Of a stretch of 64,000 bases of DNA, positions 1-64,000 are shown piece by piece. This DNA comes from Pseudotabrizicola formosa (GTDB taxonomy: Bacteria > Pseudomonadota > Alphaproteobacteria > Rhodobacterales > Rhodobacteraceae): contig NZ_PJOM01000002.1 of the NCBI RefSeq assembly GCF_002900965.1, forward strand, positions 1,054,001 to 1,118,000, read 5' to 3'. Numbering within the stretch: the stretch's first letter is position 1; each line of letters begins with the position of its first letter. The notes beneath the pieces were generated by a model. That model did not search any database and was not told the DNA's origin. It saw nothing but the letters and a program-made list of their open reading frames with translations. The translations under genes and the position numbers were made by a program.

Positions 1-286
1 GCTTTTCGCACAGGACATGCTTGCCCGCCGCCAGCGCCGGGATGGTGGTGGCAAAATGCGCGCCATCCGGCGTCACATTGGTCACCGCGTCAAAAGCGCC
101 CCAGGACAGTGCTTCAGCTATGGACGAAAAGCCGTTGGCGATATTGTGTTTTTCGCAAAACGTGGCCAGCTGCGTGGGGCGTGTATCCACCCCCGCCACC
201 AGCTGCACGCCGTCAATGGCGGCAAAGCCTTCGGCATGGTTGTTCGCCATGCCCCCGGTGCCGAGGATCAGCAGACGGACTGTCAC
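1..286 (-). CDS. Gfo/Idh/MocA family oxidoreductase (partial, N-terminus only)
   Basis: The first 95 residues of an NAD(P)-dependent sugar or inositol-type dehydrogenase; the rest runs off the left edge. The N-terminus shows a Rossmann nucleotide-binding stretch (LLILGTGGMANNHA), then VAGVDTRP and the VTPDGAHF ... AGKHVLCEK segment, whose EK lysine is the family's catalytic hallmark. The start is GTG at 286, whose GTGA overlaps the TGA of the upstream ThuA gene, so the two are translationally coupled. Gfo/Idh/MocA dehydrogenases with ThuA are a standard sugar-catabolism pair in alphaproteobacteria. The substrate cannot be told from the fragment. Confidence 0.85.
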   Translation of the reverse strand, partial: MTVRLLILGTGGMANNHAEGFAAIDGVQLVAGVDTRPTQLATFCEKHNIANGFSSIAEALSWGAFDAVTNVTPDGAHFATTIPALAAGKHVLCEK

Positions 287-1068
287 CGGAACCCCTCTTC
301 GCCATTCTGATGCAGGCGTGGTCCGCGCTCGGTGATCGGCTCCAGCGCCTGATCCACCGGCACATTGGGGGCCGCCGAAGGCTCTGCCAGCCGCGCGCCC
401 GGATTATGCGCCCATTTCACCGCGTTGAGGATGACCCGCTGCACATGGGCGTTGTGATAGGTCGGATAGGTTTCATGCCCCGGACGGAAATAGAACACCG
501 ACCCCGCCCCGCGTTTGTAGGTCAGACCGGAGCGGAACACCTCTCCCCCCTGAAACCACGAGACAAACACCGTCTCCATCGGTTCGGGCACGCCAAAGGG
601 CTCGCCATACATCTCTTCGGTCTCAAGCTCGAAATGATCGGGCAGTCCGGCAGCAATCGGATGGTTGCGGCTGGTCAGCCAGATCCGCTCCCGCTCGCCC
701 GCCTCGCGCCAGGTCAGGTTGCAGGGGCTTCCCATCAGGCGTTTGAACGGCTTGGCGAAATGCGCCGAATGCAGGAAAATCGCGCCCATGCCGGACCAGA
801 CCGCCTCGCAGACCCGGTCGACCACCGCATCGGCCACGTCGCCATGCGCGGCATGGCCCCACCAGATCAGCACATCGGTCTCGGCCAGCTTTTGCGCTGT
901 CAGGCCGTGTTCGGGGTCCTGAAGCGTCACGGTGCTTGCCGATACCCCGGCGTCCGTGTTCAGCGCATCGGCAATCGCCCGATGCATGCCCTCGGGATAA
1001 AGACCCGCCACGACCTTGTTTTCCCGCTCGTGAACATTCTCGCCCCAGACCGTTACCCGGATCGCCAT
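283..1068 (-). CDS. ThuA-like sugar utilisation protein
   Basis: 261-residue protein of the ThuA family (trehalose utilisation, class I glutamine amidotransferase-like fold). Visible family segments are MAIRVTVWGEN at the N-terminus, DVLIWWGHAAHGDV, GMGAIFLHSAHFAKPF and VFYFRPGHETYPTYHN. ThuA proteins act with Gfo/Idh/MocA dehydrogenases in 3-keto-sugar metabolism, and such a dehydrogenase follows directly with a 4-bp overlap. I chose the ATG at 1068 over an in-frame ATG at 1083 because GGAGGGATTCGCC precedes it as a good ribosome binding site. A LacI-type palindrome lies about 50 bp upstream. Confidence 0.85.
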   Translation of the reverse strand: MAIRVTVWGENVHERENKVVAGLYPEGMHRAIADALNTDAGVSASTVTLQDPEHGLTAQKLAETDVLIWWGHAAHGDVADAVVDRVCEAVWSGMGAIFLHSAHFAKPFKRLMGSPCNLTWREAGERERIWLTSRNHPIAAGLPDHFELETEEMYGEPFGVPEPMETVFVSWFQGGEVFRSGLTYKRGAGSVFYFRPGHETYPTYHNAHVQRVILNAVKWAHNPGARLAEPSAAPNVPVDQALEPITERGPRLHQNGEEGFR

Positions 1069-1114
1069 GGCGAATCCCTCCATGCTTTTGCGTCACAGCG
1101 CTGAATAGCATCAT

Positions 1115-1128
1115 CCAAAGCGCTTTGG
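1115..1128. promoter_or_regulatory. Candidate LacI-family operator upstream of thuA
   Basis: Perfect 14-bp palindrome CCAAAGCGCTTTGG with the central CG typical of LacI-family operators, 47 bp before the thuA start. Sugar operons containing ThuA are often controlled by LacI-type repressors such as ThuR. No regulator gene is visible here, so the assignment rests on motif and position. Confidence 0.5.
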
Positions 1129-1292
1129 CAGTGGGGATTATCTGAGGCTGCGCCTCTACGATGATCTTGCCAAACGCCTTTGGTCACGCAACAGCCCGTC
1201 CTTATGCCAGGGTTTGAACGGTGTTCGGCCCGGTGGTATCCTCGGCCCAGCGGGGCCTGAAGGTGCCTCCAGCCAGCAAAGGTCTGCCTGAC

Positions 1293-1994
1293 ATGATCTG
1301 CCCCACCCCGCCCGCTGCGCTTGGCCTGCAGCCACGGCAGCGCCTGACCGGAGGGCACCGCAATACGGTCTGGCTTTGCGACAGTCCGCAAGGCCCTGTT
1401 GTCGCCAAATCCACCCGCCGGACCGAGGCGCAGTTGCGCTGGCTGGCACCGCTCTATGCCGCCGCCCGCATGGCAGGCTTTATTGTGCCCGAACCCCAGC
1501 AAGGCTCAAACGGCAGGCTGCTGTACGATGGCTGGACCGTCGAGCCTGTTGTGGAGGGCACCACGGCCCTTGTCACAGACATGCCTGCCCTCGCCCCGCG
1601 CATCCGGGCCTTTCACGCGGCCTGCCCTGTCCTGTCACAGCGCCCCGGTTTTTGGGCGCTCCCCGATCTGCTGCAGCAGCTGAACAGCGGCGACATCGAC
1701 CTGACCGCCCTGCCCGACGATGTCCTGCCCGGTCTGCGACAGGCGTGGGCCGGCTTGGCCGATGCGCCGGTTCAGGCCATCCATGGCGATCTTGGACCGG
1801 GCAACTTGATCCTGTCCGATCAAGGGCCCGGCCTGATCGACTGGGACGAATCCCGCGTCGATCTACCCGGACTTGACCTGATCCACAGTGCAGCCTTGCC
1901 AGCCGAAATCACCCGCGCCCATCTGGCGCTGGAGATCGCGTCCTGCTGGCAGGCAGAGCCTGACCACGCTCGGCAGCTGCTGGCCCGGTTCTGA
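1293..1994 (+). CDS. Aminoglycoside phosphotransferase-like (APH/choline kinase fold) kinase
   Basis: 233-residue member of the APH phosphotransferase superfamily. The catalytic loop HGDLGPGN (about residues 166-173) matches the HGDxxxxN Brenner motif, and LIDWDES shortly after it is the metal-binding DFG-like segment. The N-terminal lobe is short (TGGHRNTVWLCDS then VVAKSTRR, the putative ATP-binding lysine). These enzymes phosphorylate small hydroxylated metabolites, and nothing here identifies the substrate. I prefer the ATG at 1293 over an in-frame ATG at 1221, whose extra 24 residues do not look like family sequence. It stands alone between a divergent sugar operon and an exchanger. Confidence 0.7.
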   Translation: MICPTPPAALGLQPRQRLTGGHRNTVWLCDSPQGPVVAKSTRRTEAQLRWLAPLYAAARMAGFIVPEPQQGSNGRLLYDGWTVEPVVEGTTALVTDMPALAPRIRAFHAACPVLSQRPGFWALPDLLQQLNSGDIDLTALPDDVLPGLRQAWAGLADAPVQAIHGDLGPGNLILSDQGPGLIDWDESRVDLPGLDLIHSAALPAEITRAHLALEIASCWQAEPDHARQLLARF

Positions 1995-2161
1995 CCCGCA
2001 GGCCACACCCTGCAGCAAAAACCGCCCCCGAGCGCCAAAGCAGCGAGGAACTTTGCCCTGCCCCCTTGTATTTCGCCCCGCCCCCCCAAAGTGAGGGCCA
2101 CATCGTGGCGGGGCGAGACACAGACCGGCCGCAAAGCAAAAACACAACCGGGGACATCATC

Positions 2162-3076
2162 TTGACCTATATCCTGTTCTGCATCGGCCTTGTCGCCCTG
2201 TTCTTTGGCGGCGAATACCTGGTGCGCGGTGCGTCCAACATCGCCCGCCATTTCAACCTGTCCCCCATGGTGATTGGCCTGACCATCGTGGGTTTCGGCA
2301 CCTCGGCCCCCGAGCTTCTGGTCTCGGTGCAGGCAGCACTTGCCGGTCAGCCCGCGATTGCCATCGGCAATGTGCTGGGGTCCAACATCGCCAATATCCT
2401 GCTGATCCTTGGCACCTCTGCCGTGATCGCCGCGCTGATGATCCCGTTGCAGAAGGTTTGGCGTGATCTTGGCATCATGGTGCTGGCCACAGCGGCCCTT
2501 TGGGTGATGCTGCTCGACGGTGTCATCTCGCGCCTGGACGGTGTCATCCTGCTGGTCGGCCTTGCGATCTTCATGGTGATGGCCTTCGTGCTGGGCAAGG
2601 AAGAGCCTGATCTGGATGCCGCCCCGCCTGCCGGCATGCCGATCAGCATTGCGCAGACCCTTGGCGGTCTGGTGGTTCTGGTGATCGGCGCACGGCTTCT
2701 GGTCGACAGCGCCACCTTGATCGCTCAGTCCTTCGGGGTGTCCGAAGCGGTGATCGCCCTGACTGTCGTCGCCGTCGGCACCAGCCTGCCGGAATTGGCC
2801 ACCAGCGTGATTGCTGCCTTTCGCAAGCAGACCGAAATCGCGGTCGGCAATGTGATCGGGTCGAACATCTTCAATATCTTCTCGATCCTCGGCATCACCG
2901 CGCTGATCACCCCCATCCCCGCCGACCCGCGCTTTGCCGGTGCCGACATGCCATGGGTCGCCGGCACCGCAATCCTGCTGGTGCTGTTTGCCGTCGTGCT
3001 GAAGGGCATTCCGCGGCTTGCGGGCGTGGCCTTGCTGGCGATCTACGCCGGATATGTCGCGCTGATGATGGCCTGA
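2162..3076 (+). CDS. Calcium/sodium antiporter (CaCA family, YrbG-like)
   Basis: 304-residue inner-membrane exchanger with the two inverted alpha repeats of the family. Repeat 1 has GFGTSAPELLVS followed by GNVLGSNIANI, and repeat 2 has AVGTSLPELATS followed by GNVIGSNIFNI. The conserved Glu in each GTS-PEL and the Asn in each GSN line the ion pathway in this family. About ten hydrophobic segments are seen, with a polar loop near the middle (KEEPDLDAAPP). The start is probably TTG at 2162, preceded by GGGGA. An in-frame ATG at 2066 would add 32 hydrophilic residues with no family resemblance. No operon partner is apparent. Confidence 0.88.
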   Translation: MTYILFCIGLVALFFGGEYLVRGASNIARHFNLSPMVIGLTIVGFGTSAPELLVSVQAALAGQPAIAIGNVLGSNIANILLILGTSAVIAALMIPLQKVWRDLGIMVLATAALWVMLLDGVISRLDGVILLVGLAIFMVMAFVLGKEEPDLDAAPPAGMPISIAQTLGGLVVLVIGARLLVDSATLIAQSFGVSEAVIALTVVAVGTSLPELATSVIAAFRKQTEIAVGNVIGSNIFNIFSILGITALITPIPADPRFAGADMPWVAGTAILLVLFAVVLKGIPRLAGVALLAIYAGYVALMMA

Positions 3077-3220
3077 GACTCCGAGCCGCCGCCCGCGACT
3101 CAGTCCCGGACGGCGGCCCGCGGCCTGCAATATTTGCATTAGTTTCCGCAAGACCGACCCAAACGTAAGAAAAAACCAAAAATAGCCGCGCATGGCGACA
3201 CATTATTTGCCTTTTTGCGG

Positions 3221-3249
3221 TTGACGCCCCCAATGCGCCACCATAGTTT
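3221..3249 (+). promoter_or_regulatory. Predicted sigma-70 promoter of ilvBN
   Basis: TTGACG (3221-3226) and TAGTTT (3244-3249) are separated by 17 bp. Transcription would begin just before the leader peptide at 3279. This is motif-based; the -10 element is only a partial match to TATAAT. Confidence 0.5.
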
Positions 3250-3278
3250 GCCCAGCGTAGAGCTTAGAGGGGGCGGCA

Positions 3279-3326
3279 GTGCTGCACATTCTCGTACTTG
3301 GGGGTTTTGGGTGCATGGGCCGGTAA
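3279..3326 (+). CDS. ilvBN leader peptide (attenuator peptide)
   Basis: 15-residue peptide MLHILVLGGFGCMGR starting at GTG 3279 and ending at TAA 3324-3326. A strong ribosome binding site, GAGGGGGCGGCA, sits just before it. Five of residues 2 to 7 are branched-chain amino acids (Leu, Ile, Leu, Val, Leu; the exception is His at residue 3), the amino acids whose synthesis starts with ilvBN. The sequence around its end forms mutually exclusive hairpins, as expected of a translated attenuator. The upstream in-frame stop at 3258-3260 rules out a longer start. It is too short for standard gene calling. Confidence 0.8.
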   Translation: MLHILVLGGFGCMGR

Positions 3327-3373
3327 CGGTTGACCATAGCAGGTTCCCATGCGCCCCCGGAAACCCCGGGGGC
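3309..3373 (+). promoter_or_regulatory. Transcription attenuator: antiterminator/terminator switch for ilvBN
   Basis: GGGTGCATGGG (3309-3319), inside the last codons of the leader peptide, can pair along 11 bases (one G-U) with CCCATGCGCCC (3346-3356). That second segment overlaps the left arm of the terminator hairpin (3353-3373). If the ribosome stalls on the Leu/Ile/Val codons (3282-3299), the first segment stays free and forms the antiterminator. If it reaches the stop codon, it covers the segment and the terminator forms. The pairings are read from the sequence; the mechanism is inferred from the classical trp/ilv model. Confidence 0.75.
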
Positions 3374-3378
3374 TTTTT
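3353..3378 (+). terminator. Rho-independent terminator of the ilvBN attenuator
   Basis: GCCCCCGG (3353-3360) pairs perfectly with CCGGGGGC (3366-3373) across an AAACC loop, followed by TTTTT. It lies between the leader peptide and ilvB, so it ends transcription before the structural genes. Confidence 0.85.
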
Positions 3379-3419
3379 GTTGCGATCAGGCCAGACGGAT
3401 ACAGGCGGAGAGACGGACG

Positions 3420-5174
3420 ATGACACAGTCGATGACAGGCGCACGGATGGTGGTGCAAGCGCTCAAGGATCAGGGCGTCGAAGTGGTCTTTGGCTACCCC
3501 GGCGGCGCAGTCCTGCCGATCTATGACGAGATCTTTCAGCAAAATGACATCCGCCACATTCTGGTGCGCCATGAACAGGGTGCCATCCACATGGCCGAAG
3601 GCTATGCGCGCTCTACCGGCAAGGTCGGTGTGGCGCTGGTCACGTCCGGCCCCGGGGCAACCAATGCGGTGACAGGTCTGGTCGATGCGCTGATGGATAG
3701 CATTCCGATCGTGGTGCTGACCGGCCAGGTGCCCACCTTTGCCATCGGCACCGATGCGTTTCAGGAAGCCGATACAGTGGGCATCACCCGGCCCTGCACC
3801 AAGATGAACTGGCTGGTGAAAGACACCGCGAAACTGTCGGAAACCATTCATCTGGCGTTCCACGTCGCCCGTTCGGGCCGCCCCGGCCCGGTGCTGATCG
3901 ACATTCCCAAGGATGTGCAATTTGCCGACGCCGATTATGTGCCACGTGAGAAAATCAAGCCAAGCCATTACCAGCCCAAGGTAAAGGGCGATATCGAACA
4001 GATCACCCGTCTGGTCGAGATGATCGAAACCGCCGAGCGCCCGGTGTTCTATACCGGCGGCGGTGTAATCAACTCTGGTCCCGCCGCCAGCCAGCTGCTG
4101 CGCGAACTGGCCGAAGCCACCGGCTTTCCCGTCACCTCGACCCTGATGGGTCTGGGGGCCTATCCGGCCAGCGGCAAGAACTGGCTGGGCATGCTGGGCA
4201 TGCACGGCCTGTATGAGGCGAACCTCGCCATGCACGGCTGTGATCTGATGATCAATATCGGGGCCCGGTTCGATGACCGGATCACCGGACGGATCAAGGA
4301 TTTCAGCCCCAATTCCCGCAAGGCCCATATCGACATCGACGCCTCATCCATCAACAAGGTGGTGCGGGTCGACGTGCCGATCCTGGGCGATGTCGGCCAT
4401 GTGCTGGAAGATTTGCTGCGGATCTGGAAATCCCGGGGCCGCAAGGTGAACAAGGCCGGGCTGGCAACGTGGTGGAAGCAGATCAACGAATGGCGGGCGG
4501 TGAAATGCCTGACCTACAACCCCTCCACCAGCATCATCAAACCGCAATACGCGCTCGAACGGCTGGAGGCCCTGACCAAGGGCATGGACCGCTATATCAC
4601 CACCGAAGTTGGCCAGCACCAGATGTGGGCGGCGCAGTTTCTGGGCTTTGAAGGACCAAACCGCTGGATGACCAGCGGCGGTCTGGGCACCATGGGCTAT
4701 GGCTTGCCGGCATCCATCGGTGTGCAGATCGCGCATCCGGACGCGTTGGTGATCAATGTGGCGGGTGAGGCAAGCTGGCTGATGAACATGCAGGAAATGG
4801 GCACGGCGATGCAGTTCCGCGCCCCGGTCAAGCAGTTCATCCTGAACAACGAACGGCTTGGCATGGTGCGCCAGTGGCAGGAATTGCTGCATGGCGAGCG
4901 CTACAGCCAAAGCTGGTCGGAATCCCTGCCCGATTTCGTCAAACTGGCCGAGGCCTTTGGCTGTAAGGGCATCAAGGTCAGTGATCCCAAGGATCTGGAC
5001 GACGCCATCATGGAGATGATCCGCTATGACGGGCCGGTGATCTTTGACTGTTTGGTCGAAAAGCACGAGAACTGCTTCCCGATGATCCCCTCGGGCAAGC
5101 CCCACAACGAGATGCTGCTTGGCGACGCCGATACCAAGAATGCCATCGGGGCACGCGGCGCCGTGCTGGTGTGA
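3420..5174 (+). CDS. ilvB: Acetolactate synthase large (catalytic) subunit
   Basis: 584-residue thiamine-diphosphate enzyme that condenses two pyruvates, or pyruvate with 2-oxobutyrate, in valine, leucine and isoleucine synthesis. Visible landmarks are VVFGYPGGAVLPIYDE at the N-terminus, HEQGAIHMAEGYAR with the catalytic Glu, GPGATNAVTG, and a C-terminal ThDP domain with GLGTMGYGLPASIG and NNERLGMVRQWQE. In the ThDP-Mg site the usual GDG/GDA appears as AGEAS. Length is normal. The ATG at 3420 follows a GGAGAGACGGACG ribosome site. Control is probably by the attenuator directly upstream, and ilvN follows. Confidence 0.95.
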   Translation: MTQSMTGARMVVQALKDQGVEVVFGYPGGAVLPIYDEIFQQNDIRHILVRHEQGAIHMAEGYARSTGKVGVALVTSGPGATNAVTGLVDALMDSIPIVVLTGQVPTFAIGTDAFQEADTVGITRPCTKMNWLVKDTAKLSETIHLAFHVARSGRPGPVLIDIPKDVQFADADYVPREKIKPSHYQPKVKGDIEQITRLVEMIETAERPVFYTGGGVINSGPAASQLLRELAEATGFPVTSTLMGLGAYPASGKNWLGMLGMHGLYEANLAMHGCDLMINIGARFDDRITGRIKDFSPNSRKAHIDIDASSINKVVRVDVPILGDVGHVLEDLLRIWKSRGRKVNKAGLATWWKQINEWRAVKCLTYNPSTSIIKPQYALERLEALTKGMDRYITTEVGQHQMWAAQFLGFEGPNRWMTSGGLGTMGYGLPASIGVQIAHPDALVINVAGEASWLMNMQEMGTAMQFRAPVKQFILNNERLGMVRQWQELLHGERYSQSWSESLPDFVKLAEAFGCKGIKVSDPKDLDDAIMEMIRYDGPVIFDCLVEKHENCFPMIPSGKPHNEMLLGDADTKNAIGARGAVLV

Positions 5175-5190
5175 TGTCTTGCCGCCAACC

Positions 5191-5240
5191 CCGGGGGCTT
5201 TGCCCCCGGACCCCCAGGATATTTGTGAACAGATAAGGAA
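5191..5240. repeat. Stem-loop plus dispersed GGATATTT...GAACAGATAA element
   Basis: Between ilvB and ilvN, CCGGGGGC (5191-5198) and GCCCCCGG (5202-5209) form a hairpin with a TTT loop. It is followed by GGATATTTGTGAACAGATAA (5217-5236). A second copy of the last part, inverted, lies at 63239-63258 between edd and eda and matches at 18 of 20 positions. From memory, similar elements are common between genes in Rhodobacteraceae genomes. There is no T-run, so it is probably not a strong terminator; an effect on mRNA stability is possible. Confidence 0.6.
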
Positions 5241-5250
5241 GGGAGAGGCG

Positions 5251-5811
5251 ATGTCGCCGCTCAATATCAAATCCGGTTCGTCCAGCCATTCGGCTTATGA
5301 CCTGCGCGATCCCAATGCCGAGGTGATCGAGAGCCACACCCTGGCCGTGATCGTGGCGAACGAGGCCGGGGTTCTGGCCCGCGTCATCGGGTTGTTTTCA
5401 GGCCGTGGCTACAACATCGACAGCCTGACCGTGGCCGAGGTGGACCATACCGGGCATCTGAGCCGGATCACCATTGTCACCCGGGGCACGCCGCAGGTGA
5501 TTGCGCAGATCAAGGCGCTGCTGGCGCGCATGGTGCCGGTGCATGACGTGCATGACCTGACCGAAGAAGGCCCCTCCGTGCAGCGCGAACTGGCGCTGTT
5601 CAAGGTGGCAGGCAAGGGCGAGCACCGGATCGAGGCGCTGCGGCTGGCCGAGATTTTCCGCGCCCATGTGGTGGATTCCACGCTGGAATCCTTTGTCTTC
5701 GAGATGACGGGCACGCCAGAGAAGATCGACAGCTTTGCCGAACTGATGCGCCCGCTTGGCTTGCGCGAAATTGCGCGGACCGGTGTGGCGGCCCTGTCAC
5801 GCGGGCTCTGA
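5251..5811 (+). CDS. ilvN: Acetolactate synthase small (regulatory) subunit
   Basis: 186-residue regulatory subunit that activates IlvB and gives feedback inhibition by branched-chain amino acids. The N-terminal ACT domain is clear: HTLAVIVANEAGVLARVIGLFSGRGYNIDSLTV, with the valine-binding N-E-x-G-V-L loop. The C-terminal half (QRELALFKV ... FRAHVVDSTLESFVFEMTG ... LREIARTGVAALSRG) is the second ACT-like domain of bacterial small subunits. The N-terminus carries about 27 extra polar residues common in alphaproteobacteria. The ATG at 5251 follows AAGGAAGGGAGAGGCG. It is co-transcribed with ilvB, 76 bp downstream. Confidence 0.95.
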   Translation: MSPLNIKSGSSSHSAYDLRDPNAEVIESHTLAVIVANEAGVLARVIGLFSGRGYNIDSLTVAEVDHTGHLSRITIVTRGTPQVIAQIKALLARMVPVHDVHDLTEEGPSVQRELALFKVAGKGEHRIEALRLAEIFRAHVVDSTLESFVFEMTGTPEKIDSFAELMRPLGLREIARTGVAALSRGL

Positions 5812-5896
5812 GCCACTCCTGTCGCGCCGGGGGACTGCGTCGCAGTGCCCTGGCACGGCTCCCGGTCAAAGGAACAGCCGGCGCGGGGCCCGGGTG

Positions 5897-6673
5897 TCAG
5901 CGCCCCTCAAAGGCTGCGGGACGCTTGTCGAGGAAGGCCACGACACCTTCCATGAAGTCACGCGTCTGGCCGCAGGCACCCTGCAGCTGCGCCTCGAGCG
6001 CCAGTTGCGCCTCCAGATCATTGCTGAAGCTTTGCCGGAGCGCCTTCTTGACACCGCGATAGGCCACCGTCGGCCCGGTGGCCAGTGTTCGCGCCCGCGC
6101 GGCAATATGGGCAGGGAAATCCGCGTCCGGGACCGCTTCCCAGATCATGCCCCAGTCGGCGGCCTGCCGCGCGCTGATCCTGTCGGCAAACAGCATCGCC
6201 CCCATGGCGCGGGCAAACCCCACCTGACGCGGCAGCCAATAGGTGCCGCCGGCATCCGGCATCAGACCGATGCGAGTGAAGGCCTGAATGAAGCTGGCGC
6301 TTTCCGCCGCGATCACCACATCACAGGCCAGTGCCAGATTGGCCCCTGCCCCCGCCGCCGCACCATTGACCGCCGCAATGGTCGGCACCGGGCAGTCCAT
6401 GAGGGCACGCAACAAGGGTTCGTATTCATCGCGCAGGGTGCGTTCCAGATCGATCTCGGCGATTTTCGCACGGTCCCCCAGATCCTGACCCGAGCAGAAG
6501 GCCCGCCCGGTGCCGGTCAGCACGATCACCCGTGCGGTTTTGCCGGCAAGGCGCAACGCATCGAGCACTTCGGCCCGCATCTGCGTGGACAGCGCATTCA
6601 TGACCTCGGGCCGGTTCAGCGCCACTGTGGTGATGCCACCGTCTTCGGTGACGGAAATTGTCTGATACGTCAT
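5897..6673 (-). CDS. paaG: Enoyl-CoA hydratase/isomerase family protein, PaaG-like
   Basis: 258-residue crotonase-fold protein. GRAFCSGQDLGD and NGAAAGAGANLALACD form the two oxyanion-hole segments. FTRIGLMPDAGGTYWLPRQVG and the ADWGMIWEAV stretch closely follow PaaG, the ring-1,2-epoxyphenylacetyl-CoA isomerase of phenylacetate degradation. The conserved Asp in MPDAGG is the catalytic acid of that family. No other paa gene is nearby. It sits 66 bp after ccmH on the same strand, an arrangement I recall from other Rhodobacteraceae. The PaaG label is by similarity; another acyl-CoA substrate is possible. Confidence 0.75.
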   Translation of the reverse strand: MTYQTISVTEDGGITTVALNRPEVMNALSTQMRAEVLDALRLAGKTARVIVLTGTGRAFCSGQDLGDRAKIAEIDLERTLRDEYEPLLRALMDCPVPTIAAVNGAAAGAGANLALACDVVIAAESASFIQAFTRIGLMPDAGGTYWLPRQVGFARAMGAMLFADRISARQAADWGMIWEAVPDADFPAHIAARARTLATGPTVAYRGVKKALRQSFSNDLEAQLALEAQLQGACGQTRDFMEGVVAFLDKRPAAFEGR

Positions 6674-6739
6674 TCTGGCCCCCTCAGATCCGGTGCCAGA
6701 CTACCGCCCCCGGCGCGCAAGAAAAGGCCAAACGCGGCG

Positions 6740-7219
6740 TCACTTGCCGATCAGATCCCGCAGCCGGGCCTGTTCGTCTGCGGTCAGCGCAGTTTCGGTC
6801 GCAGACTCTGTCGCCACCGGCTGACCGCGCCGGCGGATATAGACCAAGGCCCCCGCCGCCCCCAGAAGAAACACGCCCGGCCCGGCCAGCCACAGGATCA
6901 GGTTGGCGCCCTCGGCCCTGGGGTTGAACAGCACGAACTCGCCATAGCGGTCCACCACAAAGGCCAGCACCTCTGCATCGGTATCGCCCGCCATGATGCG
7001 TTCGCGCACCACCAGCCGCAAATCGCGGCTGATCGGCGCATTGGAATCGTCGATCGACTCGCCCTGACAGACCGGGCAGCGCAGATCGCGGCTGATGGCA
7101 CGGGCCCGCGCCTCCAGCCCTGGATCGGCCAGCACCTCATCAGGTTGCACCGCTTGTGCCGAAGACACTGGGGCGACCGCGAGCAGCAGGACCAACAGGA
7201 TGCGTTTCATGGCCATCAT
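6740..7219 (-). CDS. ccmH: Cytochrome c-type biogenesis protein CcmH
   Basis: 159-residue membrane-anchored thiol oxidoreductase that reduces apocytochrome c so heme can be attached. It has a cleavable-looking signal (MKRILLVLLLAVAPVSSAQA), the redox motif LRCPVCQ in RDLRCPVCQGESIDDSNA, and a C-terminal membrane segment (LILWLAGPGVFLLGAAGALVY) followed by a charged tail. Length fits the short alphaproteobacterial CcmH/Ccl2 type. Three nearby in-frame ATGs exist (7219, 7216, 7210). I chose 7219 because its ATGA overlaps the ccmF stop, which indicates coupling. Confidence 0.9.
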   Translation of the reverse strand: MMAMKRILLVLLLAVAPVSSAQAVQPDEVLADPGLEARARAISRDLRCPVCQGESIDDSNAPISRDLRLVVRERIMAGDTDAEVLAFVVDRYGEFVLFNPRAEGANLILWLAGPGVFLLGAAGALVYIRRRGQPVATESATETALTADEQARLRDLIGK

Positions 7220-9186
7220 TCCGCCGGAACCGCCGCTCTGCGCCGGGATGCCCCCGCCGCCACGCGGTAGCGCCGGTCGGTCAGGCTGAGCAGGCCACCG
7301 AAGGCCATGATCAGACAGCCGCCCCACAGCCAGTTGGCAAAGGGCTCGATGTAGGAGCGCACCGCATAGCCGCCGCCATCCTGCGGATCACCGATCACCA
7401 GATAAATGTCGCGCAAGAAACCGTAGTCGATGGCGGCTTCGGTCGTGGGCATGCCCTGGACCGGATAGAAGCGCTTTTCGGGCGTCAGCACCGCCACCTC
7501 GGCCCCATCCCTGCGCACGACCATGGTGGCCATGGTGCTTTGGTAATTCGGGCCCTGCACCTCATCCACCGAAGTCAGAGTCACCTCATAAGGCCCCAGC
7601 GCATAGCTGCCGCCTTCGCGCACAATGCGGATGTCTTCGGTCTTCCACGCCAGCATGGCGCAGACGGCAAAGACCGTGATCCCCATGCCGGCATGGGCCG
7701 TGGCCTTGCCCCAGTCTGCCCGCGGCAACCGGCCCAGCCGCGCGATGCGGCCAGCCACGGCCCCGCGCCCCGTGCGGGTCCACAGGTCGAGCACTGCGCC
7801 CAGTACCACCCAGATCCCGAGGGCCACACCCACCGGACCCAGCGCCGTGCGCCCGGTCTGCATGGCCCAGGCCAAGGCTCCAAGCGCAAAGGCCAGCAGC
7901 ATCGCCGGGATCAGCGGCCGCAACCCGCGCAGAAGCTCTCCCCGTTTCCACGGCATCATCGCGCCGATGGGCAGGATCACCGCCAGCGCCACGGCAAAGG
8001 GCGAAAACGCCGCGTTGAAGAACGGCTCGCCCACGCTGAGCGTGCGGCCAAAGAACAGTTCGGCCAGCAGCGGCCAGATCGTGCCGATGAACACCACAAA
8101 AGCCGCCACCGACAGCAAAAGGTTGTTGGCCACCAGCGCAGACTCCCGGCTGACCATGGCAAACAGTCCCTTCGCCTCCATCGAGCCTGCGCGAAACGCG
8201 AACAGGGTCAACGCGCCACCCATGAACACCGCCAGGATCAACAGGATGAACACGCCGCGTTCTGGATCATTGGCAAAGGAATGCACGGATGTGATCACGC
8301 CAGAGCGCACGATAAAGGTGCCGATCAGCGAAAACCCGAAGGCCATGATCGCCAGCAGAATGGTCCAGGCCTTCAGGCTTTCGCGCTTTTCCACCACGAT
8401 GGCCGAATGCAGCAGGGCGGCAGCCAGCAGCCATGGCATGAAGGACGCGTTCTCGACCGGGTCCCAGAACCAGAACCCGCCCCAACCCAGTTCGTAATAG
8501 GCCCACCAAGACCCCAGGGCGATGCCGATGGTCAGGAAGATCCAGGCCGCAAGCGTCCATGGCCGCACCCAGCGGCCCCAGGCAGCATCCACGCGGCCCT
8601 CGATCAGGGCCGCCACCGCAAAGGAAAACGCCATGCTGAGGCCGACATAGCCAAGGTAGAGGAAGGGCGGATGGAAGGCGAGGCCCGGATCTTGCAGCAG
8701 AGGGTTGAGGTCCATCCCGTCCAGCGGCGGCACTTCCAGCCGCAAAAACGGGTTCGAGGTGAACAGCATGAACATCAGGAAGGCGACGCCGATCGACCCC
8801 TGCACCGCGATCACCCGCGCTTTCAAGGTTGGCGGCAGGTTGTCGCCGAACCAGGCCGCACAGGCCCCGAACAGCGCGAGGATCAGCGCCCAAAGCAGCA
8901 AGGACCCCTCATGATTGCCCCAGACGCCCGAAATCTTGTAGAGCATGGGTTTCAGGGTATGGGAATTCTGCACCACCAAGACCAGCGAAAAGTCTGAAGT
9001 GACAAAGGCATAGGTCAATGCCGCAAAGCTGGCCGCGATCAGCACGAATTGGATCATCGCCGCCGGTTCTGCCACCGCCATCAGCGCCGCGTTGCGCCGG
9101 TACGCCCCCCATAGCGGGACAACCGTCTGAACCAAGGCAACCGCCAGCGCCAGAACCAAGGCAAAGTGACCAAATTCAACGATCAT
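7216..9186 (-). CDS. ccmF: Cytochrome c-type biogenesis protein CcmF (heme lyase subunit)
   Basis: 656-residue polytopic membrane protein of the system I cytochrome c heme lyase. The WWD-like heme-handling segment is present (WAYYELGWGGFWFWDPVENASFMPWL), as is the early WGNHEGSLLLWALIL helix. About fifteen hydrophobic helices are seen, with a periplasmic loop near the C-terminus (VTLTSVDEVQGPNYQS). Length is normal. The ATG at 9186 has GGGAG six bases upstream, whereas the ATG at 9192 abuts it. It overlaps ccmH by 4 bp. ccmE and ccmI are not in the window. Confidence 0.95.
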   Translation of the reverse strand: MIVEFGHFALVLALAVALVQTVVPLWGAYRRNAALMAVAEPAAMIQFVLIAASFAALTYAFVTSDFSLVLVVQNSHTLKPMLYKISGVWGNHEGSLLLWALILALFGACAAWFGDNLPPTLKARVIAVQGSIGVAFLMFMLFTSNPFLRLEVPPLDGMDLNPLLQDPGLAFHPPFLYLGYVGLSMAFSFAVAALIEGRVDAAWGRWVRPWTLAAWIFLTIGIALGSWWAYYELGWGGFWFWDPVENASFMPWLLAAALLHSAIVVEKRESLKAWTILLAIMAFGFSLIGTFIVRSGVITSVHSFANDPERGVFILLILAVFMGGALTLFAFRAGSMEAKGLFAMVSRESALVANNLLLSVAAFVVFIGTIWPLLAELFFGRTLSVGEPFFNAAFSPFAVALAVILPIGAMMPWKRGELLRGLRPLIPAMLLAFALGALAWAMQTGRTALGPVGVALGIWVVLGAVLDLWTRTGRGAVAGRIARLGRLPRADWGKATAHAGMGITVFAVCAMLAWKTEDIRIVREGGSYALGPYEVTLTSVDEVQGPNYQSTMATMVVRRDGAEVAVLTPEKRFYPVQGMPTTEAAIDYGFLRDIYLVIGDPQDGGGYAVRSYIEPFANWLWGGCLIMAFGGLLSLTDRRYRVAAGASRRRAAVPAE

Positions 9187-9376
9187 GCGCATCTCCCACG
9201 TTCCGGTGCCATGATAGGCCGAATTTGCACCACACACCATGGGATGTGCGCCCGTGTCGCGGTCACGGTTGCGCGGGGCGGACCCGGGCGATGGATGCGC
9301 CCGCCGTCTGGCCGATCCTCGCCGCGCAGCGCATTGCCATGGACAGGGGAACGCCTGCGCGCTACGACACCTGCAC

Positions 9377-9391
9377 TGCAATTGCATGCAA
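9377..9391. promoter_or_regulatory. Candidate GntR operator in front of the FCD regulator
   Basis: Overlapping palindromes TGCAATTGCA (9377-9386) and TTGCATGCAA (9382-9391), 14 bp before the regulator's start. The same exact decamer TTGCATGCAA recurs at 13381-13390 ahead of the ABC transporter operon. This fits autoregulation plus control of the importer. Confidence 0.5.
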
Positions 9392-9405
9392 CCCGTCAGG
9401 CCCCT

Positions 9406-10080
9406 GTGACCGTGAAACCCGCCAGCAAGAAACCGACTGCCACGGAGCGCATCCGCGCGACCTTGGCTGATGAAATCGTCCGCGGCGACATCGGCCCCGG
9501 TGTCATTCTGGACGAAGCCTCGCTGGCCGAGCGGTTTTCCGTATCGCGCACCCCCGTGCGCGAAGCGATCCGTCAGCTGGAAGCCATCGGTTTTGCCGAG
9601 GCCCGCCCGCATCGCGGGGCGGTGGTGCCGCATTTCACCCCGGAAAAGCTGACCGAGATGTTCACGGTGATGGCCGAGATGGAGGCGCTATGTGCCCGCT
9701 ATGCCGCCGCCAATCCATCCCCTGCCTTGCGCGAGGCGCTGAAGGCGGCGCATCATGACTGTCGTCAGGTCGCGCAGAGCGGCGACATCACCGCCTATCA
9801 GGAGGCGAACCGCCATTTCCACGAGGCGATCTATACACTCAGCGGCAATGTCTTTCTGGCCGAAGTGACGCGCGGCGTGCGCAACCGCCTTGCCCCGTTC
9901 CGCAAGGCGCAGTTCAACCATACCGGACGGCTGATGGGGTCGATCACCGAACATGACATCATCGTAGAGGCGATCCTGAACGGCGATGGCGAGGCGGCGG
10001 CGCACCACATGCGCGACCATCTGCGCGTGGTACGCAATTCGGTCGGCAAGATCATGCAAGGTCTGGGCGTTGACGACTGA
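9406..10080 (+). CDS. GntR family transcriptional regulator, FCD subfamily
   Basis: About 224 residues. The N-terminal winged helix-turn-helix reads IRATLADEIVRGDIGPG..LDEASLAERFSVSRTPVREAIRQLEAIGFAEARPHRGAVV, the GntR consensus. The C-terminal helical FCD ligand-binding domain shows the metal-site pattern with EMEALCARYAA, REANRHFHEAIY-like and ITEHDIIVEAILNGDGEAAAHHMRDHL. No ATG fits; the start is likely GTG at 9406 or 9412, giving the usual FCD length. The gene is divergent from ccmF and next to an ABC operon read from the other strand. A shared palindrome suggests it controls that operon. Confidence 0.85.
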   Translation: MTVKPASKKPTATERIRATLADEIVRGDIGPGVILDEASLAERFSVSRTPVREAIRQLEAIGFAEARPHRGAVVPHFTPEKLTEMFTVMAEMEALCARYAAANPSPALREALKAAHHDCRQVAQSGDITAYQEANRHFHEAIYTLSGNVFLAEVTRGVRNRLAPFRKAQFNHTGRLMGSITEHDIIVEAILNGDGEAAAHHMRDHLRVVRNSVGKIMQGLGVDD

Positions 10081-10097
10081 CCCGATTAGCGGGGGCC

Positions 10098-10514
10098 TCA
10101 GGCCGCCGCTTCACTGGTCACAAACCCGCGCCAGCCTCCAAAGCTCGTAATGTCGCGGGCGGTGGTGACGGCAACCGCCTCGACCAGAAACCCCTTGGCA
10201 CTGCTGCCATCTTCCAGCAGCACCGTGCCAATGCCAAGCGGCTGCGGGATGGCGGCGACAAAGGCCCCGAAAGCGGCCACATCCAGCGACCAGATCTCGA
10301 CCTCGATCGCCGCGCCGCCCTCGGCCACCCGCAGGAGCCCCGGTTTGCGCGGCCCTCCCCCCGGCAGCTGATACAGCCGGTAGGTCGGTGCCGTGCGGGT
10401 TGGTGCCACCAGCTGCCCACCCAGATCGACCAGTTCGCGGTTCAGCGGCATCCCGCTCAGATGGGCGCCGACCACGATCAGATCTATGGTCGCATCAAGG
10501 GTCTTGTCTGTCAC
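10098..10514 (-). CDS. Stand-alone allophanate hydrolase C-terminal-like domain protein
   Basis: 138-residue protein resembling only the C-terminal domain of allophanate hydrolase, the domain that follows the amidase part in urea amidolyase/AtzF-type enzymes. Typical segments are LIVVGAHLSGMPLNREL, the PTYRLYQLPGG-like motif, IEVEIWSLDVAAFGAFV, and the closing DITSFGGWRGFV. No amidase partner is seen nearby. The GTG at 10514 has GAGG seven bases upstream; an ATG at 10526 lacks a site. It is the last gene of the ABC operon on this strand, suggesting a role in handling a urea-, biuret- or amide-like compound. The function is inferred. Confidence 0.7.
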   Translation of the reverse strand: MTDKTLDATIDLIVVGAHLSGMPLNRELVDLGGQLVAPTRTAPTYRLYQLPGGGPRKPGLLRVAEGGAAIEVEIWSLDVAAFGAFVAAIPQPLGIGTVLLEDGSSAKGFLVEAVAVTTARDITSFGGWRGFVTSEAAA

Positions 10515-10591
10515 TCTGTGCCTCATTCACTGCTTGCTGTCTCTGCCGTCGCTCCGGCCCGAAGCTGATGTCCGGGCCGGAAGGTCACAGC

Positions 10592-11650
10592 TCAAGGAGC
10601 CTTTGCCGCTTCGATATCCAGACCGTCCCAGGCCTTCCTCACGACCTCGTCGCTCAGAAGATCGGCCAGATCGACCGGGCCCTGCAGCGCCTTCTGCTCG
10701 CCTTCGCCCAGTTGCAGATAGGTCATGTAGATATCCCAGGATGCGGGCAGGAAGGTGCCGTGCTGGGTCACCCCCTCGGGGGCCGTGTAATAGCTCTGCA
10801 CCAGCGCCCAGAACTCGGCCGCCACCGGATTGTCCCCAAGCGATGCGGCGGCATATTTCGTCTTCAACAACTCAAAGGCCGCATCCGGGTTGGCCATGCC
10901 CCAGGCATGCCCTTTCAGCGTGGCGCGCACGAATTTGGTCAGCAGTTCGGGGTCTGAGGCAAAGGTTTCGGACCGCACGGCAAGCGCATCCCCCGGAAAC
11001 GCCGCAATCGCCGCCGGGGTGATCGACCGTGTGGCAATGCCCTGTGCCGGGATCAGCAAAAGGTCGCGCTTGGCCCCGGCATAGGCCTGAATGCGGTCTT
11101 CATTGAACGACCGCACCGTGGTGGGGTCGCCCTCGCCCGCGATGACCAGCCGGACATCGCTGCCCTCGCTCAGCCCGCTTTCCACGATCGAGGCGCGCAC
11201 CATCGGCACCTCGCCCCCGGCAAGATCGGATACGCCGATGGTCTTGCCCACCATATCGGCCATCGACTGCACCGGGCTGTCGGCAGGCACCACGATGTCA
11301 AAGGTATCGGGATAGTAGATCTGCATGATCGCCTTCAGCGGAAAGCCGCGCTGTGTGGTTTGCATGGTGGCGGCGGCCGAAAAGATGCCCCAGTCGGCAT
11401 TGCCGGCCGCCAGCTGACGCGCGGCATCGGATGATCCCTTGGAATAGTTCAGGGTCACCTCCAGCCCTTCTTCGGCATAGAACCCTTTTTCCTGCGCCAT
11501 GAAGATCGGGAACATCTGCGCGGTTGGCCCGCCCTGGGCTGTCACCCCGTTGAACGGGGTCAGCTCCTGCGCCTGCGCGCCCCCTGCGGTGACCAGCGCC
11601 ACCAGAGCGGCCGCCCGGATCATGCGTCTTCCATCTGCGAATAGGGTCAT
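10592..11650 (-). CDS. ABC transporter substrate-binding protein, NMT1/SsuA/ThiY type
   Basis: 352-residue periplasmic binding protein. The N-terminus is a signal peptide (MIRAAALVALVTAGGAQAQ). The mature part has the NMT1/THI5-like pattern: PIFMAQEKGFYAEEGLEVTL, QLAAGNADWGI, VGKTIGVSDLAGG and a C-terminal helical lobe. Family members bind small N- or S-containing organics such as pyrimidines, sulfonates, nitrate or riboflavin precursors. The permease and ATPase genes lie upstream on the same strand. The ATG at 11650 follows GGAGACTGAA. The neighbouring allophanate-hydrolase-like domain and FCD regulator hint at an amide- or urea-type ligand, which is inference. Confidence 0.85.
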   Translation of the reverse strand: MTLFADGRRMIRAAALVALVTAGGAQAQELTPFNGVTAQGGPTAQMFPIFMAQEKGFYAEEGLEVTLNYSKGSSDAARQLAAGNADWGIFSAAATMQTTQRGFPLKAIMQIYYPDTFDIVVPADSPVQSMADMVGKTIGVSDLAGGEVPMVRASIVESGLSEGSDVRLVIAGEGDPTTVRSFNEDRIQAYAGAKRDLLLIPAQGIATRSITPAAIAAFPGDALAVRSETFASDPELLTKFVRATLKGHAWGMANPDAAFELLKTKYAAASLGDNPVAAEFWALVQSYYTAPEGVTQHGTFLPASWDIYMTYLQLGEGEQKALQGPVDLADLLSDEVVRKAWDGLDIEAAKAP

Positions 11651-11701
11651 TTCAGTCTCCGTTGGGTTTGGGGGAAACCGGGCCTTGCAGACCGGCGGAT
11701 A

Positions 11702-12586
11702 TCAAAGCTGGCTCCAGAAGATGATCCGGGCCTCAAAAGCCTCGATCAGATTGTAGATCACCAGTGTGAACAGCGAGAGCAGGATGATCAGCGAGAACAC
11801 GCCCGCGATGTCGAGCTGGAAGTTCATCGCATAGATCAGATAGCCGATCCCGGCAGACGCCCCGACGAATTCACCCACGATCACGCCCAGCACGGCAAGC
11901 GTCCAGCACAGTTTGACCCCCGCCATCATGATCGGCAGCGCATTGGGCAACAAAAGGTAGCGGAAGGTCTGCCAGCGGCTGGCGGTCAGCGACCGCATCA
12001 GCTTCACCGCGTTGGGGTCCACACTGGACAGCCCGGTCAGGGTGTTCAGGAACATCGGGAAAAAGCACATCACCACCGAAATCGCGATCTTGGACGCCAT
12101 GTCAAAGCCGAACCAGGTGATGAAGATCGGGGCCAACACGATCTTTGGCGGGGCCTGCAACGCCACCAGATAAGGGTAAAGCGTGGCCCGCACTGGCCCG
12201 AACATCGCCACCCCGATGCCAAGGATCACCCCGGCCAAAGCCCCGATCAGGAAACCCCAGAAAATCTCTTGCAGGGTCACCCAGGCATTGGGCCAGAAGT
12301 AATCCGCCGACATCACCCGCCCGGTGGCCCAGAACGTGTCCATCGGCGTGGGGATGATCAGCGCATGGACAAAGCCACCCATCGTAGCAATTGCCCAGAC
12401 CGCGATGACAAACACCCCAAACCCCGCTGCCAAGGCGCGGTTGATCAGCACCTGTCGCTTTGCGTTGCGCCGTTCGGCCTCGATGAACGCGGCAACGGTG
12501 GCCTTGCGCGCGGCGGATGGACCGGAAGGATCACGCGGCAGCGCGGTGGGATTGAGGGCTACGGGTTCGATATGTGCCATGGTCAT
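11702..12586 (-). CDS. ABC transporter permease (SsuC/TauC-like)
   Basis: 294-residue inner-membrane permease with a long cytoplasmic N-terminus and about six membrane segments. It carries the BPD_transp_1 coupling motif around MRSLTASRWQTFRYLLLPNALPIMMAGVKLCWTLAVLGVIVGEFVGA, which contains the EAA-like loop contacting the ATPase. The start ATG at 12586 has GGAG seven bases upstream. It is the second gene of the ATPase-permease-binding protein operon. Similarity is to the NMT1/taurine/sulfonate class, matching its binding protein. Confidence 0.88.
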   Translation of the reverse strand: MTMAHIEPVALNPTALPRDPSGPSAARKATVAAFIEAERRNAKRQVLINRALAAGFGVFVIAVWAIATMGGFVHALIIPTPMDTFWATGRVMSADYFWPNAWVTLQEIFWGFLIGALAGVILGIGVAMFGPVRATLYPYLVALQAPPKIVLAPIFITWFGFDMASKIAISVVMCFFPMFLNTLTGLSSVDPNAVKLMRSLTASRWQTFRYLLLPNALPIMMAGVKLCWTLAVLGVIVGEFVGASAGIGYLIYAMNFQLDIAGVFSLIILLSLFTLVIYNLIEAFEARIIFWSQL

Positions 12587-12601
12587 ACTGTCACTCCAGG
12601 G

Positions 12602-13366
12602 TCAATGATCGACGCCCAGCATGCGCCGGATCTCGAAAACCAGTTCGGAATAGCGCGGGTCGCGCATCATTGCGGTGGTGCGGGGGCGTGGCAGATCGAT
12701 CTCCACGATCCCTTCGAGCCGCCCCGGGCGCGGGGTCATCACAAACACCCGGTCCGACAGGAACACTGCCTCGCCGATGTTATGCGTGACAAAGATCACC
12801 GTCTTGCGGGTCTTTTCCCAGATCCGCAGCAGTTCCAGGTTCATCGTCTCACGCGTGAATTCATCCAACGCGCCAAAGGGTTCGTCCATCAGCAACATAC
12901 GCGGATCATGCGCCAACAGCCGCGCCAGCCCCACCCGCTGGCGCATGCCGCCCGACAGCTCCCCCGGATAGCGGTCGCCAAAGCCGTTGAGGCCGACCAT
13001 ATCCAGCAATTCCTCGCTCCGCTGCGCCTGCTGCCGCTTGTCCAGCCCAAGGATGAGTCCGGGAAGCCGCACATTCTCGCGGATGCTGCGCCAGGGAAAC
13101 AGCACCGAGGTCTGAAACATCATGCCGATATCGGCGCGCGGCGCGTCGTGATGCTTGCCCCCCACCACCAGCGTGCCTTCGGTCTTTGCCTCCAGACCGC
13201 CAAGGATCGAAAGCAGGGTTGACTTACCGCAGCCTGATGGCCCGACCAAAGAGATGAATTCGCCCTCTTCGATGTGAAACGACACATCATCCAGCGCAAC
13301 CAGCGGCCCGGTGGCCGTGCCGTAAACCTTGCTCAGGTTCTGTCCCTGTATCAGACTTTGTGTCAT
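12602..13366 (-). CDS. ABC transporter ATP-binding protein (SsuB/TauB-like)
   Basis: 254-residue nucleotide-binding subunit. Walker A is GPSGCGKST, the Q-loop FQTSVLFPW, the signature LSGGMRQRVGLARLL, Walker B MLLMDEPFGALD, and the switch His is in FVTHNIGEAVFLSDRV. The PFGALDEFTR text is typical of the nitrate/sulfonate/taurine class. The ATG at 13366 is preceded by AGGGATGACGCG. It is the first gene of the operon. A TTGCATGCAA palindrome just upstream is shared with the GntR gene. Confidence 0.92.
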   Translation of the reverse strand: MTQSLIQGQNLSKVYGTATGPLVALDDVSFHIEEGEFISLVGPSGCGKSTLLSILGGLEAKTEGTLVVGGKHHDAPRADIGMMFQTSVLFPWRSIRENVRLPGLILGLDKRQQAQRSEELLDMVGLNGFGDRYPGELSGGMRQRVGLARLLAHDPRMLLMDEPFGALDEFTRETMNLELLRIWEKTRKTVIFVTHNIGEAVFLSDRVFVMTPRPGRLEGIVEIDLPRPRTTAMMRDPRYSELVFEIRRMLGVDH

Positions 13367-13380
13367 CGCGTCATCCCTAT

Positions 13381-13402
13381 TTGCATGCAATCATGAATGC
13401 AA
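13381..13402. promoter_or_regulatory. Candidate GntR operator upstream of the ABC operon
   Basis: TTGCATGCAA (13381-13390) is an exact palindrome, and its left arm TTGCAT also pairs with ATGCAA (13397-13402) as an inverted repeat with 10 bp between the arms. It lies 15 bp before the ATPase start. The same decamer lies ahead of the FCD/GntR gene at 9382. Confidence 0.55.
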
Positions 13403-13668
13403 TTTGCCGAACCACAACGCTCTACCCCGCGCCCGCCGCAGGGAAAGCCGCGAAAAACCGTTGATGATCAAGATTTCAGCGCAAAACAGGCCTGCCTGAC
13501 CACGCAAACGGCGTTTACAGCATATCTCCCCTTGCGAAGGACACCTTGCGCCATGTGATCTAGCGACAGGCTCAGCCGACCCTATGCGGCTTCGATCTGC
13601 GTCCCACAGTGCCGCACCCATCCCCCGCCCACAGGAAAATACGGGCGTAAAAAAATTCCCGGTTGCAT

Positions 13669-13693
13669 GGAACATTTCTGGCAAATCTGCGTT
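13669..13693 (+). promoter_or_regulatory. EcfG (general stress sigma) promoter of the hybrid kinase operon
   Basis: GGAAC (13669-13673), 16 bp, CGTT (13690-13693), an exact match to the alphaproteobacterial EcfG consensus. It is 67 bp upstream of the hybrid kinase start. The rest of the 13403-13759 gap holds no convincing gene. Confidence 0.75.
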
Positions 13694-13759
13694 AAGTGCT
13701 CGGCACCATGGCGCCTTGCGCTTTGGGTGCCTTTTATTTTGAGGACTGGACAGCCCGAT

Positions 13760-16700
13760 ATGCGGACCAATCTGGACACACGATTTGCGATCTCAGACCC
13801 TCGGGCATTCGTATCAATACTGGTCGTTGTCTCGCTGGTCGCGGTCTTTGTTCTGGACCTCATGTTCCCATTGGGAACGGCGGTCTGGCTGGGGTATTTC
13901 CTTCCTCTCGTCCTCAGTTTCGCCTCGTCGCGGTCGTGGCTGCCGGTGGCCATTTCTGTCACCGTCGCAATCGGGCTCTTGGTGGGGTTTGGTCTCGACC
14001 AGTTGGGCAGTGACCCTGCCGACATCGATTCCACCATAGCGGCCGCAAACCGGACCATGGCTGCCAGCGTCGGGTTCATCCTTGGCTGGGCCGGGCGCTA
14101 TCTGATCAACAGTCGCAATCGTCTGGCCGAGGCAGATTGGGTGCAACAGGGGCAGGTGCAGCTGGCACGCGCGCTCCAAGGCGATCTGACATTGGAAAAG
14201 CTGGGCGCACAGGTGCTTGGCAACCTGGCCGAAAAGCTGGATGCGCGGGCCTGTGTGATCTATGTCCGACAAGGGCGCACCTTCGAGCGGATCGGTCATT
14301 GGGGCGGCGACGGGCAGGCCCTTCCCCAGACTGTTCCCGAAGATGGGGGCCACCTGTCGCGCGCGATCCAGACCAACAGCATCATCACCCTGACGGCACC
14401 ACCGGAAACTGCGCTCGGCTGGGGCTCGGGGCTGATGCGGGGCAAGGCGGCCCATACCGTCATCATTCCCACCCATGACGGCATTTCCTGCAACGGGGTG
14501 ATCGAGATCGGTCTCGACAACCTGCCGGCCGAATACCACCAGCGCCTGCTGGAACGGGTTGGCGAAAAGGTTGGTGTCGGCATCCGTTCGGCGCAATATC
14601 GCGCCCAATTGCAGCAACTTCTGGAAGAAAGCCGCCGTCAGACCGAAGAACTGCGCAGCTATAGCGAAGAACTGGCTTCCACCAACGAAGAGCTGGAAGA
14701 ACAGACCCGCGCCTTGCAGCAAAGCCAGCAACTTCTGGAACATCAGCAGTCAGAACTGGAAAGCCAGAACGCCCAGCTTGAAAGCCAGACACAACTGCTG
14801 GAAGAGCAGCGCAATGCCCTGGTCCAGTCGCGCAAGTCGCTGGAGGAACAGGCCAAGACGCTGGAACGCGAAAGCCGCTACAAATCGGAATTCGTCGCCA
14901 ATATGTCGCATGAATTGCGCACGCCGCTGAATGCGCTGCTGATCATGTCACGGCTTCTGGCCGAAAACCGTGGCCGGACGCTGACTGCCGAACAGGTGCG
15001 TTGGGCGCAGACCATCGAAAGTTCGGGGCAGGATCTGCTGACCCTGATCAACGACATTCTGGATCTGTCCAAGATCGAGTCAGGCAAACTGGACGTGATC
15101 CGCGCCGAGGTGGACCCGCAATCGGTTGTGCGCAAGCTGATGCGCGGGTTTGAGGTGCAGGCACGCTCAAAGGGCCTGCAGTTGACAGCCGAGGTCGCGC
15201 CGGGGGTCGGGACTTTCTACACCGACATCAACCGCTTGGAGCAGGTTCTGCGCAACTTTCTGTCGAACGCGCTGAAATTCACCGATCGTGGCCGGGTGTC
15301 GCTGCACATTGCGCCCGCAGAAAGCGGAATTGCCTTTTCAGTGCAGGATACCGGCATCGGGATCGCCGAGGCCGAGCAGGAGGCGGTCTTCGATGCTTTC
15401 CGCCAGGCGGATGGCACGATTTCGCGCCGCTACGGCGGTACGGGCCTTGGCCTGTCGATCTCGCGTGAGCTGGCAGATCTTTTGGGCGGCAGCATCGCGC
15501 TTGCCAGCACCCCCGGAAAGGGCAGCACCTTTACCCTGACCATCCCGCGCGACCTGCCCGCCCGTGGCGAACAGACCCGCGGCATCGGCGTCAGCGAGGC
15601 GGTGACCAGGCCTTCCCCGTCCTTTGCCCCCGCAACGACGACAGGCGTCACAAAAGCCCCCCATCTGACACCCCTGCCGGGAGTCACCGACGACCGCGAC
15701 ACGATTTCCACTGGAGACCGTATCATGCTGGTGGTCGAGGATGACACCGCCTTTGCGCAAGTGATGACCGACCTTGCCGCCGAGCTTGGGTTCAAATGCC
15801 TGTGCGTGGGCCGCGCCGATGAGGCGGTGGCGGCCGCGCGGTTTTACCTGCCCCATGCCATCGTGCTGGACGTGGGCCTGCCCGACCATTCCGGCTTGTC
15901 GGTGCTTGATCAGCTCAAGCGCGATCTGGCGACGCGCCACATCCCGGTGCACATGGTCTCTGCCGAAGATTACACTGTCGAGGCGCTGTCCCAGGGTGCC
16001 ATCAGTTATATGATGAAACCGGTTCAGCGCGACGAGCTGGCACAAGCCATCCAACGGTTGGAGCAACGGCTGGAACAACGTGTGCGGCGTGTGCTGATCG
16101 TCGAGGATGATCCGGCGCAGCTGGAAGGGCTCAAGGCCCTGCTGGGCAACAGCGAAGTTGAAACCGTTGGTGCCCCGACGGCAGCCGAGGCCCTGGCGGT
16201 GTTCCGCAGTCAGCCGGTGGATTGCATTGTTCTGGACATGACCCTGCCGGATGCAACCGGATTTGACCTGCTGGAAATGCTCGATTCCGATGATGATCCC
16301 AGCTTTCCACCGGTGATCGTCTATACCGCGCGCTCCCTGTCCGAGGCCGAGGAACAGCGCCTGCGGCGTCATTCCAAATCCATCATCATCAAGGGGGCCA
16401 AATCGCCCGAACGGCTGATCGATGAGGTGACCCTGTTCCTGCATCAGGTGGTGTCCGATCTGCCAGAGCGGCAGCGCGAAATGCTGGCCGCTTCGCTGAA
16501 CCGTGATTCCATGCTGGAGGGGCGACGGATTCTGGTGGTCGAGGATGACATCCGCAATGTCTATGCCCTGACCGGCATCTTCGAGCCGCATGGCGCTACC
16601 GTGCAGATCGCCCGCAACGGGCGCGAAGCTCTGGACGTGCTGGGCCGCATTGCAGACGGGGCGCAGCCAAAGATCGATCTGGTGCTGATGGATGTCATGA

Positions 16701-16903
16701 TGCCCGAGATGGATGGCATGACCGCCACACGCGAGATCCGCAAGATCGACCGCTGGAAACACCTGCCCATCATCATGCTGACCGCCAAGGCCATGGCCGA
16801 TGACCAGAACCAGTGCCTTGCCGCTGGGGCCAATGACTATCTGTCCAAACCGCTCGATGTGGACAAGCTGTTGTCGCTGACCCGGGTCTGGATGCCGCGA
16901 TGA
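13760..16903 (+). CDS. Membrane hybrid sensor histidine kinase (TM-GAF-coiled coil-HisKA-HATPase-REC x3)
   Basis: 1047-residue kinase. Residues about 15-125 contain three or four membrane segments, and a GAF-like domain follows (about 140-280). A long Glu/Gln-rich coiled coil (about 285-370) leads into HisKA with [14 protein letters not shown] (phospho-acceptor His384). The ATPase domain has [19 protein letters not shown] and GGTGLGLSI. Three receiver domains end the protein, with phospho-acceptor Asp in VLDVGLPD (Asp704), VLDMTLPD and [11 protein letters not shown]. This multi-REC design integrates several phosphorelay inputs. The ATG at 13760 is the first that fits the family; an upstream in-frame ATG at 13667 overlaps the EcfG promoter. 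The stop overlaps the next gene (ATGA). Confidence 0.9.
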
Positions 16904-17766
16904 CCCCTGCCGCCGTGCCCGTCCCCGCCCCGGAAGAGGTGGAGCTGGATCTGTTTCTTGAAGCGCTCTACCGGCTCTACCACTACGATTTCCGCTCTTA
17001 TTCCCGCGTTTCGCTGCACCGGCGCGCCGGTGTGGCCTGTGAACGGCTGGACTGCGCCACGCTGTCAGATCTGCAAGGGCGCCTGTTGCGGGAACCTGAT
17101 GTGCTGCCCGCCGTCATTGATGCCATGACCGTGCAGGTCAGCGAGGTGTTTCGCGATCCGGCCTATTATCTGTCCTTGCGCCGCGAGGTCATCCCGCATC
17201 TGAGCACCTTTCCGTCGCTGAAGGTCTGGGTGGCCGGCTGCGCCGATGGCGAGGAACTGTATTCGCTGGCGATCCTGTTCCGCGAAGAAGGGCTGTTCGA
17301 CCGCACCTTGTTCTACGCCACAGAAATCAACCGCCGTGCCTTGGCCAAGGCCGAAGCCGGCATCTACGACATGGACCGCATGGCCCAGTTTTCACAAAAC
17401 TATCAGCAAGCCGGCGGCCGGGCCTCACTGTCCGACTATTACACTGCCGCCTATGGCCGTGCCGCCTTTGACCGCAGTCTGCGCAGCAAAACCGTGTTCA
17501 CCGAACACAATCTTGCAACCGATCAGGTGTTTTCCGAAGTTCATCTTGTGTCCTGCCGCAATGTGCTGATCTATTTTGACAGTACCCTGCAGGACAGGGC
17601 TTTGGGTCTGTTCGCCGGGTCACTGGCCCGCGGTGGATTCCTGGGCCTAGGGTCGCATGAAACGCTGCGCTTTTCTGCCTATTCAAATCTGTTCTCTGCG
17701 TTCGACGAGTCTCAGCGCATTTGGCGCCGCACCGCGCGGCAAGAGGGTGATCATGCCAGACAATGA
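16900..17766 (+). CDS. CheR-type protein-glutamate methyltransferase
   Basis: 288-residue CheR homologue. The N-terminal helical domain ([28 protein letters not shown]) resembles the CheR_N receptor-binding part. The SAM-binding motif is [19 protein letters not shown], followed by [19 protein letters not shown] and [13 protein letters not shown], all standard. It lacks the C-terminal TPR seen in some CheRs. Start ATG 16900 overlaps the kinase stop by 4 bp, and its own end overlaps the next kinase by 14 bp, so the three genes form one operon. No CheB methylesterase or chemoreceptor is encoded here, so its target is unclear. Confidence 0.88.
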
Positions 17767-19585
17767 CGTTCGCTACCTGTTGGTCGACGATATCAGGGAA
17801 AATCTGGTCGCACTCGAGGCTTTGCTGCGTCGCGATGGTCTGGACATCCACACGGCACAATCCGCGGCACAGGCGTTGGAGCTGATGCTGGTCAACGATT
17901 ATGCGTTGGTCTTTCTGGATGTGCATATGCCCGACATCGACGGCTACGAACTGGCCGAGCTGATGCGCGGAGCCGAGCGGACGCGCAGGTTGCCGATCAT
18001 TTTCGTGACCGCATCCGACATGGACGAAACCCGCCGCTTTCGCGGCTATGAGGCGGGGGCGGTCGATTTCATCTTCAAGCCGATTGATCCTGTCATCCTC
18101 AGATCCAAGTCCGAGGTGTTTTTTCAGCTGGGACGGCAGGCGCTTGATCTGGCGCGGCAGCGGGACCAGATGCGCGCCATTGCCCTGCACCGCGATCAGG
18201 CCATGGCGCGGCTGAAAGCCCATGCCGACAATTCCCCGCTGGCGACCATCGAGATGGACTGCTCCTTGAACCTGCGGGTCTGGTCGCAGGGTGCCGAGCG
18301 CATCTTTGGCCACAAGGCGCGGGACATGTTGGGAAAGCCGGTGGAAGGCAGCGGCTGGCTGTCGCAAGAGACCATCCAGATCTTGCGGGGCTGGATTGCG
18401 GAGGATGACGGTCGGGACGCCGCACCCCGCTATACCACGGAAGCCATTGCCTTCCATGCGGATGGCCGCGAAATTGCGTGCGAGTTTTATGCCTCTTCGC
18501 TGTGCGAACCGGAAGGGCAGCACAGGTCGCTGACCCTGCAGGTGCTCGACATCACCGAACGCCGTCAGGCTGAGGCCATGCGCTCGCTGCTGATCGGCGA
18601 GCTGAACCACCGCATCAAGAACACTCTGGCCAATGTGCAGGCCATCGCGCGTCAGACCCTGCGCCAGTCAGCCGGTTTGGCGGATTTTGACCGCAGTTTT
18701 TCCGGCAGGCTTCAGGCGCTGGCGCGCGCGCATTCCATCCTGTCCGATGCCACCTGGTCCAGCGCGCCGCTGGATGATCTGATCGAGGATCAGATCAAGG
18801 CCGGAACGCTGGACGGCGACAGGCTGCGACGGTCCGGGCCAAAGGTACAGATTTCACCGGAAAACATGCTGCGGCTTGCGCTGACCCTGCATGAGCTTGG
18901 CACCAACGCGCAAAAATACGGTGCTCTGTCGCAGCCCGGCGGCGAGATTCATCTGACCTGGCACTGCGAAGGGGAAGGGTTGGTGCTGCAATGGCAAGAG
19001 CGCGGCGGGCCCAGCGTCACCCCGCCGGTTCGCAAGGGCTTTGGCCATACCCTGATCGGCGCAAGCGCAGGCGGTCAGGATGGCAGCGTCGACGTGGACT
19101 GGCAGCGCGAAGGTGTGGTCTGGACCATACGCCTGAGCCAAGGCGTCACACCCGTTACCGCGCAAACACCGGTGCCAAAGACACAGGCACCGGTCCACGT
19201 GAGCGAAGAATCTCTGGTGGGTCGACGGATTCTGATGATTGAAGACGAACCGCTTGTCGCCCTTGATCTGACCTTCGAGTTGGAAGAGGTCGGGGCCGAA
19301 GTGGTTGCTGTTGCCCGTACCCTGCGCGACGCGCTGCGCGAGGCACAGGACCAGATGGTGGATCTTGCCTTGCTCGACGGCAATCTGGGCGGCGAAAAGG
19401 TGGATGCTGTCGCTGAAATTCTCAGCCAGCGGGGAATCCCGTTCTGCTTTGTATCAGGGTATGGTCCCGAACACCTGCCTGCAGGTTTTCAATCCGTTCC
19501 CATCGTGCAAAAGCCGGTCGATCCGACGAAATTGCTGTCTGTACTGCAACAGATCAGTGTCCCCCGCGTCGCTGAGGTAATCTGA
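17753..19585 (+). CDS. REC-PAS-HWE histidine kinase-REC signalling protein
   Basis: 610-residue protein. An N-terminal receiver has YLLVDDIREN and phospho-Asp in FLDVHMPDIDG. After a linker comes a PAS domain, then an HWE/HisKA_2 kinase core (LIGELNHRIKNTLANVQAIARQ with the acceptor His, then LHELGTNAQKYGALS). A C-terminal receiver has MIEDEPLVALDL and LLDGNLGG. In alphaproteobacteria HWE-type kinases often phosphorylate PhyR and trigger the EcfG stress response. Its operon has an EcfG-type promoter, consistent with feedback. The start ATG at 17753 follows GAGGGTGATC. Confidence 0.88.
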   Translation: MPDNDVRYLLVDDIRENLVALEALLRRDGLDIHTAQSAAQALELMLVNDYALVFLDVHMPDIDGYELAELMRGAERTRRLPIIFVTASDMDETRRFRGYEAGAVDFIFKPIDPVILRSKSEVFFQLGRQALDLARQRDQMRAIALHRDQAMARLKAHADNSPLATIEMDCSLNLRVWSQGAERIFGHKARDMLGKPVEGSGWLSQETIQILRGWIAEDDGRDAAPRYTTEAIAFHADGREIACEFYASSLCEPEGQHRSLTLQVLDITERRQAEAMRSLLIGELNHRIKNTLANVQAIARQTLRQSAGLADFDRSFSGRLQALARAHSILSDATWSSAPLDDLIEDQIKAGTLDGDRLRRSGPKVQISPENMLRLALTLHELGTNAQKYGALSQPGGEIHLTWHCEGEGLVLQWQERGGPSVTPPVRKGFGHTLIGASAGGQDGSVDVDWQREGVVWTIRLSQGVTPVTAQTPVPKTQAPVHVSEESLVGRRILMIEDEPLVALDLTFELEEVGAEVVAVARTLRDALREAQDQMVDLALLDGNLGGEKVDAVAEILSQRGIPFCFVSGYGPEHLPAGFQSVPIVQKPVDPTKLLSVLQQISVPRVAEVI

Positions 19586-19608
19586 CACCGGGTCAGGTGC
19601 GTGGCGCG

Positions 19609-19833
19609 TTACCGATCGCGCGGCTCAGGCTCCTGGCCCTGTGCCGACCGCGACCGATCCATCGGAGCCAGCGACTGCAAGGCAATATCAAGGTCTGACT
19701 GGAACACCGACTGCAGCCGTGCGGCATTGCTTTTGGCATGTGTCGACAGGTTTATCTTGCCGATGACGGAATTGTCTTCCAGGGCCTGGGCCAGCTGCTG
19801 GATGAATGGATCTGGTGGGATCACCTTGGGCAT
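19609..19833 (-). CDS. Small hypothetical protein (74 aa)
   Basis: 74 residues beginning MPKVIPPDPFIQQLAQALED and ending in a charged, disordered tail (SRSAQGQEPEPRDR). No membrane segment or known motif. The ATG at 19833 is supported by GGGAGCG five bases upstream; an ATG at 19884 would add an odd Cys-rich stretch. It is convergent with the HWE kinase gene. I do not recognise a family. Confidence 0.5.
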   Translation of the reverse strand: MPKVIPPDPFIQQLAQALEDNSVIGKINLSTHAKSNAARLQSVFQSDLDIALQSLAPMDRSRSAQGQEPEPRDR

Positions 19834-20217
19834 GTCACGCTCCCGAAACTCATAAAAAACTCTACAACTGCAAAAACTCAGCAAAACACGCGGCGCTTTT
19901 CAACCTATGGCACCCCGCCGAGACTTTCGTGAAACAGTGGCACAAGGACCGCTGCTACGGTCCGACGAAAGCTGATGGAAATCAGAAACCTTTCCCCCCT
20001 CATGCCTCCGCTTCACCGGGCCTCTTTCCTCTTATACTGCACCATTCCCCTTATCTGTTTAAAATCAATTTATAGCATGACGGCCCTCGCAGGAACAGGT
20101 TCGGAATGTACCTGGCTGTGAAGCGATCTGCCCGCGCCTCTGCCAGCAGGGCTGTTTCCTATGGCACCAGACGGCGTCCAACGGCGCTCCTCATCGCAAA
20201 GGGCAGCTCAATCGGTG

Positions 20218-20242
20218 GGAACGTAACCCTGCGCCGTTCGTT
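20218..20242 (+). promoter_or_regulatory. EcfG promoter upstream of two small hydrophilic genes
   Basis: GGAAC (20218-20222), 16 bp, CGTT (20239-20242), an exact consensus match. The first small gene starts 26 bp after the -10 element. The stretch 19834-20217 holds no other recognisable feature. Confidence 0.75.
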
Positions 20243-20267
20243 GAACGCTAAGCAATAGGAGCCGAGC

Positions 20268-20453
20268 ATGTCACAGAAAGTACCCTCAAACGAGGCCTTG
20301 CGGACCAAGGATGGGCTGCTTGACCAGCGCAAGCAGCAGATCGATCCTGCGGGCCAGCATCGGGATGATCCGAACGACGGCGCCAAGCGCTCGCAAAAAC
20401 AACCGGGGCAGGATCTGCGCGATCCGCAGCGGGACGATGGCAATGCCGAATAG
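20268..20453 (+). CDS. Small hydrophilic stress protein, hypothetical (61 aa)
   Basis: 61 residues, very rich in Asp, Gln, Lys and Arg with no hydrophobic core, so probably intrinsically disordered. The start has GGAG six bases upstream. Its position just behind an exact EcfG promoter suggests general-stress induction. It overlaps the start of a second similar small gene. I know no family for it. Confidence 0.65.
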   Translation: MSQKVPSNEALRTKDGLLDQRKQQIDPAGQHRDDPNDGAKRSQKQPGQDLRDPQRDDGNAE

Positions 20454-20628
20454 TCCTGACGCCGCCAAGCAAAAGCGCCCTCCCCCGCCAGAGCGTCAGA
20501 ACGCACAAGGTGACCATGAAGGCTCGGCCCATGGTCCGGATGAATTTGATGCGATAAACCCGCAAACGCAGGGCGGTGAGGCCGGCAAAGCTGATCAACC
20601 TCGGAACAGGCCTGCGACCAAAGCATGA
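20443..20628 (+). CDS. Second small hydrophilic protein, hypothetical (61 aa)
   Basis: 61 residues starting MPNSPDAAKQKRPPPPERQ and rich in charged and polar residues, similar in style and length to the gene before it. Its start overlaps that gene's end by 11 bp, preceded by GGGACGATGG, which fits translational coupling in one EcfG-driven unit. There is no known motif. It is less certain than its neighbour because a frame on the opposite strand is also open here. Confidence 0.4.
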   Translation: MPNSPDAAKQKRPPPPERQNAQGDHEGSAHGPDEFDAINPQTQGGEAGKADQPRNRPATKA

Positions 20629-20740
20629 CATAGCCGTGCCTGCTTTCGCACAGCGGACCCCGCGACAGCACGAGTTGCGGCCTGATACCGTCCGCCGTGC
20701 AAAAGCTGCACAGCCGCCACCAGCCCCTTACGGAGACGTC

Positions 20741-21220
20741 ATGATGCCAGAGTCCACCCCAGTTCCCGTCAGCCCGACGGAACACACTGCCCTTGTCGAA
20801 GCAGCGCAGCGCGCGCTTGCGGCCCGGGACCAAAGCGGCAAATCCGGGATCGCCGCGGCAATACTGCGCGACGGCCAGACCATCGCAGAGGCCGAAAACG
20901 AGGTGCATTTGCAAGGCGACCCTACCCGGCATGCCGAAATGGTAGCCATCGCGCGCGCCGCCGAAGTGCTTGGCACGACAGATCTCAAGGGCTGCGTCAT
21001 GATCTCCACCCTGCAACCCTGTGAAATGTGTCTGGCGGCGATGCGCTTTGCCGGCATACGCCGGGTGATCTTTGCGGCAACGCAAGGGCGCGTCGCGGCA
21101 AAATACTTTGCGTTCCCGCACCTGAGCCTTGACGACTTTCGCCATGGGGACGACTTTGACGCCATCGGCGGGGTCTGCGAGGATCTGGTGCTGCACCTTT
21201 ATGCCACCGGAGAGGAATAG
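20741..21220 (+). CDS. Nucleoside/cytidine deaminase family protein
   Basis: 159-residue zinc-dependent deaminase. The zinc and catalytic motifs are TRHAEMVAI (His and proton-shuttle Glu) and STLQPCEMCLAAM (PCxxC, the two Cys ligands). The fold type is that of guanine deaminase, TadA and CMP deaminase. The extended N-terminus and the IRRVIFAATQGRVAA segment suit a free nucleobase or nucleoside deaminase rather than TadA. The ATG at 20741 follows CGGAGACGTC. A VOC protein begins on the base after its stop, so the two are coupled. Confidence 0.82.
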   Translation: MMPESTPVPVSPTEHTALVEAAQRALAARDQSGKSGIAAAILRDGQTIAEAENEVHLQGDPTRHAEMVAIARAAEVLGTTDLKGCVMISTLQPCEMCLAAMRFAGIRRVIFAATQGRVAAKYFAFPHLSLDDFRHGDDFDAIGGVCEDLVLHLYATGEE

Positions 21221-21643
21221 ATGCCGGCCCCAGCCCTGCTGCGCATTCTGGAAACCGCGCTTTACGTCAGCGACCTTGACCGGGCAGCCGCGTTTTACGA
21301 AGGCGTCATGGGCCTGTCCTGCCTGCACGCGGATGACCGGATGCGGGCCTATCAGGTTAACGGGGTCAGCGTTCTGTTGCTGTTTCTGCGCGGTGCGACA
21401 ACACAACCGGTTCAAACCGGCGGCGGCCTGATCCCACCGCATGATGCCACGGGCCAGATCCACATGGCTTTTGCCATCACAGCGGAAACCTTGCCGTCAT
21501 GGCGCGACCATCTGGCGCAGCATGACGTGCCGATCGAAGGCACATCCGATTGGCGGCGCGGCGGCCACAGCCTGTATTTCCGCGACCCGGATGGCAATCT
21601 GCTGGAAGTGGCAACCTTACCGGGCCTTTGGCAGGGGTTCTGA
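21221..21643 (+). CDS. VOC superfamily (glyoxalase/bleomycin-resistance type) protein
   Basis: 140 residues with the paired beta-alpha-beta-beta-beta modules of the family: ILETALYVSDLDRAAAFYEGVMGL at the start and HSLYFRDPDGNLLEVATLPGLW at the end. The metal ligands His and Glu are visible in IHMAFAI and LLEVA. The substrate is unknown; members include glyoxalases, dioxygenases and resistance proteins. It begins directly after the deaminase stop codon and is convergent with the GAF kinase. Confidence 0.8.
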   Translation: MPAPALLRILETALYVSDLDRAAAFYEGVMGLSCLHADDRMRAYQVNGVSVLLLFLRGATTQPVQTGGGLIPPHDATGQIHMAFAITAETLPSWRDHLAQHDVPIEGTSDWRRGGHSLYFRDPDGNLLEVATLPGLWQGF

Positions 21644-21718
21644 CGCAGTCGCGCGGCGCTGCCCGCCCCCAACAGGGAACCGGTGACGCTTCAACAGAAA
21701 TGGTCATCCAACCAAGGC

Positions 21719-23380
21719 TCAGGATTGCGGCTGGCGGTCGCTCACCGCGACCGGCAAGACATGGTCACGCACCGCACGGGTAATTTCCCCCATCTGGATC
21801 GGCTTGCAGATCACATCGTCAAAACCACTGCTGCGATAGGAGGTGATCTGTCCCGGCTGAGAATTGGCGGTGACCGCGACCAGCGGCACAGGCGGCAAGC
21901 TCTGCTCCTCTTCGGCAGCCCGGATTTCCAACGCCGCCGTAACACCATCCATTCGCGGCATCGAGATATCCATGAACACTGCCGTGAAGCATCCTTCGCG
22001 GACCTTTTCCAGGGCTTCCAATCCATCGCGCGCGGTGTCGACAACCAGCCCGAGCCGTTCCAGCATCGCCTTGATCACAAGCAGATTGGCCGCGTTATCA
22101 TCCACGGCAAGCACCGGCAGACCGGCCACAGCCTCCAGCGTCTGGGACTCTTGCGGGGCCGCAGGCCCATCCACCATCTGCAGGGGCAGTTCGACCCGAA
22201 ACTCTGTCCCCTTGTTCTCGACGCTGGACACGGAAATGGTGCCCCCCATCGCGGTGACCAGATGCTTGACGATCGACAGGCCAAGACCGGTGCCGCCAAA
22301 GCGTTGCGAAATCGTTGCATCCGCCTGTCCGAAGGGCGTGAACAAGGACTCCGCAGCCTCCGGTGCCATGCCAATGCCGCTGTCGCTGACCGTCACCCGG
22401 AACGGACGGCCCGGCACACAGCTGAACCTGACGGCAACCGTCCCGGTCTCGGTAAACTTGATCGCGTTGCTGACAAGGTTCTGCAGGATCTGATTGATCC
22501 GCATCTCATCCCCCATCCACAAGGCCCCGGCCCCCGGATTGGACATGACCTCCAATGTCAGGCCCTTCTGGTCCGCCACATCGAAATAGACAGTGTCAAG
22601 CCTGTTGGCCAGATCCAGAGGGCGGAACGGAGCCGGGTTGAATTCCATCTTGCCGGCTTCGATCTTGGACAGATCCAGTAGATCATTAAGCAGTTGCAGC
22701 ATCACATCGCCAGAGTCGATGATCGCCTGAACCCTGCCTTGATGGACCGGATCGACCAGATCCTGCGCCAAAACCTGTGCCAAGCCCATCACACCATTCA
22801 AGGGCGTGCGCACCTCATGCCCGACTGACGCCACGAACTTCGCCCGAGCCTCGGATTCGCGGCAGGCTTGCGCCATGGCCAGATCCCTGTCCTGCACGGC
22901 TTTGATCAGCAGGATCTGCTCATCCACCATGGCGGCGAGTTCCGCGATCAGCGATTGCTCTTCGGGTGTCCAGCTGCGCGGCACGCTGTTGAACACACAA
23001 AGCGAACCGATCGGCGCACCGGAAGGTTCGTGAATCGGAACACCGAGGTAGGAGATCACCCCAAGCTTTTCCACGGCGGGATGCTCTGCGACGCGGTCAT
23101 CGGTGCGGGCGTCGGCGATGACCAGAGGTCCATCTGCGTCGCGTACCAATTTGCAAAACGACTGGCTCAACGGCGTTGCGCGTTGGCTTTGCAGCGGTTC
23201 CTTCACGCCATTCGCACTGCGAAAGAACTGCCGGTCCGCTTCATCATCGATCACCGACATCACCGATGCTTCGGCGGCCAGAATAAGTCGTGCAAGGCGC
23301 GTCTGCCGGTCGAACCCTTCGTGGGACGTACCGTTGAGCAAACCAAGCGACGCCAGTGTTTTGCTTGTAATATGCAGCAT
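21719..23380 (-). CDS. GAF-domain hybrid histidine kinase (GAF-HisKA-HATPase-REC)
   Basis: 553-residue soluble kinase. The N-terminal GAF domain resembles those fused to kinases in alphaproteobacteria (SQSFCKLVRD..LVIADARTD, VISYLGVPIHEPSGAPIGSLCVF). HisKA has KFVASVGHEVRTPLNGVMG, an unusual VGHE in place of MSHE but with the acceptor His kept. The ATPase domain has NLVSNAIKFTE, DSGIGMAPE and [10 protein letters not shown]. The C-terminal receiver has AVDDNAAN and FMDISMPRMDG. No membrane segment is present. The ATG at 23380 follows AGAGGGATACC. An EcfG promoter lies about 265 bp upstream. Confidence 0.88.
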   Translation of the reverse strand: MLHITSKTLASLGLLNGTSHEGFDRQTRLARLILAAEASVMSVIDDEADRQFFRSANGVKEPLQSQRATPLSQSFCKLVRDADGPLVIADARTDDRVAEHPAVEKLGVISYLGVPIHEPSGAPIGSLCVFNSVPRSWTPEEQSLIAELAAMVDEQILLIKAVQDRDLAMAQACRESEARAKFVASVGHEVRTPLNGVMGLAQVLAQDLVDPVHQGRVQAIIDSGDVMLQLLNDLLDLSKIEAGKMEFNPAPFRPLDLANRLDTVYFDVADQKGLTLEVMSNPGAGALWMGDEMRINQILQNLVSNAIKFTETGTVAVRFSCVPGRPFRVTVSDSGIGMAPEAAESLFTPFGQADATISQRFGGTGLGLSIVKHLVTAMGGTISVSSVENKGTEFRVELPLQMVDGPAAPQESQTLEAVAGLPVLAVDDNAANLLVIKAMLERLGLVVDTARDGLEALEKVREGCFTAVFMDISMPRMDGVTAALEIRAAEEEQSLPPVPLVAVTANSQPGQITSYRSSGFDDVICKPIQMGEITRAVRDHVLPVAVSDRQPQS

Positions 23381-23644
23381 GGTATCCCTCTCGACCCAAT
23401 AGGCAGGCAGCGCCCGCCACGGGCCTGCACCCGTCGGATCCGTTTCCGGTGGCAATCATGTGTGGCCTGAACATCCGATGGATATTCAGCTCATTCGTGA
23501 GCAGCACCGTCCGGCACCGCACATTTTTCCGGCAGGCAAGCTGCCATGGGCTGCGCGCCGTTGCTCCACGACACAGACAGATGAAGCGGTCCTGACCAGA
23601 AAAGCGGGCAGGGTTCAACCACACAGGTCCTTTGCAAAGAAAAT

Positions 23645-23669
23645 AACGCCTAAAATAATCCAGCGTTCC
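23645..23669 (-). promoter_or_regulatory. EcfG promoter reading toward the GAF hybrid kinase
   Basis: On the minus strand, GGAAC (23669-23665), 16 bp, CGTT (23648-23645), an exact match. It leaves a leader of about 260 bp before the kinase start at 23380. I see no convincing small gene in that leader. The rest of the 23381-23785 gap is otherwise featureless. Confidence 0.65.
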
Positions 23670-23785
23670 CGCAAAAATGTCACATAATTGTGATCACACT
23701 TGCGGCGGTTGCTGCGCAGCTTGCTGCGATTTGGTCAGATCGCAGGACGCAGGTGCCACATCCCGCATCAACACGGGAAACCTCC

Positions 23786-25231
23786 CTACCGGCTTCCTGC
23801 CGCGATCTGCAGGGCAAGCCGCAGATCATCTGTCAGCTGTGTTTCCGCGCGCACCTGTGCCGCTCGGTCGGGCAAGCGCAGACAGTAGGAGGGATGCAGG
23901 GTGATCAGCACCGGGCTGCCGTCCGCTGTCGTTTCCAACCTGCCCCGACGGGAGGTCAGACGCGTGCCATCTCCGGTCAGCGCCGCGGCGGCAGTCGCCC
24001 CCATCGCAACCAGAAGCCCCGGCTTCACGGCCTGCCGCTCAAGATCCAGCCACCAGCGGCACAGAGAGATTTCATCCTGGGTCGGGCGCTCATGCAGCCG
24101 ACGCTTGCCACGCGGTTGAAACTTGAAATGCTTGACCGCGTTCGTAACGTAGACCTTCGCCCGGTCCAGCCCTGCCGCTGTGGCGCAGCGGTCAAATACC
24201 TGCCCCGCCGGCCCGACAAAGGGCCGCCCGGCCAGATCTTCCGCATCGCCGGGCTGTTCTCCGACAATCATCAGCGGGGCATGGCGCGGCCCCTCGCCCG
24301 GCACGCCCTGCGTGGCGCAGGCCCCGATCGGACAGCGTCGGCAGGCATCAAGGGCGGGCTTCAGATCCTCCAGACCGACGTCAGCCGTCAGCGCGGGACG
24401 CTGCGGCCGCAGCCTTGCAACATGGGCAAGCTCCAGCGTCGGCATCGCCTCCTGCATCCCCCGTGCCCGCGCGGGGGCGGCCCGGATCATATCGGGGATC
24501 AATGCGGCTTCGGGCAGGTTCTTCCAGTATTTCTTCGGCATCTCTGACGTCATCGCCGACACCATCAGCCGGGCTGGATTGAAGATGCTGGCGAAATAGG
24601 TGCACCACAATTTCTCTGTCGCATCTTCGGGTGGCGGGGCGTGATGGGCGGTTGGCGCGAAGGTCAGCAGACCGTCTTCAAACCGGGCGGTCAGCGACGG
24701 GGTGGCAATCACCCAGTCCATATCGCCAAACCGTCTGGCAAAGAACGGCGCGGCGGCTTCGACGATGGCATGTTCGGGTTCAAACCAGGCCGCAAAGGCC
24801 CGCCGTGTTGCATCGGGCGGCGTGACATCGCGGAAGCGGACGAAAGCGTGCATCTTGTGGATGTCGCGCCGCACCGCCTTTTCCTGGTCCAGCAAGCGTC
24901 GCAAAGGCGCATCCGACCTGTCCCCCCAGCGCAACGCCTTGCCAAACAGCCGCAGGGCGAGGGCATAGGCGCGGGCAAAGCGCTGCGGATCAGAATGGCA
25001 CAACGCCGTTTCGATCGCGCCGATCACTTCGCGCGGCAGGGTCAGCGGTGGGACCGAGGGGTCCGGCACCGGGCCGTCCCCACCGGGCGGATCTGCCGCA
25101 AACAGATCTGCCCCGCCCTCCCCCACCTGCCACAGCACCGCCTCTGGCGGCACCGACCTGCGCGCAAGCTGGCGAACATGACCGCGCCACGCGGCAACCG
25201 TTCCGATCAGCGGCAGCCGGATCACGCGCAT
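23786..25231 (-). CDS. DUF4130-UdgX fusion: uracil-DNA glycosylase-like protein
   Basis: 481 residues in two parts. Residues about 1-260 are a DUF4130 domain (DIHKMHAFVRFRDV, FEPEHAIVEAAAPFFARRF). Residues about 280-481 are a UdgX-type glycosylase with GEQPGDAEDLAGRPFVGPAGQ and the R-loop KRRLHERP. The His of that loop is the residue that bonds covalently to abasic DNA in characterised UdgX proteins. Cysteines for an FeS cluster are present (CRRCPIGACAT). Its ATG shares one base with the stop of the upstream radical SAM gene. The pair is a conserved DNA-repair unit, here with an SOS box. Confidence 0.88.
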   Translation of the reverse strand: MRVIRLPLIGTVAAWRGHVRQLARRSVPPEAVLWQVGEGGADLFAADPPGGDGPVPDPSVPPLTLPREVIGAIETALCHSDPQRFARAYALALRLFGKALRWGDRSDAPLRRLLDQEKAVRRDIHKMHAFVRFRDVTPPDATRRAFAAWFEPEHAIVEAAAPFFARRFGDMDWVIATPSLTARFEDGLLTFAPTAHHAPPPEDATEKLWCTYFASIFNPARLMVSAMTSEMPKKYWKNLPEAALIPDMIRAAPARARGMQEAMPTLELAHVARLRPQRPALTADVGLEDLKPALDACRRCPIGACATQGVPGEGPRHAPLMIVGEQPGDAEDLAGRPFVGPAGQVFDRCATAAGLDRAKVYVTNAVKHFKFQPRGKRRLHERPTQDEISLCRWWLDLERQAVKPGLLVAMGATAAAALTGDGTRLTSRRGRLETTADGSPVLITLHPSYCLRLPDRAAQVRAETQLTDDLRLALQIAAGSR

Positions 25232-26460
25232 CAGAACAACGACAGCTGCTCGGGCGGCGGTGCAAAGCGCGCCCGCAGATTTTCGTCATCCGTCAGCGCG
25301 CGGGGCGACCAGCCCGGCAGCGAGATGAACGGCTGCGCATGACGCAACACGCAGCCAAGCGGGATCAGATCCTCATAGCGCAGGCTGCGGTGTTTGCGCG
25401 CCGCCAGCATGCGGTCCACCGACCTTGGGCCAAAACCGGGCACGCGCAACAGCATCTCGCGCGGGGCCTTGTTCACATCGACAGGAAAGCTCTGCCGGTT
25501 CGCAATCGCCCAGGCCAGTTTCGGATCGATCGCCAGATCCAGCATCCCGGATTTCGGCGCGATTTCATCATGGGTGAACCCGTAAAAGCGCATCATCCAA
25601 TCTGCCTGATACAGCCGGTGTTCCCGCATCAACGGCGGCCGGATCAGCGGCAACAGACGCGAACTGTCAGGGATAGGAGAAAACGCCGAATAATAGACCC
25701 GCCCCAGCCTGTACGCGCCATAGAGCTGCGAGGCCGTGCCCAGGATCTGCCCATCCGTGGCACTGTCCGCCCCGACGATCATCTGCGTCGACTGTCCCGC
25801 CGGCGCAAAGCGGCTGGCCTTCTTGCCGCCATGGCTGACATCGCGCGCCGCCTCGCGCCGGCTGCGCACATCGGCCATCGCCCGCCGGATGGTCTGCGCC
25901 GATTTTTCGGGGGCAAGGGCGGTCAACGCGGCCTCTGTCGGCAGTTCCACATTGATCGACAGCCGGTCCGCCCATTTGCCCGCCGCCTCGATCAGCTCGG
26001 GCGCAGCATCAGGGATGGTCTTGAGGTGAATATAACCACGAAAATTCTCGCGCTCCCGCAGGGTCTGGGCGATGCGCACCATATCGGCCATCGTGTCATC
26101 GGGGGACCGGATGATGCCCGATGACAGGAACAGACCCTCGATATAGTTGCGGCGATAGAATTCGACGGTCAGCTGCACCACCTCATCCACCGTGAAGCGC
26201 GCCCGCTGAACGTGGCTGGACACCCGATTAACGCAATAGACACAGTCATAGATGCAGAAATTCGTCATCAGGATCTTGAGCAGCGAAATGCAGCGCCCGT
26301 CCGGGGCATAGGCATGGCAGATCCCCGCACCGCCCGATGACCCAAGGCCTTTTCCATCGCCGGAATTGCGCTTTTCACCGCCCGATGATGCGCAGGACGC
26401 ATCGTATTTTGCGGCATCGGCAAGAATTGCCAGTTTGTCCTGAAGTGTCCTTTGCGCCAT
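25231..26460 (-). CDS. Putative DNA modification/repair radical SAM protein
   Basis: 409-residue radical SAM protein. The cluster motif is CIYDCVYC (CxxxCxxC), followed by RNYIEGLFLSSGI and the GYIHLKTIPDA segment. The C-terminus has a helix-hairpin-helix-like DNA-binding stretch (LLRVPGFGPRSVDRMLAARK). It is the standard partner of DUF4130-UdgX proteins; the chemical reaction is not established to my knowledge. I chose ATG 26460 rather than the in-frame ATG at 26514, because the LexA box at 26474-26488 would otherwise lie inside the gene. Confidence 0.85.
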   Translation of the reverse strand: MAQRTLQDKLAILADAAKYDASCASSGGEKRNSGDGKGLGSSGGAGICHAYAPDGRCISLLKILMTNFCIYDCVYCVNRVSSHVQRARFTVDEVVQLTVEFYRRNYIEGLFLSSGIIRSPDDTMADMVRIAQTLRERENFRGYIHLKTIPDAAPELIEAAGKWADRLSINVELPTEAALTALAPEKSAQTIRRAMADVRSRREAARDVSHGGKKASRFAPAGQSTQMIVGADSATDGQILGTASQLYGAYRLGRVYYSAFSPIPDSSRLLPLIRPPLMREHRLYQADWMMRFYGFTHDEIAPKSGMLDLAIDPKLAWAIANRQSFPVDVNKAPREMLLRVPGFGPRSVDRMLAARKHRSLRYEDLIPLGCVLRHAQPFISLPGWSPRALTDDENLRARFAPPPEQLSLF

Positions 26461-26473
26461 GCGCCCTGTATAT

Positions 26474-26488
26474 GTTCGCTTTATGTTC
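26474..26488. promoter_or_regulatory. LexA (SOS) box
   Basis: GTTC (26474-26477), 7 bp, GTTC (26485-26488): the direct-repeat operator GTTCN7GTTC of alphaproteobacterial LexA. It lies 14 bp before the radical SAM start, so the repair pair is very likely SOS-induced. Confidence 0.8.
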
Positions 26489-26564
26489 TTGTTAAGCGAA
26501 ACCGTCGCGGGCAAGCTGACATCTGCGTGACCAGGCAGCAGGCCAAAGCCCTGCGGGGACGCCG

Positions 26565-27311
26565 TCAGCGGCGCAGCGCCTGCGCCTCGGCGGCAGGGTC
26601 AAGGGCCGGCGAAGCGGCGACGTCATCAAGGAAGCGGTCGATCAGCGCGGTGCCAATCTCGGACGCCGGCTGATAGGCCTCGCCCCCCCTTGCGGACACG
26701 GCCAGGGCAATGTCCCAACCTGCCTCTGCCCGGCAGGCAATGGCACGGCTGGTTTGGGTGCTGATCAGCCGGCACAGACCAAGATCGGTTTCATAGCTGG
26801 CCAAGGCCCGGGCCTGAGTGCCATCGGTCAGCGTGACCTCTCCACCCGTCGGTACGGCAGCCAGAGCCAGGGCCGCGGCCTCTGGTCCATTTGCCTCGGC
26901 CAGGGTCGGCGGGGCGGCGCTGCGTCCCACCACAAAACCGGCGGCCCCCACCGCCAGCACCAGCGATGCAGCAAGCGCAAGGCCCCAGCTGTTTGCGGCA
27001 CGCTGTATCCGCTGAGCAAAGGGCAAAACCGCAGCTCCCGTTTCGCCAGCCACACCGGCATCAGCCGCATGGGTCGCACTTGTCGGCACGCCGCCTCCCT
27101 GCATCACCGCAGCGATCAGGTGCTGCGGCACCGGCTCCGGCGGGAAGGCCGCCTGCATCAAGGCCCGCGTTTCGCTGAAGACCGCGAAACGCGCCGCCAG
27201 ACCCGGGTCGGCTGCAACACGCGCCCGCAGATCCCGTGCCAGCGGTTCGGGCAGCTCTCCATCAGCCAGGGCCATCAACATCTCTGTGCTCACTTCATCG
27301 GTTCGGATCAT
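26565..27311 (-). CDS. Anti-sigma factor (membrane-anchored)
   Basis: 248 residues. The N-terminus (EVSTEMLMALADGELPEPLARDLRARVAADPGLAARF) is the short helical anti-sigma region common in Rhodobacteraceae; I see no HxxxCxxC zinc motif. One membrane segment lies around residues 108-128 (LALAASLVLAVGAAGFVVG), and the rest is probably periplasmic. Its ATG overlaps the sigma gene stop by 4 bp (ATGA), the usual coupling for a sigma/anti-sigma pair. It probably holds the ECF sigma factor inactive until an envelope signal. Confidence 0.85.
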   Translation of the reverse strand: MIRTDEVSTEMLMALADGELPEPLARDLRARVAADPGLAARFAVFSETRALMQAAFPPEPVPQHLIAAVMQGGGVPTSATHAADAGVAGETGAAVLPFAQRIQRAANSWGLALAASLVLAVGAAGFVVGRSAAPPTLAEANGPEAAALALAAVPTGGEVTLTDGTQARALASYETDLGLCRLISTQTSRAIACRAEAGWDIALAVSARGGEAYQPASEIGTALIDRFLDDVAASPALDPAAEAQALRR

Positions 27312-27829
27312 CGGGCAATCCCTCGGTGTGGTCCCGTATCGGGCGTGGCGTTCAGACTATGGGCCAAAGACAGGCGGGCGCGCGACAGACGGCTCATCAC
27401 CGTGCCTTCGGGGATACCCAGTGCAGCGGCCACCTCGCGGTAGCGCATGCCCTCGACACAGACGAGCATCAGCACCGTGCGCTGCTCTTCCGGCAGCCCT
27501 GCCATGGCGCGTCGGACCTCGGCCAGATGCAGGCGGTTTTCGGTTGTCCTGCGGCCATCTTCCCCCATCACCGTATCGGCCCCGGCATCGTCCAGCGGCT
27601 GGGTGTCGCGGCGGGCGCGGACCATGTCGATGAACGCATTGCGCATGATGCGAAACAGCCATGCGTCCATCCGTGTGTCAGGCGCGTAGCTGTCCAGATG
27701 GCGCAGGGCCTTTTCCACCGTGATCTGCACCAGATCATCGGCCAGATCGGCGGCCCCTGTCAGGCTGCGGGCAAAGGCGCGCAACCGGGGCAACAATGTG
27801 ATCATTTCGCTGCGACTATCGGTGGTCAC
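27308..27829 (-). CDS. ECF-family RNA polymerase sigma factor
   Basis: About 173 residues. Region 2 is LRAFARSLTGAADLADDLVQITVEKALRHLDSY ... DAWLFRIMRNAFIDMVRARR, and region 4 is LPEEQRTVLMLVCVEGMRYREVAAALGIPEGTVMSRLSRARLSL. I propose the GTG at 27829 because the ATGs at 27886/27889 fall within or ahead of the promoter motif at 27871-27896 that probably drives the gene. It is divergent from the subtilase gene. Three GGAATAAA...CGTT sites around it suggest it controls itself and the downstream cluster. Confidence 0.85.
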   Translation of the reverse strand: MTTDSRSEMITLLPRLRAFARSLTGAADLADDLVQITVEKALRHLDSYAPDTRMDAWLFRIMRNAFIDMVRARRDTQPLDDAGADTVMGEDGRRTTENRLHLAEVRRAMAGLPEEQRTVLMLVCVEGMRYREVAAALGIPEGTVMSRLSRARLSLAHSLNATPDTGPHRGIAR

Positions 27830-27870
27830 ACGTGGTCCATCCCGGCAAAATCTGTTTTTGGTGCCGGTGT

Positions 27871-27896
27871 AACGGCTGCTGGTCATCATTTATTCC
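27871..27896 (-). promoter_or_regulatory. Predicted autoregulatory ECF promoter (sigma/anti-sigma operon)
   Basis: On the minus strand, GGAAT (27896-27892), 17 bp, CGTT (27874-27871). The -35 is extended as GGAATAAA, identical to the two sites at 27945 and 29329. Its last -35 base differs from the EcfG GGAAC sites elsewhere in the window. Confidence 0.65.
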
Positions 27897-27944
27897 GATG
27901 GCCGCCAGAAAAAATCCTCTTTCTGCCATTCACGGAGCTGTGCA

Positions 27945-27970
27945 GGAATAAAAGGCCCGGCTGTGGCGTT
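27945..27970 (+). promoter_or_regulatory. Predicted ECF promoter of the subtilase gene
   Basis: GGAAT (27945-27949), 17 bp, CGTT (27967-27970), with the same GGAATAAA extension as the divergent sigma promoter. It is 48 bp before the S8 peptidase start. Confidence 0.65.
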
Positions 27971-28018
27971 ATTCAGGCTTGCCCCCCTTGATCAAGGCCG
28001 CCCGCGAAAGGACAGACC

Positions 28019-29335
28019 ATGGACAGTGATCCGCGCCAAAAGACCACCCGCCGCGCCCTGTTGCGCCGCATCGGCCTGGCGTCCGGCCTGGCCTATGTCG
28101 CCCCCAGCCTGACAGGCCTCGGGATTGCCCGCGCCTCGTCGAGCGGAGGGTCCGGGGCCTCGGGGGCGTCGCGCGACAGCGGCGGGTCCAGACCCGGCCA
28201 GCCACGCCCCCGTCGGAGCCAGCCGCCGCGCCGTGTGGCAGTGCCGGCCCGTCCCGAAATCCTGATCCTGCTTGGTCCAGAGCAGAATTTGACCCCGGCA
28301 CTTGCCGCAGGCTATACGCTGCTGGCCGAAGCCGAGACAGCGGCACTGTCCGGCAGGCTGGCGCGACTGTCCCTGCCGCAAGGGCGAACGGTCGATACCG
28401 CGCTGGTCGAACTGGCAGGGCTGATCCCAGGGGCCCTGGCAGATCAAAACCATCTTTACACACCCGACGACTTCACCTGCACCGCCGAGGACTGTGCCGC
28501 GCAGGCCATGATCGGCTGGTCAGGCTGGCCCAGTGCGATGGCCCCCAAGATCGGGATGATCGATACCGGGATCAATGTCGATCACCCGGCGCTGATCGGC
28601 CAGAAGCTGACCGTGCATCAGATCGACCTGGCCGACCGCGACGCTGCGGGGCGCGCGCATGGCACGGCCATTGCCGCCCTGCTGATCGGCACAGTCACCG
28701 GGCGGGTGCCGGGGTTGCTGCCATTTGCAGACCTTATCGCGGTAGAGGTGTTTCATCAGGACGCAGGCGGTGAGGTGGCCGATGCCTTTGCCCTGATCCA
28801 GGGGCTGGAGCTGTTGCTGGCCGAAGGGGTCAGTGTGATCAACATGTCCTTCTCGGGCCCGGCCAATGCCGTACTGGAACGCATGGTGGTCCGCGCCGAT
28901 GTCGCGGGTATCGCCATGGTTGCCGCTGCCGGAAACGGCGGGCCGGGCGCGGCGCCGGCCTATCCCGCCGCATGGGCGCAGGTGATTGCGGTGACAGCCG
29001 TAGATTCGGCCGAGCAACCGTACCGGCAAGCCAATCGCGGCCCCTATGTCATGCTGGCGGCACCGGGGGTATCGCTCTGGACGGCGGCATCCATCTCGGG
29101 CGGACGGTTGCGGTCGGGCACCTCTTACGCCGCCCCTTTCGTCACGGCGGCACTGGCGGTGGAACGGTTGCGCACTCCAGACCTGGCCGTGCCCGAGGTG
29201 ACGCAAAGGCTATTCGCCTGTGCCCGTGATCTGGGAGAGGCCGGGTTTGACACAACCTTTGGCCACGGGCTGCTGACCGCGCCAGGGCAATGCACACGCG
29301 ACAAATCAGAATTTTTTACCATCAGCGGGGAATAA
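28019..29335 (+). CDS. Subtilisin-like (S8) serine peptidase with Tat-like leader
   Basis: 438 residues. The N-terminus TTRRALLRRIGLASGLAYVAP then ARAS resembles a twin-arginine export signal. A Ser/Gly/Arg/Pro-rich linker follows (about residues 40-75). The catalytic triad is Asp182 in MIDTGIN, His214 in AHGTAIAA and Ser369 in SGTSYAAPF; the oxyanion Asn is in AAAGNGG. Expected location is periplasmic or surface. The next gene encodes a small protein with a nearly identical leader and a similar low-complexity tract, a possible substrate or partner. An ECF promoter precedes it. The ATG at 28019 follows AAAGGACAGACC. Confidence 0.88.
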   Translation: MDSDPRQKTTRRALLRRIGLASGLAYVAPSLTGLGIARASSSGGSGASGASRDSGGSRPGQPRPRRSQPPRRVAVPARPEILILLGPEQNLTPALAAGYTLLAEAETAALSGRLARLSLPQGRTVDTALVELAGLIPGALADQNHLYTPDDFTCTAEDCAAQAMIGWSGWPSAMAPKIGMIDTGINVDHPALIGQKLTVHQIDLADRDAAGRAHGTAIAALLIGTVTGRVPGLLPFADLIAVEVFHQDAGGEVADAFALIQGLELLLAEGVSVINMSFSGPANAVLERMVVRADVAGIAMVAAAGNGGPGAAPAYPAAWAQVIAVTAVDSAEQPYRQANRGPYVMLAAPGVSLWTAASISGGRLRSGTSYAAPFVTAALAVERLRTPDLAVPEVTQRLFACARDLGEAGFDTTFGHGLLTAPGQCTRDKSEFFTISGE

Positions 29336-29353
29336 AGCGCGGATGCGTCCGTT
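29329..29353 (+). promoter_or_regulatory. Predicted ECF promoter of the Ser/Arg-rich protein gene
   Basis: GGAAT (29329-29333), 16 bp, CGTT (29350-29353), again with the GGAATAAA extension. It overlaps the last bases of the subtilase gene and is 52 bp before the next start. Confidence 0.6.
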
Positions 29354-29405
29354 TTCCTGACAGTGCCGGACCACAGAACCGGCCCAACCTGAAAAGGAAA
29401 ATCCC

Positions 29406-29759
29406 ATGTCCAACGACACCAAGACATTGATCTCGCGCCGGGCCCTGCTGGGCCGTATCGGTCTGGTTGCAGGTGCGGCCTATGTTGCCCCCACTCTCGC
29501 CGGCTTCAATGCGGCGCGCGCCAGCGGCACCAGCGGCAGCGGCACATCCGGCGGCGCAAGTGGCGGCACCTCTGGCGCATCACGCGGGTCGGGCGTTTCC
29601 GGCGCGTCGCGGCCCTCGCGCAACTCTGGCCTGTCGCGGCCTTCGCGCCAGTCACGCCCGTCGCGCCAGTCACGCCCGTCGCGCGGGGCCCGTCGGACGG
29701 ACGCAACCGGCGACCTGGGCCGCGACATGAACAGGCTTTTGCGCAGCATCGGTCTGTAA
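29406..29759 (+). CDS. Small secreted Ser/Gly/Arg-rich low-complexity protein with Tat-like leader
   Basis: 117 residues. Residues 10-39 are a Tat-like signal (SRRALLGRIGL ... AAYVAPTLAGF ... ARAS) closely matching the leader of the preceding subtilase. Residues about 40-62 are a Gly/Ser/Thr tract, and residues about 63-97 are Ser-Arg repeats (SRPSRQ units). The C-terminus TDATGDLGRDMNRLLRSIGL looks like a short amphipathic helix. No enzyme domain is present. It lies between a protease and an HprK-PqqD protein, so it is a good candidate for a modified or processed peptide. The start follows AAAAGGAAAATCCC. Confidence 0.75.
   Translation: MSNDTKTLISRRALLGRIGLVAGAAYVAPTLAGFNAARASGTSGSGTSGGASGGTSGASRGSGVSGASRPSRNSGLSRPSRQSRPSRQSRPSRGARRTDATGDLGRDMNRLLRSIGL
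29645..29680 (+). repeat. 18-bp tandem repeat within the Ser/Arg-rich gene
   Basis: Two exact copies of an 18-bp unit (29645-29662 and 29663-29680) encode successive Ser-Arg-Pro-Ser-Arg-Gln hexapeptides. A degenerate copy lies just upstream. In-frame copy-number change could lengthen or shorten the protein. Confidence 0.8.
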
Positions 29760-29778
29760 TCTCATGACGGGGACGCCA

Positions 29779-31041
29779 ATGGTGCCTGCCCCTCTGCGAA
29801 CCCGCCCTGCGCGGGTTCGCAGACCCGCGCGCAAGCCAGTGCAGCGGCTTGATTTTGACGGCGTTGCTGGATCTGTCCTGATCGAGGCCGCGCCAGATCT
29901 GGTCACGGCCTTGCGCCGGATTGCACCCGACTGGCCCTGTGAGATAGCGCAGCAGACGCGAGTCGCGCCGGAGGCTGCCGATGTGCTCGCCAGTGTCACG
30001 GCACTGGAAGACGGCCTCACCCTGCAGTCGCGCTATGCCGACAGCCCCCTGCCCGGCCTGTCTCTGGCTGCTGCCGCTTGCGCCCTTGCCGCCGACCTGT
30101 CGCAAGGGTTTGTCGATCACCGGCCAGATCTGGGGGCCCTGCATTGTGGCGCGGTCGAGGTCAACGGAAGGCTGGTGGCGCTGACCGGGGCACACCGGGC
30201 GGGCAAAAGCACCCTGATCGCCCGTCTGACGGCCGAGCCGCAGATGCGGGTGTTCTGCGATGATGTGCTGCCGATTCTCCCGGATGGGCAGGGGCTTGCC
30301 TTGGGGATCTCGCCCCGGCTGCGGCTTCCGCTGCCCGAACGCGTCTCGACCCGGTTCCGAACGCATGTGGCACGCCATGTGTCTTTGCATGATGACCGCT
30401 ATGCCTATGTCTCTGCCCCCGGCCAGGCCCCGCATGGCACGACCGCACCGCTGTCAGTGATTGTCGTGCTGGACCGACGCGACGCCGGTGCTGCGCGGCT
30501 GCACCCTATTGCGACGGATATGGCGCTGCGCCATGTGCTGGCGCGAAATCTGGCCGATCTTGGCAGCGCCGAGGTGGCCTTTGCGCAGATGCACGCCCTG
30601 GTCAGCGGCACGCTTTGCCTGCGCATGGTCTATGCCGATCTGGAAGAGGCGGTGGCCTTGCTGCACACGGCCTTTGGCGGGCCAGGTCGGCTGAACCCGG
30701 CTTTGCCCCTTGCACCCGATGACAGCAATCCGCCCGCGACCGCCGCGCCAATCGACCCGGTCGATCCGCATCTGGTCTGGCGGCATCACCCACAGGTGGC
30801 ACGGCGACAGGTCGGCCAGTCCTCTTTCCTGTGGATGCCCGACGACACGGTTCTGCACCATCTCAACCCGCTGGGCGCGGCGATCTGGGCCTTGCTGGAA
30901 ATTCCCGGTTCTGCGACCGATCTGGCCGAGGCTCTGGCGGAAGTGTTTCCCGAACACCCCATGACCACCATCCTGACGGACACCGCACGTCTGCTGGCCC
31001 AGCTGGCCAAGCACGGGATGATCCTCTCGTCCGACGCATGA
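29779..31041 (+). CDS. HPr kinase-like domain fused to a PqqD (RiPP recognition) domain
   Basis: 420 residues. The first about 300 form an HPr kinase/phosphorylase-like domain. The P-loop is GAHRAGKST (about 137-145) in LVALTGAHRAGKSTLIARL, with CDDVLPI after it where HprK carries a catalytic Asp. The C-terminal about 90 residues are a PqqD-like domain (HLVWRHHP ... LWMPDDTVLHHLNPLGAAIWALLE ... LAKHGMIL), the fold that binds leader peptides in RiPP systems. HprK-like kinases phosphorylate Ser in some peptide systems, such as lasso peptides. The Ser-rich secreted protein directly upstream is the obvious candidate target. ATG 29779 follows GGGGACGCCA; an ATG at 29764 has no site. Confidence 0.8.
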   Translation: MVPAPLRTRPARVRRPARKPVQRLDFDGVAGSVLIEAAPDLVTALRRIAPDWPCEIAQQTRVAPEAADVLASVTALEDGLTLQSRYADSPLPGLSLAAAACALAADLSQGFVDHRPDLGALHCGAVEVNGRLVALTGAHRAGKSTLIARLTAEPQMRVFCDDVLPILPDGQGLALGISPRLRLPLPERVSTRFRTHVARHVSLHDDRYAYVSAPGQAPHGTTAPLSVIVVLDRRDAGAARLHPIATDMALRHVLARNLADLGSAEVAFAQMHALVSGTLCLRMVYADLEEAVALLHTAFGGPGRLNPALPLAPDDSNPPATAAPIDPVDPHLVWRHHPQVARRQVGQSSFLWMPDDTVLHHLNPLGAAIWALLEIPGSATDLAEALAEVFPEHPMTTILTDTARLLAQLAKHGMILSSDA

Positions 31042-31131
31042 GCGCGACTCTGACCGCGAAAGGGGCAGGCACAGCCACAGGGAAAGCCCTCACGGCGAAA
31101 CCTTGGCATCACCTAGTCCCCTGCGAACATG

Positions 31132-31791
31132 TCATCGCAGAGAAACCATGCTGATCTCGTGATCAGCAAGCAGGGCATCGCACCCCTCGGGCCAATGCGG
31201 GTCGCGTACGTCGATCCATCGCATTCCAGCGGCCTGTGCGGCCTGAATACCCTGATCACTGTCTTCCAGCACAAGGCAGTCGCAGGCCGCCACCCCCAGC
31301 CGCGCGGCGGCGATCTGGTAAAGATCAGGTGCCGGTTTCGGCAAGGGCGCATCCTCAACCGTGATGATGTCGTCAAACAGAGCCGCCAGCGCCGTCTCGC
31401 GCAGAAAGGCGCGGGCAATGGCACCTTCGCTGTTGGTCACCACGGCGATCGGCACCACCCCGGCGGCAGCCCGCGCCAGCGCTGCCACGCGCGGGTTTTC
31501 CCGCGCCTGATCCGCAAGCGTCACCGTCAGCGCCACGCTGTCTGCAACAAAGCGCGGCAGATCGCCGGTCCCCCCGAAATCGGTCAGGAAGCGTTCAAAC
31601 AGCCGGGTCCGGTCCAACCCGGTCAGCCCCATGTACCAGGCGCGGGGCAAGGGCAGCCCCTGAAGCTGCATCGCCTGCGCCATCCCGGTAAAATGCAGAT
31701 CGGCGGTCAGCAGGAGCGTGCCGTCGCAATCGAACAGCAGGGCGGCAGGGGCAGATGTAGCGGCGAAATCATCGCTGTGCGACTTTGGCAT
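31132..31791 (-). CDS. HAD superfamily hydrolase (phosphoglucomutase/phosphatase-like)
   Basis: About 219 residues. Motif I is LLFDCDGTLL (nucleophile Asp with acid/base Asp), motif II lies in VVTNSEGAI, the Lys follows in the FDDIITVEDAPLPKPAPDLY region, and motif IV is CLVLEDSDQGIQAA. The helical cap after motif I makes it a subfamily IA enzyme, such as beta-phosphoglucomutase or phosphoglycolate phosphatase. The substrate is not deducible. The predicted start at 31791 overlaps the kinase gene by 23 bp, so it is probably translated from the same message. Confidence 0.82.
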   Translation of the reverse strand: MPKSHSDDFAATSAPAALLFDCDGTLLLTADLHFTGMAQAMQLQGLPLPRAWYMGLTGLDRTRLFERFLTDFGGTGDLPRFVADSVALTVTLADQARENPRVAALARAAAGVVPIAVVTNSEGAIARAFLRETALAALFDDIITVEDAPLPKPAPDLYQIAAARLGVAACDCLVLEDSDQGIQAAQAAGMRWIDVRDPHWPEGCDALLADHEISMVSLR

Positions 31792-34273
31792 CCTCGGACT
31801 TTCTGAACAGGGTGGACAGCGCCGATGACAGCGCATCGGCGGTCAACGGCTTTGGAACTGTGGCAATGCGACCCGGAAATCGGGGCGACAGCGGGTCAAC
31901 CTGCGGCAGATGACCCGAGACCACGATGGCCCGGGCCTCGGGCCAGCGGGTCAGCGCGGTTTCCGCCAGACGCCAGCCATCAACCCGGCCTGCAAGCGTC
32001 AGATCGGTGACGATCAGGGTCAAGGGGTCGGCCATCTGGTCCAGCGCCTCTGCCGCATCGCCCGCTAGCAGCAAGGGTGCGGCGATCGGCGCCAGAAGCG
32101 TGACGGCGGCCTTGCGATCTGCGGCATCATCCTCGACCAGCAGCACCGGTCCCAGATCCAACGACTCCGGGGCCAGTGCGGCGCGTTGCAGCGGCAGCGT
32201 CAGGCGCACCGTGGTGCCCTGACCGGGGGCAGAGGTGATGGCGATATCGCCGCCCGATTGCCGGATGAAGCCGTAAACCATGGCAAGGCCAAGCCCGGTA
32301 CCGGTGCCATCGGCGCGGGCGGTAAAGAATGGCTCCATCGCATGGGCCAGCACCTCGGGCGGCATGCCCGCACCGGTATCGGCCACCTCCACCACTGCCA
32401 GATCGTCCAGTTGCGAGACCGTCAGCGTAACCCGGCCCTTGGCCGCGATGGCCTGACCGGCATTCAGGCACAGGTTCAGGATGGCGCTTTCCAACTGCCC
32501 CGGATCAACCCGCACTGGCAACGCAATCGGCGCGTTCCGGACGATCAGCTCTACTTCCTCGGGCAATGCAAGGCTCACCAGATCCACGATGCCATCAACC
32601 AGCCCCGGCAGATCCAGCAGTTCCGGCTCCAGATGCTGGCGCCGGGCAAATGCCAGCAACCGCACGGTCAGGGCCGTGCCCAGATCGACCGCCGAGGCGA
32701 TGGACTGGCGCAGGATGCTTTGCCGCTCGGGCGGGGCCGAGTCCATCAAGTGCAGGCTGCCCGAGATGGTAGAGAGGATATTTCCGAAATCATGCGCCAC
32801 TTCGCCCGAAACCTTGCCAAGCGCCTCGATCCGCTGAATCTGGCGCAAGCGGTCTTCCAGCTGCCGCCGTTCGGTCGCGTCGGACAGCAGCACCACCGCG
32901 CCGCCCTTGGGCAGCGGGCTTTCGCGCAATTCGGTATGGTGAACGCCGCCGAGTGACAGGGTTGCGTAACCGGCCTGCTGCGCGCCGGACTGCCAGCCTG
33001 CATCGGCGATTACATCGGTCAGCCGGGGGCGGCCGGTCAGGCGCGCGGGATCAACCCGCAAAACGGGTGCCAGGCGGGCATTCTGCGCGACGATCTGGCC
33101 CTGATCCGACAGGATCGCCACCCCGTCGCTGATACCTGCCATCATGTTTTCATAAAGTGCGGTGCGCTGCGCCATCTGCCGATGCGACCGGTCCAGTCGC
33201 AACGCATTGGCGCGGAAGGTCCGGAACGCGTGAAACAGCTTGCCGATCTCATCCCCCTGCCCCTCACCACGCGGCAGCTTTGTCTGGCGGTCGCCGGCGG
33301 CAAGGCGGATCATCGCATCCGAAATCGCCCGCAGGTTGGCGGTGACATAGCCCGAGACATAGAGGGCGGCCACCAGCGCCAGCGCGGCACTGGCCAGCAC
33401 CACGAGCAGCAACGTGGACTTGGCCAGCGCGATGGCGGTGGTGGTGCTGGCACGTTCCGCCGCAATCGCCGCCTGCGCCTGCAAGGTGGCATTGGCCGCA
33501 TGGGCGGTGACGGCAGCGGCCCCAAGCCGGATGCGCACCAGCGCCGCCTCGGCCCCGATCTGGCGGGCAAGTTCCAGACGGCGCAGCTCGAACAGGCCGG
33601 CCTCGCCTTCGGCAATTGTCTTCAGCCGGCCCAGCTCTGCCGCCTCAGCCACCGGGCGTTGGCCGGTCAGGCCCAGAGTCAGGGGGCGGGTCAGTCGGGT
33701 GTATTCGCGCTGGAACTCGCCCACGCCGATCAGGTTTTCCGCCCGCCCTGCCCCCAGCAAGGCGGCAGCGGTGCGTTGCAGCACCAGCCAGTCCTGCCGT
33801 TCCTGCAACGGGGCGGTTGCGCGGGCCGATTGCGCCGCATAGCGGCGTTCGGCAACGGCAAGCTCGGCATTCAGCCGCAGGGTGCGGTCGCGCAATCCCG
33901 CGCGGAGCGAGGTGTCGCGGACCAGCCCGGCAATCGCCAACCGCGTCACCCCCAATGACGCGCGCAGCGGGTCGTCGGCGGGCAGCCCCGCCAGCAACCC
34001 GTCGACCAGCGCGGTGGCTGCCTGCCCTTCCTGCGCAATGCGGAACGGGCTTTCCAGCGTCAGCAGATAGGGGGCCAGTGTCGCCAGATCCGCCGCCTGC
34101 CGCGACAGGGTCAGCGCGGAATCGACCCCTGTCAGGGTTTCGGCCAGCAAGCGGTCCATCCGGTCATTGCCGCGCGACAGCGCGCCCCAGGCAATCCCCC
34201 CTACCGTGAGCACCGCCACGGCCAGCAACGCCAGCGCCACCAGCAGGCGGCTGCGGACGGAAAACCGTTTCAT
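31769..34273 (-). CDS. Membrane hybrid sensor histidine kinase (HAMP-PAS-HisKA-HATPase-REC)
   Basis: 834 residues. A first membrane segment (LLVALALLAVAVLTVGGIAWGAL) and a second around residue 290 (LLLVVLASAALALVAALYV) bracket a large helical periplasmic sensor. HAMP and PAS-like regions follow. The HisKA motif is EALGKVSGEVAHDFGNILSTISG, and the ATPase has DTGAGMPPE and GTGLGLAMVYGF. The C-terminal receiver keeps IVTDLTLAG. Its ATG overlaps the response regulator stop (ATGA). The divergent iron- or phospho-compound-type ABC importer is the likely regulated target. Confidence 0.88.
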   Translation of the reverse strand: MKRFSVRSRLLVALALLAVAVLTVGGIAWGALSRGNDRMDRLLAETLTGVDSALTLSRQAADLATLAPYLLTLESPFRIAQEGQAATALVDGLLAGLPADDPLRASLGVTRLAIAGLVRDTSLRAGLRDRTLRLNAELAVAERRYAAQSARATAPLQERQDWLVLQRTAAALLGAGRAENLIGVGEFQREYTRLTRPLTLGLTGQRPVAEAAELGRLKTIAEGEAGLFELRRLELARQIGAEAALVRIRLGAAAVTAHAANATLQAQAAIAAERASTTTAIALAKSTLLLVVLASAALALVAALYVSGYVTANLRAISDAMIRLAAGDRQTKLPRGEGQGDEIGKLFHAFRTFRANALRLDRSHRQMAQRTALYENMMAGISDGVAILSDQGQIVAQNARLAPVLRVDPARLTGRPRLTDVIADAGWQSGAQQAGYATLSLGGVHHTELRESPLPKGGAVVLLSDATERRQLEDRLRQIQRIEALGKVSGEVAHDFGNILSTISGSLHLMDSAPPERQSILRQSIASAVDLGTALTVRLLAFARRQHLEPELLDLPGLVDGIVDLVSLALPEEVELIVRNAPIALPVRVDPGQLESAILNLCLNAGQAIAAKGRVTLTVSQLDDLAVVEVADTGAGMPPEVLAHAMEPFFTARADGTGTGLGLAMVYGFIRQSGGDIAITSAPGQGTTVRLTLPLQRAALAPESLDLGPVLLVEDDAADRKAAVTLLAPIAAPLLLAGDAAEALDQMADPLTLIVTDLTLAGRVDGWRLAETALTRWPEARAIVVSGHLPQVDPLSPRFPGRIATVPKPLTADALSSALSTLFRKSEDAKVAQR

Positions 34274-35025
34274 GCCATCACACCGGTGACAAAGATATAG
34301 CCCTGCCCGCGGCGGGTCTGCAGATGGACCGGCTTTGACGGCACGGCTTCGATCTTGCGGCGCAGGCGCAGGATCAGAACATCGATGGTGCGGTCCATAT
34401 ACTGCGACAGATCATTGCCCAGTTCGGTCAGCAATTCGGTGCGCGGAATGATGCGGCCCGGATGGCGCAGGAAATATTCCAGCAGCCGGTATTCGGCATT
34501 GGTCAGCGCAATCTCTGCCCCCATCGGGTCGAGCAACTCGCGCCGGGTCTGGTCCAGCCGCATCTGTCCGAAGGCCCGGATCATGCTGCTGCTGCGGTCG
34601 GGGGGCAGCACGCCCGGATGGCCCACGCGGCGCAGCACTGCGCGCAGGCGGGCAATCAGTTCACGCGGGTTGAAAGGCTTCATCATGTAGTCGTCAGCCC
34701 CGGTTTCCAGCCCGATGATCTTGTCCATCTCATCGCCGCGCCCGGTCAGCATCACCACCGGAATCCCGGTCGTCTCGCGGATGCGGATCGCAAGGGTCAG
34801 GCCGTTTTCGCCCCGCAGCCGCAGGTCGATCAACGCAAGGTCCACCGCCGGTCGCGGGCCCAGGGCCAGAAAGGACGCCCCGTCCGCCATGGGCAACGGG
34901 GTAAAGCCGTTGCCGGCCAGCAATTCGGCGACTGTCCGGCGCAGGTCGGCGTCATCATCGATTATGGCCACGACCGGGTCTTTGCCCAAAGGCATCTCCC
35001 CCTGCGGCATGGACGCCTGTTCCAT
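34270..35025 (-). CDS. OmpR-family response regulator
   Basis: 251 residues. The receiver domain has AIIDDDADLRR, phospho-Asp in LALIDLRL, VVMLTGRGDEMDKI and YMMKPFNPREL. The winged-helix output domain has LTNAEYRLLEYFLRHPGRIIPRTELL, DRTIDVLILRLRRKIE and TRRGQGYIFV. The ATG at 35025 has GGAGGAAAAGGCA ahead of it; an ATG at 35079 does not. It is cotranscribed with the kinase and divergent from the ABC importer at 35247. The 221 bp between them presumably hold both promoters; I see no clear operator. Confidence 0.9.
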   Translation of the reverse strand: MEQASMPQGEMPLGKDPVVAIIDDDADLRRTVAELLAGNGFTPLPMADGASFLALGPRPAVDLALIDLRLRGENGLTLAIRIRETTGIPVVMLTGRGDEMDKIIGLETGADDYMMKPFNPRELIARLRAVLRRVGHPGVLPPDRSSSMIRAFGQMRLDQTRRELLDPMGAEIALTNAEYRLLEYFLRHPGRIIPRTELLTELGNDLSQYMDRTIDVLILRLRRKIEAVPSKPVHLQTRRGQGYIFVTGVMA

Positions 35026-35246
35026 TGCCTTTTCCTCCCCATGGCCATGATGGCCAAACTGCAGGGCGGCGCAATCCAATTCAGGTTAGCAAAGTTCCGG
35101 GTTTGGCGGGGTTTTGTAACACTGTTCATCAAAAGCCCGGCCTTCGGACAGGCTGTTAACCCGGACACCCCTTCGCCTGAGGCCGGATCTCGTGCCAGTC
35201 TTTGCGCCTACCACCAGGGAGAGGTGGTCTATCTGGGAGGATGACA

Positions 35247-36275
35247 ATGAAAGTTTCGATGATCAGTGCGCTGGCACTGGGCGCTGCCATGGCCGCAGGT
35301 GCGGCGCAGGCCCAAAGCCTGAACGTGGTCTGCTCGAACGAGCAGGCCTGGTGCGATCTGATGGCACAGAACTTCAAGATCGACACCGGCGTCGATGTGG
35401 CCATGGTGCGCAAATCCACCGGCGAGGTGCTGGCGCAGATCCGCGCCGAAGCGGGCAACCCCAAGATTGATGTCTGGTGGGGCGGAACCGGCGACCCGCA
35501 TCTGATTGCCGCCAATGAAGACCTCACCGTGCCGACCGGCGTCGATGTGTCGGGCCAGCTCGGCTGGTCGCAGAACATGACCGAAATGTCGGGCGGCAAG
35601 GCTGTGGGCGTGCATGTCGGCCTGTTGGGCATGCTCTACAACACCGAAGTTCTGGCCGAAAAGGGGCTGCCCGCGCCAGCCTGCTGGAAGGATCTGGCCA
35701 AGCCCGAATACAAGGGCGAAGTGACGGTCTCGAACCCGCAATCCTCGGGCACCGCCTATACCCAGCTGGCCACGCTGGTGCAGCTGTTTGGTGAAGATGA
35801 GGCGTTCAAGATGCTGGCCGAGATCGGGGCCAACGTGAACCAGAACACCAAATCCGGCTCCGCCCCCGGCAAGATGGCCGCGCGTGGCGAGACCACCATC
35901 GCGGTCGGCTTCATGCATGACATGGTGAACCTGAAAAAGCAGGGTTTCCCGGTCGAGATCGTCTCGCCTTGCGAAGGCACCGGCTATGAGGTGGGGGCCG
36001 TGTCCGTCATCAACGGCACCCCGAACCTTGAGGCGGCCAGGCAGTGGGTAGAATATGTGATCAGCGCCGAGGCGCAATCGGCAGGCTTGGAGGTGGGTGT
36101 GTTCAACATCCCGTCCAACCCCGAAGCCGCGACCGACCCCGAAGCGCCCGACATGGCAGGGGTCAAGCTGATCGACTACGATTTCGCCACCTATGGCTCG
36201 TCTGAGACGCGCGAGCGTCTGCTGGCGCGGTGGGAAGCCGAAGTGAAATCCAAGGGCGGCAATTTCGAGGAATGA
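35247..36275 (+). CDS. ABC transporter substrate-binding protein, AfuA/FbpA-like
   Basis: 342 residues. Signal peptide MKVSMISALALGAAMAAGAAQAQ. The mature protein shows the class pattern LNVVCSNEQAWCDLMAQNF, NPKIDVWWGGTGDPHLIAA, GLLGMLYNT and PEYKGEVTVSNPQSSGTAYT. Proteins of this type bind Fe3+ or, in AfuA, hexose phosphates. The Tyr ligands of true ferric-binding proteins are not evident, so an organic ligand is possible. The ATG at 35247 follows GGAGGATGACA. It is first in an SBP-permease-ATPase operon next to a two-component system. Confidence 0.85.
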   Translation: MKVSMISALALGAAMAAGAAQAQSLNVVCSNEQAWCDLMAQNFKIDTGVDVAMVRKSTGEVLAQIRAEAGNPKIDVWWGGTGDPHLIAANEDLTVPTGVDVSGQLGWSQNMTEMSGGKAVGVHVGLLGMLYNTEVLAEKGLPAPACWKDLAKPEYKGEVTVSNPQSSGTAYTQLATLVQLFGEDEAFKMLAEIGANVNQNTKSGSAPGKMAARGETTIAVGFMHDMVNLKKQGFPVEIVSPCEGTGYEVGAVSVINGTPNLEAARQWVEYVISAEAQSAGLEVGVFNIPSNPEAATDPEAPDMAGVKLIDYDFATYGSSETRERLLARWEAEVKSKGGNFEE

Positions 36276-36347
36276 TTGCCTGACCGGCCCGCCCCCTCGG
36301 GGCGGGCCAATCTGCCGTCACGGCAAGACTTCCGGGAGATTGATGCA

Positions 36348-38504
36348 ATGCGGCGCACGGCGGGGCTTTGGCTTTTGGCCGGGCTGGCGGGCTATGGCCT
36401 GCTGCCCTGGTATATGGTGGCGGGGGGCTTCTGGTCCCTTGGCTGGATGATGCAGATGGGCGGCGAGGCGCAATCGGCGCTCTTGTGGTCGTTGGGTGGG
36501 CGGGGCTGGCTGTGGCTGCCGCTGCTGGGCTTTGCGGTCGCAGGGGCCACTCTGGTGCTTGCGCGCGGACAGCTGGCGATGGCGCGGGGGCTGGTGATTG
36601 CCGGGGCGCTGGGCTTGGCGCTGATGGCGGCGCAGGGTCTGGTGATCCTTGGCAACGGCACCCGGTTCGGGTTGCTGGAAGGAGCCACGCAACCCGGCAT
36701 GGGCGCAGGCGCGCTTGTGGTGGGGGCGGCGCTGCTGTTTTTGCTGACCACCGGCATTTCCGGCCTTGGCCGCGGCCGGGGCGACGCCTTCATCACCGGC
36801 ATGATCGGGGCCATCGTGGCGCTGGTCGGCATCTTTGTCTTCTACCCGATGAGCTTTATCCTGGTGCGCGCATTCGAGCTTCGCGGCGGTGCGGGGCTGG
36901 GGGTGAGTGAGTTCCTGCCCCGTTTTCTGGCAGGGGAAATCTGGTCGCCCGCCTGCCTGACCGGGCTTGGCTATTGCGGTGCTGCGCTCAATTCGCTGAT
37001 GCTGGCGCTGGCCACGGCCACCGGCACCACGCTGATGGGGCTGGCCTTTGCCCTGATCTTCACCCGCACCAATTTTCGCGCCAAGAAACTGCTGCGCGTG
37101 CTGACCATCCTGCCGATCATCACCCCACCCTTTGTCATCGGGCTGGTGCTGATCCTGCTTTTTGGCCGCTCGGGCACCATCACCGAATTCTTTGCCGACG
37201 CCTTTGGCTGGGAAAAAACCCGCTGGCTGTACAGCTTCTGGGGGGTCTGGCTGGCGCAGATGCTGTCGTTCACGCCGATTGCCTTTCTGGTTCTGATCGG
37301 CGTGGTCGAAGGCGTCAGCCCCAGCATGGAAGAGGCCAGCCAGACGCTGGACGCCGACCGCTGGCAAACCTTCCGCTTCATCAGCCTGCCGCTCATGCGC
37401 CCGGGTCTGGCCAATGCCTTCCTTTTGGGGTTCATCGAAAGCCTGGCCGATTTCGGCAATCCGCTGGTCTTGGGCGGCAATTTCAACGTGCTGTCGACCG
37501 AGATCTATTTTGCCATCGTCGGCACCGTGGCCGACCCGGCCAAGGCGGCGATCCTGTCGCTGATCCTGCTGTCACTGACGCTGGGGGCGTTTCTGGCGCA
37601 GCGCAAATGGCTGGGCCGCAAGAACTATGCCACCGTGACCGGCAAGGGCGATTCAGGCCGCAATGCCGCGCTGAACGACGGGCTGCGCTGGACCTGCTAT
37701 GCCGTAGCCCTGCCATGGGCCGCCTTCACGCTGGTGCTGTATGGGCTGATCTTCTTTGGCAGTTTCGTCAAGCTCTGGGGCTATGACCATACCCTGACCT
37801 TCGAGCATTACACCCGCGCCTTCGGCATCGTCTACCGCAACGGCATCCACTTCATCGGGGCGGCCTGGAGCAGCTATTTCACCACGCTGACCATCGCGGC
37901 CATCGCCGCCCCGCTGACCGCCGCCGTGGGTCTGGCGACCGCCTATCTGCTGGTGCGGCAGAAGTTCACCGGCAAGGACGCGTTCGAGTTTTCCACCATG
38001 CTGTCCTTTGCCATTCCCGGCACGGTGATCGGGGTGGCCTATGTGATGGCCTTCAACTTCCCGCCCATCGAACTGACGGCGACCGGACTGATCCTGATCA
38101 TCGTCTTTGTGTTCCGCAACATGCCGGTGGGCGTGCGTGGCGGCATCGCGGCGATGAGCCAGCTGGACAAATCGCTGGATGAGGCGTCGATCACGCTGGG
38201 CGCGAATTCCGCCACCACCCTGCGCCGGGTGATCCTGCCCTTGATGGGGCCTGCGATTCTGGCGGCACTCACCTACAGTTTCGTGCGCGCCATCACCTCG
38301 GTCTCTGCCGTGATCTTTCTGGTGTCGGCGCGCTATAACATGGCCACCAGCTTTATCGTCGGACGGGTGGAGAATGGCGAATTCGGCATCGCGATTGCCT
38401 ACGCGACCGTGCTGATCGTCACCATGCTGGCTGCCATCCTTGCCCTGCAACTGATCATCGGACGACGCAAACTGCGCCGGGCCGACCGCATCGAAGCCCA
38501 TTGA
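36348..38504 (+). CDS. ABC transporter fused permease, AfuB/FbpB-like
   Basis: 718-residue membrane protein with two permease modules in one chain, as in FbpB/AfuB. The coupling loops are EEASQTLDADRWQTFRFISLPLMRPGLANAF in the first half and DEASITLGANSATTLRRVILPLMGPAILAAL in the second. An extra set of N-terminal helices precedes the first module. The ATG at 36348 follows GGGAGATTGATGCA. It is the second gene of the operon and overlaps no neighbour. Confidence 0.9.
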   Translation: MRRTAGLWLLAGLAGYGLLPWYMVAGGFWSLGWMMQMGGEAQSALLWSLGGRGWLWLPLLGFAVAGATLVLARGQLAMARGLVIAGALGLALMAAQGLVILGNGTRFGLLEGATQPGMGAGALVVGAALLFLLTTGISGLGRGRGDAFITGMIGAIVALVGIFVFYPMSFILVRAFELRGGAGLGVSEFLPRFLAGEIWSPACLTGLGYCGAALNSLMLALATATGTTLMGLAFALIFTRTNFRAKKLLRVLTILPIITPPFVIGLVLILLFGRSGTITEFFADAFGWEKTRWLYSFWGVWLAQMLSFTPIAFLVLIGVVEGVSPSMEEASQTLDADRWQTFRFISLPLMRPGLANAFLLGFIESLADFGNPLVLGGNFNVLSTEIYFAIVGTVADPAKAAILSLILLSLTLGAFLAQRKWLGRKNYATVTGKGDSGRNAALNDGLRWTCYAVALPWAAFTLVLYGLIFFGSFVKLWGYDHTLTFEHYTRAFGIVYRNGIHFIGAAWSSYFTTLTIAAIAAPLTAAVGLATAYLLVRQKFTGKDAFEFSTMLSFAIPGTVIGVAYVMAFNFPPIELTATGLILIIVFVFRNMPVGVRGGIAAMSQLDKSLDEASITLGANSATTLRRVILPLMGPAILAALTYSFVRAITSVSAVIFLVSARYNMATSFIVGRVENGEFGIAIAYATVLIVTMLAAILALQLIIGRRKLRRADRIEAH

Positions 38505-38515
38505 AGGAGGATGCC

Positions 38516-39565
38516 ATGAAAGGCTCTGTCCGGTTTGAAAATGTCACGAAGAAATTCGGCGATGTGGTCGCGTTAAAGCCGCTGTCTCTGGATATTGCGC
38601 CCGGCACGCTGGTCACCCTGCTGGGGCCATCGGGCTGCGGCAAGACCACGACGCTGCGGCTGATCGCGGGGCTGGAAAGCGCAACCGAAGGGCGCATCCT
38701 GATCGGCGGTGAGGATGTGACGCATCTGTCCGCCACCTATCGCCGCGTGTCGATGGTGTTTCAGTCCTACGCGCTGTTTCCACATATGACCGTGCTGGAA
38801 AATGTCGGCTACGGGCTGTCGGTCAAGGGCATGTCGAAAACCGAAGTGCGCGACCGGGCCGAGGCCGGGCTGGAAACCGTGGGCCTGAAAGGCTTTGGCG
38901 CGCGGCTGCCGTCGGAACTGTCGGGCGGCCAGCAACAGCGTGTGGCGGTCGCCCGCGCCATTGTGCTGGAACCCGAGGTGCTGCTGCTGGACGAGCCCTT
39001 GTCGAACCTTGACGCCAAGCTGCGCCGCCATGTGCGCGAAGAGATCCGCCAGATCCAGCAACGCCTTGGCCTGACCGCGGTTTACGTCACCCATGATCAG
39101 GAAGAGGCGATGGCAGTGTCAGACCGGATCATCGTGATGAAGAATGCCGAGATCGCGCAGGAAGGCACGCCGTTTGATCTTTACGACCGGCCCGCGAATG
39201 CCTTCATTGCCGATTTCATCGGCGACGCGAACCTGATCGATGTCGAGGTCACCAAGGCCGGGACGCCGACCGAAATCAGACTGATGGGCCGGCAACTGAC
39301 CCTCCCCCTGACCAGCCAGTCGGCAGGCGCAGCGCGGATGGTTCTGCGCCCGCATCACATCCAGCTGTCACGGGATGCAGGCTCCCACGCTCTGCCCGCC
39401 GAGGTCACCTATGCCGCATGGCTGGGCAATTCGGTGCAGTATACGCTGTCCACCGAGGTGGGGTCGATCTTCGCCATCGGCGCGCCACAACCCCTGCCCT
39501 TCCGTCAGGGCGAGACGGTGCATCTGGGCTTTGGGCTCGACGATGTGAGGCTTGTGCCTGCCTGA
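38516..39565 (+). CDS. ABC transporter ATP-binding protein, AfuC/FbpC-like
   Basis: 349 residues. Walker A GPSGCGKTT, Q-loop VFQSYALFPH, signature LSGGQQQRVAVARAI, Walker B VLLLDEPLSNLDAK, switch His in VTHDQEEAMAVSDRI. A C-terminal TOBE-type domain follows (about 240-349), typical of iron, polyamine and sugar-phosphate importers. The ATG at 38516 follows GGAGGATGCC. It completes the importer operon. Confidence 0.93.
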   Translation: MKGSVRFENVTKKFGDVVALKPLSLDIAPGTLVTLLGPSGCGKTTTLRLIAGLESATEGRILIGGEDVTHLSATYRRVSMVFQSYALFPHMTVLENVGYGLSVKGMSKTEVRDRAEAGLETVGLKGFGARLPSELSGGQQQRVAVARAIVLEPEVLLLDEPLSNLDAKLRRHVREEIRQIQQRLGLTAVYVTHDQEEAMAVSDRIIVMKNAEIAQEGTPFDLYDRPANAFIADFIGDANLIDVEVTKAGTPTEIRLMGRQLTLPLTSQSAGAARMVLRPHHIQLSRDAGSHALPAEVTYAAWLGNSVQYTLSTEVGSIFAIGAPQPLPFRQGETVHLGFGLDDVRLVPA

Positions 39566-39858
39566 AGAACGGCCATTGCGGGGGTCCACTGCGCAGTCTG
39601 GCTGCTCTAAACGCTGCCCCGCGACCCTTGGGCGGAGTTCAGACATATCAAGAAACTGCTTGCAATGAACCATTGGTTTTACTTGCAGTCACACCATCCA
39701 CGGCGGCCGGCTGTCGCCGATCATGCCCAGCACGCAAGGACGCGCAACCGCATAATGTGGCCGCGACGCGCGACTACGGTTATCGCCGTGCTTCTTCGCT
39801 AACGCCAGGCTCCGAAAGTCGGATGGTCGCGCGGAAGCCCTCTGAACCGAAATAGGGA

Positions 39859-39931
39859 AAAGCCCCAACTGGGGCTCTCGTAAGTATTCGGTATCTGAAG
39901 GTGGCGGAGGGAGTGGGTCTGACGTCGAACC
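39859..39931. repeat. Imperfect copy of the tRNA-Ser 3' end and its terminator (possible att site)
   Basis: AGCCCC-AACT-GGGGCT (39861-39876) followed by GTATCTGAAGGTGGCGGAG (39891-39909) parallels the terminator and 3' end of the tRNA-Ser at 45729-45777, in the same order and orientation. The 8 bases TGGCGGAG (39902-39909) equal the tRNA's last bases. It could be the far boundary of an element inserted at the tRNA 3' end. The remainder of the 39566-40064 gap shows no gene I can support. Confidence 0.5.
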
Positions 39932-40064
39932 TTCTCCACCTTAAGCCATTGAATAAAAACGTATTTTATGTTGCCCTTATTCCCGACCGCTGAACTTCAC
40001 ATGGCGGCTTTACGCCCATCAAGCGCACATATCCGAAACGAAACGGTATCTGGAGGTTTGATAC

Positions 40065-40154
40065 ATGGGCTTCGATCTCGTGCTCGGCGGCATCGTTGCC
40101 GCAGCGCTCCTTGTGTACCTGCTGGCCGTGCTCCTGCGGCCGGAACGGTTCTGA
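40065..40154 (+). CDS. kdpF: KdpF, small subunit of the potassium-transporting ATPase
   Basis: 29-residue single-helix membrane peptide (MGFDLVLGGIVAAALLVYLL then AVLLRPERF), the usual KdpF size and pattern, ending in the typical RPERF. A good ribosome site, TGGAGGTTTGATAC, precedes it. KdpF stabilises the KdpFABC complex. Here the rest of the complex is broken, so it has no obvious partner. Confidence 0.85.
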   Translation: MGFDLVLGGIVAAALLVYLLAVLLRPERF

Positions 40155-40164
40155 GGGGCGTGGC

Positions 40165-40878
40165 ATGGCACAACACCAAAACACATCGATCTTTTCCGCC
40201 GACCTCGTCGGGCCAGCTATCCGGGACAGTTTCACCAAGCTCGACCCGCGCCAGCTGATCCGCAACCCGGTGATGTTCACCACGGCCATGGCGGGCATGT
40301 GGCTGAACGCGACATTCGGCGGCGTCGGCGTGGGGATGATCAACATGTTCCTCTACATCATCGTCGCGGTTTTCGTCGCGGGCATGATGGTCGGGCGCAC
40401 CCCTGAATACCTCGGCCACAGGATCGAGGCCAAGGAGGTGCGGCTGGCCATTCTGGCGCTGTTCTCTCACGCGGTCCTGATCCTCGGGCCCACGGCGCTG
40501 TTCGCCGCGACCTCGCTGGGCCAGGCCACTGTTCAGGACCCGGGCGCGCACGGCTTCTCTGAGATTCTTTACGAGTTCACGTCGGCTGCGGCCAACAACG
40601 GCTCGGGCTTCGAGGGCTTGGGCGACGGAACCTGGGCCTGGAACATCGCCACAGGCATCGTGATGCTGCTGGGCCGTTACCTCCCCATCATCTTGCCGCT
40701 CGCCATTGTGGGCAGCCTGATGGCCAAGCGCCGCGCGGCGGAAAGCGCGGGCACGCTTGGCGTCGAGGATGCGACCTTCGGCACGATGCTTGGCTTGACG
40801 GTCGTCATCTTCGGCGCGCTCACCTTCCTGCCGGCGGCTGCTCTTGGTCCGCTGGCCGAACACTTCTCGCTGCCCTGA
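40165..40878 (+). pseudogene. Chimeric kdpB'-'kdpA remnant
   Basis: An open frame of 237 codons joining two proteins. Codons 1 to about 40 (MAQHQNTSIFSADLVGPAIR ... DPRQLIRNPVMFTT) are the N-terminus of KdpB. From about codon 41 on (MAGMWLNATFGGVGVGM ... GRTPEYLG ... GPHGFSE-like ... GALTFLPAAALGPLAEH) it is the C-terminal third of KdpA. The KdpA selectivity-filter repeats 1-3 and the whole KdpB catalytic part (DKTGT phosphorylation site) are missing. A simple in-frame deletion explains it only if kdpB preceded kdpA; otherwise a rearrangement or an assembly error is needed. It cannot encode a working pump. Confidence 0.8.
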
Positions 40879-40902
40879 CCGGCGCTGACAGGAGACAGAA
40901 CC

Positions 40903-41478
40903 ATGAATGACATCATCTCAGGGCTTCGCGTCACGGCCGCAACGATGGCGATCTGCGTCGCAGGCTATACCACGGTGATCCTCGGCTTTGCGCAGGCCGT
41001 GACACCGGCGACGGCCAACGGATCGCTGATCACTGATGACACCGGCACAGTGATTGGCAGCCGCCTGATCGCGCAGGGCTTCACCTTTCCGGAATACTTC
41101 TGGCCCCGACCATCGGCGGTGGACTACGCCGCCGATGGCGCAGGGGGCTCCAATCTCTCTCCTGCCAACCCCGAGTTGGCAGAACGGGCGGAGGCGCTGA
41201 TCACGGCCCATGGCGGAGTCGACGGCACCCTGATCCCCGCGGATCTGGTGACCGCCTCGGGCGCGGGGCTGGACCCCCACATCTCGCGAGAGGGTGCGCT
41301 CTTTCAAGTGACCCGCGTGGCCGAGGCGCGCGGGGTCGAGCCTGCTGCCATCCGGGCGATTGTCGACCGGTTGGCCGAACGGCCCGGCGGGATCTTCACC
41401 GCGGCCAGGATCGTCAACGTCTTGGAATTGAACCTCGCACTCGATGCGGAATTGGTAAGTCCCGCCAGTACAGAGTAA
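40903..41478 (+). CDS. kdpC: KdpC, potassium-transporting ATPase C chain
   Basis: 191 residues, full length. One N-terminal membrane helix (TAATMAICVAGYTTVILGFAQ) is followed by the periplasmic domain with EYFWPRPSAVDY, GGSNLSPANPEL and the ASGAGLDPHIS motif, all characteristic. The ATG at 40903 follows ACAGGAGACAGAACC. It is intact but follows a destroyed kdpA/kdpB, so it is probably without function. Confidence 0.9.
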   Translation: MNDIISGLRVTAATMAICVAGYTTVILGFAQAVTPATANGSLITDDTGTVIGSRLIAQGFTFPEYFWPRPSAVDYAADGAGGSNLSPANPELAERAEALITAHGGVDGTLIPADLVTASGAGLDPHISREGALFQVTRVAEARGVEPAAIRAIVDRLAERPGGIFTAARIVNVLELNLALDAELVSPASTE

Positions 41479-41487
41479 AACAGTACC

Positions 41488-44109
41488 ATGACAGATGATG
41501 CCCGCCCCTCGCCCGATGCCCTGCTGCGCGAAGCGCAACGCGAGGGGCGTGGCACCCTCAAGATCTTTCTCGGTGCCGCCCCCGGTGTCGGGAAAACCTA
41601 TGAAATGCTTCTCGAAGGCGCAGAAAAGCTTGAGGCTGGCGCGGATGTGGTGATTGGCATCGTCGAGACCCACGGCCGGAAAGAAACCGAGGCGCTGGTC
41701 TCGCCCCTGCCAGTGATCCCTCGCAAGACCATCGACTACAAGGGCCAGACACTGACCGAGATGGACCTCGATACAGTCCTTGAGCGGCGGCCGGAGATTG
41801 TCCTGGTCGACGAATTGGCCCACACCAACGCGCCCGGAAGTCGGCATCCCAAGCGATGGCAGGATATCGAGGAGTTGTTGGCCGCAGGCATCGACGTGAT
41901 GACCACGGTCAACATTCAGCACGTCGAAAGCCTCAATGACATCGTGGGCAGCTTCACCCATGTCCGCGTGCGGGAGACCGTACCCGACAAGGTGTTCGAG
42001 AACGCCGAGATCGAGTTGATTGACCTGCCGCCCGAGGACCTGATCCAAGCGGCTGGACGCCGGCAAGGTCTACGTTCCAGACCAGGCCCGCCACGCGCTT
42101 GACCACTTCTTCTCGAAGGGCAATCTGCTGGCGCTGCGGGAACTCGCCCTGCGCCATGCCGCACAATATGTCGATGCCCGCATTCAGGAGCACAAGAACG
42201 TCACCGGCAAGGAGAACGGCTACACCGGTGGGCAGCGGCTTCTGGTTGCCGTCTCCCAGGCGGCCGGATGCGAGCAGGTGGTGCGTTCTGCAAAGCGGCT
42301 CGCCGATGCGCTGAAAGCCCCGATGATCGCTCTCTACGTCGAAACTCCGGCCGCTGCGCGCTTCAGCGATCCCGAAAAAACGCAACTCGGCCGCAACCTG
42401 TCACTCGCGGCATCATTGGGGGCCACCCTGCAATCGGTCCCCGCAACCTCGGCGCAGGAAGCCATACTTTCACAAGCCAGGGAAATGCGTGCAACACAGC
42501 TGGTCCTCGGCAGGTCGCGCGGCAGCGGCGGCTGGTTCAGGAGGCGCGACCGGGTCGTTCAGGACATCCTGGACCGTACGACCGGCATCGCAGTCCATGT
42601 CATCCGCTTCGACGAAACCCCACGCGCGCGCGACTGGCGGCGACTGCTGCCCCGCGAAAACTGGACCGGGGACGTAGTTGGGATCGCATCGGTGGGGGTG
42701 CTGACACTGATCGCCTATCTCGCGCAGGGCTGGATCGGGCGGGGTCCGATCGACATGCTGTATCTGGTGCCGGTCATTGCGACCGCCAGCTTTTACGGTT
42801 CCCGCGCAGGCCTTGTCGCGGCTATCGCTGCCGGGATCGCCTACAACTTCTTCTTCCTCGCCCCGGTCTACACCTTCATCATCTATAGTCCCGCCAATGT
42901 CATCACGGCAGTCTTGCTGGTGATCGTGGCGGTCATCACCAGTCAACTCGCGGCCCGCGCACGGGCCGCCGCGGCACTTGCCATGCGCAGCGCCCGCGAG
43001 AACGCCGGTCTCGCCCGTTTCGCCACGCGCCTTGGCGCTGCGAGCACCACGGAAGAGACGGCACAACTTATCAGAGATGAGCTACGGTCGTTGCTGGCGG
43101 TGCAGACGATCGTGCTGCACCGCTCCGGGGACAGCGTTGAGATCAGCGCGTTCGGACAAACAAAGCCGAAACTCACCCCCATTGATCAAGCGGCGGCCGA
43201 GTGGGTTATGGAGCACGGCGAAGACGCCGGCTTGGCAACCAACACACTCACGGCCAGCGAGTGGCAGTTCCGCCCCCTCAAGACGTCACTCGGGACGCTT
43301 GCGGTGCTGGGGTTCCGCGGACCACCGGGTCGCGATCCCATTCCCACCGAGCGCGCAGCACTGGCAGAGAGCCTGATCGACCAGGCAGCACTTGCCCACG
43401 AGCGTCTGAAGCTGGAAACCGACATGCGCGACATGGAGGTGGTCCGCCAACGCGACAGCCTGCGTGCGGCGTTGCTCGCGTCGCTCAGCCACGACTTGCG
43501 CACACCTCTGACGGCCGTGACGGCGCTGAACTTGTCGAGACGGTGCGCAGCGAGGCCCGCAGGTTGAACCGCTTCCTGTCCGACCTGTTGGACCTGACCC
43601 GGATCGAAGAAGGGGCCGTCACTCCCGATCTTGTCCCGACGGATCTGACCGACGTTATCGCCTCTGCGGTCGGCGACCTGGCCAAGACGTTGGCAGGGCG
43701 CAAGGTACAGACCTCAATCGACCCGAACCTGCCTCTCGTGCGGGCCGACGCGGTTCTGTTGAACCACGCGCTCCTGAACCTGGTCGACAATGCGGCCAAG
43801 TATTCGCCGCAGGAGGAACCGATCGAGATTATCGCGCGGATGGGGCGGCGCGGCCCGGTGATCGACGTGCTCGACGGTGGCCCCGGCATTCCCCAGGGCA
43901 GCGAACAGCGCATTTTCGACCGCTTCGCCCGCGGCGAGACATCGGATCGCACCGGCGGATCGGGGCTCGGCCTTGCCATCGTCAAGGGCTTTGCAGAGGC
44001 GATGGGCTTCACGGTCGAGGCCGCGCGGCGCCAGGGCGGCGGATCACGCTTCACCATCCGTATCCCCCATGAGGCTACAGTCCACGTGTCGATGGAGGAC
44101 ATCGCGTGA
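41488..44109 (+). pseudogene. kdpD: kdpD sensor kinase, broken by a frameshift and an internal deletion
   Basis: The reading frame changes twice. Frame 1 (41488 to about 42048) holds the KdpD domain (GAAPGVGKTYEML, VDELAHTNAPGSRH, TTVNIQHVESLND). At 42047-42048 one extra A shifts the frame; the expected QRLDAGKVYVPDQ resumes in the next frame. That frame runs to about 43530 through the USP-like domain, four membrane helices, GAF and LSHDLRTPLTAVTA. There an out-of-frame deletion removes the residues after the acceptor His, and LVETVRSEARRLNRF ... GSGLGLAIVKGF continues in a third frame to 44109. The protein would be truncated at 42102. Confidence 0.85.
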
Positions 44110-44376
44110 GCGGACACATCCTGATCGTCGACGACGAAATGCCGATCCGCCGCCTTCTTCGTGTTGCCATCGAGCGCAGCGGATATGCGACCGTCGAGGC
44201 GGATTGCGGAGCGGCCGCGCTCGATGCCCTTCGACGGTCCGTGCCGAAGCTCGTGCTTCTGGACCTGGGTCTACCCGACCGCGACGGGCTGGAACTGATC
44301 GGGGCGTTCCGCGAGAAACTCGTCCCGATCATCGTGCTGACGGCCAGAGAGGCATCGAGCGAGAAAGTCGCTGCCC
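44106..44376 (+). pseudogene. kdpE: kdpE response regulator, truncated
   Basis: The N-terminal receiver domain of KdpE (ILIVDDEMPIRRLLRVA, phospho-Asp in LLDLGLPDRDG, IIVLTAREASSEKVAAL) is intact for about 90 codons. The sequence then passes into an unrelated fragment; the rest of the receiver and the whole DNA-binding domain are missing. Translation would run on out of register to 44705. The start overlaps the kdpD end. Confidence 0.8.
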
Positions 44377-44541
44377 TTGGCCGAACGCCATGTCAGCCGA
44401 CAGCTGCGGCTCGCATATCTCGCCCCGGGGGTTCTCAAGCGCTTGGTCTACAAGCGGGAGGTGCCCGCCGTGACCCTGTTGAAACTGACCGATGTCGCGG
44501 CCTTGCCGTGGCACGAACAGCCGGAGCGGGTGTTCGACTGA
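44377..44541 (+). pseudogene. C-terminal fragment of a serine recombinase-like protein
   Basis: 55 codons reading LAERHVSRQLRLAYLAPGVL ... LTDVAALPWHEQPERVFD then TGA, fused directly to the truncated kdpE. The LAYLAP...L and PW-x-EQ ending resembles the C-terminus of site-specific serine recombinases found in Rhodobacterales mobile elements. No start and no catalytic domain are present. It marks the deletion endpoint and is a trace of a mobile element. Confidence 0.5.
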
Positions 44542-44544
44542 GCC

Positions 44545-45381
44545 TCAGTGAAAGCTCGCCTGAAACGTTGTCGCCGTCAGCGAGACATGCGCGTCCAGTG
44601 GCGGGTGCAGCTCGAACGCCTTCGGCTCGCGCGAGAAATTCCACAGCCGAAATAGCCGCCATTCCGACCGGCGCTCCTCGGCCACGGCCAGTTCGTTGCG
44701 GGTGATGTGGAAGGGCGTGCGCTCCCAGCCGTTCGTGGTCTTGACCTCGATAAGCCGGGGTAGCCCGTCTAGGGCGAAACTCGCGATGTCGTAGCCCGCG
44801 CCGTCGCCATCCTCCTCCGACACCCAGCGCACCTTGCGCGCCAGATCGTCACGTCCTGCCGTCCGCAATGCCGCCCGTTCATGCGCGAGAACGCGTTCCT
44901 CGCCAGCGCGGCCGAGGGCCCGGGTGCGCTCGTCCCGGCCCGCCACGTCGAACTTGCGGGCGATGTGCAGCATCTGGTCCAGTTCCTGCGGCGGCGGCTG
45001 GTTCGACAGCGTCGGCGGCGGTCCGATCCAGATTTGCGCCGCCTCGCGTAGGGCCACGGCCGGTTGCAGCCCCGGCTGGCGCCCGAGCCAGGCCGGGTTC
45101 AGCGCCAGCCATCGGGCAACGGCAACCACCAAGGTCATCTGGAAGTTGAACGCGGGTTTGTAGCCGGGGATCCAGTCCTCGCCGAGCCCCTTCAGCACTG
45201 CGCTGATGTTCTGGTGTTTGAACTCGACGGACCCCTCGGACCGGTCGTTCAGCAGCGGCAGGAGCGCGCGGCGGTGCTCGGCCTTGCTGTAGCGGCGCGC
45301 GGAGATGTCGTCGGCCAGCATCGCGAAGTAATCCGCGACGATCAGGTCGTTCTCTTCATCCGTCCAGGGCCCGTTCGACAT
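44545..45381 (-). CDS. DUF3883 domain-containing protein
   Basis: 278 residues. The C-terminal about 110 residues match DUF3883, a nuclease-like fold: ALGRAGEERVLAHERAAL, then GYDIASFALDGLPRLIEVKTT with the D...ExK pattern, then TRNELAVAEERRSEWRLFRLWNF. The N-terminal half (DEENDLIVADYFAMLADDIS, KHQNISAVLKGLGEDWIPGYKP) recurs in proteins of defence islands and mobile elements. It may bind or cut DNA; no partner gene is seen. It is the last gene before the tRNA-Ser. Confidence 0.75.
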   Translation of the reverse strand: MSNGPWTDEENDLIVADYFAMLADDISARRYSKAEHRRALLPLLNDRSEGSVEFKHQNISAVLKGLGEDWIPGYKPAFNFQMTLVVAVARWLALNPAWLGRQPGLQPAVALREAAQIWIGPPPTLSNQPPPQELDQMLHIARKFDVAGRDERTRALGRAGEERVLAHERAALRTAGRDDLARKVRWVSEEDGDGAGYDIASFALDGLPRLIEVKTTNGWERTPFHITRNELAVAEERRSEWRLFRLWNFSREPKAFELHPPLDAHVSLTATTFQASFH

Positions 45382-45721
45382 TGCGCCAGGCTATGGGCGC
45401 GAAGTCTGTTTGTCATCAGAGACTTCCGGCAGGGTCCTGGCTCGCTTCGGACGCTTCCGCCGGACTTGGGGATCGGCCGCCGCGGAGCCGTCCTTCCGAC
45501 CGCCCTGCGCCTTCGTGTCAGTCTCCGCCACCGGATTATCTCGCGAACGGGGCGAACCCATGAACCCGGCAACCCATTGGAATTTCGTGGATGTTTTACG
45601 CCGTCCCGTGACCATCGAGGGGCGCTCGAAGAGAGACACGGGCAATTCGGAGACCCATTCTGCGTCAAGCGCCCAGTCTCCGAAGGGCGGATGGCGCTGC
45701 CAACGCCCTTTGAAACCAAAA

Positions 45722-45744
45722 GAAAAAAGGCCCCAATCGGGGCC
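45722..45744 (-). terminator. Terminator of tRNA-Ser
   Basis: Read on the minus strand, GGCCCC (45744-45739), a GATT loop and GGGGCC (45734-45729) are followed by TTTTTTC. It lies 26 bp after the tRNA 3' end. The region 45382-45721 between it and the DUF3883 gene shows nothing I can support. Confidence 0.75.
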
Positions 45745-45769
45745 CTTGGACGGATTCAGTATCTGAATG

Positions 45770-45857
45770 TGGCGGAGTGGAAGGGATTCGAACCCTCGAG
45801 ACGTTGCCGTCTGCACCCTTAGCAGGGGTGTGCCTTCGACCACTCGGCCACCACTCC
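45770..45857 (-). tRNA. tRNA-Ser (anticodon GCU)
   Basis: 88 nt with the long variable arm of serine tRNAs. The acceptor stem is GGAGTGG/CCACTCC, the anticodon loop CTGCTAA gives GCT, the T-loop is GGTTCGAATCC, and CCA is encoded. The D-arm GCCGAGTGGTCGAAGGC is standard. Its 3' end faces the kdp region, the side on which elements that insert at tRNA genes are found. Confidence 0.93.
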
Positions 45858-46324
45858 ACCGACCCGTTTAAAGAGGCGGCGCGGCGGGGGCAAGGGGCTG
45901 TGTCGAAATAATCTGCAGCGCTCTGCTTACCGACATGGCTGGCCGGGGCGGCCCTGTCGCGGCGCGTCATCTGCCCAGAACGGGGTTGTGCGCCACAGGC
46001 GCCGGATGGGCCTCAAACACGGGGTCAAGCTGCATCGGGCGCAGGTGCGGGGTGCGGACAAAGCTCGCCCCGTTGCCCGCCAGTGGCCCGCTCCCCTTGG
46101 CAGGTAGCGCCACAGCATGCGGTGCCAGCCTGGCGCGCAGAAATGGCCGCCGGACATGTGGCCCGCCGCAAAGCCTTGAGCCCTGAACGTCCCGCTCTGC
46201 AAGACATCTCCGGTCGGAGGGCCTACGCGCAGCTTGTCCCCCTCTTGCACCACCGCCGATCGCAGCGCGCTTCCTGATGTGGCGCTGTCCGATCCGATGG
46301 CCGCCGCCCGGCGACCAACAACCG

Positions 46325-46525
46325 CAGGTTTTTGAAGTGATCTACCTCGCGGGCTTTGCCCCCGCACTGAACGCTTTCCTGGCCTTCCTGCCCGGCACTC
46401 AGGCCGAAATGGTGGTCATCGCCATCTTCGCCGGGGCAGATCTGGCCTATGTGGTCAGCTATCACCTCTTGCGCATCATCCTGGTGATCCTGCCTGCGCC
46501 GATCGTGGCGCGACTCTTTCGCTAG
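46325..46525 (+). pseudogene. C-terminal fragment of an AbrB-family membrane transporter
   Basis: About 66 codons (YLAGFAPALNAFLAFLPGTQ, then AEMVVIAIFAGADLAYVVSY and HHLLR-like ending) match the last two helices of AbrB-family (ammonia monooxygenase-like) transporters. The N-terminal nine-tenths is missing. The 45858-46324 stretch before it contains no supported gene, only degenerate sequence. It ends convergent with doeB. Confidence 0.6.
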
Positions 46526-47517
46526 CCCGGCATCTCAACCGCCACCACCGCCACACAATCCCCCGGCTTCACGATTCCCGGAAAATGCCGCGCGGTGAAC
46601 AGCCCGCCCCGGCGCAGCCGCACCTCCATGGGCTCTGCCCCGGTGCGCCCTGTGGGATAGATCAGCGCAATCACCTGACCCGCCGCCACCCGGTCGCCCA
46701 GATCGGCGGTAAACCGGATCAGCCCGCCGTCTTCGGCAAAGGCAAAGCAATCCCCATCCGGCATATCCAGCCATTGCGTCGGTCGCGCCTGCACCAAGCC
46801 GCGCAAGATCCCCGCCGCCATCAGCAGGTTGCGCAAGCCATCCACCGCAACGCCAACAGTCCGCGCCGATGCCGTACCGCCGCCGCCCAATTCGGTGGTG
46901 ACAAAGACGCGCCCCATCTCTTCGGCCGCGGTGTCATACATGCCCACCGCATCAATCTCCAGCATCCGCACCGAATAGGGCGCACCAAAGGCCCGCACCA
47001 GCCGGAAGGCCTCGGCCTCCTGCGCCTTGTCGGGCAGGATGTGAGCCGCGCAGAATGGCAGAAAATCCAGTGTCTTGCCGCCCGAATGGAAATCCACCAC
47101 CACATCGGCCATCGGCAACAGGACGCGCTGAAAGTAATCGGCAATCTTTTCCGTCACCGTGCCATCGGGCCGCCCCGGAAAGCTGCGGTTCAGATTGCCC
47201 CGGTCGATGGGCGAGGTCCGCGTCCCCGCCGCGAAGGCGGGCTGGTTCATCGCGGGCACAAGGATGACACGCCCCGTTACGTCTTCGGCCCGCAACCTGC
47301 GCGCCAGATCGAACAGCGCGACCGGCCCTTCATATTCGTCACCATGATTGCCCCCGGTCAGCAGCGCCGTCGGCCCTGCCCCGTTCTTCACCACACAGAC
47401 CGGGATCATCACCGACCCCCAGGCCGCATCGTCCCGGCTGTAGGGCAGGCGCAGAAAGCCGTGCTGCACACCATCGGCGTCAAAATCCACCGTCGCGGTG
47501 ATCGGAGAGTCGCGCAT
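46522..47517 (-). CDS. doeB: N-acetyl-L-2,4-diaminobutyrate deacetylase (ectoine catabolism)
   Basis: 331-residue zinc enzyme of the aspartoacylase/succinylglutamate desuccinylase family. The metal site is GGNHGDEYEGP (His and Glu) with a later His in VVDFHSGG, and NRSFPG follows the family pattern. DoeB removes acetate from N-alpha-acetyl-diaminobutyrate, the product of ectoine ring opening. The doeA gene is immediately upstream on the same strand with 3 bp between them, which supports the assignment over a generic deacylase. Confidence 0.85.
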   Translation of the reverse strand: MRDSPITATVDFDADGVQHGFLRLPYSRDDAAWGSVMIPVCVVKNGAGPTALLTGGNHGDEYEGPVALFDLARRLRAEDVTGRVILVPAMNQPAFAAGTRTSPIDRGNLNRSFPGRPDGTVTEKIADYFQRVLLPMADVVVDFHSGGKTLDFLPFCAAHILPDKAQEAEAFRLVRAFGAPYSVRMLEIDAVGMYDTAAEEMGRVFVTTELGGGGTASARTVGVAVDGLRNLLMAAGILRGLVQARPTQWLDMPDGDCFAFAEDGGLIRFTADLGDRVAAGQVIALIYPTGRTGAEPMEVRLRRGGLFTARHFPGIVKPGDCVAVVAVEMPG

Positions 47518-47520
47518 CCC

Positions 47521-48702
47521 CTACCCTTTCACGAACAGCTGGCGCGGCACATCGGCCAGACAGTCGACGCCCGTCTCGGTGATCAGGATGCTTTCGGTGA
47601 TCTCCAGCCCCATATCCTCCAGCCACAGCCCGGTCATGAAATGGAAGGTCATCCCCGGCTGCAACACCGTGTGATCGCCCCGGCGCAACGACATCGTGCG
47701 CTCGCCCCAGTCCGGCGGATAGCTGACGCCGATGCCATAGCCGGTGCGGCTGTCCTTCTGGAACCCGAACCGCGCCAGCGTGTCGAAGAAGCCGACCGCG
47801 ATATCCTCGCAGGTATTGCCCGGTTTGGCCGCCGCCAGGCCCGCCGCCATGCCCTCCAGCACCGCTTCTTCGGCGCGCAGGAAAGCATCCGTCGGCTTGC
47901 CCAGAAACAGCGTGCGCGACAGCGGCACATGATAGCGGTTCACGCAGCCCGCAATTTCAAAGAAGGTGCCCTCACCCGATTTCAGCGGGCTGTCATCCCA
48001 TGTCAGATGCGGGGCCGCCGCATCGGCCCCCGACGGCAGCATCGGCACAATCGCCGGATAATCGCCGCCGATCCCCGGCACACCGCGCAAGGATGCGTCA
48101 TAGATTTCGGCCACCAGATCGCATTTGCGCATGCCCGGTTCCGCCACATCGACAATGCGGCGGTGCATTTCAGAAACCACTTTAGCTGCATCGCGCATAT
48201 AACTGATTTCACGCGCAGATTTCACTGCACGCTGCCAGTTCACCAGCGCCGTTGCATCCACCAGCTCTGCCCCCGGCAGACCTGTCAGCAACGTGCGGTA
48301 AGCGGCGGCGGTGAACCAGTAATTGTCCATCTCCACCCCGATCCTGCCCCGCGCCAGACCACGCGCCGCCAGATGCGCGCACAGGTCCTGCATCGGATGC
48401 CGTTCGGTGGACTGCACATAATGGTCGGCATAGGCCAGCATATCACCGGGTTCCAGCCAGGCGGTGCGCCGCGCCCCCTCGCGGTCCATTCCCCGACCCC
48501 ACCAGAACACGGCACCCTCCAGCGGCACCACCACGCCCTGATGCACATAGAATGACCAGCCGTCATAGCCGGTCAGCCAGTTCATGTTGCTTGGATCTGA
48601 CACGATCAGACAGTCCAGCCCCCGGGCTGCCATCTCGGTCCGCACCCGTTCCAGTCGGGTGGCAAATTCTTCTCGGTCAAATTTCAGCTTTGGCGTGATC
48701 AT
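47521..48702 (-). CDS. doeA: Ectoine hydrolase
   Basis: 393-residue M24 (creatinase/prolidase fold) enzyme that opens the ectoine ring. N-terminal domain: CLIVSDPSNMNWLTGYDGWSFYVHQGVV. C-terminal pita-bread domain: NWQRAVKSAREISYMRDAAKV, FFEIAGCVNRYHVPLSRTLFLG, GYGIGVSYPPDWGE and a TESILITETG end. As usual for DoeA, the full metal-ligand set of prolidases is not evident. ATG 48702 follows GAGGGGCCG. It is divergent from the DoeX regulator and precedes doeB. Confidence 0.88.
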   Translation of the reverse strand: MITPKLKFDREEFATRLERVRTEMAARGLDCLIVSDPSNMNWLTGYDGWSFYVHQGVVVPLEGAVFWWGRGMDREGARRTAWLEPGDMLAYADHYVQSTERHPMQDLCAHLAARGLARGRIGVEMDNYWFTAAAYRTLLTGLPGAELVDATALVNWQRAVKSAREISYMRDAAKVVSEMHRRIVDVAEPGMRKCDLVAEIYDASLRGVPGIGGDYPAIVPMLPSGADAAAPHLTWDDSPLKSGEGTFFEIAGCVNRYHVPLSRTLFLGKPTDAFLRAEEAVLEGMAAGLAAAKPGNTCEDIAVGFFDTLARFGFQKDSRTGYGIGVSYPPDWGERTMSLRRGDHTVLQPGMTFHFMTGLWLEDMGLEITESILITETGVDCLADVPRQLFVKG

Positions 48703-48816
48703 CGGCCCCTCACACATGCGTATGCGCAAGGCTTGCGCCCGTTTCCCTGCCCGTCAAGCCCCCCGCTTGCACCCAGCGTCGTGATGGTGTTGGCTGCTCC
48801 GCAAAGGGGCCTGACG

Positions 48817-49287
48817 ATGCGGCTGGATGCGATTGATCTGAAAATCCTGGATGCCGTGCAGCGCGACGGTCGCATCACCAAGCTGCGGCTGGCCGAAGCG
48901 GCGGGCCTGTCGCCGACCCCGGTCTGGCTGCGCCTGCGGCGGCTGGAGCAATCGGGGCTGATCGCGGGCTATCATGCCCGGCTGGCCCCGCGCAAAGTCA
49001 CGCCCTTTGCGGCCGTGATCATGGAAATCACCTTGTCAAACCACCGTCAGGCCGATTTTGACCGGTTCGAGCGTGCAGTGAAGGCCGCGCCGCAGGTGGT
49101 GGCGATCTGGTCCGTCGGGGGCAAGGTGGACTATTTCCTCAAAATCCTGACCCCGGATATCGAGGCCTATCAAAGCCTTGTCGATCACTGGCTTGCCAGT
49201 GACATCGGGATCGAGCGCTATTTCACCTATGTCGTCACCCGCACGGTGAAAGACGACCCTGATTTCCCGCTTGCCCTGCTGGGCTAG
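48817..49287 (+). CDS. doeX: AsnC/Lrp-family regulator of ectoine degradation
   Basis: 156 residues. The N-terminal helix-turn-helix is LDAIDLKILDAVQRDGRITKLRLAEAAGLSPTPVWLRLRRLEQSGLIAGY. The C-terminal RAM/Lrp ligand domain follows (FAAVIMEITL, VVAIWSVGGKVDYFLKILTPD). Its place between divergent doeA and doeD identifies it as DoeX, the AsnC-type regulator of this cluster. An in-frame ATG at 48786 is possible but the family start is at 48817. Confidence 0.85.
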   Translation: MRLDAIDLKILDAVQRDGRITKLRLAEAAGLSPTPVWLRLRRLEQSGLIAGYHARLAPRKVTPFAAVIMEITLSNHRQADFDRFERAVKAAPQVVAIWSVGGKVDYFLKILTPDIEAYQSLVDHWLASDIGIERYFTYVVTRTVKDDPDFPLALLG

Positions 49288-49317
49288 AGACTCTCTCTAC
49301 AGCTGATCTGATTTACA

Positions 49318-49351
49318 GACCAAACCTTTTGCGAAACCCGGATGTTTGGTC
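49318..49351. promoter_or_regulatory. Inverted repeat between doeX and doeD
   Basis: GACCAAAC (49318-49325) and GTTTGGTC (49344-49351) are perfect 8-bp inverted arms 18 bp apart, in the 116-bp gap before doeD. There is no T-run, so it could be an operator, perhaps for DoeX, rather than a terminator. Confidence 0.35.
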
Positions 49352-49403
49352 CCCTTCTCCGGGTCTGGCCTGCCATGCTGCGCCCAGCACAAAGGAACGC
49401 AGC

Positions 49404-50777
49404 ATGACCGACCGCGCCAATGACCTGACCGCCTGGGACCGTGACCATTTCTTTCACCCCTCCACCCCGGCAGGCCAGCATGCGCGCGGAGACAGCCCGC
49501 GCCGCCAGATTGTGGGCGGCGATGGCGTGCATATCGTGGATTCCGCTGGCATACGCAGCCTTGATGCCTTTGGCGGGCTGTATTGCGTCAACGTGGGTTA
49601 CGGTCGTACGGAAATCGCCGATGCCATGGCCGCACAGGCGCGCGATCTGGCCTATTACCACGCCTATGCCGGCCACGGCACCGAGGCCAGCATCACGCTG
49701 GCCCGCATGATCATCGAACGCGCGCCCCCGAACATGAGCCGGGTGTATTTCGGCCTGTCAGGCTCTGATGCGAATGAAACCAACATCAAACTTGTCTGGT
49801 ATTACAACAATATCCTTGGCCGGCCCGAGAAGAAAAAGATCATCAGCCGCTGGCGTGGCTATCACGGGTCGGGCGTGATGACTGGCAGCCTGACCGGGTT
49901 GCAGATCTTCCACGACCATTTCGACCTGCCCCGCGCGCCGATCCTGCACAGTGACGCGCCCTATTACTTCCGCCGCGATGACCTGTCGCTGACGGAGGAG
50001 CAATTTTCGGCCCGCTGTGCGCAGCGGCTTGAGGACATGATCGTGGCGGAAGGCCCCGACACCATCGCCGCCTTCTGGGCCGAACCCGTGCTCGGCACCG
50101 GCGGCATCGTGCCGCCACCGGCAGGCTATTGGCCGGCCATTCAGGCTGTGCTGACGAAATACGATATCCTGCTGGTCGCGGATGAGGTGGTCACAGGCTT
50201 TGGCCGTCTGGGCACCATGTTCGGGTCGGATCATTACGGCATGACGCCCGATCTGATCACCATCGCCAAGGGGCTGACCTCGGCCTATGCGCCACTGTCT
50301 GGGTCGATCGTGTCAGACAAGATCTGGCAGGTGCTTGTCGAAGGGGCCGACCGGATGGGGCCGATGGGCCATGGCTGGACCTATTCCGCCCACCCGGTCT
50401 GCGCTGCTGCCGGGCTGGCGAACCTGAAACTGATCGACGATCTGGGTCTGGTGGACAATGCCGGCACCACCGGCGCTTATCTGCGCAAAGGCTTGCAGGA
50501 CGCGCTTTGCGCCCACCCCAATGTTGGCGATGTCCGGGGCGAAGGCATGCTGGCCGCCGTGGAACTGGTCGCCGACCGCGACAGCCGCCGCTTTTACGAC
50601 CCGGCGCAGAAGATCGGCCCCCGGATTGCCGCCGCCATGCTTGAACGCGGCGTGATTGCCCGCGCGATGCCGCAAGGCGAAATCCTCGGCTTTGCCCCGC
50701 CGCTGTGCCTGACCACGGCAGAGGCCGACACCATCATCAGCGTCACTGCCGATGCCATCAGCGCCACCTTGGGCTGA
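49404..50777 (+). CDS. doeD: Diaminobutyrate aminotransferase (ectoine catabolism)
   Basis: 457-residue class III PLP aminotransferase. The PLP-binding segment is ILLVADEVVTGFGRLGTMFG with Asp, and the Schiff-base Lys is in PDLITIAKGLTSAYAPL. HPSTPAGQHARGD at the N-terminus and WTYSAHPVCAAAGLAN are typical of the DoeD/omega-amino acid group. DoeD turns diaminobutyrate into aspartate semialdehyde. DoeC, the semialdehyde dehydrogenase, is not in the window. The ATG at 49404 follows AAAGGAACGCAGC. Confidence 0.82.
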   Translation: MTDRANDLTAWDRDHFFHPSTPAGQHARGDSPRRQIVGGDGVHIVDSAGIRSLDAFGGLYCVNVGYGRTEIADAMAAQARDLAYYHAYAGHGTEASITLARMIIERAPPNMSRVYFGLSGSDANETNIKLVWYYNNILGRPEKKKIISRWRGYHGSGVMTGSLTGLQIFHDHFDLPRAPILHSDAPYYFRRDDLSLTEEQFSARCAQRLEDMIVAEGPDTIAAFWAEPVLGTGGIVPPPAGYWPAIQAVLTKYDILLVADEVVTGFGRLGTMFGSDHYGMTPDLITIAKGLTSAYAPLSGSIVSDKIWQVLVEGADRMGPMGHGWTYSAHPVCAAAGLANLKLIDDLGLVDNAGTTGAYLRKGLQDALCAHPNVGDVRGEGMLAAVELVADRDSRRFYDPAQKIGPRIAAAMLERGVIARAMPQGEILGFAPPLCLTTAEADTIISVTADAISATLG

Positions 50778-50813
50778 AACAGACCAATGGGGGCTACCGG
50801 GCCCCTCCCAGGT

Positions 50814-51989
50814 TCAGGCCGTCACATCCTGCTTGTACAGCCAGTCAAACCGCTTGAGCGCCGCCCCCGGTGCAACCACCGCCCCCAACCGCAGGCCCAG
50901 ATGCGCGATGCCGCGCGCCGGACCCGACAGGTGATACAGCCGCGCATTGGTATTGGCCGCCGCCACAGTGCGGGCACAGCGCGGCAAGCGCGCGGCCTGA
51001 TAGGCCGCCAGCCCTGCCGCCAGGCTGTCATGCGTGGCGAGGCAATCGGCCAGCACCCAGGCATCTTCCAGCGCCATGCAGGCCCCCTGGGCCAGAAACG
51101 GCAGCGTCGGATGGGCCGCATCGCCCATTATGACCGCAGCCCCCTCATCCTGCAGCGCAAACCATTGCTTTGCCACCGGATGCCGGAACAACCCCCACAG
51201 CCAGACATCCTCGACCTGGTCCAGCCACCCGCGCACGCGCGGCGAAAATCCCTCGAAGGCCAGCTTCATATCCATGCTGTCATCGCGGATGGTCCAGCCT
51301 TCCTCCACCCAGGCCCGACGCTCTTCCACCGCCACGATGTTGCGCAAGGCGCCGCCACGCAGCGGATAGCTGACCAGATGCCGCCCCGGTGCCATATGCA
51401 CCTCGGCCCGGTTTTCCACGCCCGGCGCCTCGGGGATCAGCGCGCGCCAGGCCACCTGATGGGTGAAGAACGGGGCCACCTTGCCGCTCAGCGCCGCGCG
51501 CAGGGTCGAGTGCAGCCCATCCGCCCCGATCAGCAGATCGCACTCCCCCGTTGCACCTTGTGCGTTGTGCCAGCGGGGTCGCGCCCCGGCCAGGTCGACA
51601 GAGGCAATCTTTTGCAGCAGGCGCAGTTCGACCCCGGCCTCGCGCGCGCCGTCCAGCAAGAGCGCGATCAGATCGGCGCGGTGCACGAAGTGATAGCCGC
51701 CCGCCGCGCCCGACACATCCAGCCGTGTCACCAGATCCCCTGATGGCCCGTCGCGCAACTCGACCGCCAACGCGCGTGTCGAGGCTGCCGCCAGCGCATC
51801 GCCCAGGCCCAGAGCGCGCAGCACCGCCGCACCGTTCGGGCTGATCTGCAGGCCCGCCCCCACCTCGCGGATGGCATCGGCCTGCTCCAGCACCACCACC
51901 TGTGCCCCACGCATTGCCAGAGCGCGCGCGACCGCAAGCCCGGCCACGCCGCCACCCAGAACCGTCACGCTTTGCCCGATCAGGCTCAT
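50814..51989 (-). CDS. FAD-dependent aromatic monooxygenase (salicylate/3-hydroxybenzoate hydroxylase-like)
   Basis: 391-residue group A flavin monooxygenase. The FAD motif is VTVLGGGVAGLAVARALAMRG, the DG motif is CDLLIGADGLHSTLR, and the GD motif is AAVIMGDAAHPTLPFLAQGA, all in order. VAWRALIP and the LWGLFRHP segment resemble salicylate and 3-hydroxybenzoate hydroxylases. No ring-cleavage genes are nearby, so the substrate is open. It is convergent with doeD and ends 37 bp from it. Confidence 0.82.
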   Translation of the reverse strand: MSLIGQSVTVLGGGVAGLAVARALAMRGAQVVVLEQADAIREVGAGLQISPNGAAVLRALGLGDALAAASTRALAVELRDGPSGDLVTRLDVSGAAGGYHFVHRADLIALLLDGAREAGVELRLLQKIASVDLAGARPRWHNAQGATGECDLLIGADGLHSTLRAALSGKVAPFFTHQVAWRALIPEAPGVENRAEVHMAPGRHLVSYPLRGGALRNIVAVEERRAWVEEGWTIRDDSMDMKLAFEGFSPRVRGWLDQVEDVWLWGLFRHPVAKQWFALQDEGAAVIMGDAAHPTLPFLAQGACMALEDAWVLADCLATHDSLAAGLAAYQAARLPRCARTVAAANTNARLYHLSGPARGIAHLGLRLGAVVAPGAALKRFDWLYKQDVTA

Positions 51990-52013
51990 CCGCCTCTCCC
52001 CCGTCTTTCAATG

Positions 52014-52041
52014 CAAAAACGCCGGACCCTCGGCCCGGCGT
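52014..52041 (-). terminator. Terminator after dksA
   Basis: On the minus strand, ACGCCGG (52041-52035) pairs with CCGGCGT (52025-52019), followed by TTTTTG. It lies 47 bp downstream of the dksA stop. Confidence 0.75.
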
Positions 52042-52087
52042 CATGTCTTCGTCGGCCCACAGGAGACCAGCAAATCTTGCGACGGGC

Positions 52088-52510
52088 CTAATCCTCGCGG
52101 TGGACCTTTTCCCGACGCTCGTGCTTTTCCTGCGCTTCCAGCGTCATCGTCGCAATCGGCCGCGCATCCAGCCGTTTCAGGCTGATCGGCTCGCCGGTCA
52201 TCTCGCAATAGCCGAATTCGCCATTGTCGATCCGGCGCAGCGCGGCTTCGATCTTGGAAATCAGCTTGCGCTGACGGTCGCGGGTGCGAAGTTCCAGCGC
52301 GCGGTCGGTTTCTTCCGAGGCGCGGTCGGCCAGATCGGGCACATTGCGCCCGCTTTCGGTCAGGTTGCCAAGGGTTTCCGCGCTTTGATCCATCAGCTCC
52401 TGCTTCCAGGTCACCAGCTTGCGGCGGAAATACTCCAGCTGCCGGTCATTCATGAAAGGTTCACTCTCGGCGGGACGATAATCATCCGGGAGGAAGGCTT
52501 CTGGCTTCAT
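52088..52510 (-). CDS. dksA: RNA polymerase-binding transcription factor DksA
   Basis: 140 residues. The coiled-coil region (QLEYFRRKLVTWKQELMDQS to LELRTRDRQRKLISKIEAAL) and the globular end (GEFGYCEMTGEPISLKRLDA) are typical; the DxxDxA tip is seen in VPDLADRAS. Only one of the four zinc cysteines of E. coli DksA remains. I recall the same in the DksA of Rhodobacter sphaeroides. DksA works with ppGpp in the stringent response. The ATG at 52510 follows GAGAGTGCTGCG. Confidence 0.9.
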   Translation of the reverse strand: MKPEAFLPDDYRPAESEPFMNDRQLEYFRRKLVTWKQELMDQSAETLGNLTESGRNVPDLADRASEETDRALELRTRDRQRKLISKIEAALRRIDNGEFGYCEMTGEPISLKRLDARPIATMTLEAQEKHERREKVHRED

Positions 52511-52683
52511 CGCAGCACTCTCCAGTTGGTCGGATCGCACAGACAGGCGGGCTTTCTGTCGTTGCGCACTCCTGTTGGCGCAGCACCTAGCTCTTTTCGC
52601 AGCCGTTGTCACTAGCTGTTGCGAGAATTTGTGGTCGCAGATAGCCTGCACGCCACCTTCCCGCAGCAAGAGCAAATCCCGCA

Positions 52684-53523
52684 ATGACCTTTACCTCGAC
52701 TCAGAGCTATGTCGCCACCAAAGATCTGACCGTGGCGGTCAATGCTGCCGTCACCCTGCAACGGCCGCTGCTGGTCAAGGGGGAGCCCGGCACCGGCAAG
52801 ACCGAACTGGCCCGGCAGGTGGCGGCGTCCCTGGGGATGGAATTGATTGAATGGCATGTGAAATCAACGACAAAGGCGCAGCAGGGCCTGTATGAATACG
52901 ACGCCGTCAGCCGGCTGCGCGACAGCCAGCTTGGCGATGCGCGCGTGCATGATGTGGCCAATTACATCCGCAAGGGCAAGCTTTGGCAGGCCTTTGCCGC
53001 ACCCGCGCGGGTTGTGTTGCTGATCGACGAGGTGGACAAGGCCGATATCGAATTTCCGAACGATCTGTTGCAGGAACTGGATCGAATGGAGTTTCACGTC
53101 TATGAAACCGGGCAAACCGTCCGCGCGCTGCATCGGCCCGTGGTCATCATCACCTCGAACAACGAAAAAGAACTGCCTGATGCCTTTCTGCGCCGGTGCT
53201 TTTTCCATTACATCCGCTTCCCCGATCCCGAGACCTTGCGTGCCATTGTGTCGCTGCACTTCCCCCAGATCAAAGAGGCGCTGCTGACCACGGCGCTGAC
53301 GCAGTTTTACGACATCCGCGAGACGCCGGGGCTGAAGAAAAAACCATCAACCTCCGAGGTGCTCGATTGGCTCAAACTGCTGCTGGCCGAAGATCTGAGC
53401 CCGGAAGATCTGCGCGGTGACGCGAAATCTGCCTTGCCAAAACTGCACGGCGCCTTGCTCAAGACCGAGCAGGACGTGCAGCTGTTCGAACGCCTCGCCT
53501 TTTTGTCGCGCAGCACCCGCTAG
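52684..53523 (+). CDS. MoxR-family AAA+ ATPase
   Basis: 279 residues. Walker A LLVKGEPGTGKTELARQ, Walker B VVLLIDEVDKADIEFPNDLLQELDRMEF, sensor 1 VVIITSNNEKELPDAFLRRCFFHYI. It is a MoxR-type chaperone ATPase that works with VWA-domain proteins on protein maturation. A VWA protein of the matching kind is encoded at 55370, separated by a lipoprotein and a tiny membrane protein. It is divergent from dksA. Confidence 0.9.
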   Translation: MTFTSTQSYVATKDLTVAVNAAVTLQRPLLVKGEPGTGKTELARQVAASLGMELIEWHVKSTTKAQQGLYEYDAVSRLRDSQLGDARVHDVANYIRKGKLWQAFAAPARVVLLIDEVDKADIEFPNDLLQELDRMEFHVYETGQTVRALHRPVVIITSNNEKELPDAFLRRCFFHYIRFPDPETLRAIVSLHFPQIKEALLTTALTQFYDIRETPGLKKKPSTSEVLDWLKLLLAEDLSPEDLRGDAKSALPKLHGALLKTEQDVQLFERLAFLSRSTR

Positions 53524-53769
53524 GCCTTTGCGTCGATCCGCGTCTCATAGCTGTTCCGCCGGGGCGCGCGGGATTTTTTAAATGCCCGATCAGTCCTGCC
53601 CCTCCCCCACCGGCGGCAAGGCGGCAAGGGTCAGCTACATCGCGCGCCGCGGGGCTGACACATGCGGCGTCATTGCGTTGACACGCCGCCGCCCCTTTGC
53701 CGACAAAGGGGGCTGATCTTCCCTTGCTGTCTGCACTCTGCCGTCCCTTTTGTCACAGGTCGCCCTGCC

Positions 53770-55137
53770 ATGCGTCTTCCCATGCTGCTCGCCGCCCTTG
53801 CCATCGGCCTTACCGGCTGCGCGCCAGCACCCGGCTCTGACGTCAGCAAGGCCGCGTTCAACCCACCCCTTGCCCTGCCCGGCCCTGTCCCCTTGCGCAG
53901 CTTTGCACCCACGCAGGCACCTGCGGCGCAGCGCAGCAATGCCGAGATGGCGCAGGATTTTCTCGACCTGAATTTCCGCATGGAAAGCGGGCGCAGCCTG
54001 CCCGTGCTGACCCGGTTCGAAACACCTGTCACCGTGGCGCTGACTGGCCATGTTCCTGCCAGCGCGCAGAGCGATTTGTCAGCGCTGCTGTCCCGGTTGC
54101 AGAGCGAGGCCGGCCTTGCGATCCGCCAGACCAATGGCCCCGCCGCGATCACCCTTGATTTTCAGCCCAGATCCGCCCTGTCGCGCGCTGTTCCCTCTGC
54201 GGCCTGTTTCGTGGTGCCGAACGTGACAGGGCTGGCCGATTACCGCAAAAAGCGGGGAAGCGCCGCAGTGGACTGGGGCCGGCTGCCCAGTCGCACGCAG
54301 ATTGCCGTCATGCTGGCGTCGGATTCCAGCCCGCAAGAGCTGCGCGATTGTCTGCATGAAGAACTGGCGCAGGCGCTGGGTCCGCTCAACGACCTGTTCC
54401 GCCTGCCCGATTCCGTGTTCAACGATGACAATTTCCATTCGGTTCTGACCGGCTTCGACATGCTGATGCTGCGTGTTCACTACGATTCTGCGCTGCGGTC
54501 GGGGATGACAGAGGCGCAGGTGGCCGCACGGCTGCCCGCGATCCTTGCCCGCCTGAACCCCGCCGGACAAAATGTCGCGGGGCGCCCCAAGGGCATCAGC
54601 CCGCGCGCCTTCCTTTCGGCAACCCAGACCGCTTTTGGCGCCAATGCCGGCGCGCGGGCCAGTGGCGCGGCCCGCATGCTGACACTCGCGCGGGCGGAAG
54701 GCTGGACCGATGGCCGTCTGGCCTTCAGCCTTTATGCCCAGGGCCGCGCCCTGACCGCGCGCGACAGCGTCGCCGCGACCGAGGCCTATGCGCAGGCGGC
54801 GCAGATCTGGCGCAGCCTGCCCGGCGGCCAGATCCATGCCGCCCATGTCGATATGCAGCTGGCCGCCTTCGCCCTGTCATCGGGGCAGGATGACGCCGTG
54901 CTGTTCCTGACCTCCCGCGCCCTGCCGGTTGCGCGCAGCCACCAGAACGCATCTTTGCTGGCGTCGCTGCTGGCGATGCAGGCCGAAGCATTGGGCAGGC
55001 TTGGCCGCGGGGCGGAGGCACGGTTGGCGCGTCTCGACAGTTTGGCTTGGGCACGCTATGCGTTCGGCTCGGAAGATAAGGTGCGGGCCCGGATGGCGGA
55101 TATCGCGGCCCTGGCCCGGCGCGGCGCACGGGGCTAA
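53770..55137 (+). CDS. DUF2927 domain lipoprotein
   Basis: 455 residues. The N-terminus MRLPMLLAALAIGLTGCAPA is a lipoprotein signal with lipobox LTGC, so it should be anchored at the membrane. The middle part (DFLDLNFRMESGRSLPVLTRF ... HEELAQALGPLNDLFRLPDSVFNDDNFHSVLTGFDMLMLRVHYD) is DUF2927, with an HEELAQ metallopeptidase-like helix. The C-terminal third is helical, possibly TPR-like. The function is unknown. The start was chosen at 53770 because it gives a proper lipoprotein signal. Confidence 0.78.
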   Translation: MRLPMLLAALAIGLTGCAPAPGSDVSKAAFNPPLALPGPVPLRSFAPTQAPAAQRSNAEMAQDFLDLNFRMESGRSLPVLTRFETPVTVALTGHVPASAQSDLSALLSRLQSEAGLAIRQTNGPAAITLDFQPRSALSRAVPSAACFVVPNVTGLADYRKKRGSAAVDWGRLPSRTQIAVMLASDSSPQELRDCLHEELAQALGPLNDLFRLPDSVFNDDNFHSVLTGFDMLMLRVHYDSALRSGMTEAQVAARLPAILARLNPAGQNVAGRPKGISPRAFLSATQTAFGANAGARASGAARMLTLARAEGWTDGRLAFSLYAQGRALTARDSVAATEAYAQAAQIWRSLPGGQIHAAHVDMQLAAFALSSGQDDAVLFLTSRALPVARSHQNASLLASLLAMQAEALGRLGRGAEARLARLDSLAWARYAFGSEDKVRARMADIAALARRGARG

Positions 55138-55175
55138 GGCGGGACCGCCCCCGGACAGCAGGCAAGGGAAAGCGG

Positions 55176-55343
55176 ATGATCGTTCTGGCGGGTTTGGTCC
55201 TTGGGGTCGTGTTGGGGGCCTATACCGCGCGCAAACGCGGCGGCAACCGGCTGGACATGGCACAATATGCTGCAGGCTATGCCATCGCGCTGATGCTGTT
55301 GGGCCTGTTCGTGACCATTTTCATAGAGCGCGCCTTATCCTGA
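55176..55343 (+). CDS. Small membrane protein, hypothetical (55 aa)
   Basis: 55 residues with two hydrophobic helices (MIVLAGLVLGVVLGAYTA and YAAGYAIALMLLGLFVTIFI) joined by a basic loop (RKRGGNRLD). AAGGGAAAGCGG precedes the ATG. It sits between the DUF2927 lipoprotein and the VWA gene on the same strand, 38 and 26 bp away, so is likely cotranscribed. No known family function. Confidence 0.65.
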   Translation: MIVLAGLVLGVVLGAYTARKRGGNRLDMAQYAAGYAIALMLLGLFVTIFIERALS

Positions 55344-55369
55344 TGCCCGGCGTGCGGAAAGGCTGAGCG

Positions 55370-56551
55370 ATGTTCCTGCCGTTCTTCGACTGCCTTCGAA
55401 AAACCGGCGTTCCGGTGTCCTTGCGCGAATATCTGGGCTTTCTGGAGGGCATGGCGGCAGGGCTTGCCACCTACGATGCCGATGCGTTTTATTACCTTGC
55501 CCGCACGGCGATGGTGAAGGATGAACGCCACATCGACCGGTTCGACCGCGCCTTTGCAGCCAGTTTCCAAGGGCTGGAGCAGATCACCCCAGAACAGGTG
55601 CTGGACGCCATAGACCTGCCGCGCGCCTGGCTGGAAAAGCTGGCCGAAAGGCACCTGACGGCCGCAGAACGCGCGGAAATTCAGGCGCTAGGCGGTTTTG
55701 ACGCGCTGATGGAGACGCTGAAGAAACGGCTGCAAGAGCAGACGGGCCGCCATCAGGGCGGTAGCAAATGGATCGGCACTGCCGGCACCTCGCCGTTCGG
55801 GGCCTATGGCTACAACCCCGAAGGCGTGCGCATCGGGCAGCACGAAAGCCGCCACAAAAGCGCGGTCAAGGTCTGGGACAAGCGCGAATTCCGCAACCTG
55901 GATGACAAGGCCGAGCTTGGCACCCGCAGCATCAAGATCGCGCTGCGCAACCTGCGCCGATGGGCCCGCGATGGGGCAGCGCAGGAATTTGATCTTGATG
56001 GCACGATTCAGTCCACCGCGCGCTCGGGCTTTTTGGATGTGCAGACCCGGGCCGAACGGCGCAATGCGGTCAAGGTGCTGATCTTTTTTGACATCGGCGG
56101 CAGCATGGACCCCTATGTGCGGGTGATGGAAGAGCTGTTTTCTGCCGCGCGGTCAGAGTTCAAACACCTTGTCCCGTTCTATTTCCACAACTGCCTGTAC
56201 GAAGGCGTCTGGCGTGACAATGCCCGCCGCTGGGACGCGCAGACCCCCACTTGGGATGTGCTGCGCAGCTATGGCCCGAACTACCGGTGCATCTTTGTCG
56301 GCGACGCGGCCATGTCCCCCTATGAGATCTTGCACCCCGGAGGTGCGAATGAACACTGGAACCCGGAATCCGGCCAGGTCTGGCTGGAACGCGCCTGTGC
56401 GCAGTGGCCGCAGCATCTGTGGATCAACCCGGTGGCTGAGGCGCATTGGTCCTATACCCAATCCACCCAGTTGATTTCGAGCATTTTCGCGGGCCGCATG
56501 GTGCCGATGACCATTGAGGGCCTGACCCGGGGCATCAGGCTGATCCGATGA
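55370..56551 (+). CDS. VWA (CoxE-like) domain protein
   Basis: 393 residues. The N-terminal helical part (MFLPFFDCLRKTGVPVSLRE) is common to VWA partners of MoxR. The von Willebrand A-like domain has VLIFFDIGGSMDPYVRVMEELF, where the MIDAS motif is DxGxS instead of the usual DxSxS, then FYFHNCLYEGVW and IFVGDAAMSPYE. These proteins act with MoxR ATPases. Its end overlaps the next gene by 4 bp. Confidence 0.85.
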   Translation: MFLPFFDCLRKTGVPVSLREYLGFLEGMAAGLATYDADAFYYLARTAMVKDERHIDRFDRAFAASFQGLEQITPEQVLDAIDLPRAWLEKLAERHLTAAERAEIQALGGFDALMETLKKRLQEQTGRHQGGSKWIGTAGTSPFGAYGYNPEGVRIGQHESRHKSAVKVWDKREFRNLDDKAELGTRSIKIALRNLRRWARDGAAQEFDLDGTIQSTARSGFLDVQTRAERRNAVKVLIFFDIGGSMDPYVRVMEELFSAARSEFKHLVPFYFHNCLYEGVWRDNARRWDAQTPTWDVLRSYGPNYRCIFVGDAAMSPYEILHPGGANEHWNPESGQVWLERACAQWPQHLWINPVAEAHWSYTQSTQLISSIFAGRMVPMTIEGLTRGIRLIR

Positions 56552-56901
56552 CCCTGCTGCGCCGCCATCCGCTTCTGGCCAGCCTCTTCGCCCTGGCCCT
56601 GATCCTGACACTGGTGTTTGCCGGCCGCTTCGTGGCGCAGGTGATCTATTGGTCCGACCCGGCGCGGCAGGAGCAGGATGTCGAAGGCTGGATGACCCTG
56701 CGCTATATTGCCCGCAGCTGGCAGTTGCCGCCGCGCGATCTGTATGACGCTGCGGGACTGCCCGGCCCGACGCGGCGCCAGCCGATGACGCTGGAACAAC
56801 TGGCCGAAGACCGCGGCATCCCCTTGCCCACCCTGATTGCCGAGGTCGAGGCGGCCATCGACCGCCTGACCGAAGCGCGCGACGGGGTGGCGGCACCGTG
56901 A
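56548..56901 (+). CDS. Membrane-anchored hypothetical protein (117 aa)
   Basis: 117 residues. An N-terminal membrane helix (LLASLFALALILTLVFAGRFV) is followed by a soluble part (GWMTLRYIARSWQLPPRDLY, then TLEQLAEDRGIPLPTLIAEV). The soluble part resembles a small helical domain of unknown function that recurs in Rhodobacteraceae. It overlaps the VWA gene (ATGA) and the DedA gene (GTGA), so it is in the same operon. Confidence 0.7.
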   Translation: MTLLRRHPLLASLFALALILTLVFAGRFVAQVIYWSDPARQEQDVEGWMTLRYIARSWQLPPRDLYDAAGLPGPTRRQPMTLEQLAEDRGIPLPTLIAEVEAAIDRLTEARDGVAAP

Positions 56902-57488
56902 CCGATTGGATGCTTTCTGCCGTGCCGACCTATGGGCCCTGGCTGGTGGCGCTGGTCACATTCTTGTCCTGTGTCGGGGTGCCGGTGCCTGCGTCGATGC
57001 TGATGCTGGCCGCAGGGGGCTTTGCCGCCGCCGGTGATCTGGAGGTCTGGCAGGTGGCATTCGCCGCGCTGCTGGGCGCGGGGGTCGGCGACCAGACCGC
57101 CTATTGGGCGGCGCGCAAGGGGGGTGCCCCGCTGGTCGACCGCATTGCCACCGGTGCCCGGGAACAGCTGCTGGACCGTGCCCGCGCCCAGGTGGCCGCC
57201 CGGGGCACATTGGCGGTGTTCCTCACCCGCTGGCTGATCAGCCCGCTTGCGCCCTATGCCAACCTGATCGCCGGGGCCAGCCGCATGCGCTGGCTGCCCT
57301 TTGCATCCGCCGCCGTTGCAGGAGAACTGGTCTGGGTGGGCGTCTATGTCGGTGCAGGCTATACCTTTGGCGACAATCTGGAAGCTGCGACCGAATTCGC
57401 CGGGTCAATCGTTGGATTTCTGGCCGCAGGGGCCATCGCCGCCGCGCTTGGCTGGTGGCTGTGGCATTTGGCCAAACGCGGTGAGTGA
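56898..57488 (+). CDS. DedA family membrane protein
   Basis: 196 residues. The DedA/SNARE-associated domain shows LVALVTFLSCVGVPVPASMLMLAAGGFAA, GAGVGDQTAYWAARKGG and FLTRWLISPLAPYANLIAGAS, with the conserved Arg and Pro. Five to six membrane helices are seen. DedA proteins support membrane lipid homeostasis and proton-motive-force-dependent processes. The GTG start at 56898 overlaps the previous stop. Confidence 0.85.
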   Translation: MTDWMLSAVPTYGPWLVALVTFLSCVGVPVPASMLMLAAGGFAAAGDLEVWQVAFAALLGAGVGDQTAYWAARKGGAPLVDRIATGAREQLLDRARAQVAARGTLAVFLTRWLISPLAPYANLIAGASRMRWLPFASAAVAGELVWVGVYVGAGYTFGDNLEAATEFAGSIVGFLAAGAIAAALGWWLWHLAKRGE

Positions 57489-57527
57489 CCCTTTCCCTTT
57501 GCCGCGCCCCGCCCCATATTCCAAAGC

Positions 57528-58214
57528 ATGATCAAATTCCTGCCCATCCTCCTTGCCATCGGATACGCCCTTCTCATGTGGCGGTTCTCGGTCTGGCGTA
57601 CGGGGAAGATGCTCGACAGCCAAAGCCAGCCCCTGACCGACCCTGCCATCACCCGCCTGGCCGACCGGATGGCACAGGCGCTGGAGATTCCCACCATCAA
57701 GGTCAACGTGTTCGAGATTGACGCCGTCAACGGCCTTGCCGCCCCCGACGGCCGCATTTTCCTCACCCGCGGCTTTATGAACCGCAAGGCCCGTGGCGAG
57801 GTCAGCGCCGAAGAACTGGCCAGTGTCATCGCGCATGAACTGGGGCATGTGGCCTTGGGCCACACCCGCCGCCGGATGATCGACTTCACCGGGCAGAATG
57901 CCGTGTTCGTGATGCTGTCGGCGCTGCTCAACCGATTCATTCCAGTGCTGGGGGTCTGGATTGCCAACCTGATCTCCACCGCGCTGATGGCCCGCATGTC
58001 GCGCCGCGATGAATTCGAGGCAGATGCCTATGCCTCGGCCCTGCTGGTCAAGGCGGGCATTGGCACGGCGCCGCAAAAATCGCTGTTCCGCAAACTGGAA
58101 GCATTGACCAATACATCAGGCCCGGGCGTGCCGGCCTGGCTGCTCAGCCACCCCCGCACGGATGACCGCATCAGGGCGATCGAGGCGGCGGAAATCCGTT
58201 GGCAAGCCCGCTGA
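57528..58214 (+). CDS. M48-family zinc metalloprotease (HtpX-like)
   Basis: 228 residues. The zinc site is SVIAHELGHVALGH (HExxH) with the third ligand Glu in RRDEFEADAYA. An N-terminal membrane helix (FLPILLAIGYALLMWRFSVW) and a hydrophobic middle region (FVMLSALLNRFIPVLGVWIANL) anchor it. The end WLLSHPRTDDRIRAI is typical. M48 proteases remove damaged membrane proteins. The protein is shorter than E. coli HtpX. Confidence 0.85.
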   Translation: MIKFLPILLAIGYALLMWRFSVWRTGKMLDSQSQPLTDPAITRLADRMAQALEIPTIKVNVFEIDAVNGLAAPDGRIFLTRGFMNRKARGEVSAEELASVIAHELGHVALGHTRRRMIDFTGQNAVFVMLSALLNRFIPVLGVWIANLISTALMARMSRRDEFEADAYASALLVKAGIGTAPQKSLFRKLEALTNTSGPGVPAWLLSHPRTDDRIRAIEAAEIRWQAR

Positions 58215-58227
58215 CCGTTGTTTTGAT

Positions 58228-58252
58228 GGAACCCATGGCCGGGTCTTGCGTT
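58228..58252 (+). promoter_or_regulatory. EcfG promoter
   Basis: GGAAC (58228-58232), 16 bp, CGTT (58249-58252), an exact consensus match, 36 bp before the next start at 58288. Confidence 0.75.
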
Positions 58253-58287
58253 GCCTCTGTGTAATTTGACACTCTACAGGAGGCCTT

Positions 58288-58614
58288 ATGTCCGCCCCGC
58301 AAACCAATATCGAAAAACAGAAGCGCCGTCACCGCGGCCCGCTGATCGGGATGATCGTCGTGGTCCTTGCCGTCGGCCTCTACTATCTGTGGTGGGTCGG
58401 CTACGAAGTCTCGGAATCTAATCCGCCGCAGGGCGAACAGACCCAGATCGACAGCCGCACCGGCCAGACAACGGACCCCGCCCCATCGGCAACCGAAGCC
58501 GAATCGGCACTGGTGCCGCGGGCCGAACAGTCATCGCCCGGCGTACCGGCGCAGAATGTTGACCCGCTCACGCCCGCCGATGTTCCGGCAGTGGATGCTC
58601 CGCCGGCAGAGTAA
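58288..58614 (+). CDS. Stress-induced single-helix membrane protein, hypothetical (108 aa)
   Basis: 108 residues. A short basic N-terminus (IEKQKRRHRGP) is followed by one membrane helix (LIGMIVVVLAVGLYYLWWVG) and an acidic, Pro/Ser/Thr-rich tail that is probably disordered and outside the membrane. The start follows AGGAGGCCTT. Its direct position behind an exact EcfG promoter suggests it belongs to the general stress regulon. No known family. Confidence 0.75.
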   Translation: MSAPQTNIEKQKRRHRGPLIGMIVVVLAVGLYYLWWVGYEVSESNPPQGEQTQIDSRTGQTTDPAPSATEAESALVPRAEQSSPGVPAQNVDPLTPADVPAVDAPPAE

Positions 58615-58628
58615 TCTTTCGCATGGGT

Positions 58629-59189
58629 TTAGACCCCTGCCCTGTCCAATGCCTTTGCCAACCGGTTCAGCCGCGCCCGCTTCAACAGCGATGTGCGGCT
58701 GAACGTTTGTCCTGCCAGCCGGCAGGCGGTCGCGTGGACATCTTCTACAACCTGCGCCACGTCCTGCGGGTTGTGCGACCAAAACTCCCACAACATCCCA
58801 TCGGGATCGCGCCGCTCCACCCCTTCTTCGGCCAGCAGTTGGCGCGGAAAATCCATGGCGTTGAAGGTGATGATACAGTCGGCCGATCCACCGATGGCCA
58901 CCGCAAGCACATGCACATCATCAGGGTCCGGTAGCATCAGCCGGGCCTCGATCTCTGGCCGCTCGCGCAGCATCGCCGCCGGAAAGCGCGCCCGCAACAG
59001 TGCCGCCTCCCCCTCCGCCACAGCCTGCTGCACCGGCCCCAGCTTGGCCGTCGCCCGCACCCATTCGCGCAGGATGCGTTCGGAAAACAAAGGCTCGTAC
59101 AGCCCCGCCGCAGCACATCCCATCAGGATCTCCCGCAGCACGGTCGGATAGAGCACGCAGGCGTCCAGAACCGCCCGCAAGCGCGTCAC
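58629..59189 (-). CDS. PIN-domain protein (RSP_2648-like)
   Basis: 186 residues. The PIN nuclease acidic residues are visible in VLDACVLYPTVLR, the ERILREWVRATAKLG region and LPDPDDVHVLAVAIGGSADCIITFNAMDF. A C-terminal helical tail extends it. I recall this family as RSP_2648-type PIN proteins of Rhodobacterales. No antitoxin is encoded beside it. GTG 59189 overlaps the stop of the upstream methyltransferase gene (GTGA), which sets the start. Confidence 0.78.
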   Translation of the reverse strand: MTRLRAVLDACVLYPTVLREILMGCAAAGLYEPLFSERILREWVRATAKLGPVQQAVAEGEAALLRARFPAAMLRERPEIEARLMLPDPDDVHVLAVAIGGSADCIITFNAMDFPRQLLAEEGVERRDPDGMLWEFWSHNPQDVAQVVEDVHATACRLAGQTFSRTSLLKRARLNRLAKALDRAGV

Positions 59190-60433
59190 CCGTCCAGCCG
59201 GAAGGTCAGCGCCTTCAGATAGCCCGATTCTGCCAATTGCGGCAGCATGGGGTGGTCTGGCCCGGCAAAGCCGGTGTGGATCAGCTGCGCCCGCCGCCCG
59301 CCGCGCCCGATGCCCCGACCGCTTGCATTGCGGAACGAGGCCAGATCGGCAGCGTGAGAACAGGAACACAACACCAGGTAACCTCCCGGTGCGACCAGCG
59401 GCGCTGCCAGCCGCGCCACACGCTCATAGGCGCGCAAGCCTGCTTCCAGCGCAGGTTTGGCCGGTGCAAAGGAGGGCGGGTCGCAGATGACCAGATCAAA
59501 CTGCGCGCCCTCGGCCCCCAAGGCCTCCAGCACGTCAAAGGCATCGCCCTGGCGGGTGGCAAAGCGTGCCTCTACCCCCATTGCAGCAGCACCCTGCGCG
59601 GCCAAAGCCAGCGCCGGGGCCGATCCGTCCACCGACAAGGCGCTTTCTGCCCCGGCCGCCAGACAGGCAAGGCCAAAGCCGCCGACATGGGCAAACACAT
59701 CCAGCACCCGCGCGCCCCGTGCCAGACGCGCGGCAAAGGCGTGGTTCGGGCGCTGGTCATAAAACAACCCGGTCTTCTGGCCGCCCACAAGGTCGGCCAT
59801 GTAGAGCGCCCCGTTCATTGGCACTGTCAGCGGCCCGTCCACCGCGCCGCGCACCACAACGACCTCTTCGGCCAGCCCTTCCAGACTGCGTGACCGGCCC
59901 GTCCCGTTCTTGACCACCGACGCCACACCCGTCACCGCCATCAGCGCCGCCACCAGCACATCCAGATGCGCCTCGGCCCAGGCCGCATTCGGCTGCACCA
60001 CGGCCACATCGCCAAAGCGGTCAATCACCACACCGGGCAATCCATCGGCCTCGGCATGCACCAGCCGGTAATAGGGCGCGTCGAACAGCCGCGCGCGCAG
60101 GTCCAGCGCACGGGCAATCCGCAGCTCGAACCAGGCTTGGTCAATCACCGCTGCCGGGTCACGGTCCAGCATTCGGCAGATGATCTTTGATTTGGGGTTT
60201 ACCGTCACCAGCCCCAGGGGCCGCCGCTCACCATCCTCCAGCACGGCAAGCGTGCCGGGGGCCAGACCTTGGGTCCGCCGGTCGGTGACCAGCTCATCGG
60301 CATAGACCCAAGGGAAGCCGTGCCGGATCGCCCGGGCCTCGGCCTTGGGTTTCAGCCGCACCACGGGAAGGGTGCGGGCATCGGCATCAGAAACGGAGTC
60401 GGGGGCGTCATGCGCAACGGGAGGGGTCATCAT
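59186..60433 (-). CDS. rlmI: Class I SAM-dependent rRNA methyltransferase, RlmI-like
   Basis: 415 residues. An N-terminal PUA domain (VVRLKPKAEARAIRHGFPWV) is followed by an RlmI-type central region (GLFYDQRPNHAFAARLARGA). The Rossmann methyltransferase has VLDVFAHVGGFGLA and the catalytic-type FDLVICDPPSFAPAK, with a Cys in YLVLCSCSH. RlmI makes m5C1962 of 23S rRNA in E. coli. Two ATGs at 60433 and 60430 are possible; the second has better spacing from AAGGGG. Confidence 0.82.
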   Translation of the reverse strand: MMTPPVAHDAPDSVSDADARTLPVVRLKPKAEARAIRHGFPWVYADELVTDRRTQGLAPGTLAVLEDGERRPLGLVTVNPKSKIICRMLDRDPAAVIDQAWFELRIARALDLRARLFDAPYYRLVHAEADGLPGVVIDRFGDVAVVQPNAAWAEAHLDVLVAALMAVTGVASVVKNGTGRSRSLEGLAEEVVVVRGAVDGPLTVPMNGALYMADLVGGQKTGLFYDQRPNHAFAARLARGARVLDVFAHVGGFGLACLAAGAESALSVDGSAPALALAAQGAAAMGVEARFATRQGDAFDVLEALGAEGAQFDLVICDPPSFAPAKPALEAGLRAYERVARLAAPLVAPGGYLVLCSCSHAADLASFRNASGRGIGRGGRRAQLIHTGFAGPDHPMLPQLAESGYLKALTFRLDG

Positions 60434-60474
60434 CCCCTTCCCTTACCGCAAACGCCCCGCTTGGGAAATGCCCC

Positions 60475-61152
60475 TCAGCGCAGGGTCACGATATCCGGCT
60501 GCGTCAGGGCCCGGGCCAGCAGCATCGGGTCTGTCACCCGCGCCGAGAGTTCAGATCGGATTGCCTGCGCCAGCCGGTCCACCACCACCACCCGCTGGGT
60601 GCGACCTGCCAATTCCTCGGCCACCGCCTGTTTGCCGCCAGCAGCCTTTGCATCGGCCACCACCGCACGTGGCCCGTCGATCACCGCGCCCGTTTCAGCA
60701 TCGCGCACCGTCAGGTCAAAGCGCATGGAATGGGTGCCACCCACTGTATAACGGGTCTTTTCCGTTACCGAGTGAAAGCGTGTCACCTCGACATCCACCA
60801 CAACGCGGCGACCCGAGGTCATCGCGCTGGTGCCGCGCTCCATCGCCTCACGGACCATCGCCGCCACCTGCGCATGGCGATTGCCCCTCGGCTCGCCGCG
60901 CCAGACGATATCGGCCACCGGATAGAACATATTGGCTTCCGACACCTTCAGACTGTCGGGCACCGCGACGCGGACCTCTTGCACATCGTATTGCGCCGCC
61001 ATCACCTGCGCTCCGGCCGGGAGGCGGACCGCCCCCGGCCCCTGCGTGGCCAGCGTCATCTGACTCCGGTCCGCCTGCATAACCTCCGGCCCGGTGCCAC
61101 AGGCCGACAGAGCCATCACCACAGACAGAACCGGTATAAGCAGTGTCTTCAT
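60475..61152 (-). CDS. Lipoprotein, DUF6778-like, hypothetical
   Basis: 225 residues. [20 protein letters not shown] is a lipoprotein signal with lipobox LSAC. The rest is a soluble domain with a conserved-looking [20 protein letters not shown] and [21 protein letters not shown] recall it as a family conserved in Rhodobacteraceae with no known function. The ATG at 61152 follows GGAGGATTTGGTG. It is divergent from edd. Confidence 0.7.
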
Positions 61153-61349
61153 CACCAAATCCTCCGGGGAGGTCTTCCCCTTGTCTTTGCAGGCATAGCT
61201 GCCAAAAATGGCACGATTACGCGCAAATCTGTGCAAAAGCGGGGTTTTGTGGTGTCTGCGGGGCGGGCCACAGCCCCTGTAGAAGCGCCTCGCCTTGCCT
61301 GGCGGCGGGCCCCCTGGGGCTCTGGCAGCGGCTGGGGGGGCACCCGCTC

Positions 61350-61365
61350 TTGTTAGCGCTAACAA
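61350..61365. promoter_or_regulatory. LacI-type operator upstream of edd-eda
   Basis: Perfect 16-bp palindrome TTGTTAGCGCTAACAA, 47 bp before edd. The central GCGC and arms are typical of LacI-family operators that control sugar genes in alphaproteobacteria. No repressor gene is in the window. Confidence 0.65.
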
Positions 61366-61412
61366 ATTCTGATACGCTGATGCCACCGCCAGCCACAACG
61401 CAAAGGCCCGCC

Positions 61413-63218
61413 ATGACCCTGCATCCCACGATCGCCCGCGTCACCGACCGCATCCGCGCGCGCAGCCATGGACCAAGGGGCGATTACCTGCGCCAGATGA
61501 GCGCTGCCGTGGCCGCCGGCCCCGCGCGCAGCCATCTGACCTGTGGCAATCAGGCCCATGCCTATGCTGCGATGGCGCAGGACAAGGACACGCTGGCCAC
61601 CACCCGCGCCCCCAATATCGGCATCGTCACCGCCTATAATGACATGCTCTCGGCGCATCAGCCGTTTGAACGTTACCCCGACCTGATCCGCGCCGCCGCT
61701 CGTGCCGCCGGGGCCACCGCGCAGGTGGCCGGTGGCGTGCCTGCGATGTGCGATGGCGTCACCCAAGGCCAGCCGGGGATGGAGTTGTCGCTGTTCTCAC
61801 GCGATGTGATCGCGCTGGCCGCAGGCGTGGCGCTGAGCCACAACACCTTCGACTCTGCCCTCTACCTTGGCGTCTGCGATAAAATCGTGCCCGGCCTGAT
61901 CATCGCCGCCGCCAGCTTCGGCCATATTCCGGCGGTGTTCGTGCCCGCCGGACCGATGACGAGCGGAATCCCGAATGATCAGAAATCTGCCGTCCGCAAC
62001 GCCTATGCCGAAGGCAAGGCCAGCCGCGACGAGCTGATGGCGGCGGAAATGGCCAGCTATCACGGCGCGGGCACCTGCACCTTTTACGGCACCGCCAATA
62101 CCAATCAGATGCTGATGGAATTCATGGGGATGCACCTGCCCGGCTCCAGCTTCATCAACCCCGGCACGCCTTTGCGTGACGCGCTGACCACGGCAGCGGT
62201 GGAACGCGCGGCCCAGATCACCGCACTTGGCAATGATTTCCGGCCGGCCGGCGAGATTCTCGACGAACGGGCCTATGTCAACGGTCTGGTGGGGTTGATG
62301 GCCACGGGGGGCTCCACCAATCTTGTGCTGCACCTGCCGGCGATGGCGCGGGCCAGCGGGGTGATCCTTGATCTGCAGGATTTTGCCGATCTGTCCGATG
62401 TGGTCCCGCTGATGGCCAAGGTCTATCCCAACGGCCTTGCAGATGTGAACCATTTCCACGCCGCCGGCGGGTTGCAATTCCTGATCAACCAGCTGCTGGA
62501 CGCAGGGCTGCTGCATCCCGATGCCAAGACGGTTCAGGGCGACGGGCTGGAGGCCTACCGTCAGGAACCCACGCTGAAAGAGGGCAAGCTCGGCTGGCAG
62601 GACGGCCCGCGCATCAGCCTGAACGACAAAATCGTGCGGCCCGCCTCTGATCCTTTTGCCTCCAGCGGCGGCTTGAAACAGCTGTCCGGCAATCTTGGGC
62701 GCGGCGTGATCAAGGTCTCCGCCGTCGCCCCCGAGCGCCATATCGTGCAGGCCCCGGTCCGCATCTTTCACACCCAGGATGCGGTCAAGGCCGCCTTCAA
62801 GGCGGGCGAATTCACCTCTGACACCATCGTCGTGGTCCGCTTTCAGGGCCCCAGCGCCAATGGGATGCCCGAACTGCACTCGCTGACCCCCACCCTGATG
62901 GTGCTGCAAGATCGCGGGCTCAACGTGGCGCTGGTCACCGATGGCCGCATGTCGGGGGCCAGCGGCAAGGTGCCTGCCGCCATCCACGTCTCCCCCGAGG
63001 CCGCCAAGGGCGGCCCCCTCGCCCGCCTGCGCGACGGCGACATCGTCCGCCTTGATGCGGTCGCAGGCACGCTGTGCGTATTGGCAGAGGATTTCGACAG
63101 CCGCCCCCCCGTCACCGCCGATCTCTCGGCCAACAATCATGGCATCGGGCGCGAACTCTTCAACGTCTTCCGCCAGACCGTCGGCACCGCCGACACCGGT
63201 GCCGGCGTGGTGGTCTGA
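61413..63218 (+). CDS. edd: Phosphogluconate dehydratase
   Basis: 601-residue IlvD/Edd-family FeS dehydratase making KDPG from 6-phosphogluconate, the first dedicated Entner-Doudoroff step. Landmarks are [58 protein letters not shown] and [22 protein letters not shown]. Cluster cysteines lie in MCDGV and CTFYG. The ATG at 61413 is the family start. eda follows, with a dispersed repeat between them, and a LacI-type palindrome lies upstream. Confidence 0.95.
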
Positions 63219-63238
63219 CGCAGCACCCTCTTGTCTCA

Positions 63239-63258
63239 TTATCTGTTCTTAAATATCC
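63239..63258 (-). repeat. Second copy of the GGATATTT...GAACAGATAA element
   Basis: The reverse complement of these 20 bases matches 5217-5236 at 18 positions. Here the element separates edd from eda; at 5217 it separates ilvB from ilvN. GC-rich flanks follow on the GGATATTT side in both places. Confidence 0.6.
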
Positions 63259-63304
63259 CCGCCGGAGGCTCCTGCCCTCCCCGCCTCTCTGCCGCCAAAG
63301 GACC

Positions 63305-63952
63305 ATGCCCATGACCCCCGCCGAACAATCCGCCCGCGCGCTTGACGTGTGCCGCCTTGCCCCCGTCGTTCCCGTGCTGGTGATCGACGATCTGGCGCAT
63401 GCCCGCCCCTTGGCCGAAGCGCTGGTCGCGGGTGGTCTGCCTGCGCTGGAGGTCACCTTGCGCACAGCTTGCGCGCTGGACGCAATCCGAGTGATGGCAG
63501 AGGTTCCGGGCGGCGTCGTCGGGGCAGGCACGCTGCTGACCCGCGCGGATGTCAAGGCCGCCAAGGAGGCCGGGGCCACCTTCGGCGTCTCGCCGGGGGC
63601 AACCGAGGCTCTGCTCGACGCCTGCGCCGAATTTGATCTGCCTCTGCTGCCCGGCGCGGTCACCGCATCCGAAGTGATGCGCTTGCTGGAAAAGGGCTAC
63701 ACGGTGCAGAAATTCTTCCCCGCCGAACAATCCGGGGGGGCGGCCTTTCTCAAATCCATCGGCGCGCCGATCCCGCAGGTCAGCTTTTGCCCTACAGGGG
63801 GCATCAGCCTGAAAAACGCGGCCGATTATCTGTCACTCAAGAACATCCTCTGCGTCGGCGGCTCTTGGGTCGCGCCCAAAGAGGCAATGGCGAAGGGCGA
63901 CTGGGCCACCGTCACCACCCTTGCGGCCGAAGCACGCGCTTTGCGCGGCTAG
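63305..63952 (+). CDS. eda: 2-dehydro-3-deoxy-phosphogluconate (KDPG) aldolase
   Basis: 215-residue class I aldolase splitting KDPG into pyruvate and glyceraldehyde 3-phosphate. Characteristic parts are LAPVVPVLVIDDLAHARPLAEALVAGGLPALEVTLRT with the catalytic Glu, GAGTLLT, FGVSPGAT, and the Schiff-base Lys in YTVQKFFPAE. The end has FCPTGGI and CVGGSW phosphate-binding motifs. An ATG at 63311 has better spacing from AAAGGA than 63305. It is the second gene of the edd-eda unit. The last 48 bases of the window show nothing further. Confidence 0.95.
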   Translation: MPMTPAEQSARALDVCRLAPVVPVLVIDDLAHARPLAEALVAGGLPALEVTLRTACALDAIRVMAEVPGGVVGAGTLLTRADVKAAKEAGATFGVSPGATEALLDACAEFDLPLLPGAVTASEVMRLLEKGYTVQKFFPAEQSGGAAFLKSIGAPIPQVSFCPTGGISLKNAADYLSLKNILCVGGSWVAPKEAMAKGDWATVTTLAAEARALRG

Positions 63953-64000
63953 GTCCAGGCCAGCGCGCGACACTGTGCACAAAACGGCTAGCCTCAGGCC

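Follow-up and report, generated by a model that had tools for sequence, protein, structure and literature searches.

The systems for linear polyphosphorylated peptides (LPPs; PMC13381572), described in 2026, include an HprK-like kinase, a PqqD-type RRE and a leader containing YxxP. In the LppB structure given there, N33 is located at the proline kink and D70 is hydrogen-bonded to the leader tyrosine. The locus analyzed here has the same three features. With the phosphorylated lasso peptides (paeninodin, Bsf and SyanK; kinase K and B1), it shares the kinase residues H..GKS..DD, the B1-kind RRE and a YxxPxL leader. The HPr-rel-A system (TIGR04352/TIGR04353) is also similar in combining an HprK-related kinase with a PqqD-type protein. 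A literature search on HprK with PqqD and kinase, and on HPr-rel-A, returned nothing.

The locus is located in a 64,000 bp stretch of the Pseudotabrizicola formosa genome (the window) and consists of five adjacent genes, as the initial annotation had proposed. Two of them are on the reverse strand. The first encodes a putative membrane anti-sigma factor (gene position 26565–27311) with a single hydrophobic segment, judged by eye; its weak match to the NCBIfam anti-sigma model NF052375 (E = 1.9e-5) is below the cut-off, and relatives occupy the equivalent position. The second encodes an ECF sigma factor (27308–27805; Sigma70_r4_2, E = 5.8e-18). Its ORF opens at 27889, but a promoter-like motif at 27896–27871 overlaps the longer ORF, which makes 27805 the probable true start. 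The forward strand contains the genes for an S8 subtilase (28019–29335; Peptidase_S8, E = 4e-30), for a Ser/Arg-rich putative substrate of 117 aa (29406–29759), which matched no Pfam family at E ≤ 1, and for a fusion of an HprK-like kinase with a PqqD/RRE domain (29764–31041), assigned using Pfam, profile matches to RREs and HprK, and AF2/Foldseek. An identical gene order was found on plasmids of Paracoccus and Shinella and on a Pseudotabrizicola contig, and all 31 aligned loci encode a leader-bearing small protein ahead of the fusion, at a distance of −10 to 120 nt. Thus, the five-gene arrangement is beyond chance. We consider it likely that this is an ECF-controlled, RRE-guided serine phosphorylation system coupled to Tat export, with phosphorylation and export predicted from the sequence.

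The PqqD/RRE domain occupies residues ~335–422 of the fusion and matches PF05402 at residues 359–420 (E = 1e-9). The fusion profile (A1) also matched RREs of lasso peptides and LPPs (5v1u, E = 2.8e-9; 9x8z, E = 2.1e-7; also 6jx3 and 9x90), and by these matches the domain is closest to the leader-binding RREs of these two groups. N33 of LppB aligns with N368 of the fusion (Asn in 28/31 fusions, Asp in the remainder), and D70 aligns with D406 (Asp in 30/31). Fold and profile, the residues that hold Tyr and Pro, and the partner leader of the type [Y/W]xxPx[hydrophobic] all agree with a lasso/LPP-type RRE of the PqqD superfamily. The motif and the conserved contact residues suggest that the fusion binds the leader through this domain.

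The HprK-like serine kinase part spans residues ~25–305. The Pfam HprK model (PF07475) did not match it, and none of TIGR00679, TIGR04352 and PF07475 exceeded its curated cut-off. TIGR04352 (HprK-related kinase A) aligned to this half at 32.1 bits with a cut-off of 200, TIGR04353 reached 17.8 with a cut-off of 35, and membership in HPr-rel-A was rejected on these scores. The A1 profile matched the solved HprK chains 3tqf (E = 7e-4), 1ko7 (0.016) and 1jb1 (0.036), and the AF2 model of the fusion (pLDDT 91.7) gave a Foldseek match to PEPCK. Residues H127, A146-G147-K148-S149, D166, D167, R238 and W375 are invariant in 31/31 aligned fusions, and the spacings of His, GKS and DD resemble those quoted for BsfK (PMC10368454). 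The P-loop glycines upstream of GKS, expected in this class, are poorly kept: at the site equivalent to BsfK G163, 12/31 fusions have Gly, and at the G166 site 26/31 have Arg. This unusual P-loop lowers our confidence in the phosphorylation system as the preferred reading. By its HprK/PEPCK fold and catalytic residues, the fusion is a kinase of the same type as those of lasso peptides, predicted to phosphorylate peptide serines. The HPr-kinase-like domain and the PqqD domain of leader-binding type claimed in the initial annotation, which had named the C-terminal profile match as a check, were both recovered.

In contrast to the LPP system, the genes considered here belong to Pseudomonadota, kinase and RRE are fused, the leader is a Tat signal, the clients comprise proteins with Ser repeats as well as a subtilase, and ECF or two-component genes adjoin. 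A further likeness is an NTP_transf_5 gene beside some relatives in which the kinase is a gene of its own (Pfam-checked in L091 and L092). No SipW-like SpI peptidase, MsbA-like transporter or lasso cyclase C was found among the 18 window proteins (Pfam), the ten neighbours elsewhere and the annotated Paracoccus and Shinella regions. Unlike the phosphorylated lasso peptide systems, the genome under study lacks the leader protease B2 (Transglut_core3), and the idea of a hidden lasso cluster was dropped for this reason. B2 was found in 6/46 kinase-type genomes and never near the locus: it is on a separate contig or, in G184 and G489, on the same contig at a distance of more than 600 kb.

The 117-aa protein begins with a twin-arginine leader containing YVAPTL (Y26, P29, L31), followed by an AxA site and Ser/Gly/Arg repeats. 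The subtilase has an equivalent twin-arginine leader with YVAPSL and a Ser-rich mature N-terminus, and both proteins match the leader profile (E = 4.9e-17 and 1.6e-14, respectively), which bears out the shared leader proposed earlier. This common leader carries YxxPxL, the motif that lasso and LPP RREs grip. A loose leader pattern was used to select 44 aligned leaders; all of them contain RRxx[hydrophobic] and YxxP together with a hydrophobic residue, and the distance from RR to Y is 15 in 41/44. Ala is found at Y+11 in 50/51 and at Y+13 in 48/51 pattern-selected leader proteins, so the sequence features of Tat substrates (RR, hydrophobic stretch and AxA) are all present. The curated TAT models scored below their cut-offs (TIGR02811, 15.3 against 48.45 for the small protein; TIGR01409, 13.4 against 16.7 for the L052 protein). 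TatC is encoded in the genome, and together with the leader this points to Tat export of the clients. In BsfA, phosphorylation persisted after Ala substitution of Tyr(−17) or Leu(−12) (PMC10368454), an observation that speaks against the preferred reading.

An RRE-type motif inside a Tat signal, an unusual P-loop in a P-loop protein and a large enzyme among the clients could also be expected if the fusion was a Tat proofreading factor, in which the RRE holds the leader and ATP releases it with little or no client phosphorylation. REMP chaperones bind Tat signals ahead of export, as proposed for the fusion; unlike it, they have other folds and are not known to contain a kinase domain. However, His, GKS and DD are retained in 31/31 fusions, and a chaperone leaves both the Ser-rich clients and the Ser/poly-Asp exchange (see below) unexplained, which makes this role improbable.

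The association of leader and kinase was evaluated in 295 genomes of the host family. Kinase matches were found in 33 of these at first; 10 genomes with weak partial matches were dropped and 23 were kept at E ≤ 2e-17, including G123, in which the kinase is interrupted by a stop. The leader is present in 23/23 kinase-bearing genomes, and the co-occurrence that the initial annotation had put up for checking was thus found here as well as in the 31/31 aligned loci. Most of the 44 leaders that make up the leader profile (A4) came from genomes searched afterwards; among the 24 leader-positive genomes, G123, G196 and G197 are absent from it. Its E values show a gap from 8.8e-9 to 3.7e-6. In the single extra leader genome, G196, the leader is located at a contig end ahead of a cut-off kinase, and a 71-aa ORF there matches the kinase start (E = 9.7e-15). 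Full-length fusions found later have the leader protein just upstream in 5/5 cases, and the genome under study encodes only two leader proteins, both inside the cluster. A subset of 15 loci in which the kinase is a gene of its own was also examined. A PqqD gene is alongside in 12 and was not found beside the kinase in L093, L094 and L100; the leader was found in 11/15, and one of the four loci without it starts at a contig edge. Serine is scarce near the leader in these relatives; this scarcity and the four loci without a leader count against the preferred reading.

In the 51 leader proteins, a set that contains near-copies, the Ser frequency has a period of three residues counted from the leader Tyr, with peaks of 0.57, 0.53, 0.57 and 0.45 at Y+14, Y+17, Y+20 and Y+23. 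The residues right after these peaks are Ser at 0.41, 0.37, 0.45 and 0.33, and the troughs at Y+16, Y+19 and Y+22 reach 0.20, 0.29 and 0.12. LppK (PMC13381572) and BsfK (PMC10368454) act on Ser3 of the core, several phosphates being possible. It could be assumed that the kinase (poly)phosphorylates one Ser near the leader, Ser being commonest at Y+14, Y+17 and Y+20, and that the Ser repeats serve as a flexible spacer in the exported protein. We regard this as possible but rather unlikely, because no Ser position behind the leader exceeds 57% in the 51 proteins and the enrichment stays in phase up to about Y+38. On the other side, the characterised lasso and LPP kinases modify one Ser, at times with several phosphates, which tells against the tract-wide phosphorylation that we prefer. 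Ser-rich and poly-Asp regions may also both be mere linkers, and basic cores (SRPSRP) with phosphate would give a mixed-charge product; both points likewise weigh against it.

The promoter-like motif GGAATAA-N14/15-CGTT has four matches in the 3.7 Mb genome, three of them directly before the sigma, subtilase and Ser-rich protein genes. The copies with N15 are located at 27871–27896 on the reverse strand, 65 nt ahead of the sigma factor start at 27805, and at 27945–27970 on the forward strand, 48 nt ahead of the subtilase start. The copy with N14 (29329–29353, forward strand) is 52 nt ahead of the Ser-rich protein gene and overlaps the final codons of the subtilase gene, partly including its stop. 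Against the preferred reading, the motif was discovered by inspecting this very cluster, partly overlaps the subtilase stop, and in its exact form is missing from the kinase loci of four genomes of the window's clade (L038, L041, L042 and L043). These motifs suggest that the ECF factor controls the cluster.

The ECF/anti-sigma/subtilase trio is a separable module, because subtilase relatives are present in 37/295 host-family genomes at E ≤ 1e-40 yet in only 8/28 kinase-type genomes at E ≤ 1e-20, and in G026 trio and kinase are on different contigs. The trio could even be a stress module that stands by chance beside a kinase/substrate pair, as it is found without the kinase in many genomes, including plasmid records, and the pair without the trio. 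This is quite improbable: the subtilase bears the leader of the kinase in five loci or genomes, G026 included despite the separate contigs, and in the genome under study the motif precedes trio and pair alike. By its leader, the subtilase looks like a second client, that is, a putative substrate of the kinase. The initial annotation had assigned to it the maturation of the Ser-rich protein. Proteases mature many RiPPs, and the two genes are adjacent and share a leader. However, 18/20 kinase-type genomes outside the window's clade contain no subtilase relative at E ≤ 1e-20, and the AxA sites suggest an ordinary signal peptidase; this role is very improbable and was dropped.

Subtilase N-termini were read at 30 loci among the 37 genomes. 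Among the 16 nearest subtilases (E ≤ 2.3e-59), one N-terminus, that of G292, is unreadable. The nearest leaderless subtilases have acidic runs at the place where leader-bearing ones have Ser, an exchange that phosphorylation of Ser would lead one to expect. Against this, an acidic-run subtilase is retained in four genomes with the kinase (G175, G132, G283 and G135), so the swap is not simply tied to the presence of the kinase. The absence of the kinase from G147 is unsure because this assembly is only 73% complete. A small acidic protein partnering the acidic-run subtilases was sought in 14 loci (1500 nt flanks) and none was found.

In the preferred phosphorylation system, the released ECF factor would transcribe its own gene, the subtilase gene, and the genes for the Ser-rich protein and the fusion from the GGAATAA-N14/15-CGTT promoters. 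In the cytoplasm, the PqqD/RRE domain would grip YxxPxL within the twin-arginine leader of the clients, and the tethered kinase would phosphorylate Ser in the low-complexity stretch directly after it. The clients would then be exported via Tat, with cleavage of the signal at AxA, which would leave the small protein rich in phosphate and the subtilase phosphate-rich at its N-terminus. The product might serve, as a guess, in cation binding, envelope protection or protease control.

A broader reading, which we find about evenly balanced and hold tentatively, is that the Tat signal doubles as a RiPP-type leader, through which the RRE–kinase fusion places a phosphoserine tract on whole exported proteins, including a protease, before Tat, and that evolution swaps this phosphate polyanion for encoded poly-Asp within that family of proteases. 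Such a system would extend over both Alphaproteobacteria and Halomonas-type bacteria, under differing forms of control. The cluster seems to tag serine-rich proteins with phosphate shortly ahead of export, the export signal also serving as a handle for the marking enzyme, a wiring hitherto known from small lasso-type peptides. If this is true, RRE-guided modification reaches beyond small natural-product peptides to exported proteins, a second code can be embedded in Tat signals, and bacteria have a dedicated pathway for extracellular phosphoserine. The Ser tract with kinase against encoded poly-Asp within one protease family would offer a sharp genetic test, and the core of the system is two genes. 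Instead of the ECF factor, other loci contain genes for response regulators and histidine kinases, together with one for a leader-bearing PepSY-like protein, the model of which is good in the domain only (block means 74–93 from residue 81; overall mean 67.4).

The cluster comprises five genes at 26565–31041. The anti-sigma and ECF sigma factor genes are located on the minus strand, the latter probably starting at 27805, and the genes for an S8 subtilase, a 117-residue Ser/Arg-rich protein (the small protein; 29406–29759, plus strand) and a kinase–PqqD fusion (29764–31041, plus strand) are divergent from them. The same gene order was found on Paracoccus plasmids, Shinella plasmids and one Pseudotabrizicola contig. 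In the genome G026, the fusion and the small protein share one contig, and the sigma and anti-sigma genes with a leader-bearing subtilase are on a different one. Outside the cluster, at 23789–26514 (minus strand), a radical SAM protein adjoins a DUF4130/uracil-DNA-glycosylase-family fusion.

The PqqD domain proposed in the initial annotation was recovered using Pfam (E 1e-9), which gave no match to the HprK model in the fusion; in NCBIfam, HprK-related kinase A was a weak match. A profile built on 31 fusions was compared with the PDB and matched the leader-binding PqqD-type domains (RREs) TbiB1 (2.8e-9), 9x8z (2.1e-7), TfuB1 (3.3e-6) and 9x90 (1.2e-4) and, in its kinase half, HprK 3tqf (7e-4). 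Modeling using AlphaFold2 with a 29-row alignment led to a pLDDT of 91.7 and a pTM of 0.87, and the 50 Foldseek matches listed of 318 were PEPCK entries, with HprK absent among these 50. PEPCK represents the fold superfamily to which HprK belongs. His127, Ala-Gly-Lys-Ser146-149, Asp166 and Asp167 were invariant in 31/31 fusions, and this set resembles the motif of the lasso kinase BsfK, H148-G163-G166-G168-K169-S170-D186-D187 (PMC10368454). However, the G163 position is Gly in only 12/31 fusions and the G166 position is Arg in 26/31; because of this, the P-loop appears unusual, and kinase activity is predicted but not a given.

The small protein and the subtilase have similar starts (SRRALLGRIGLVAGAAYVAPTLAGFNAARAS and TRRALLRRIGLASGLAYVAPSLTGLGIARAS, respectively), and their leaders contain YxxPxL, as lasso peptide leaders do. 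In the P. formosa genome (3.70 Mb), this leader was found in two proteins only, both of the cluster. Across 44 leaders, R11, R12, Y26 and P29 were invariant, the fifth residue after the Tyr (Y+5) was always L, M, F, V or I, and the RR-to-Y spacing was 15 residues in 41. In the crystal structure of LppB–LppA, from the linear polyphosphorylated peptides (LPP, 2026), LppB uses N33 to fix the kink at the Pro and D70 to bond the Tyr (PMC13381572). Profile alignment placed N33 at fusion N368 (Asn in 28/31, Asp in the other three) and D70 at D406 (kept in 30/31). The YxxP motif and the conserved N368 and D406 thus indicate, at the level of sequence, a lasso/LPP-type recognition motif inside a twin-arginine signal. 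The leader proteins scored below the cut-offs of the curated TAT models; the putative Tat assignment is based on RRxx followed by a hydrophobic residue, a hydrophobic stretch and AxA.

For 31/31 aligned fusions, a leader protein gene is situated upstream at a distance of −10 to 120 nt. Among 295 family genomes, the fusion was found in 23 (E ≤ 2e-17) and, with a leader profile whose training set already contained most of the loci but not G123, G196 or G197, the leader in 24 (E ≤ 1e-8), which include all 23. In the 24th genome, G196, the leader is near a contig end and is followed by a cut-off kinase start (E 9.7e-15); in the other family genomes the best leader match was no better than 3.7e-6. 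A phylum-wide search gave matches in 9/398 genomes, and an adjacent YxxP leader protein accompanied 5/5 previously unseen full-length fusions; no leader protein was found within the examined flanks of the broken or partial fusion matches in G321 and G821. Class-wide, any match, weak ones included, occurred in 49/385 genomes, the kinase often being a separate gene. The kinase-bearing genome G206 also encodes, unlinked to the kinase, a leader-like protein that has a GGSSS repeat and reads YVAT in place of YxxP (locus L112, contig C6, 6480–6929).

Ser positions were counted in 51 leader proteins from fused-kinase loci. Peaks were found at Y+14, 17, 20 and 23 (0.57, 0.53, 0.57 and 0.45), Ser was also raised one residue past each peak (0.41, 0.37, 0.45 and 0.33), and troughs fell at Y+16, 19 and 22 (0.20, 0.29 and 0.12). 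In 11 proteins from loci where the kinase is a separate, unfused gene, Ser was low and had no such three-residue-type phase. In the 51 proteins, no position behind the leader exceeds 0.57. The pattern argues that a tract may be phosphorylated in the fused group.

Subtilases of this family are more widespread than the kinase, occurring in 37/295 genomes at E ≤ 1e-40. Among the 16 nearest subtilases (E ≤ 2.3e-59), two (P. formosa and G026, both with the kinase) combine the leader with a Ser-rich mature N-terminus, another 13 have acidic runs of 5–43 residues at that position (four with the kinase, nine without) and one was unreadable; in 14 more distant subtilases read, acidic runs did not exceed 4. 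In the kinase-free genomes of loci L134–L138 and L140–L143, the subtilases, mostly adjoining an ECF factor, carry acidic runs of up to 43 consecutive residues near the mature N-terminus. The subtilase stretches to be compared are ARASDASAPSGRAS in Paracoccus Arc7-R13 (kinase present), AWADDDDDDDDDDDDDD in P. denitrificans, AHADDDESDDDDD in Paracoccus AK26 and ALADDDDGDDDD in R. leguminosarum; for the last three, the kinase was not found on the non-chromosomal subtilase-bearing records, to which the search was confined. All five leader-bearing subtilases among those read (the window, L002, L003, L004 and G026) belong to kinase loci or genomes. The Ser and poly-Asp regions could be alike merely in linker character; we prefer the reading in which a phosphoserine tract would replace poly-Asp in the subtilase.

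Among known systems, the LPP family of Bacillota comes nearest; there the kinase and RRE are separate genes, whereas they are fused here (PMC13381572). As described in that paper, LPP clusters encode their own SipW-like peptidase and transporter, and the LPP kinase phosphorylates one Ser; the words 'Tat', 'Proteobacteria' and 'Pseudomonadota' were not found in its main text, and 'kinase' is absent from the main text of a 2025 RRE survey (PMC12710340). Literature searches, with most subscription journals outside their scope, found nothing on topic for RRE with twin-arginine, none for HprK with PqqD and kinase or for HPr-rel-A, and no account of a kinase–RRE/Tat-leader system under related themes. 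Since LPP is nearest and this literature contains no description of such a system, the cluster is classed as a Tat-coupled relative of the LPP/lasso kinase–RRE pair.

In 15 sampled loci with a separate kinase gene, a PqqD gene adjoins the kinase in 12 and the leader is present in 11. Six of these loci (L062, L091, L092, L095, L097 and L099) have a common convergent neighbour family, identified as NTP_transf_5 in the two checked, L091 and L092; this gene also occurs in Bsf (PMC10368454) and LPP clusters (PMC13381572). Loci with such a neighbour may reflect an older state that was LPP-like and had a Tat leader. In six other loci (L047, L050, L052, L053, L055 and L056), all on one well-supported tree branch of 14 rows (100/99), the kinase is followed by the gene of a second leader protein, in which a Ser/Pro linker is combined with a PepSY-like domain (E 0.014, short of the cut-off). 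Two gene families follow the PepSY-like gene in 5/6 loci; in L052 they are a response regulator and a histidine kinase, the sensor weakly matching the CusS sensor domain. By eye, a transposase-like ORF interrupts L047 behind the PepSY-like gene. In the genome G609, contig C3 has lasso-type B2 matches in the vicinity of additional kinase-like and PqqD-like matches, perhaps a true lasso cluster; the leader-type locus is separate, on C11.

The promoter-like motif GGAATAA-N14/15-CGTT had four matches in the window (shuffle mean 0.02) and four in the whole P. formosa genome (reversed control 1). Three precede the ECF, subtilase and small protein genes, at 65, 48 and 52 nt from the starts, respectively; the fourth and last genome-wide match (39958–39983, minus strand) has no obvious gene behind it. 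The motif was also found ahead of ECF, subtilase or small protein genes in L002, L003, L004, L037, L039 and L111, and L133 carries the variant GGAATAG. The exact motif was absent from the kinase loci L038, L041, L042 and L043; among 20 further genomes, it was at the kinase locus in 0/13 of the other clade, and G040 and G165, of the window clade and with no subtilase relative at E ≤ 1e-20, had no match anywhere. Elsewhere in the window, at 40060–42100, a kdp operon is apparently rearranged: it opens with a KdpF-like start, followed by an ORF in which a short N-terminus, KdpB-like by eye, is fused to the last third only of KdpA (Pfam positions 348–548), and then by KdpC and a KdpD sensor fragment.
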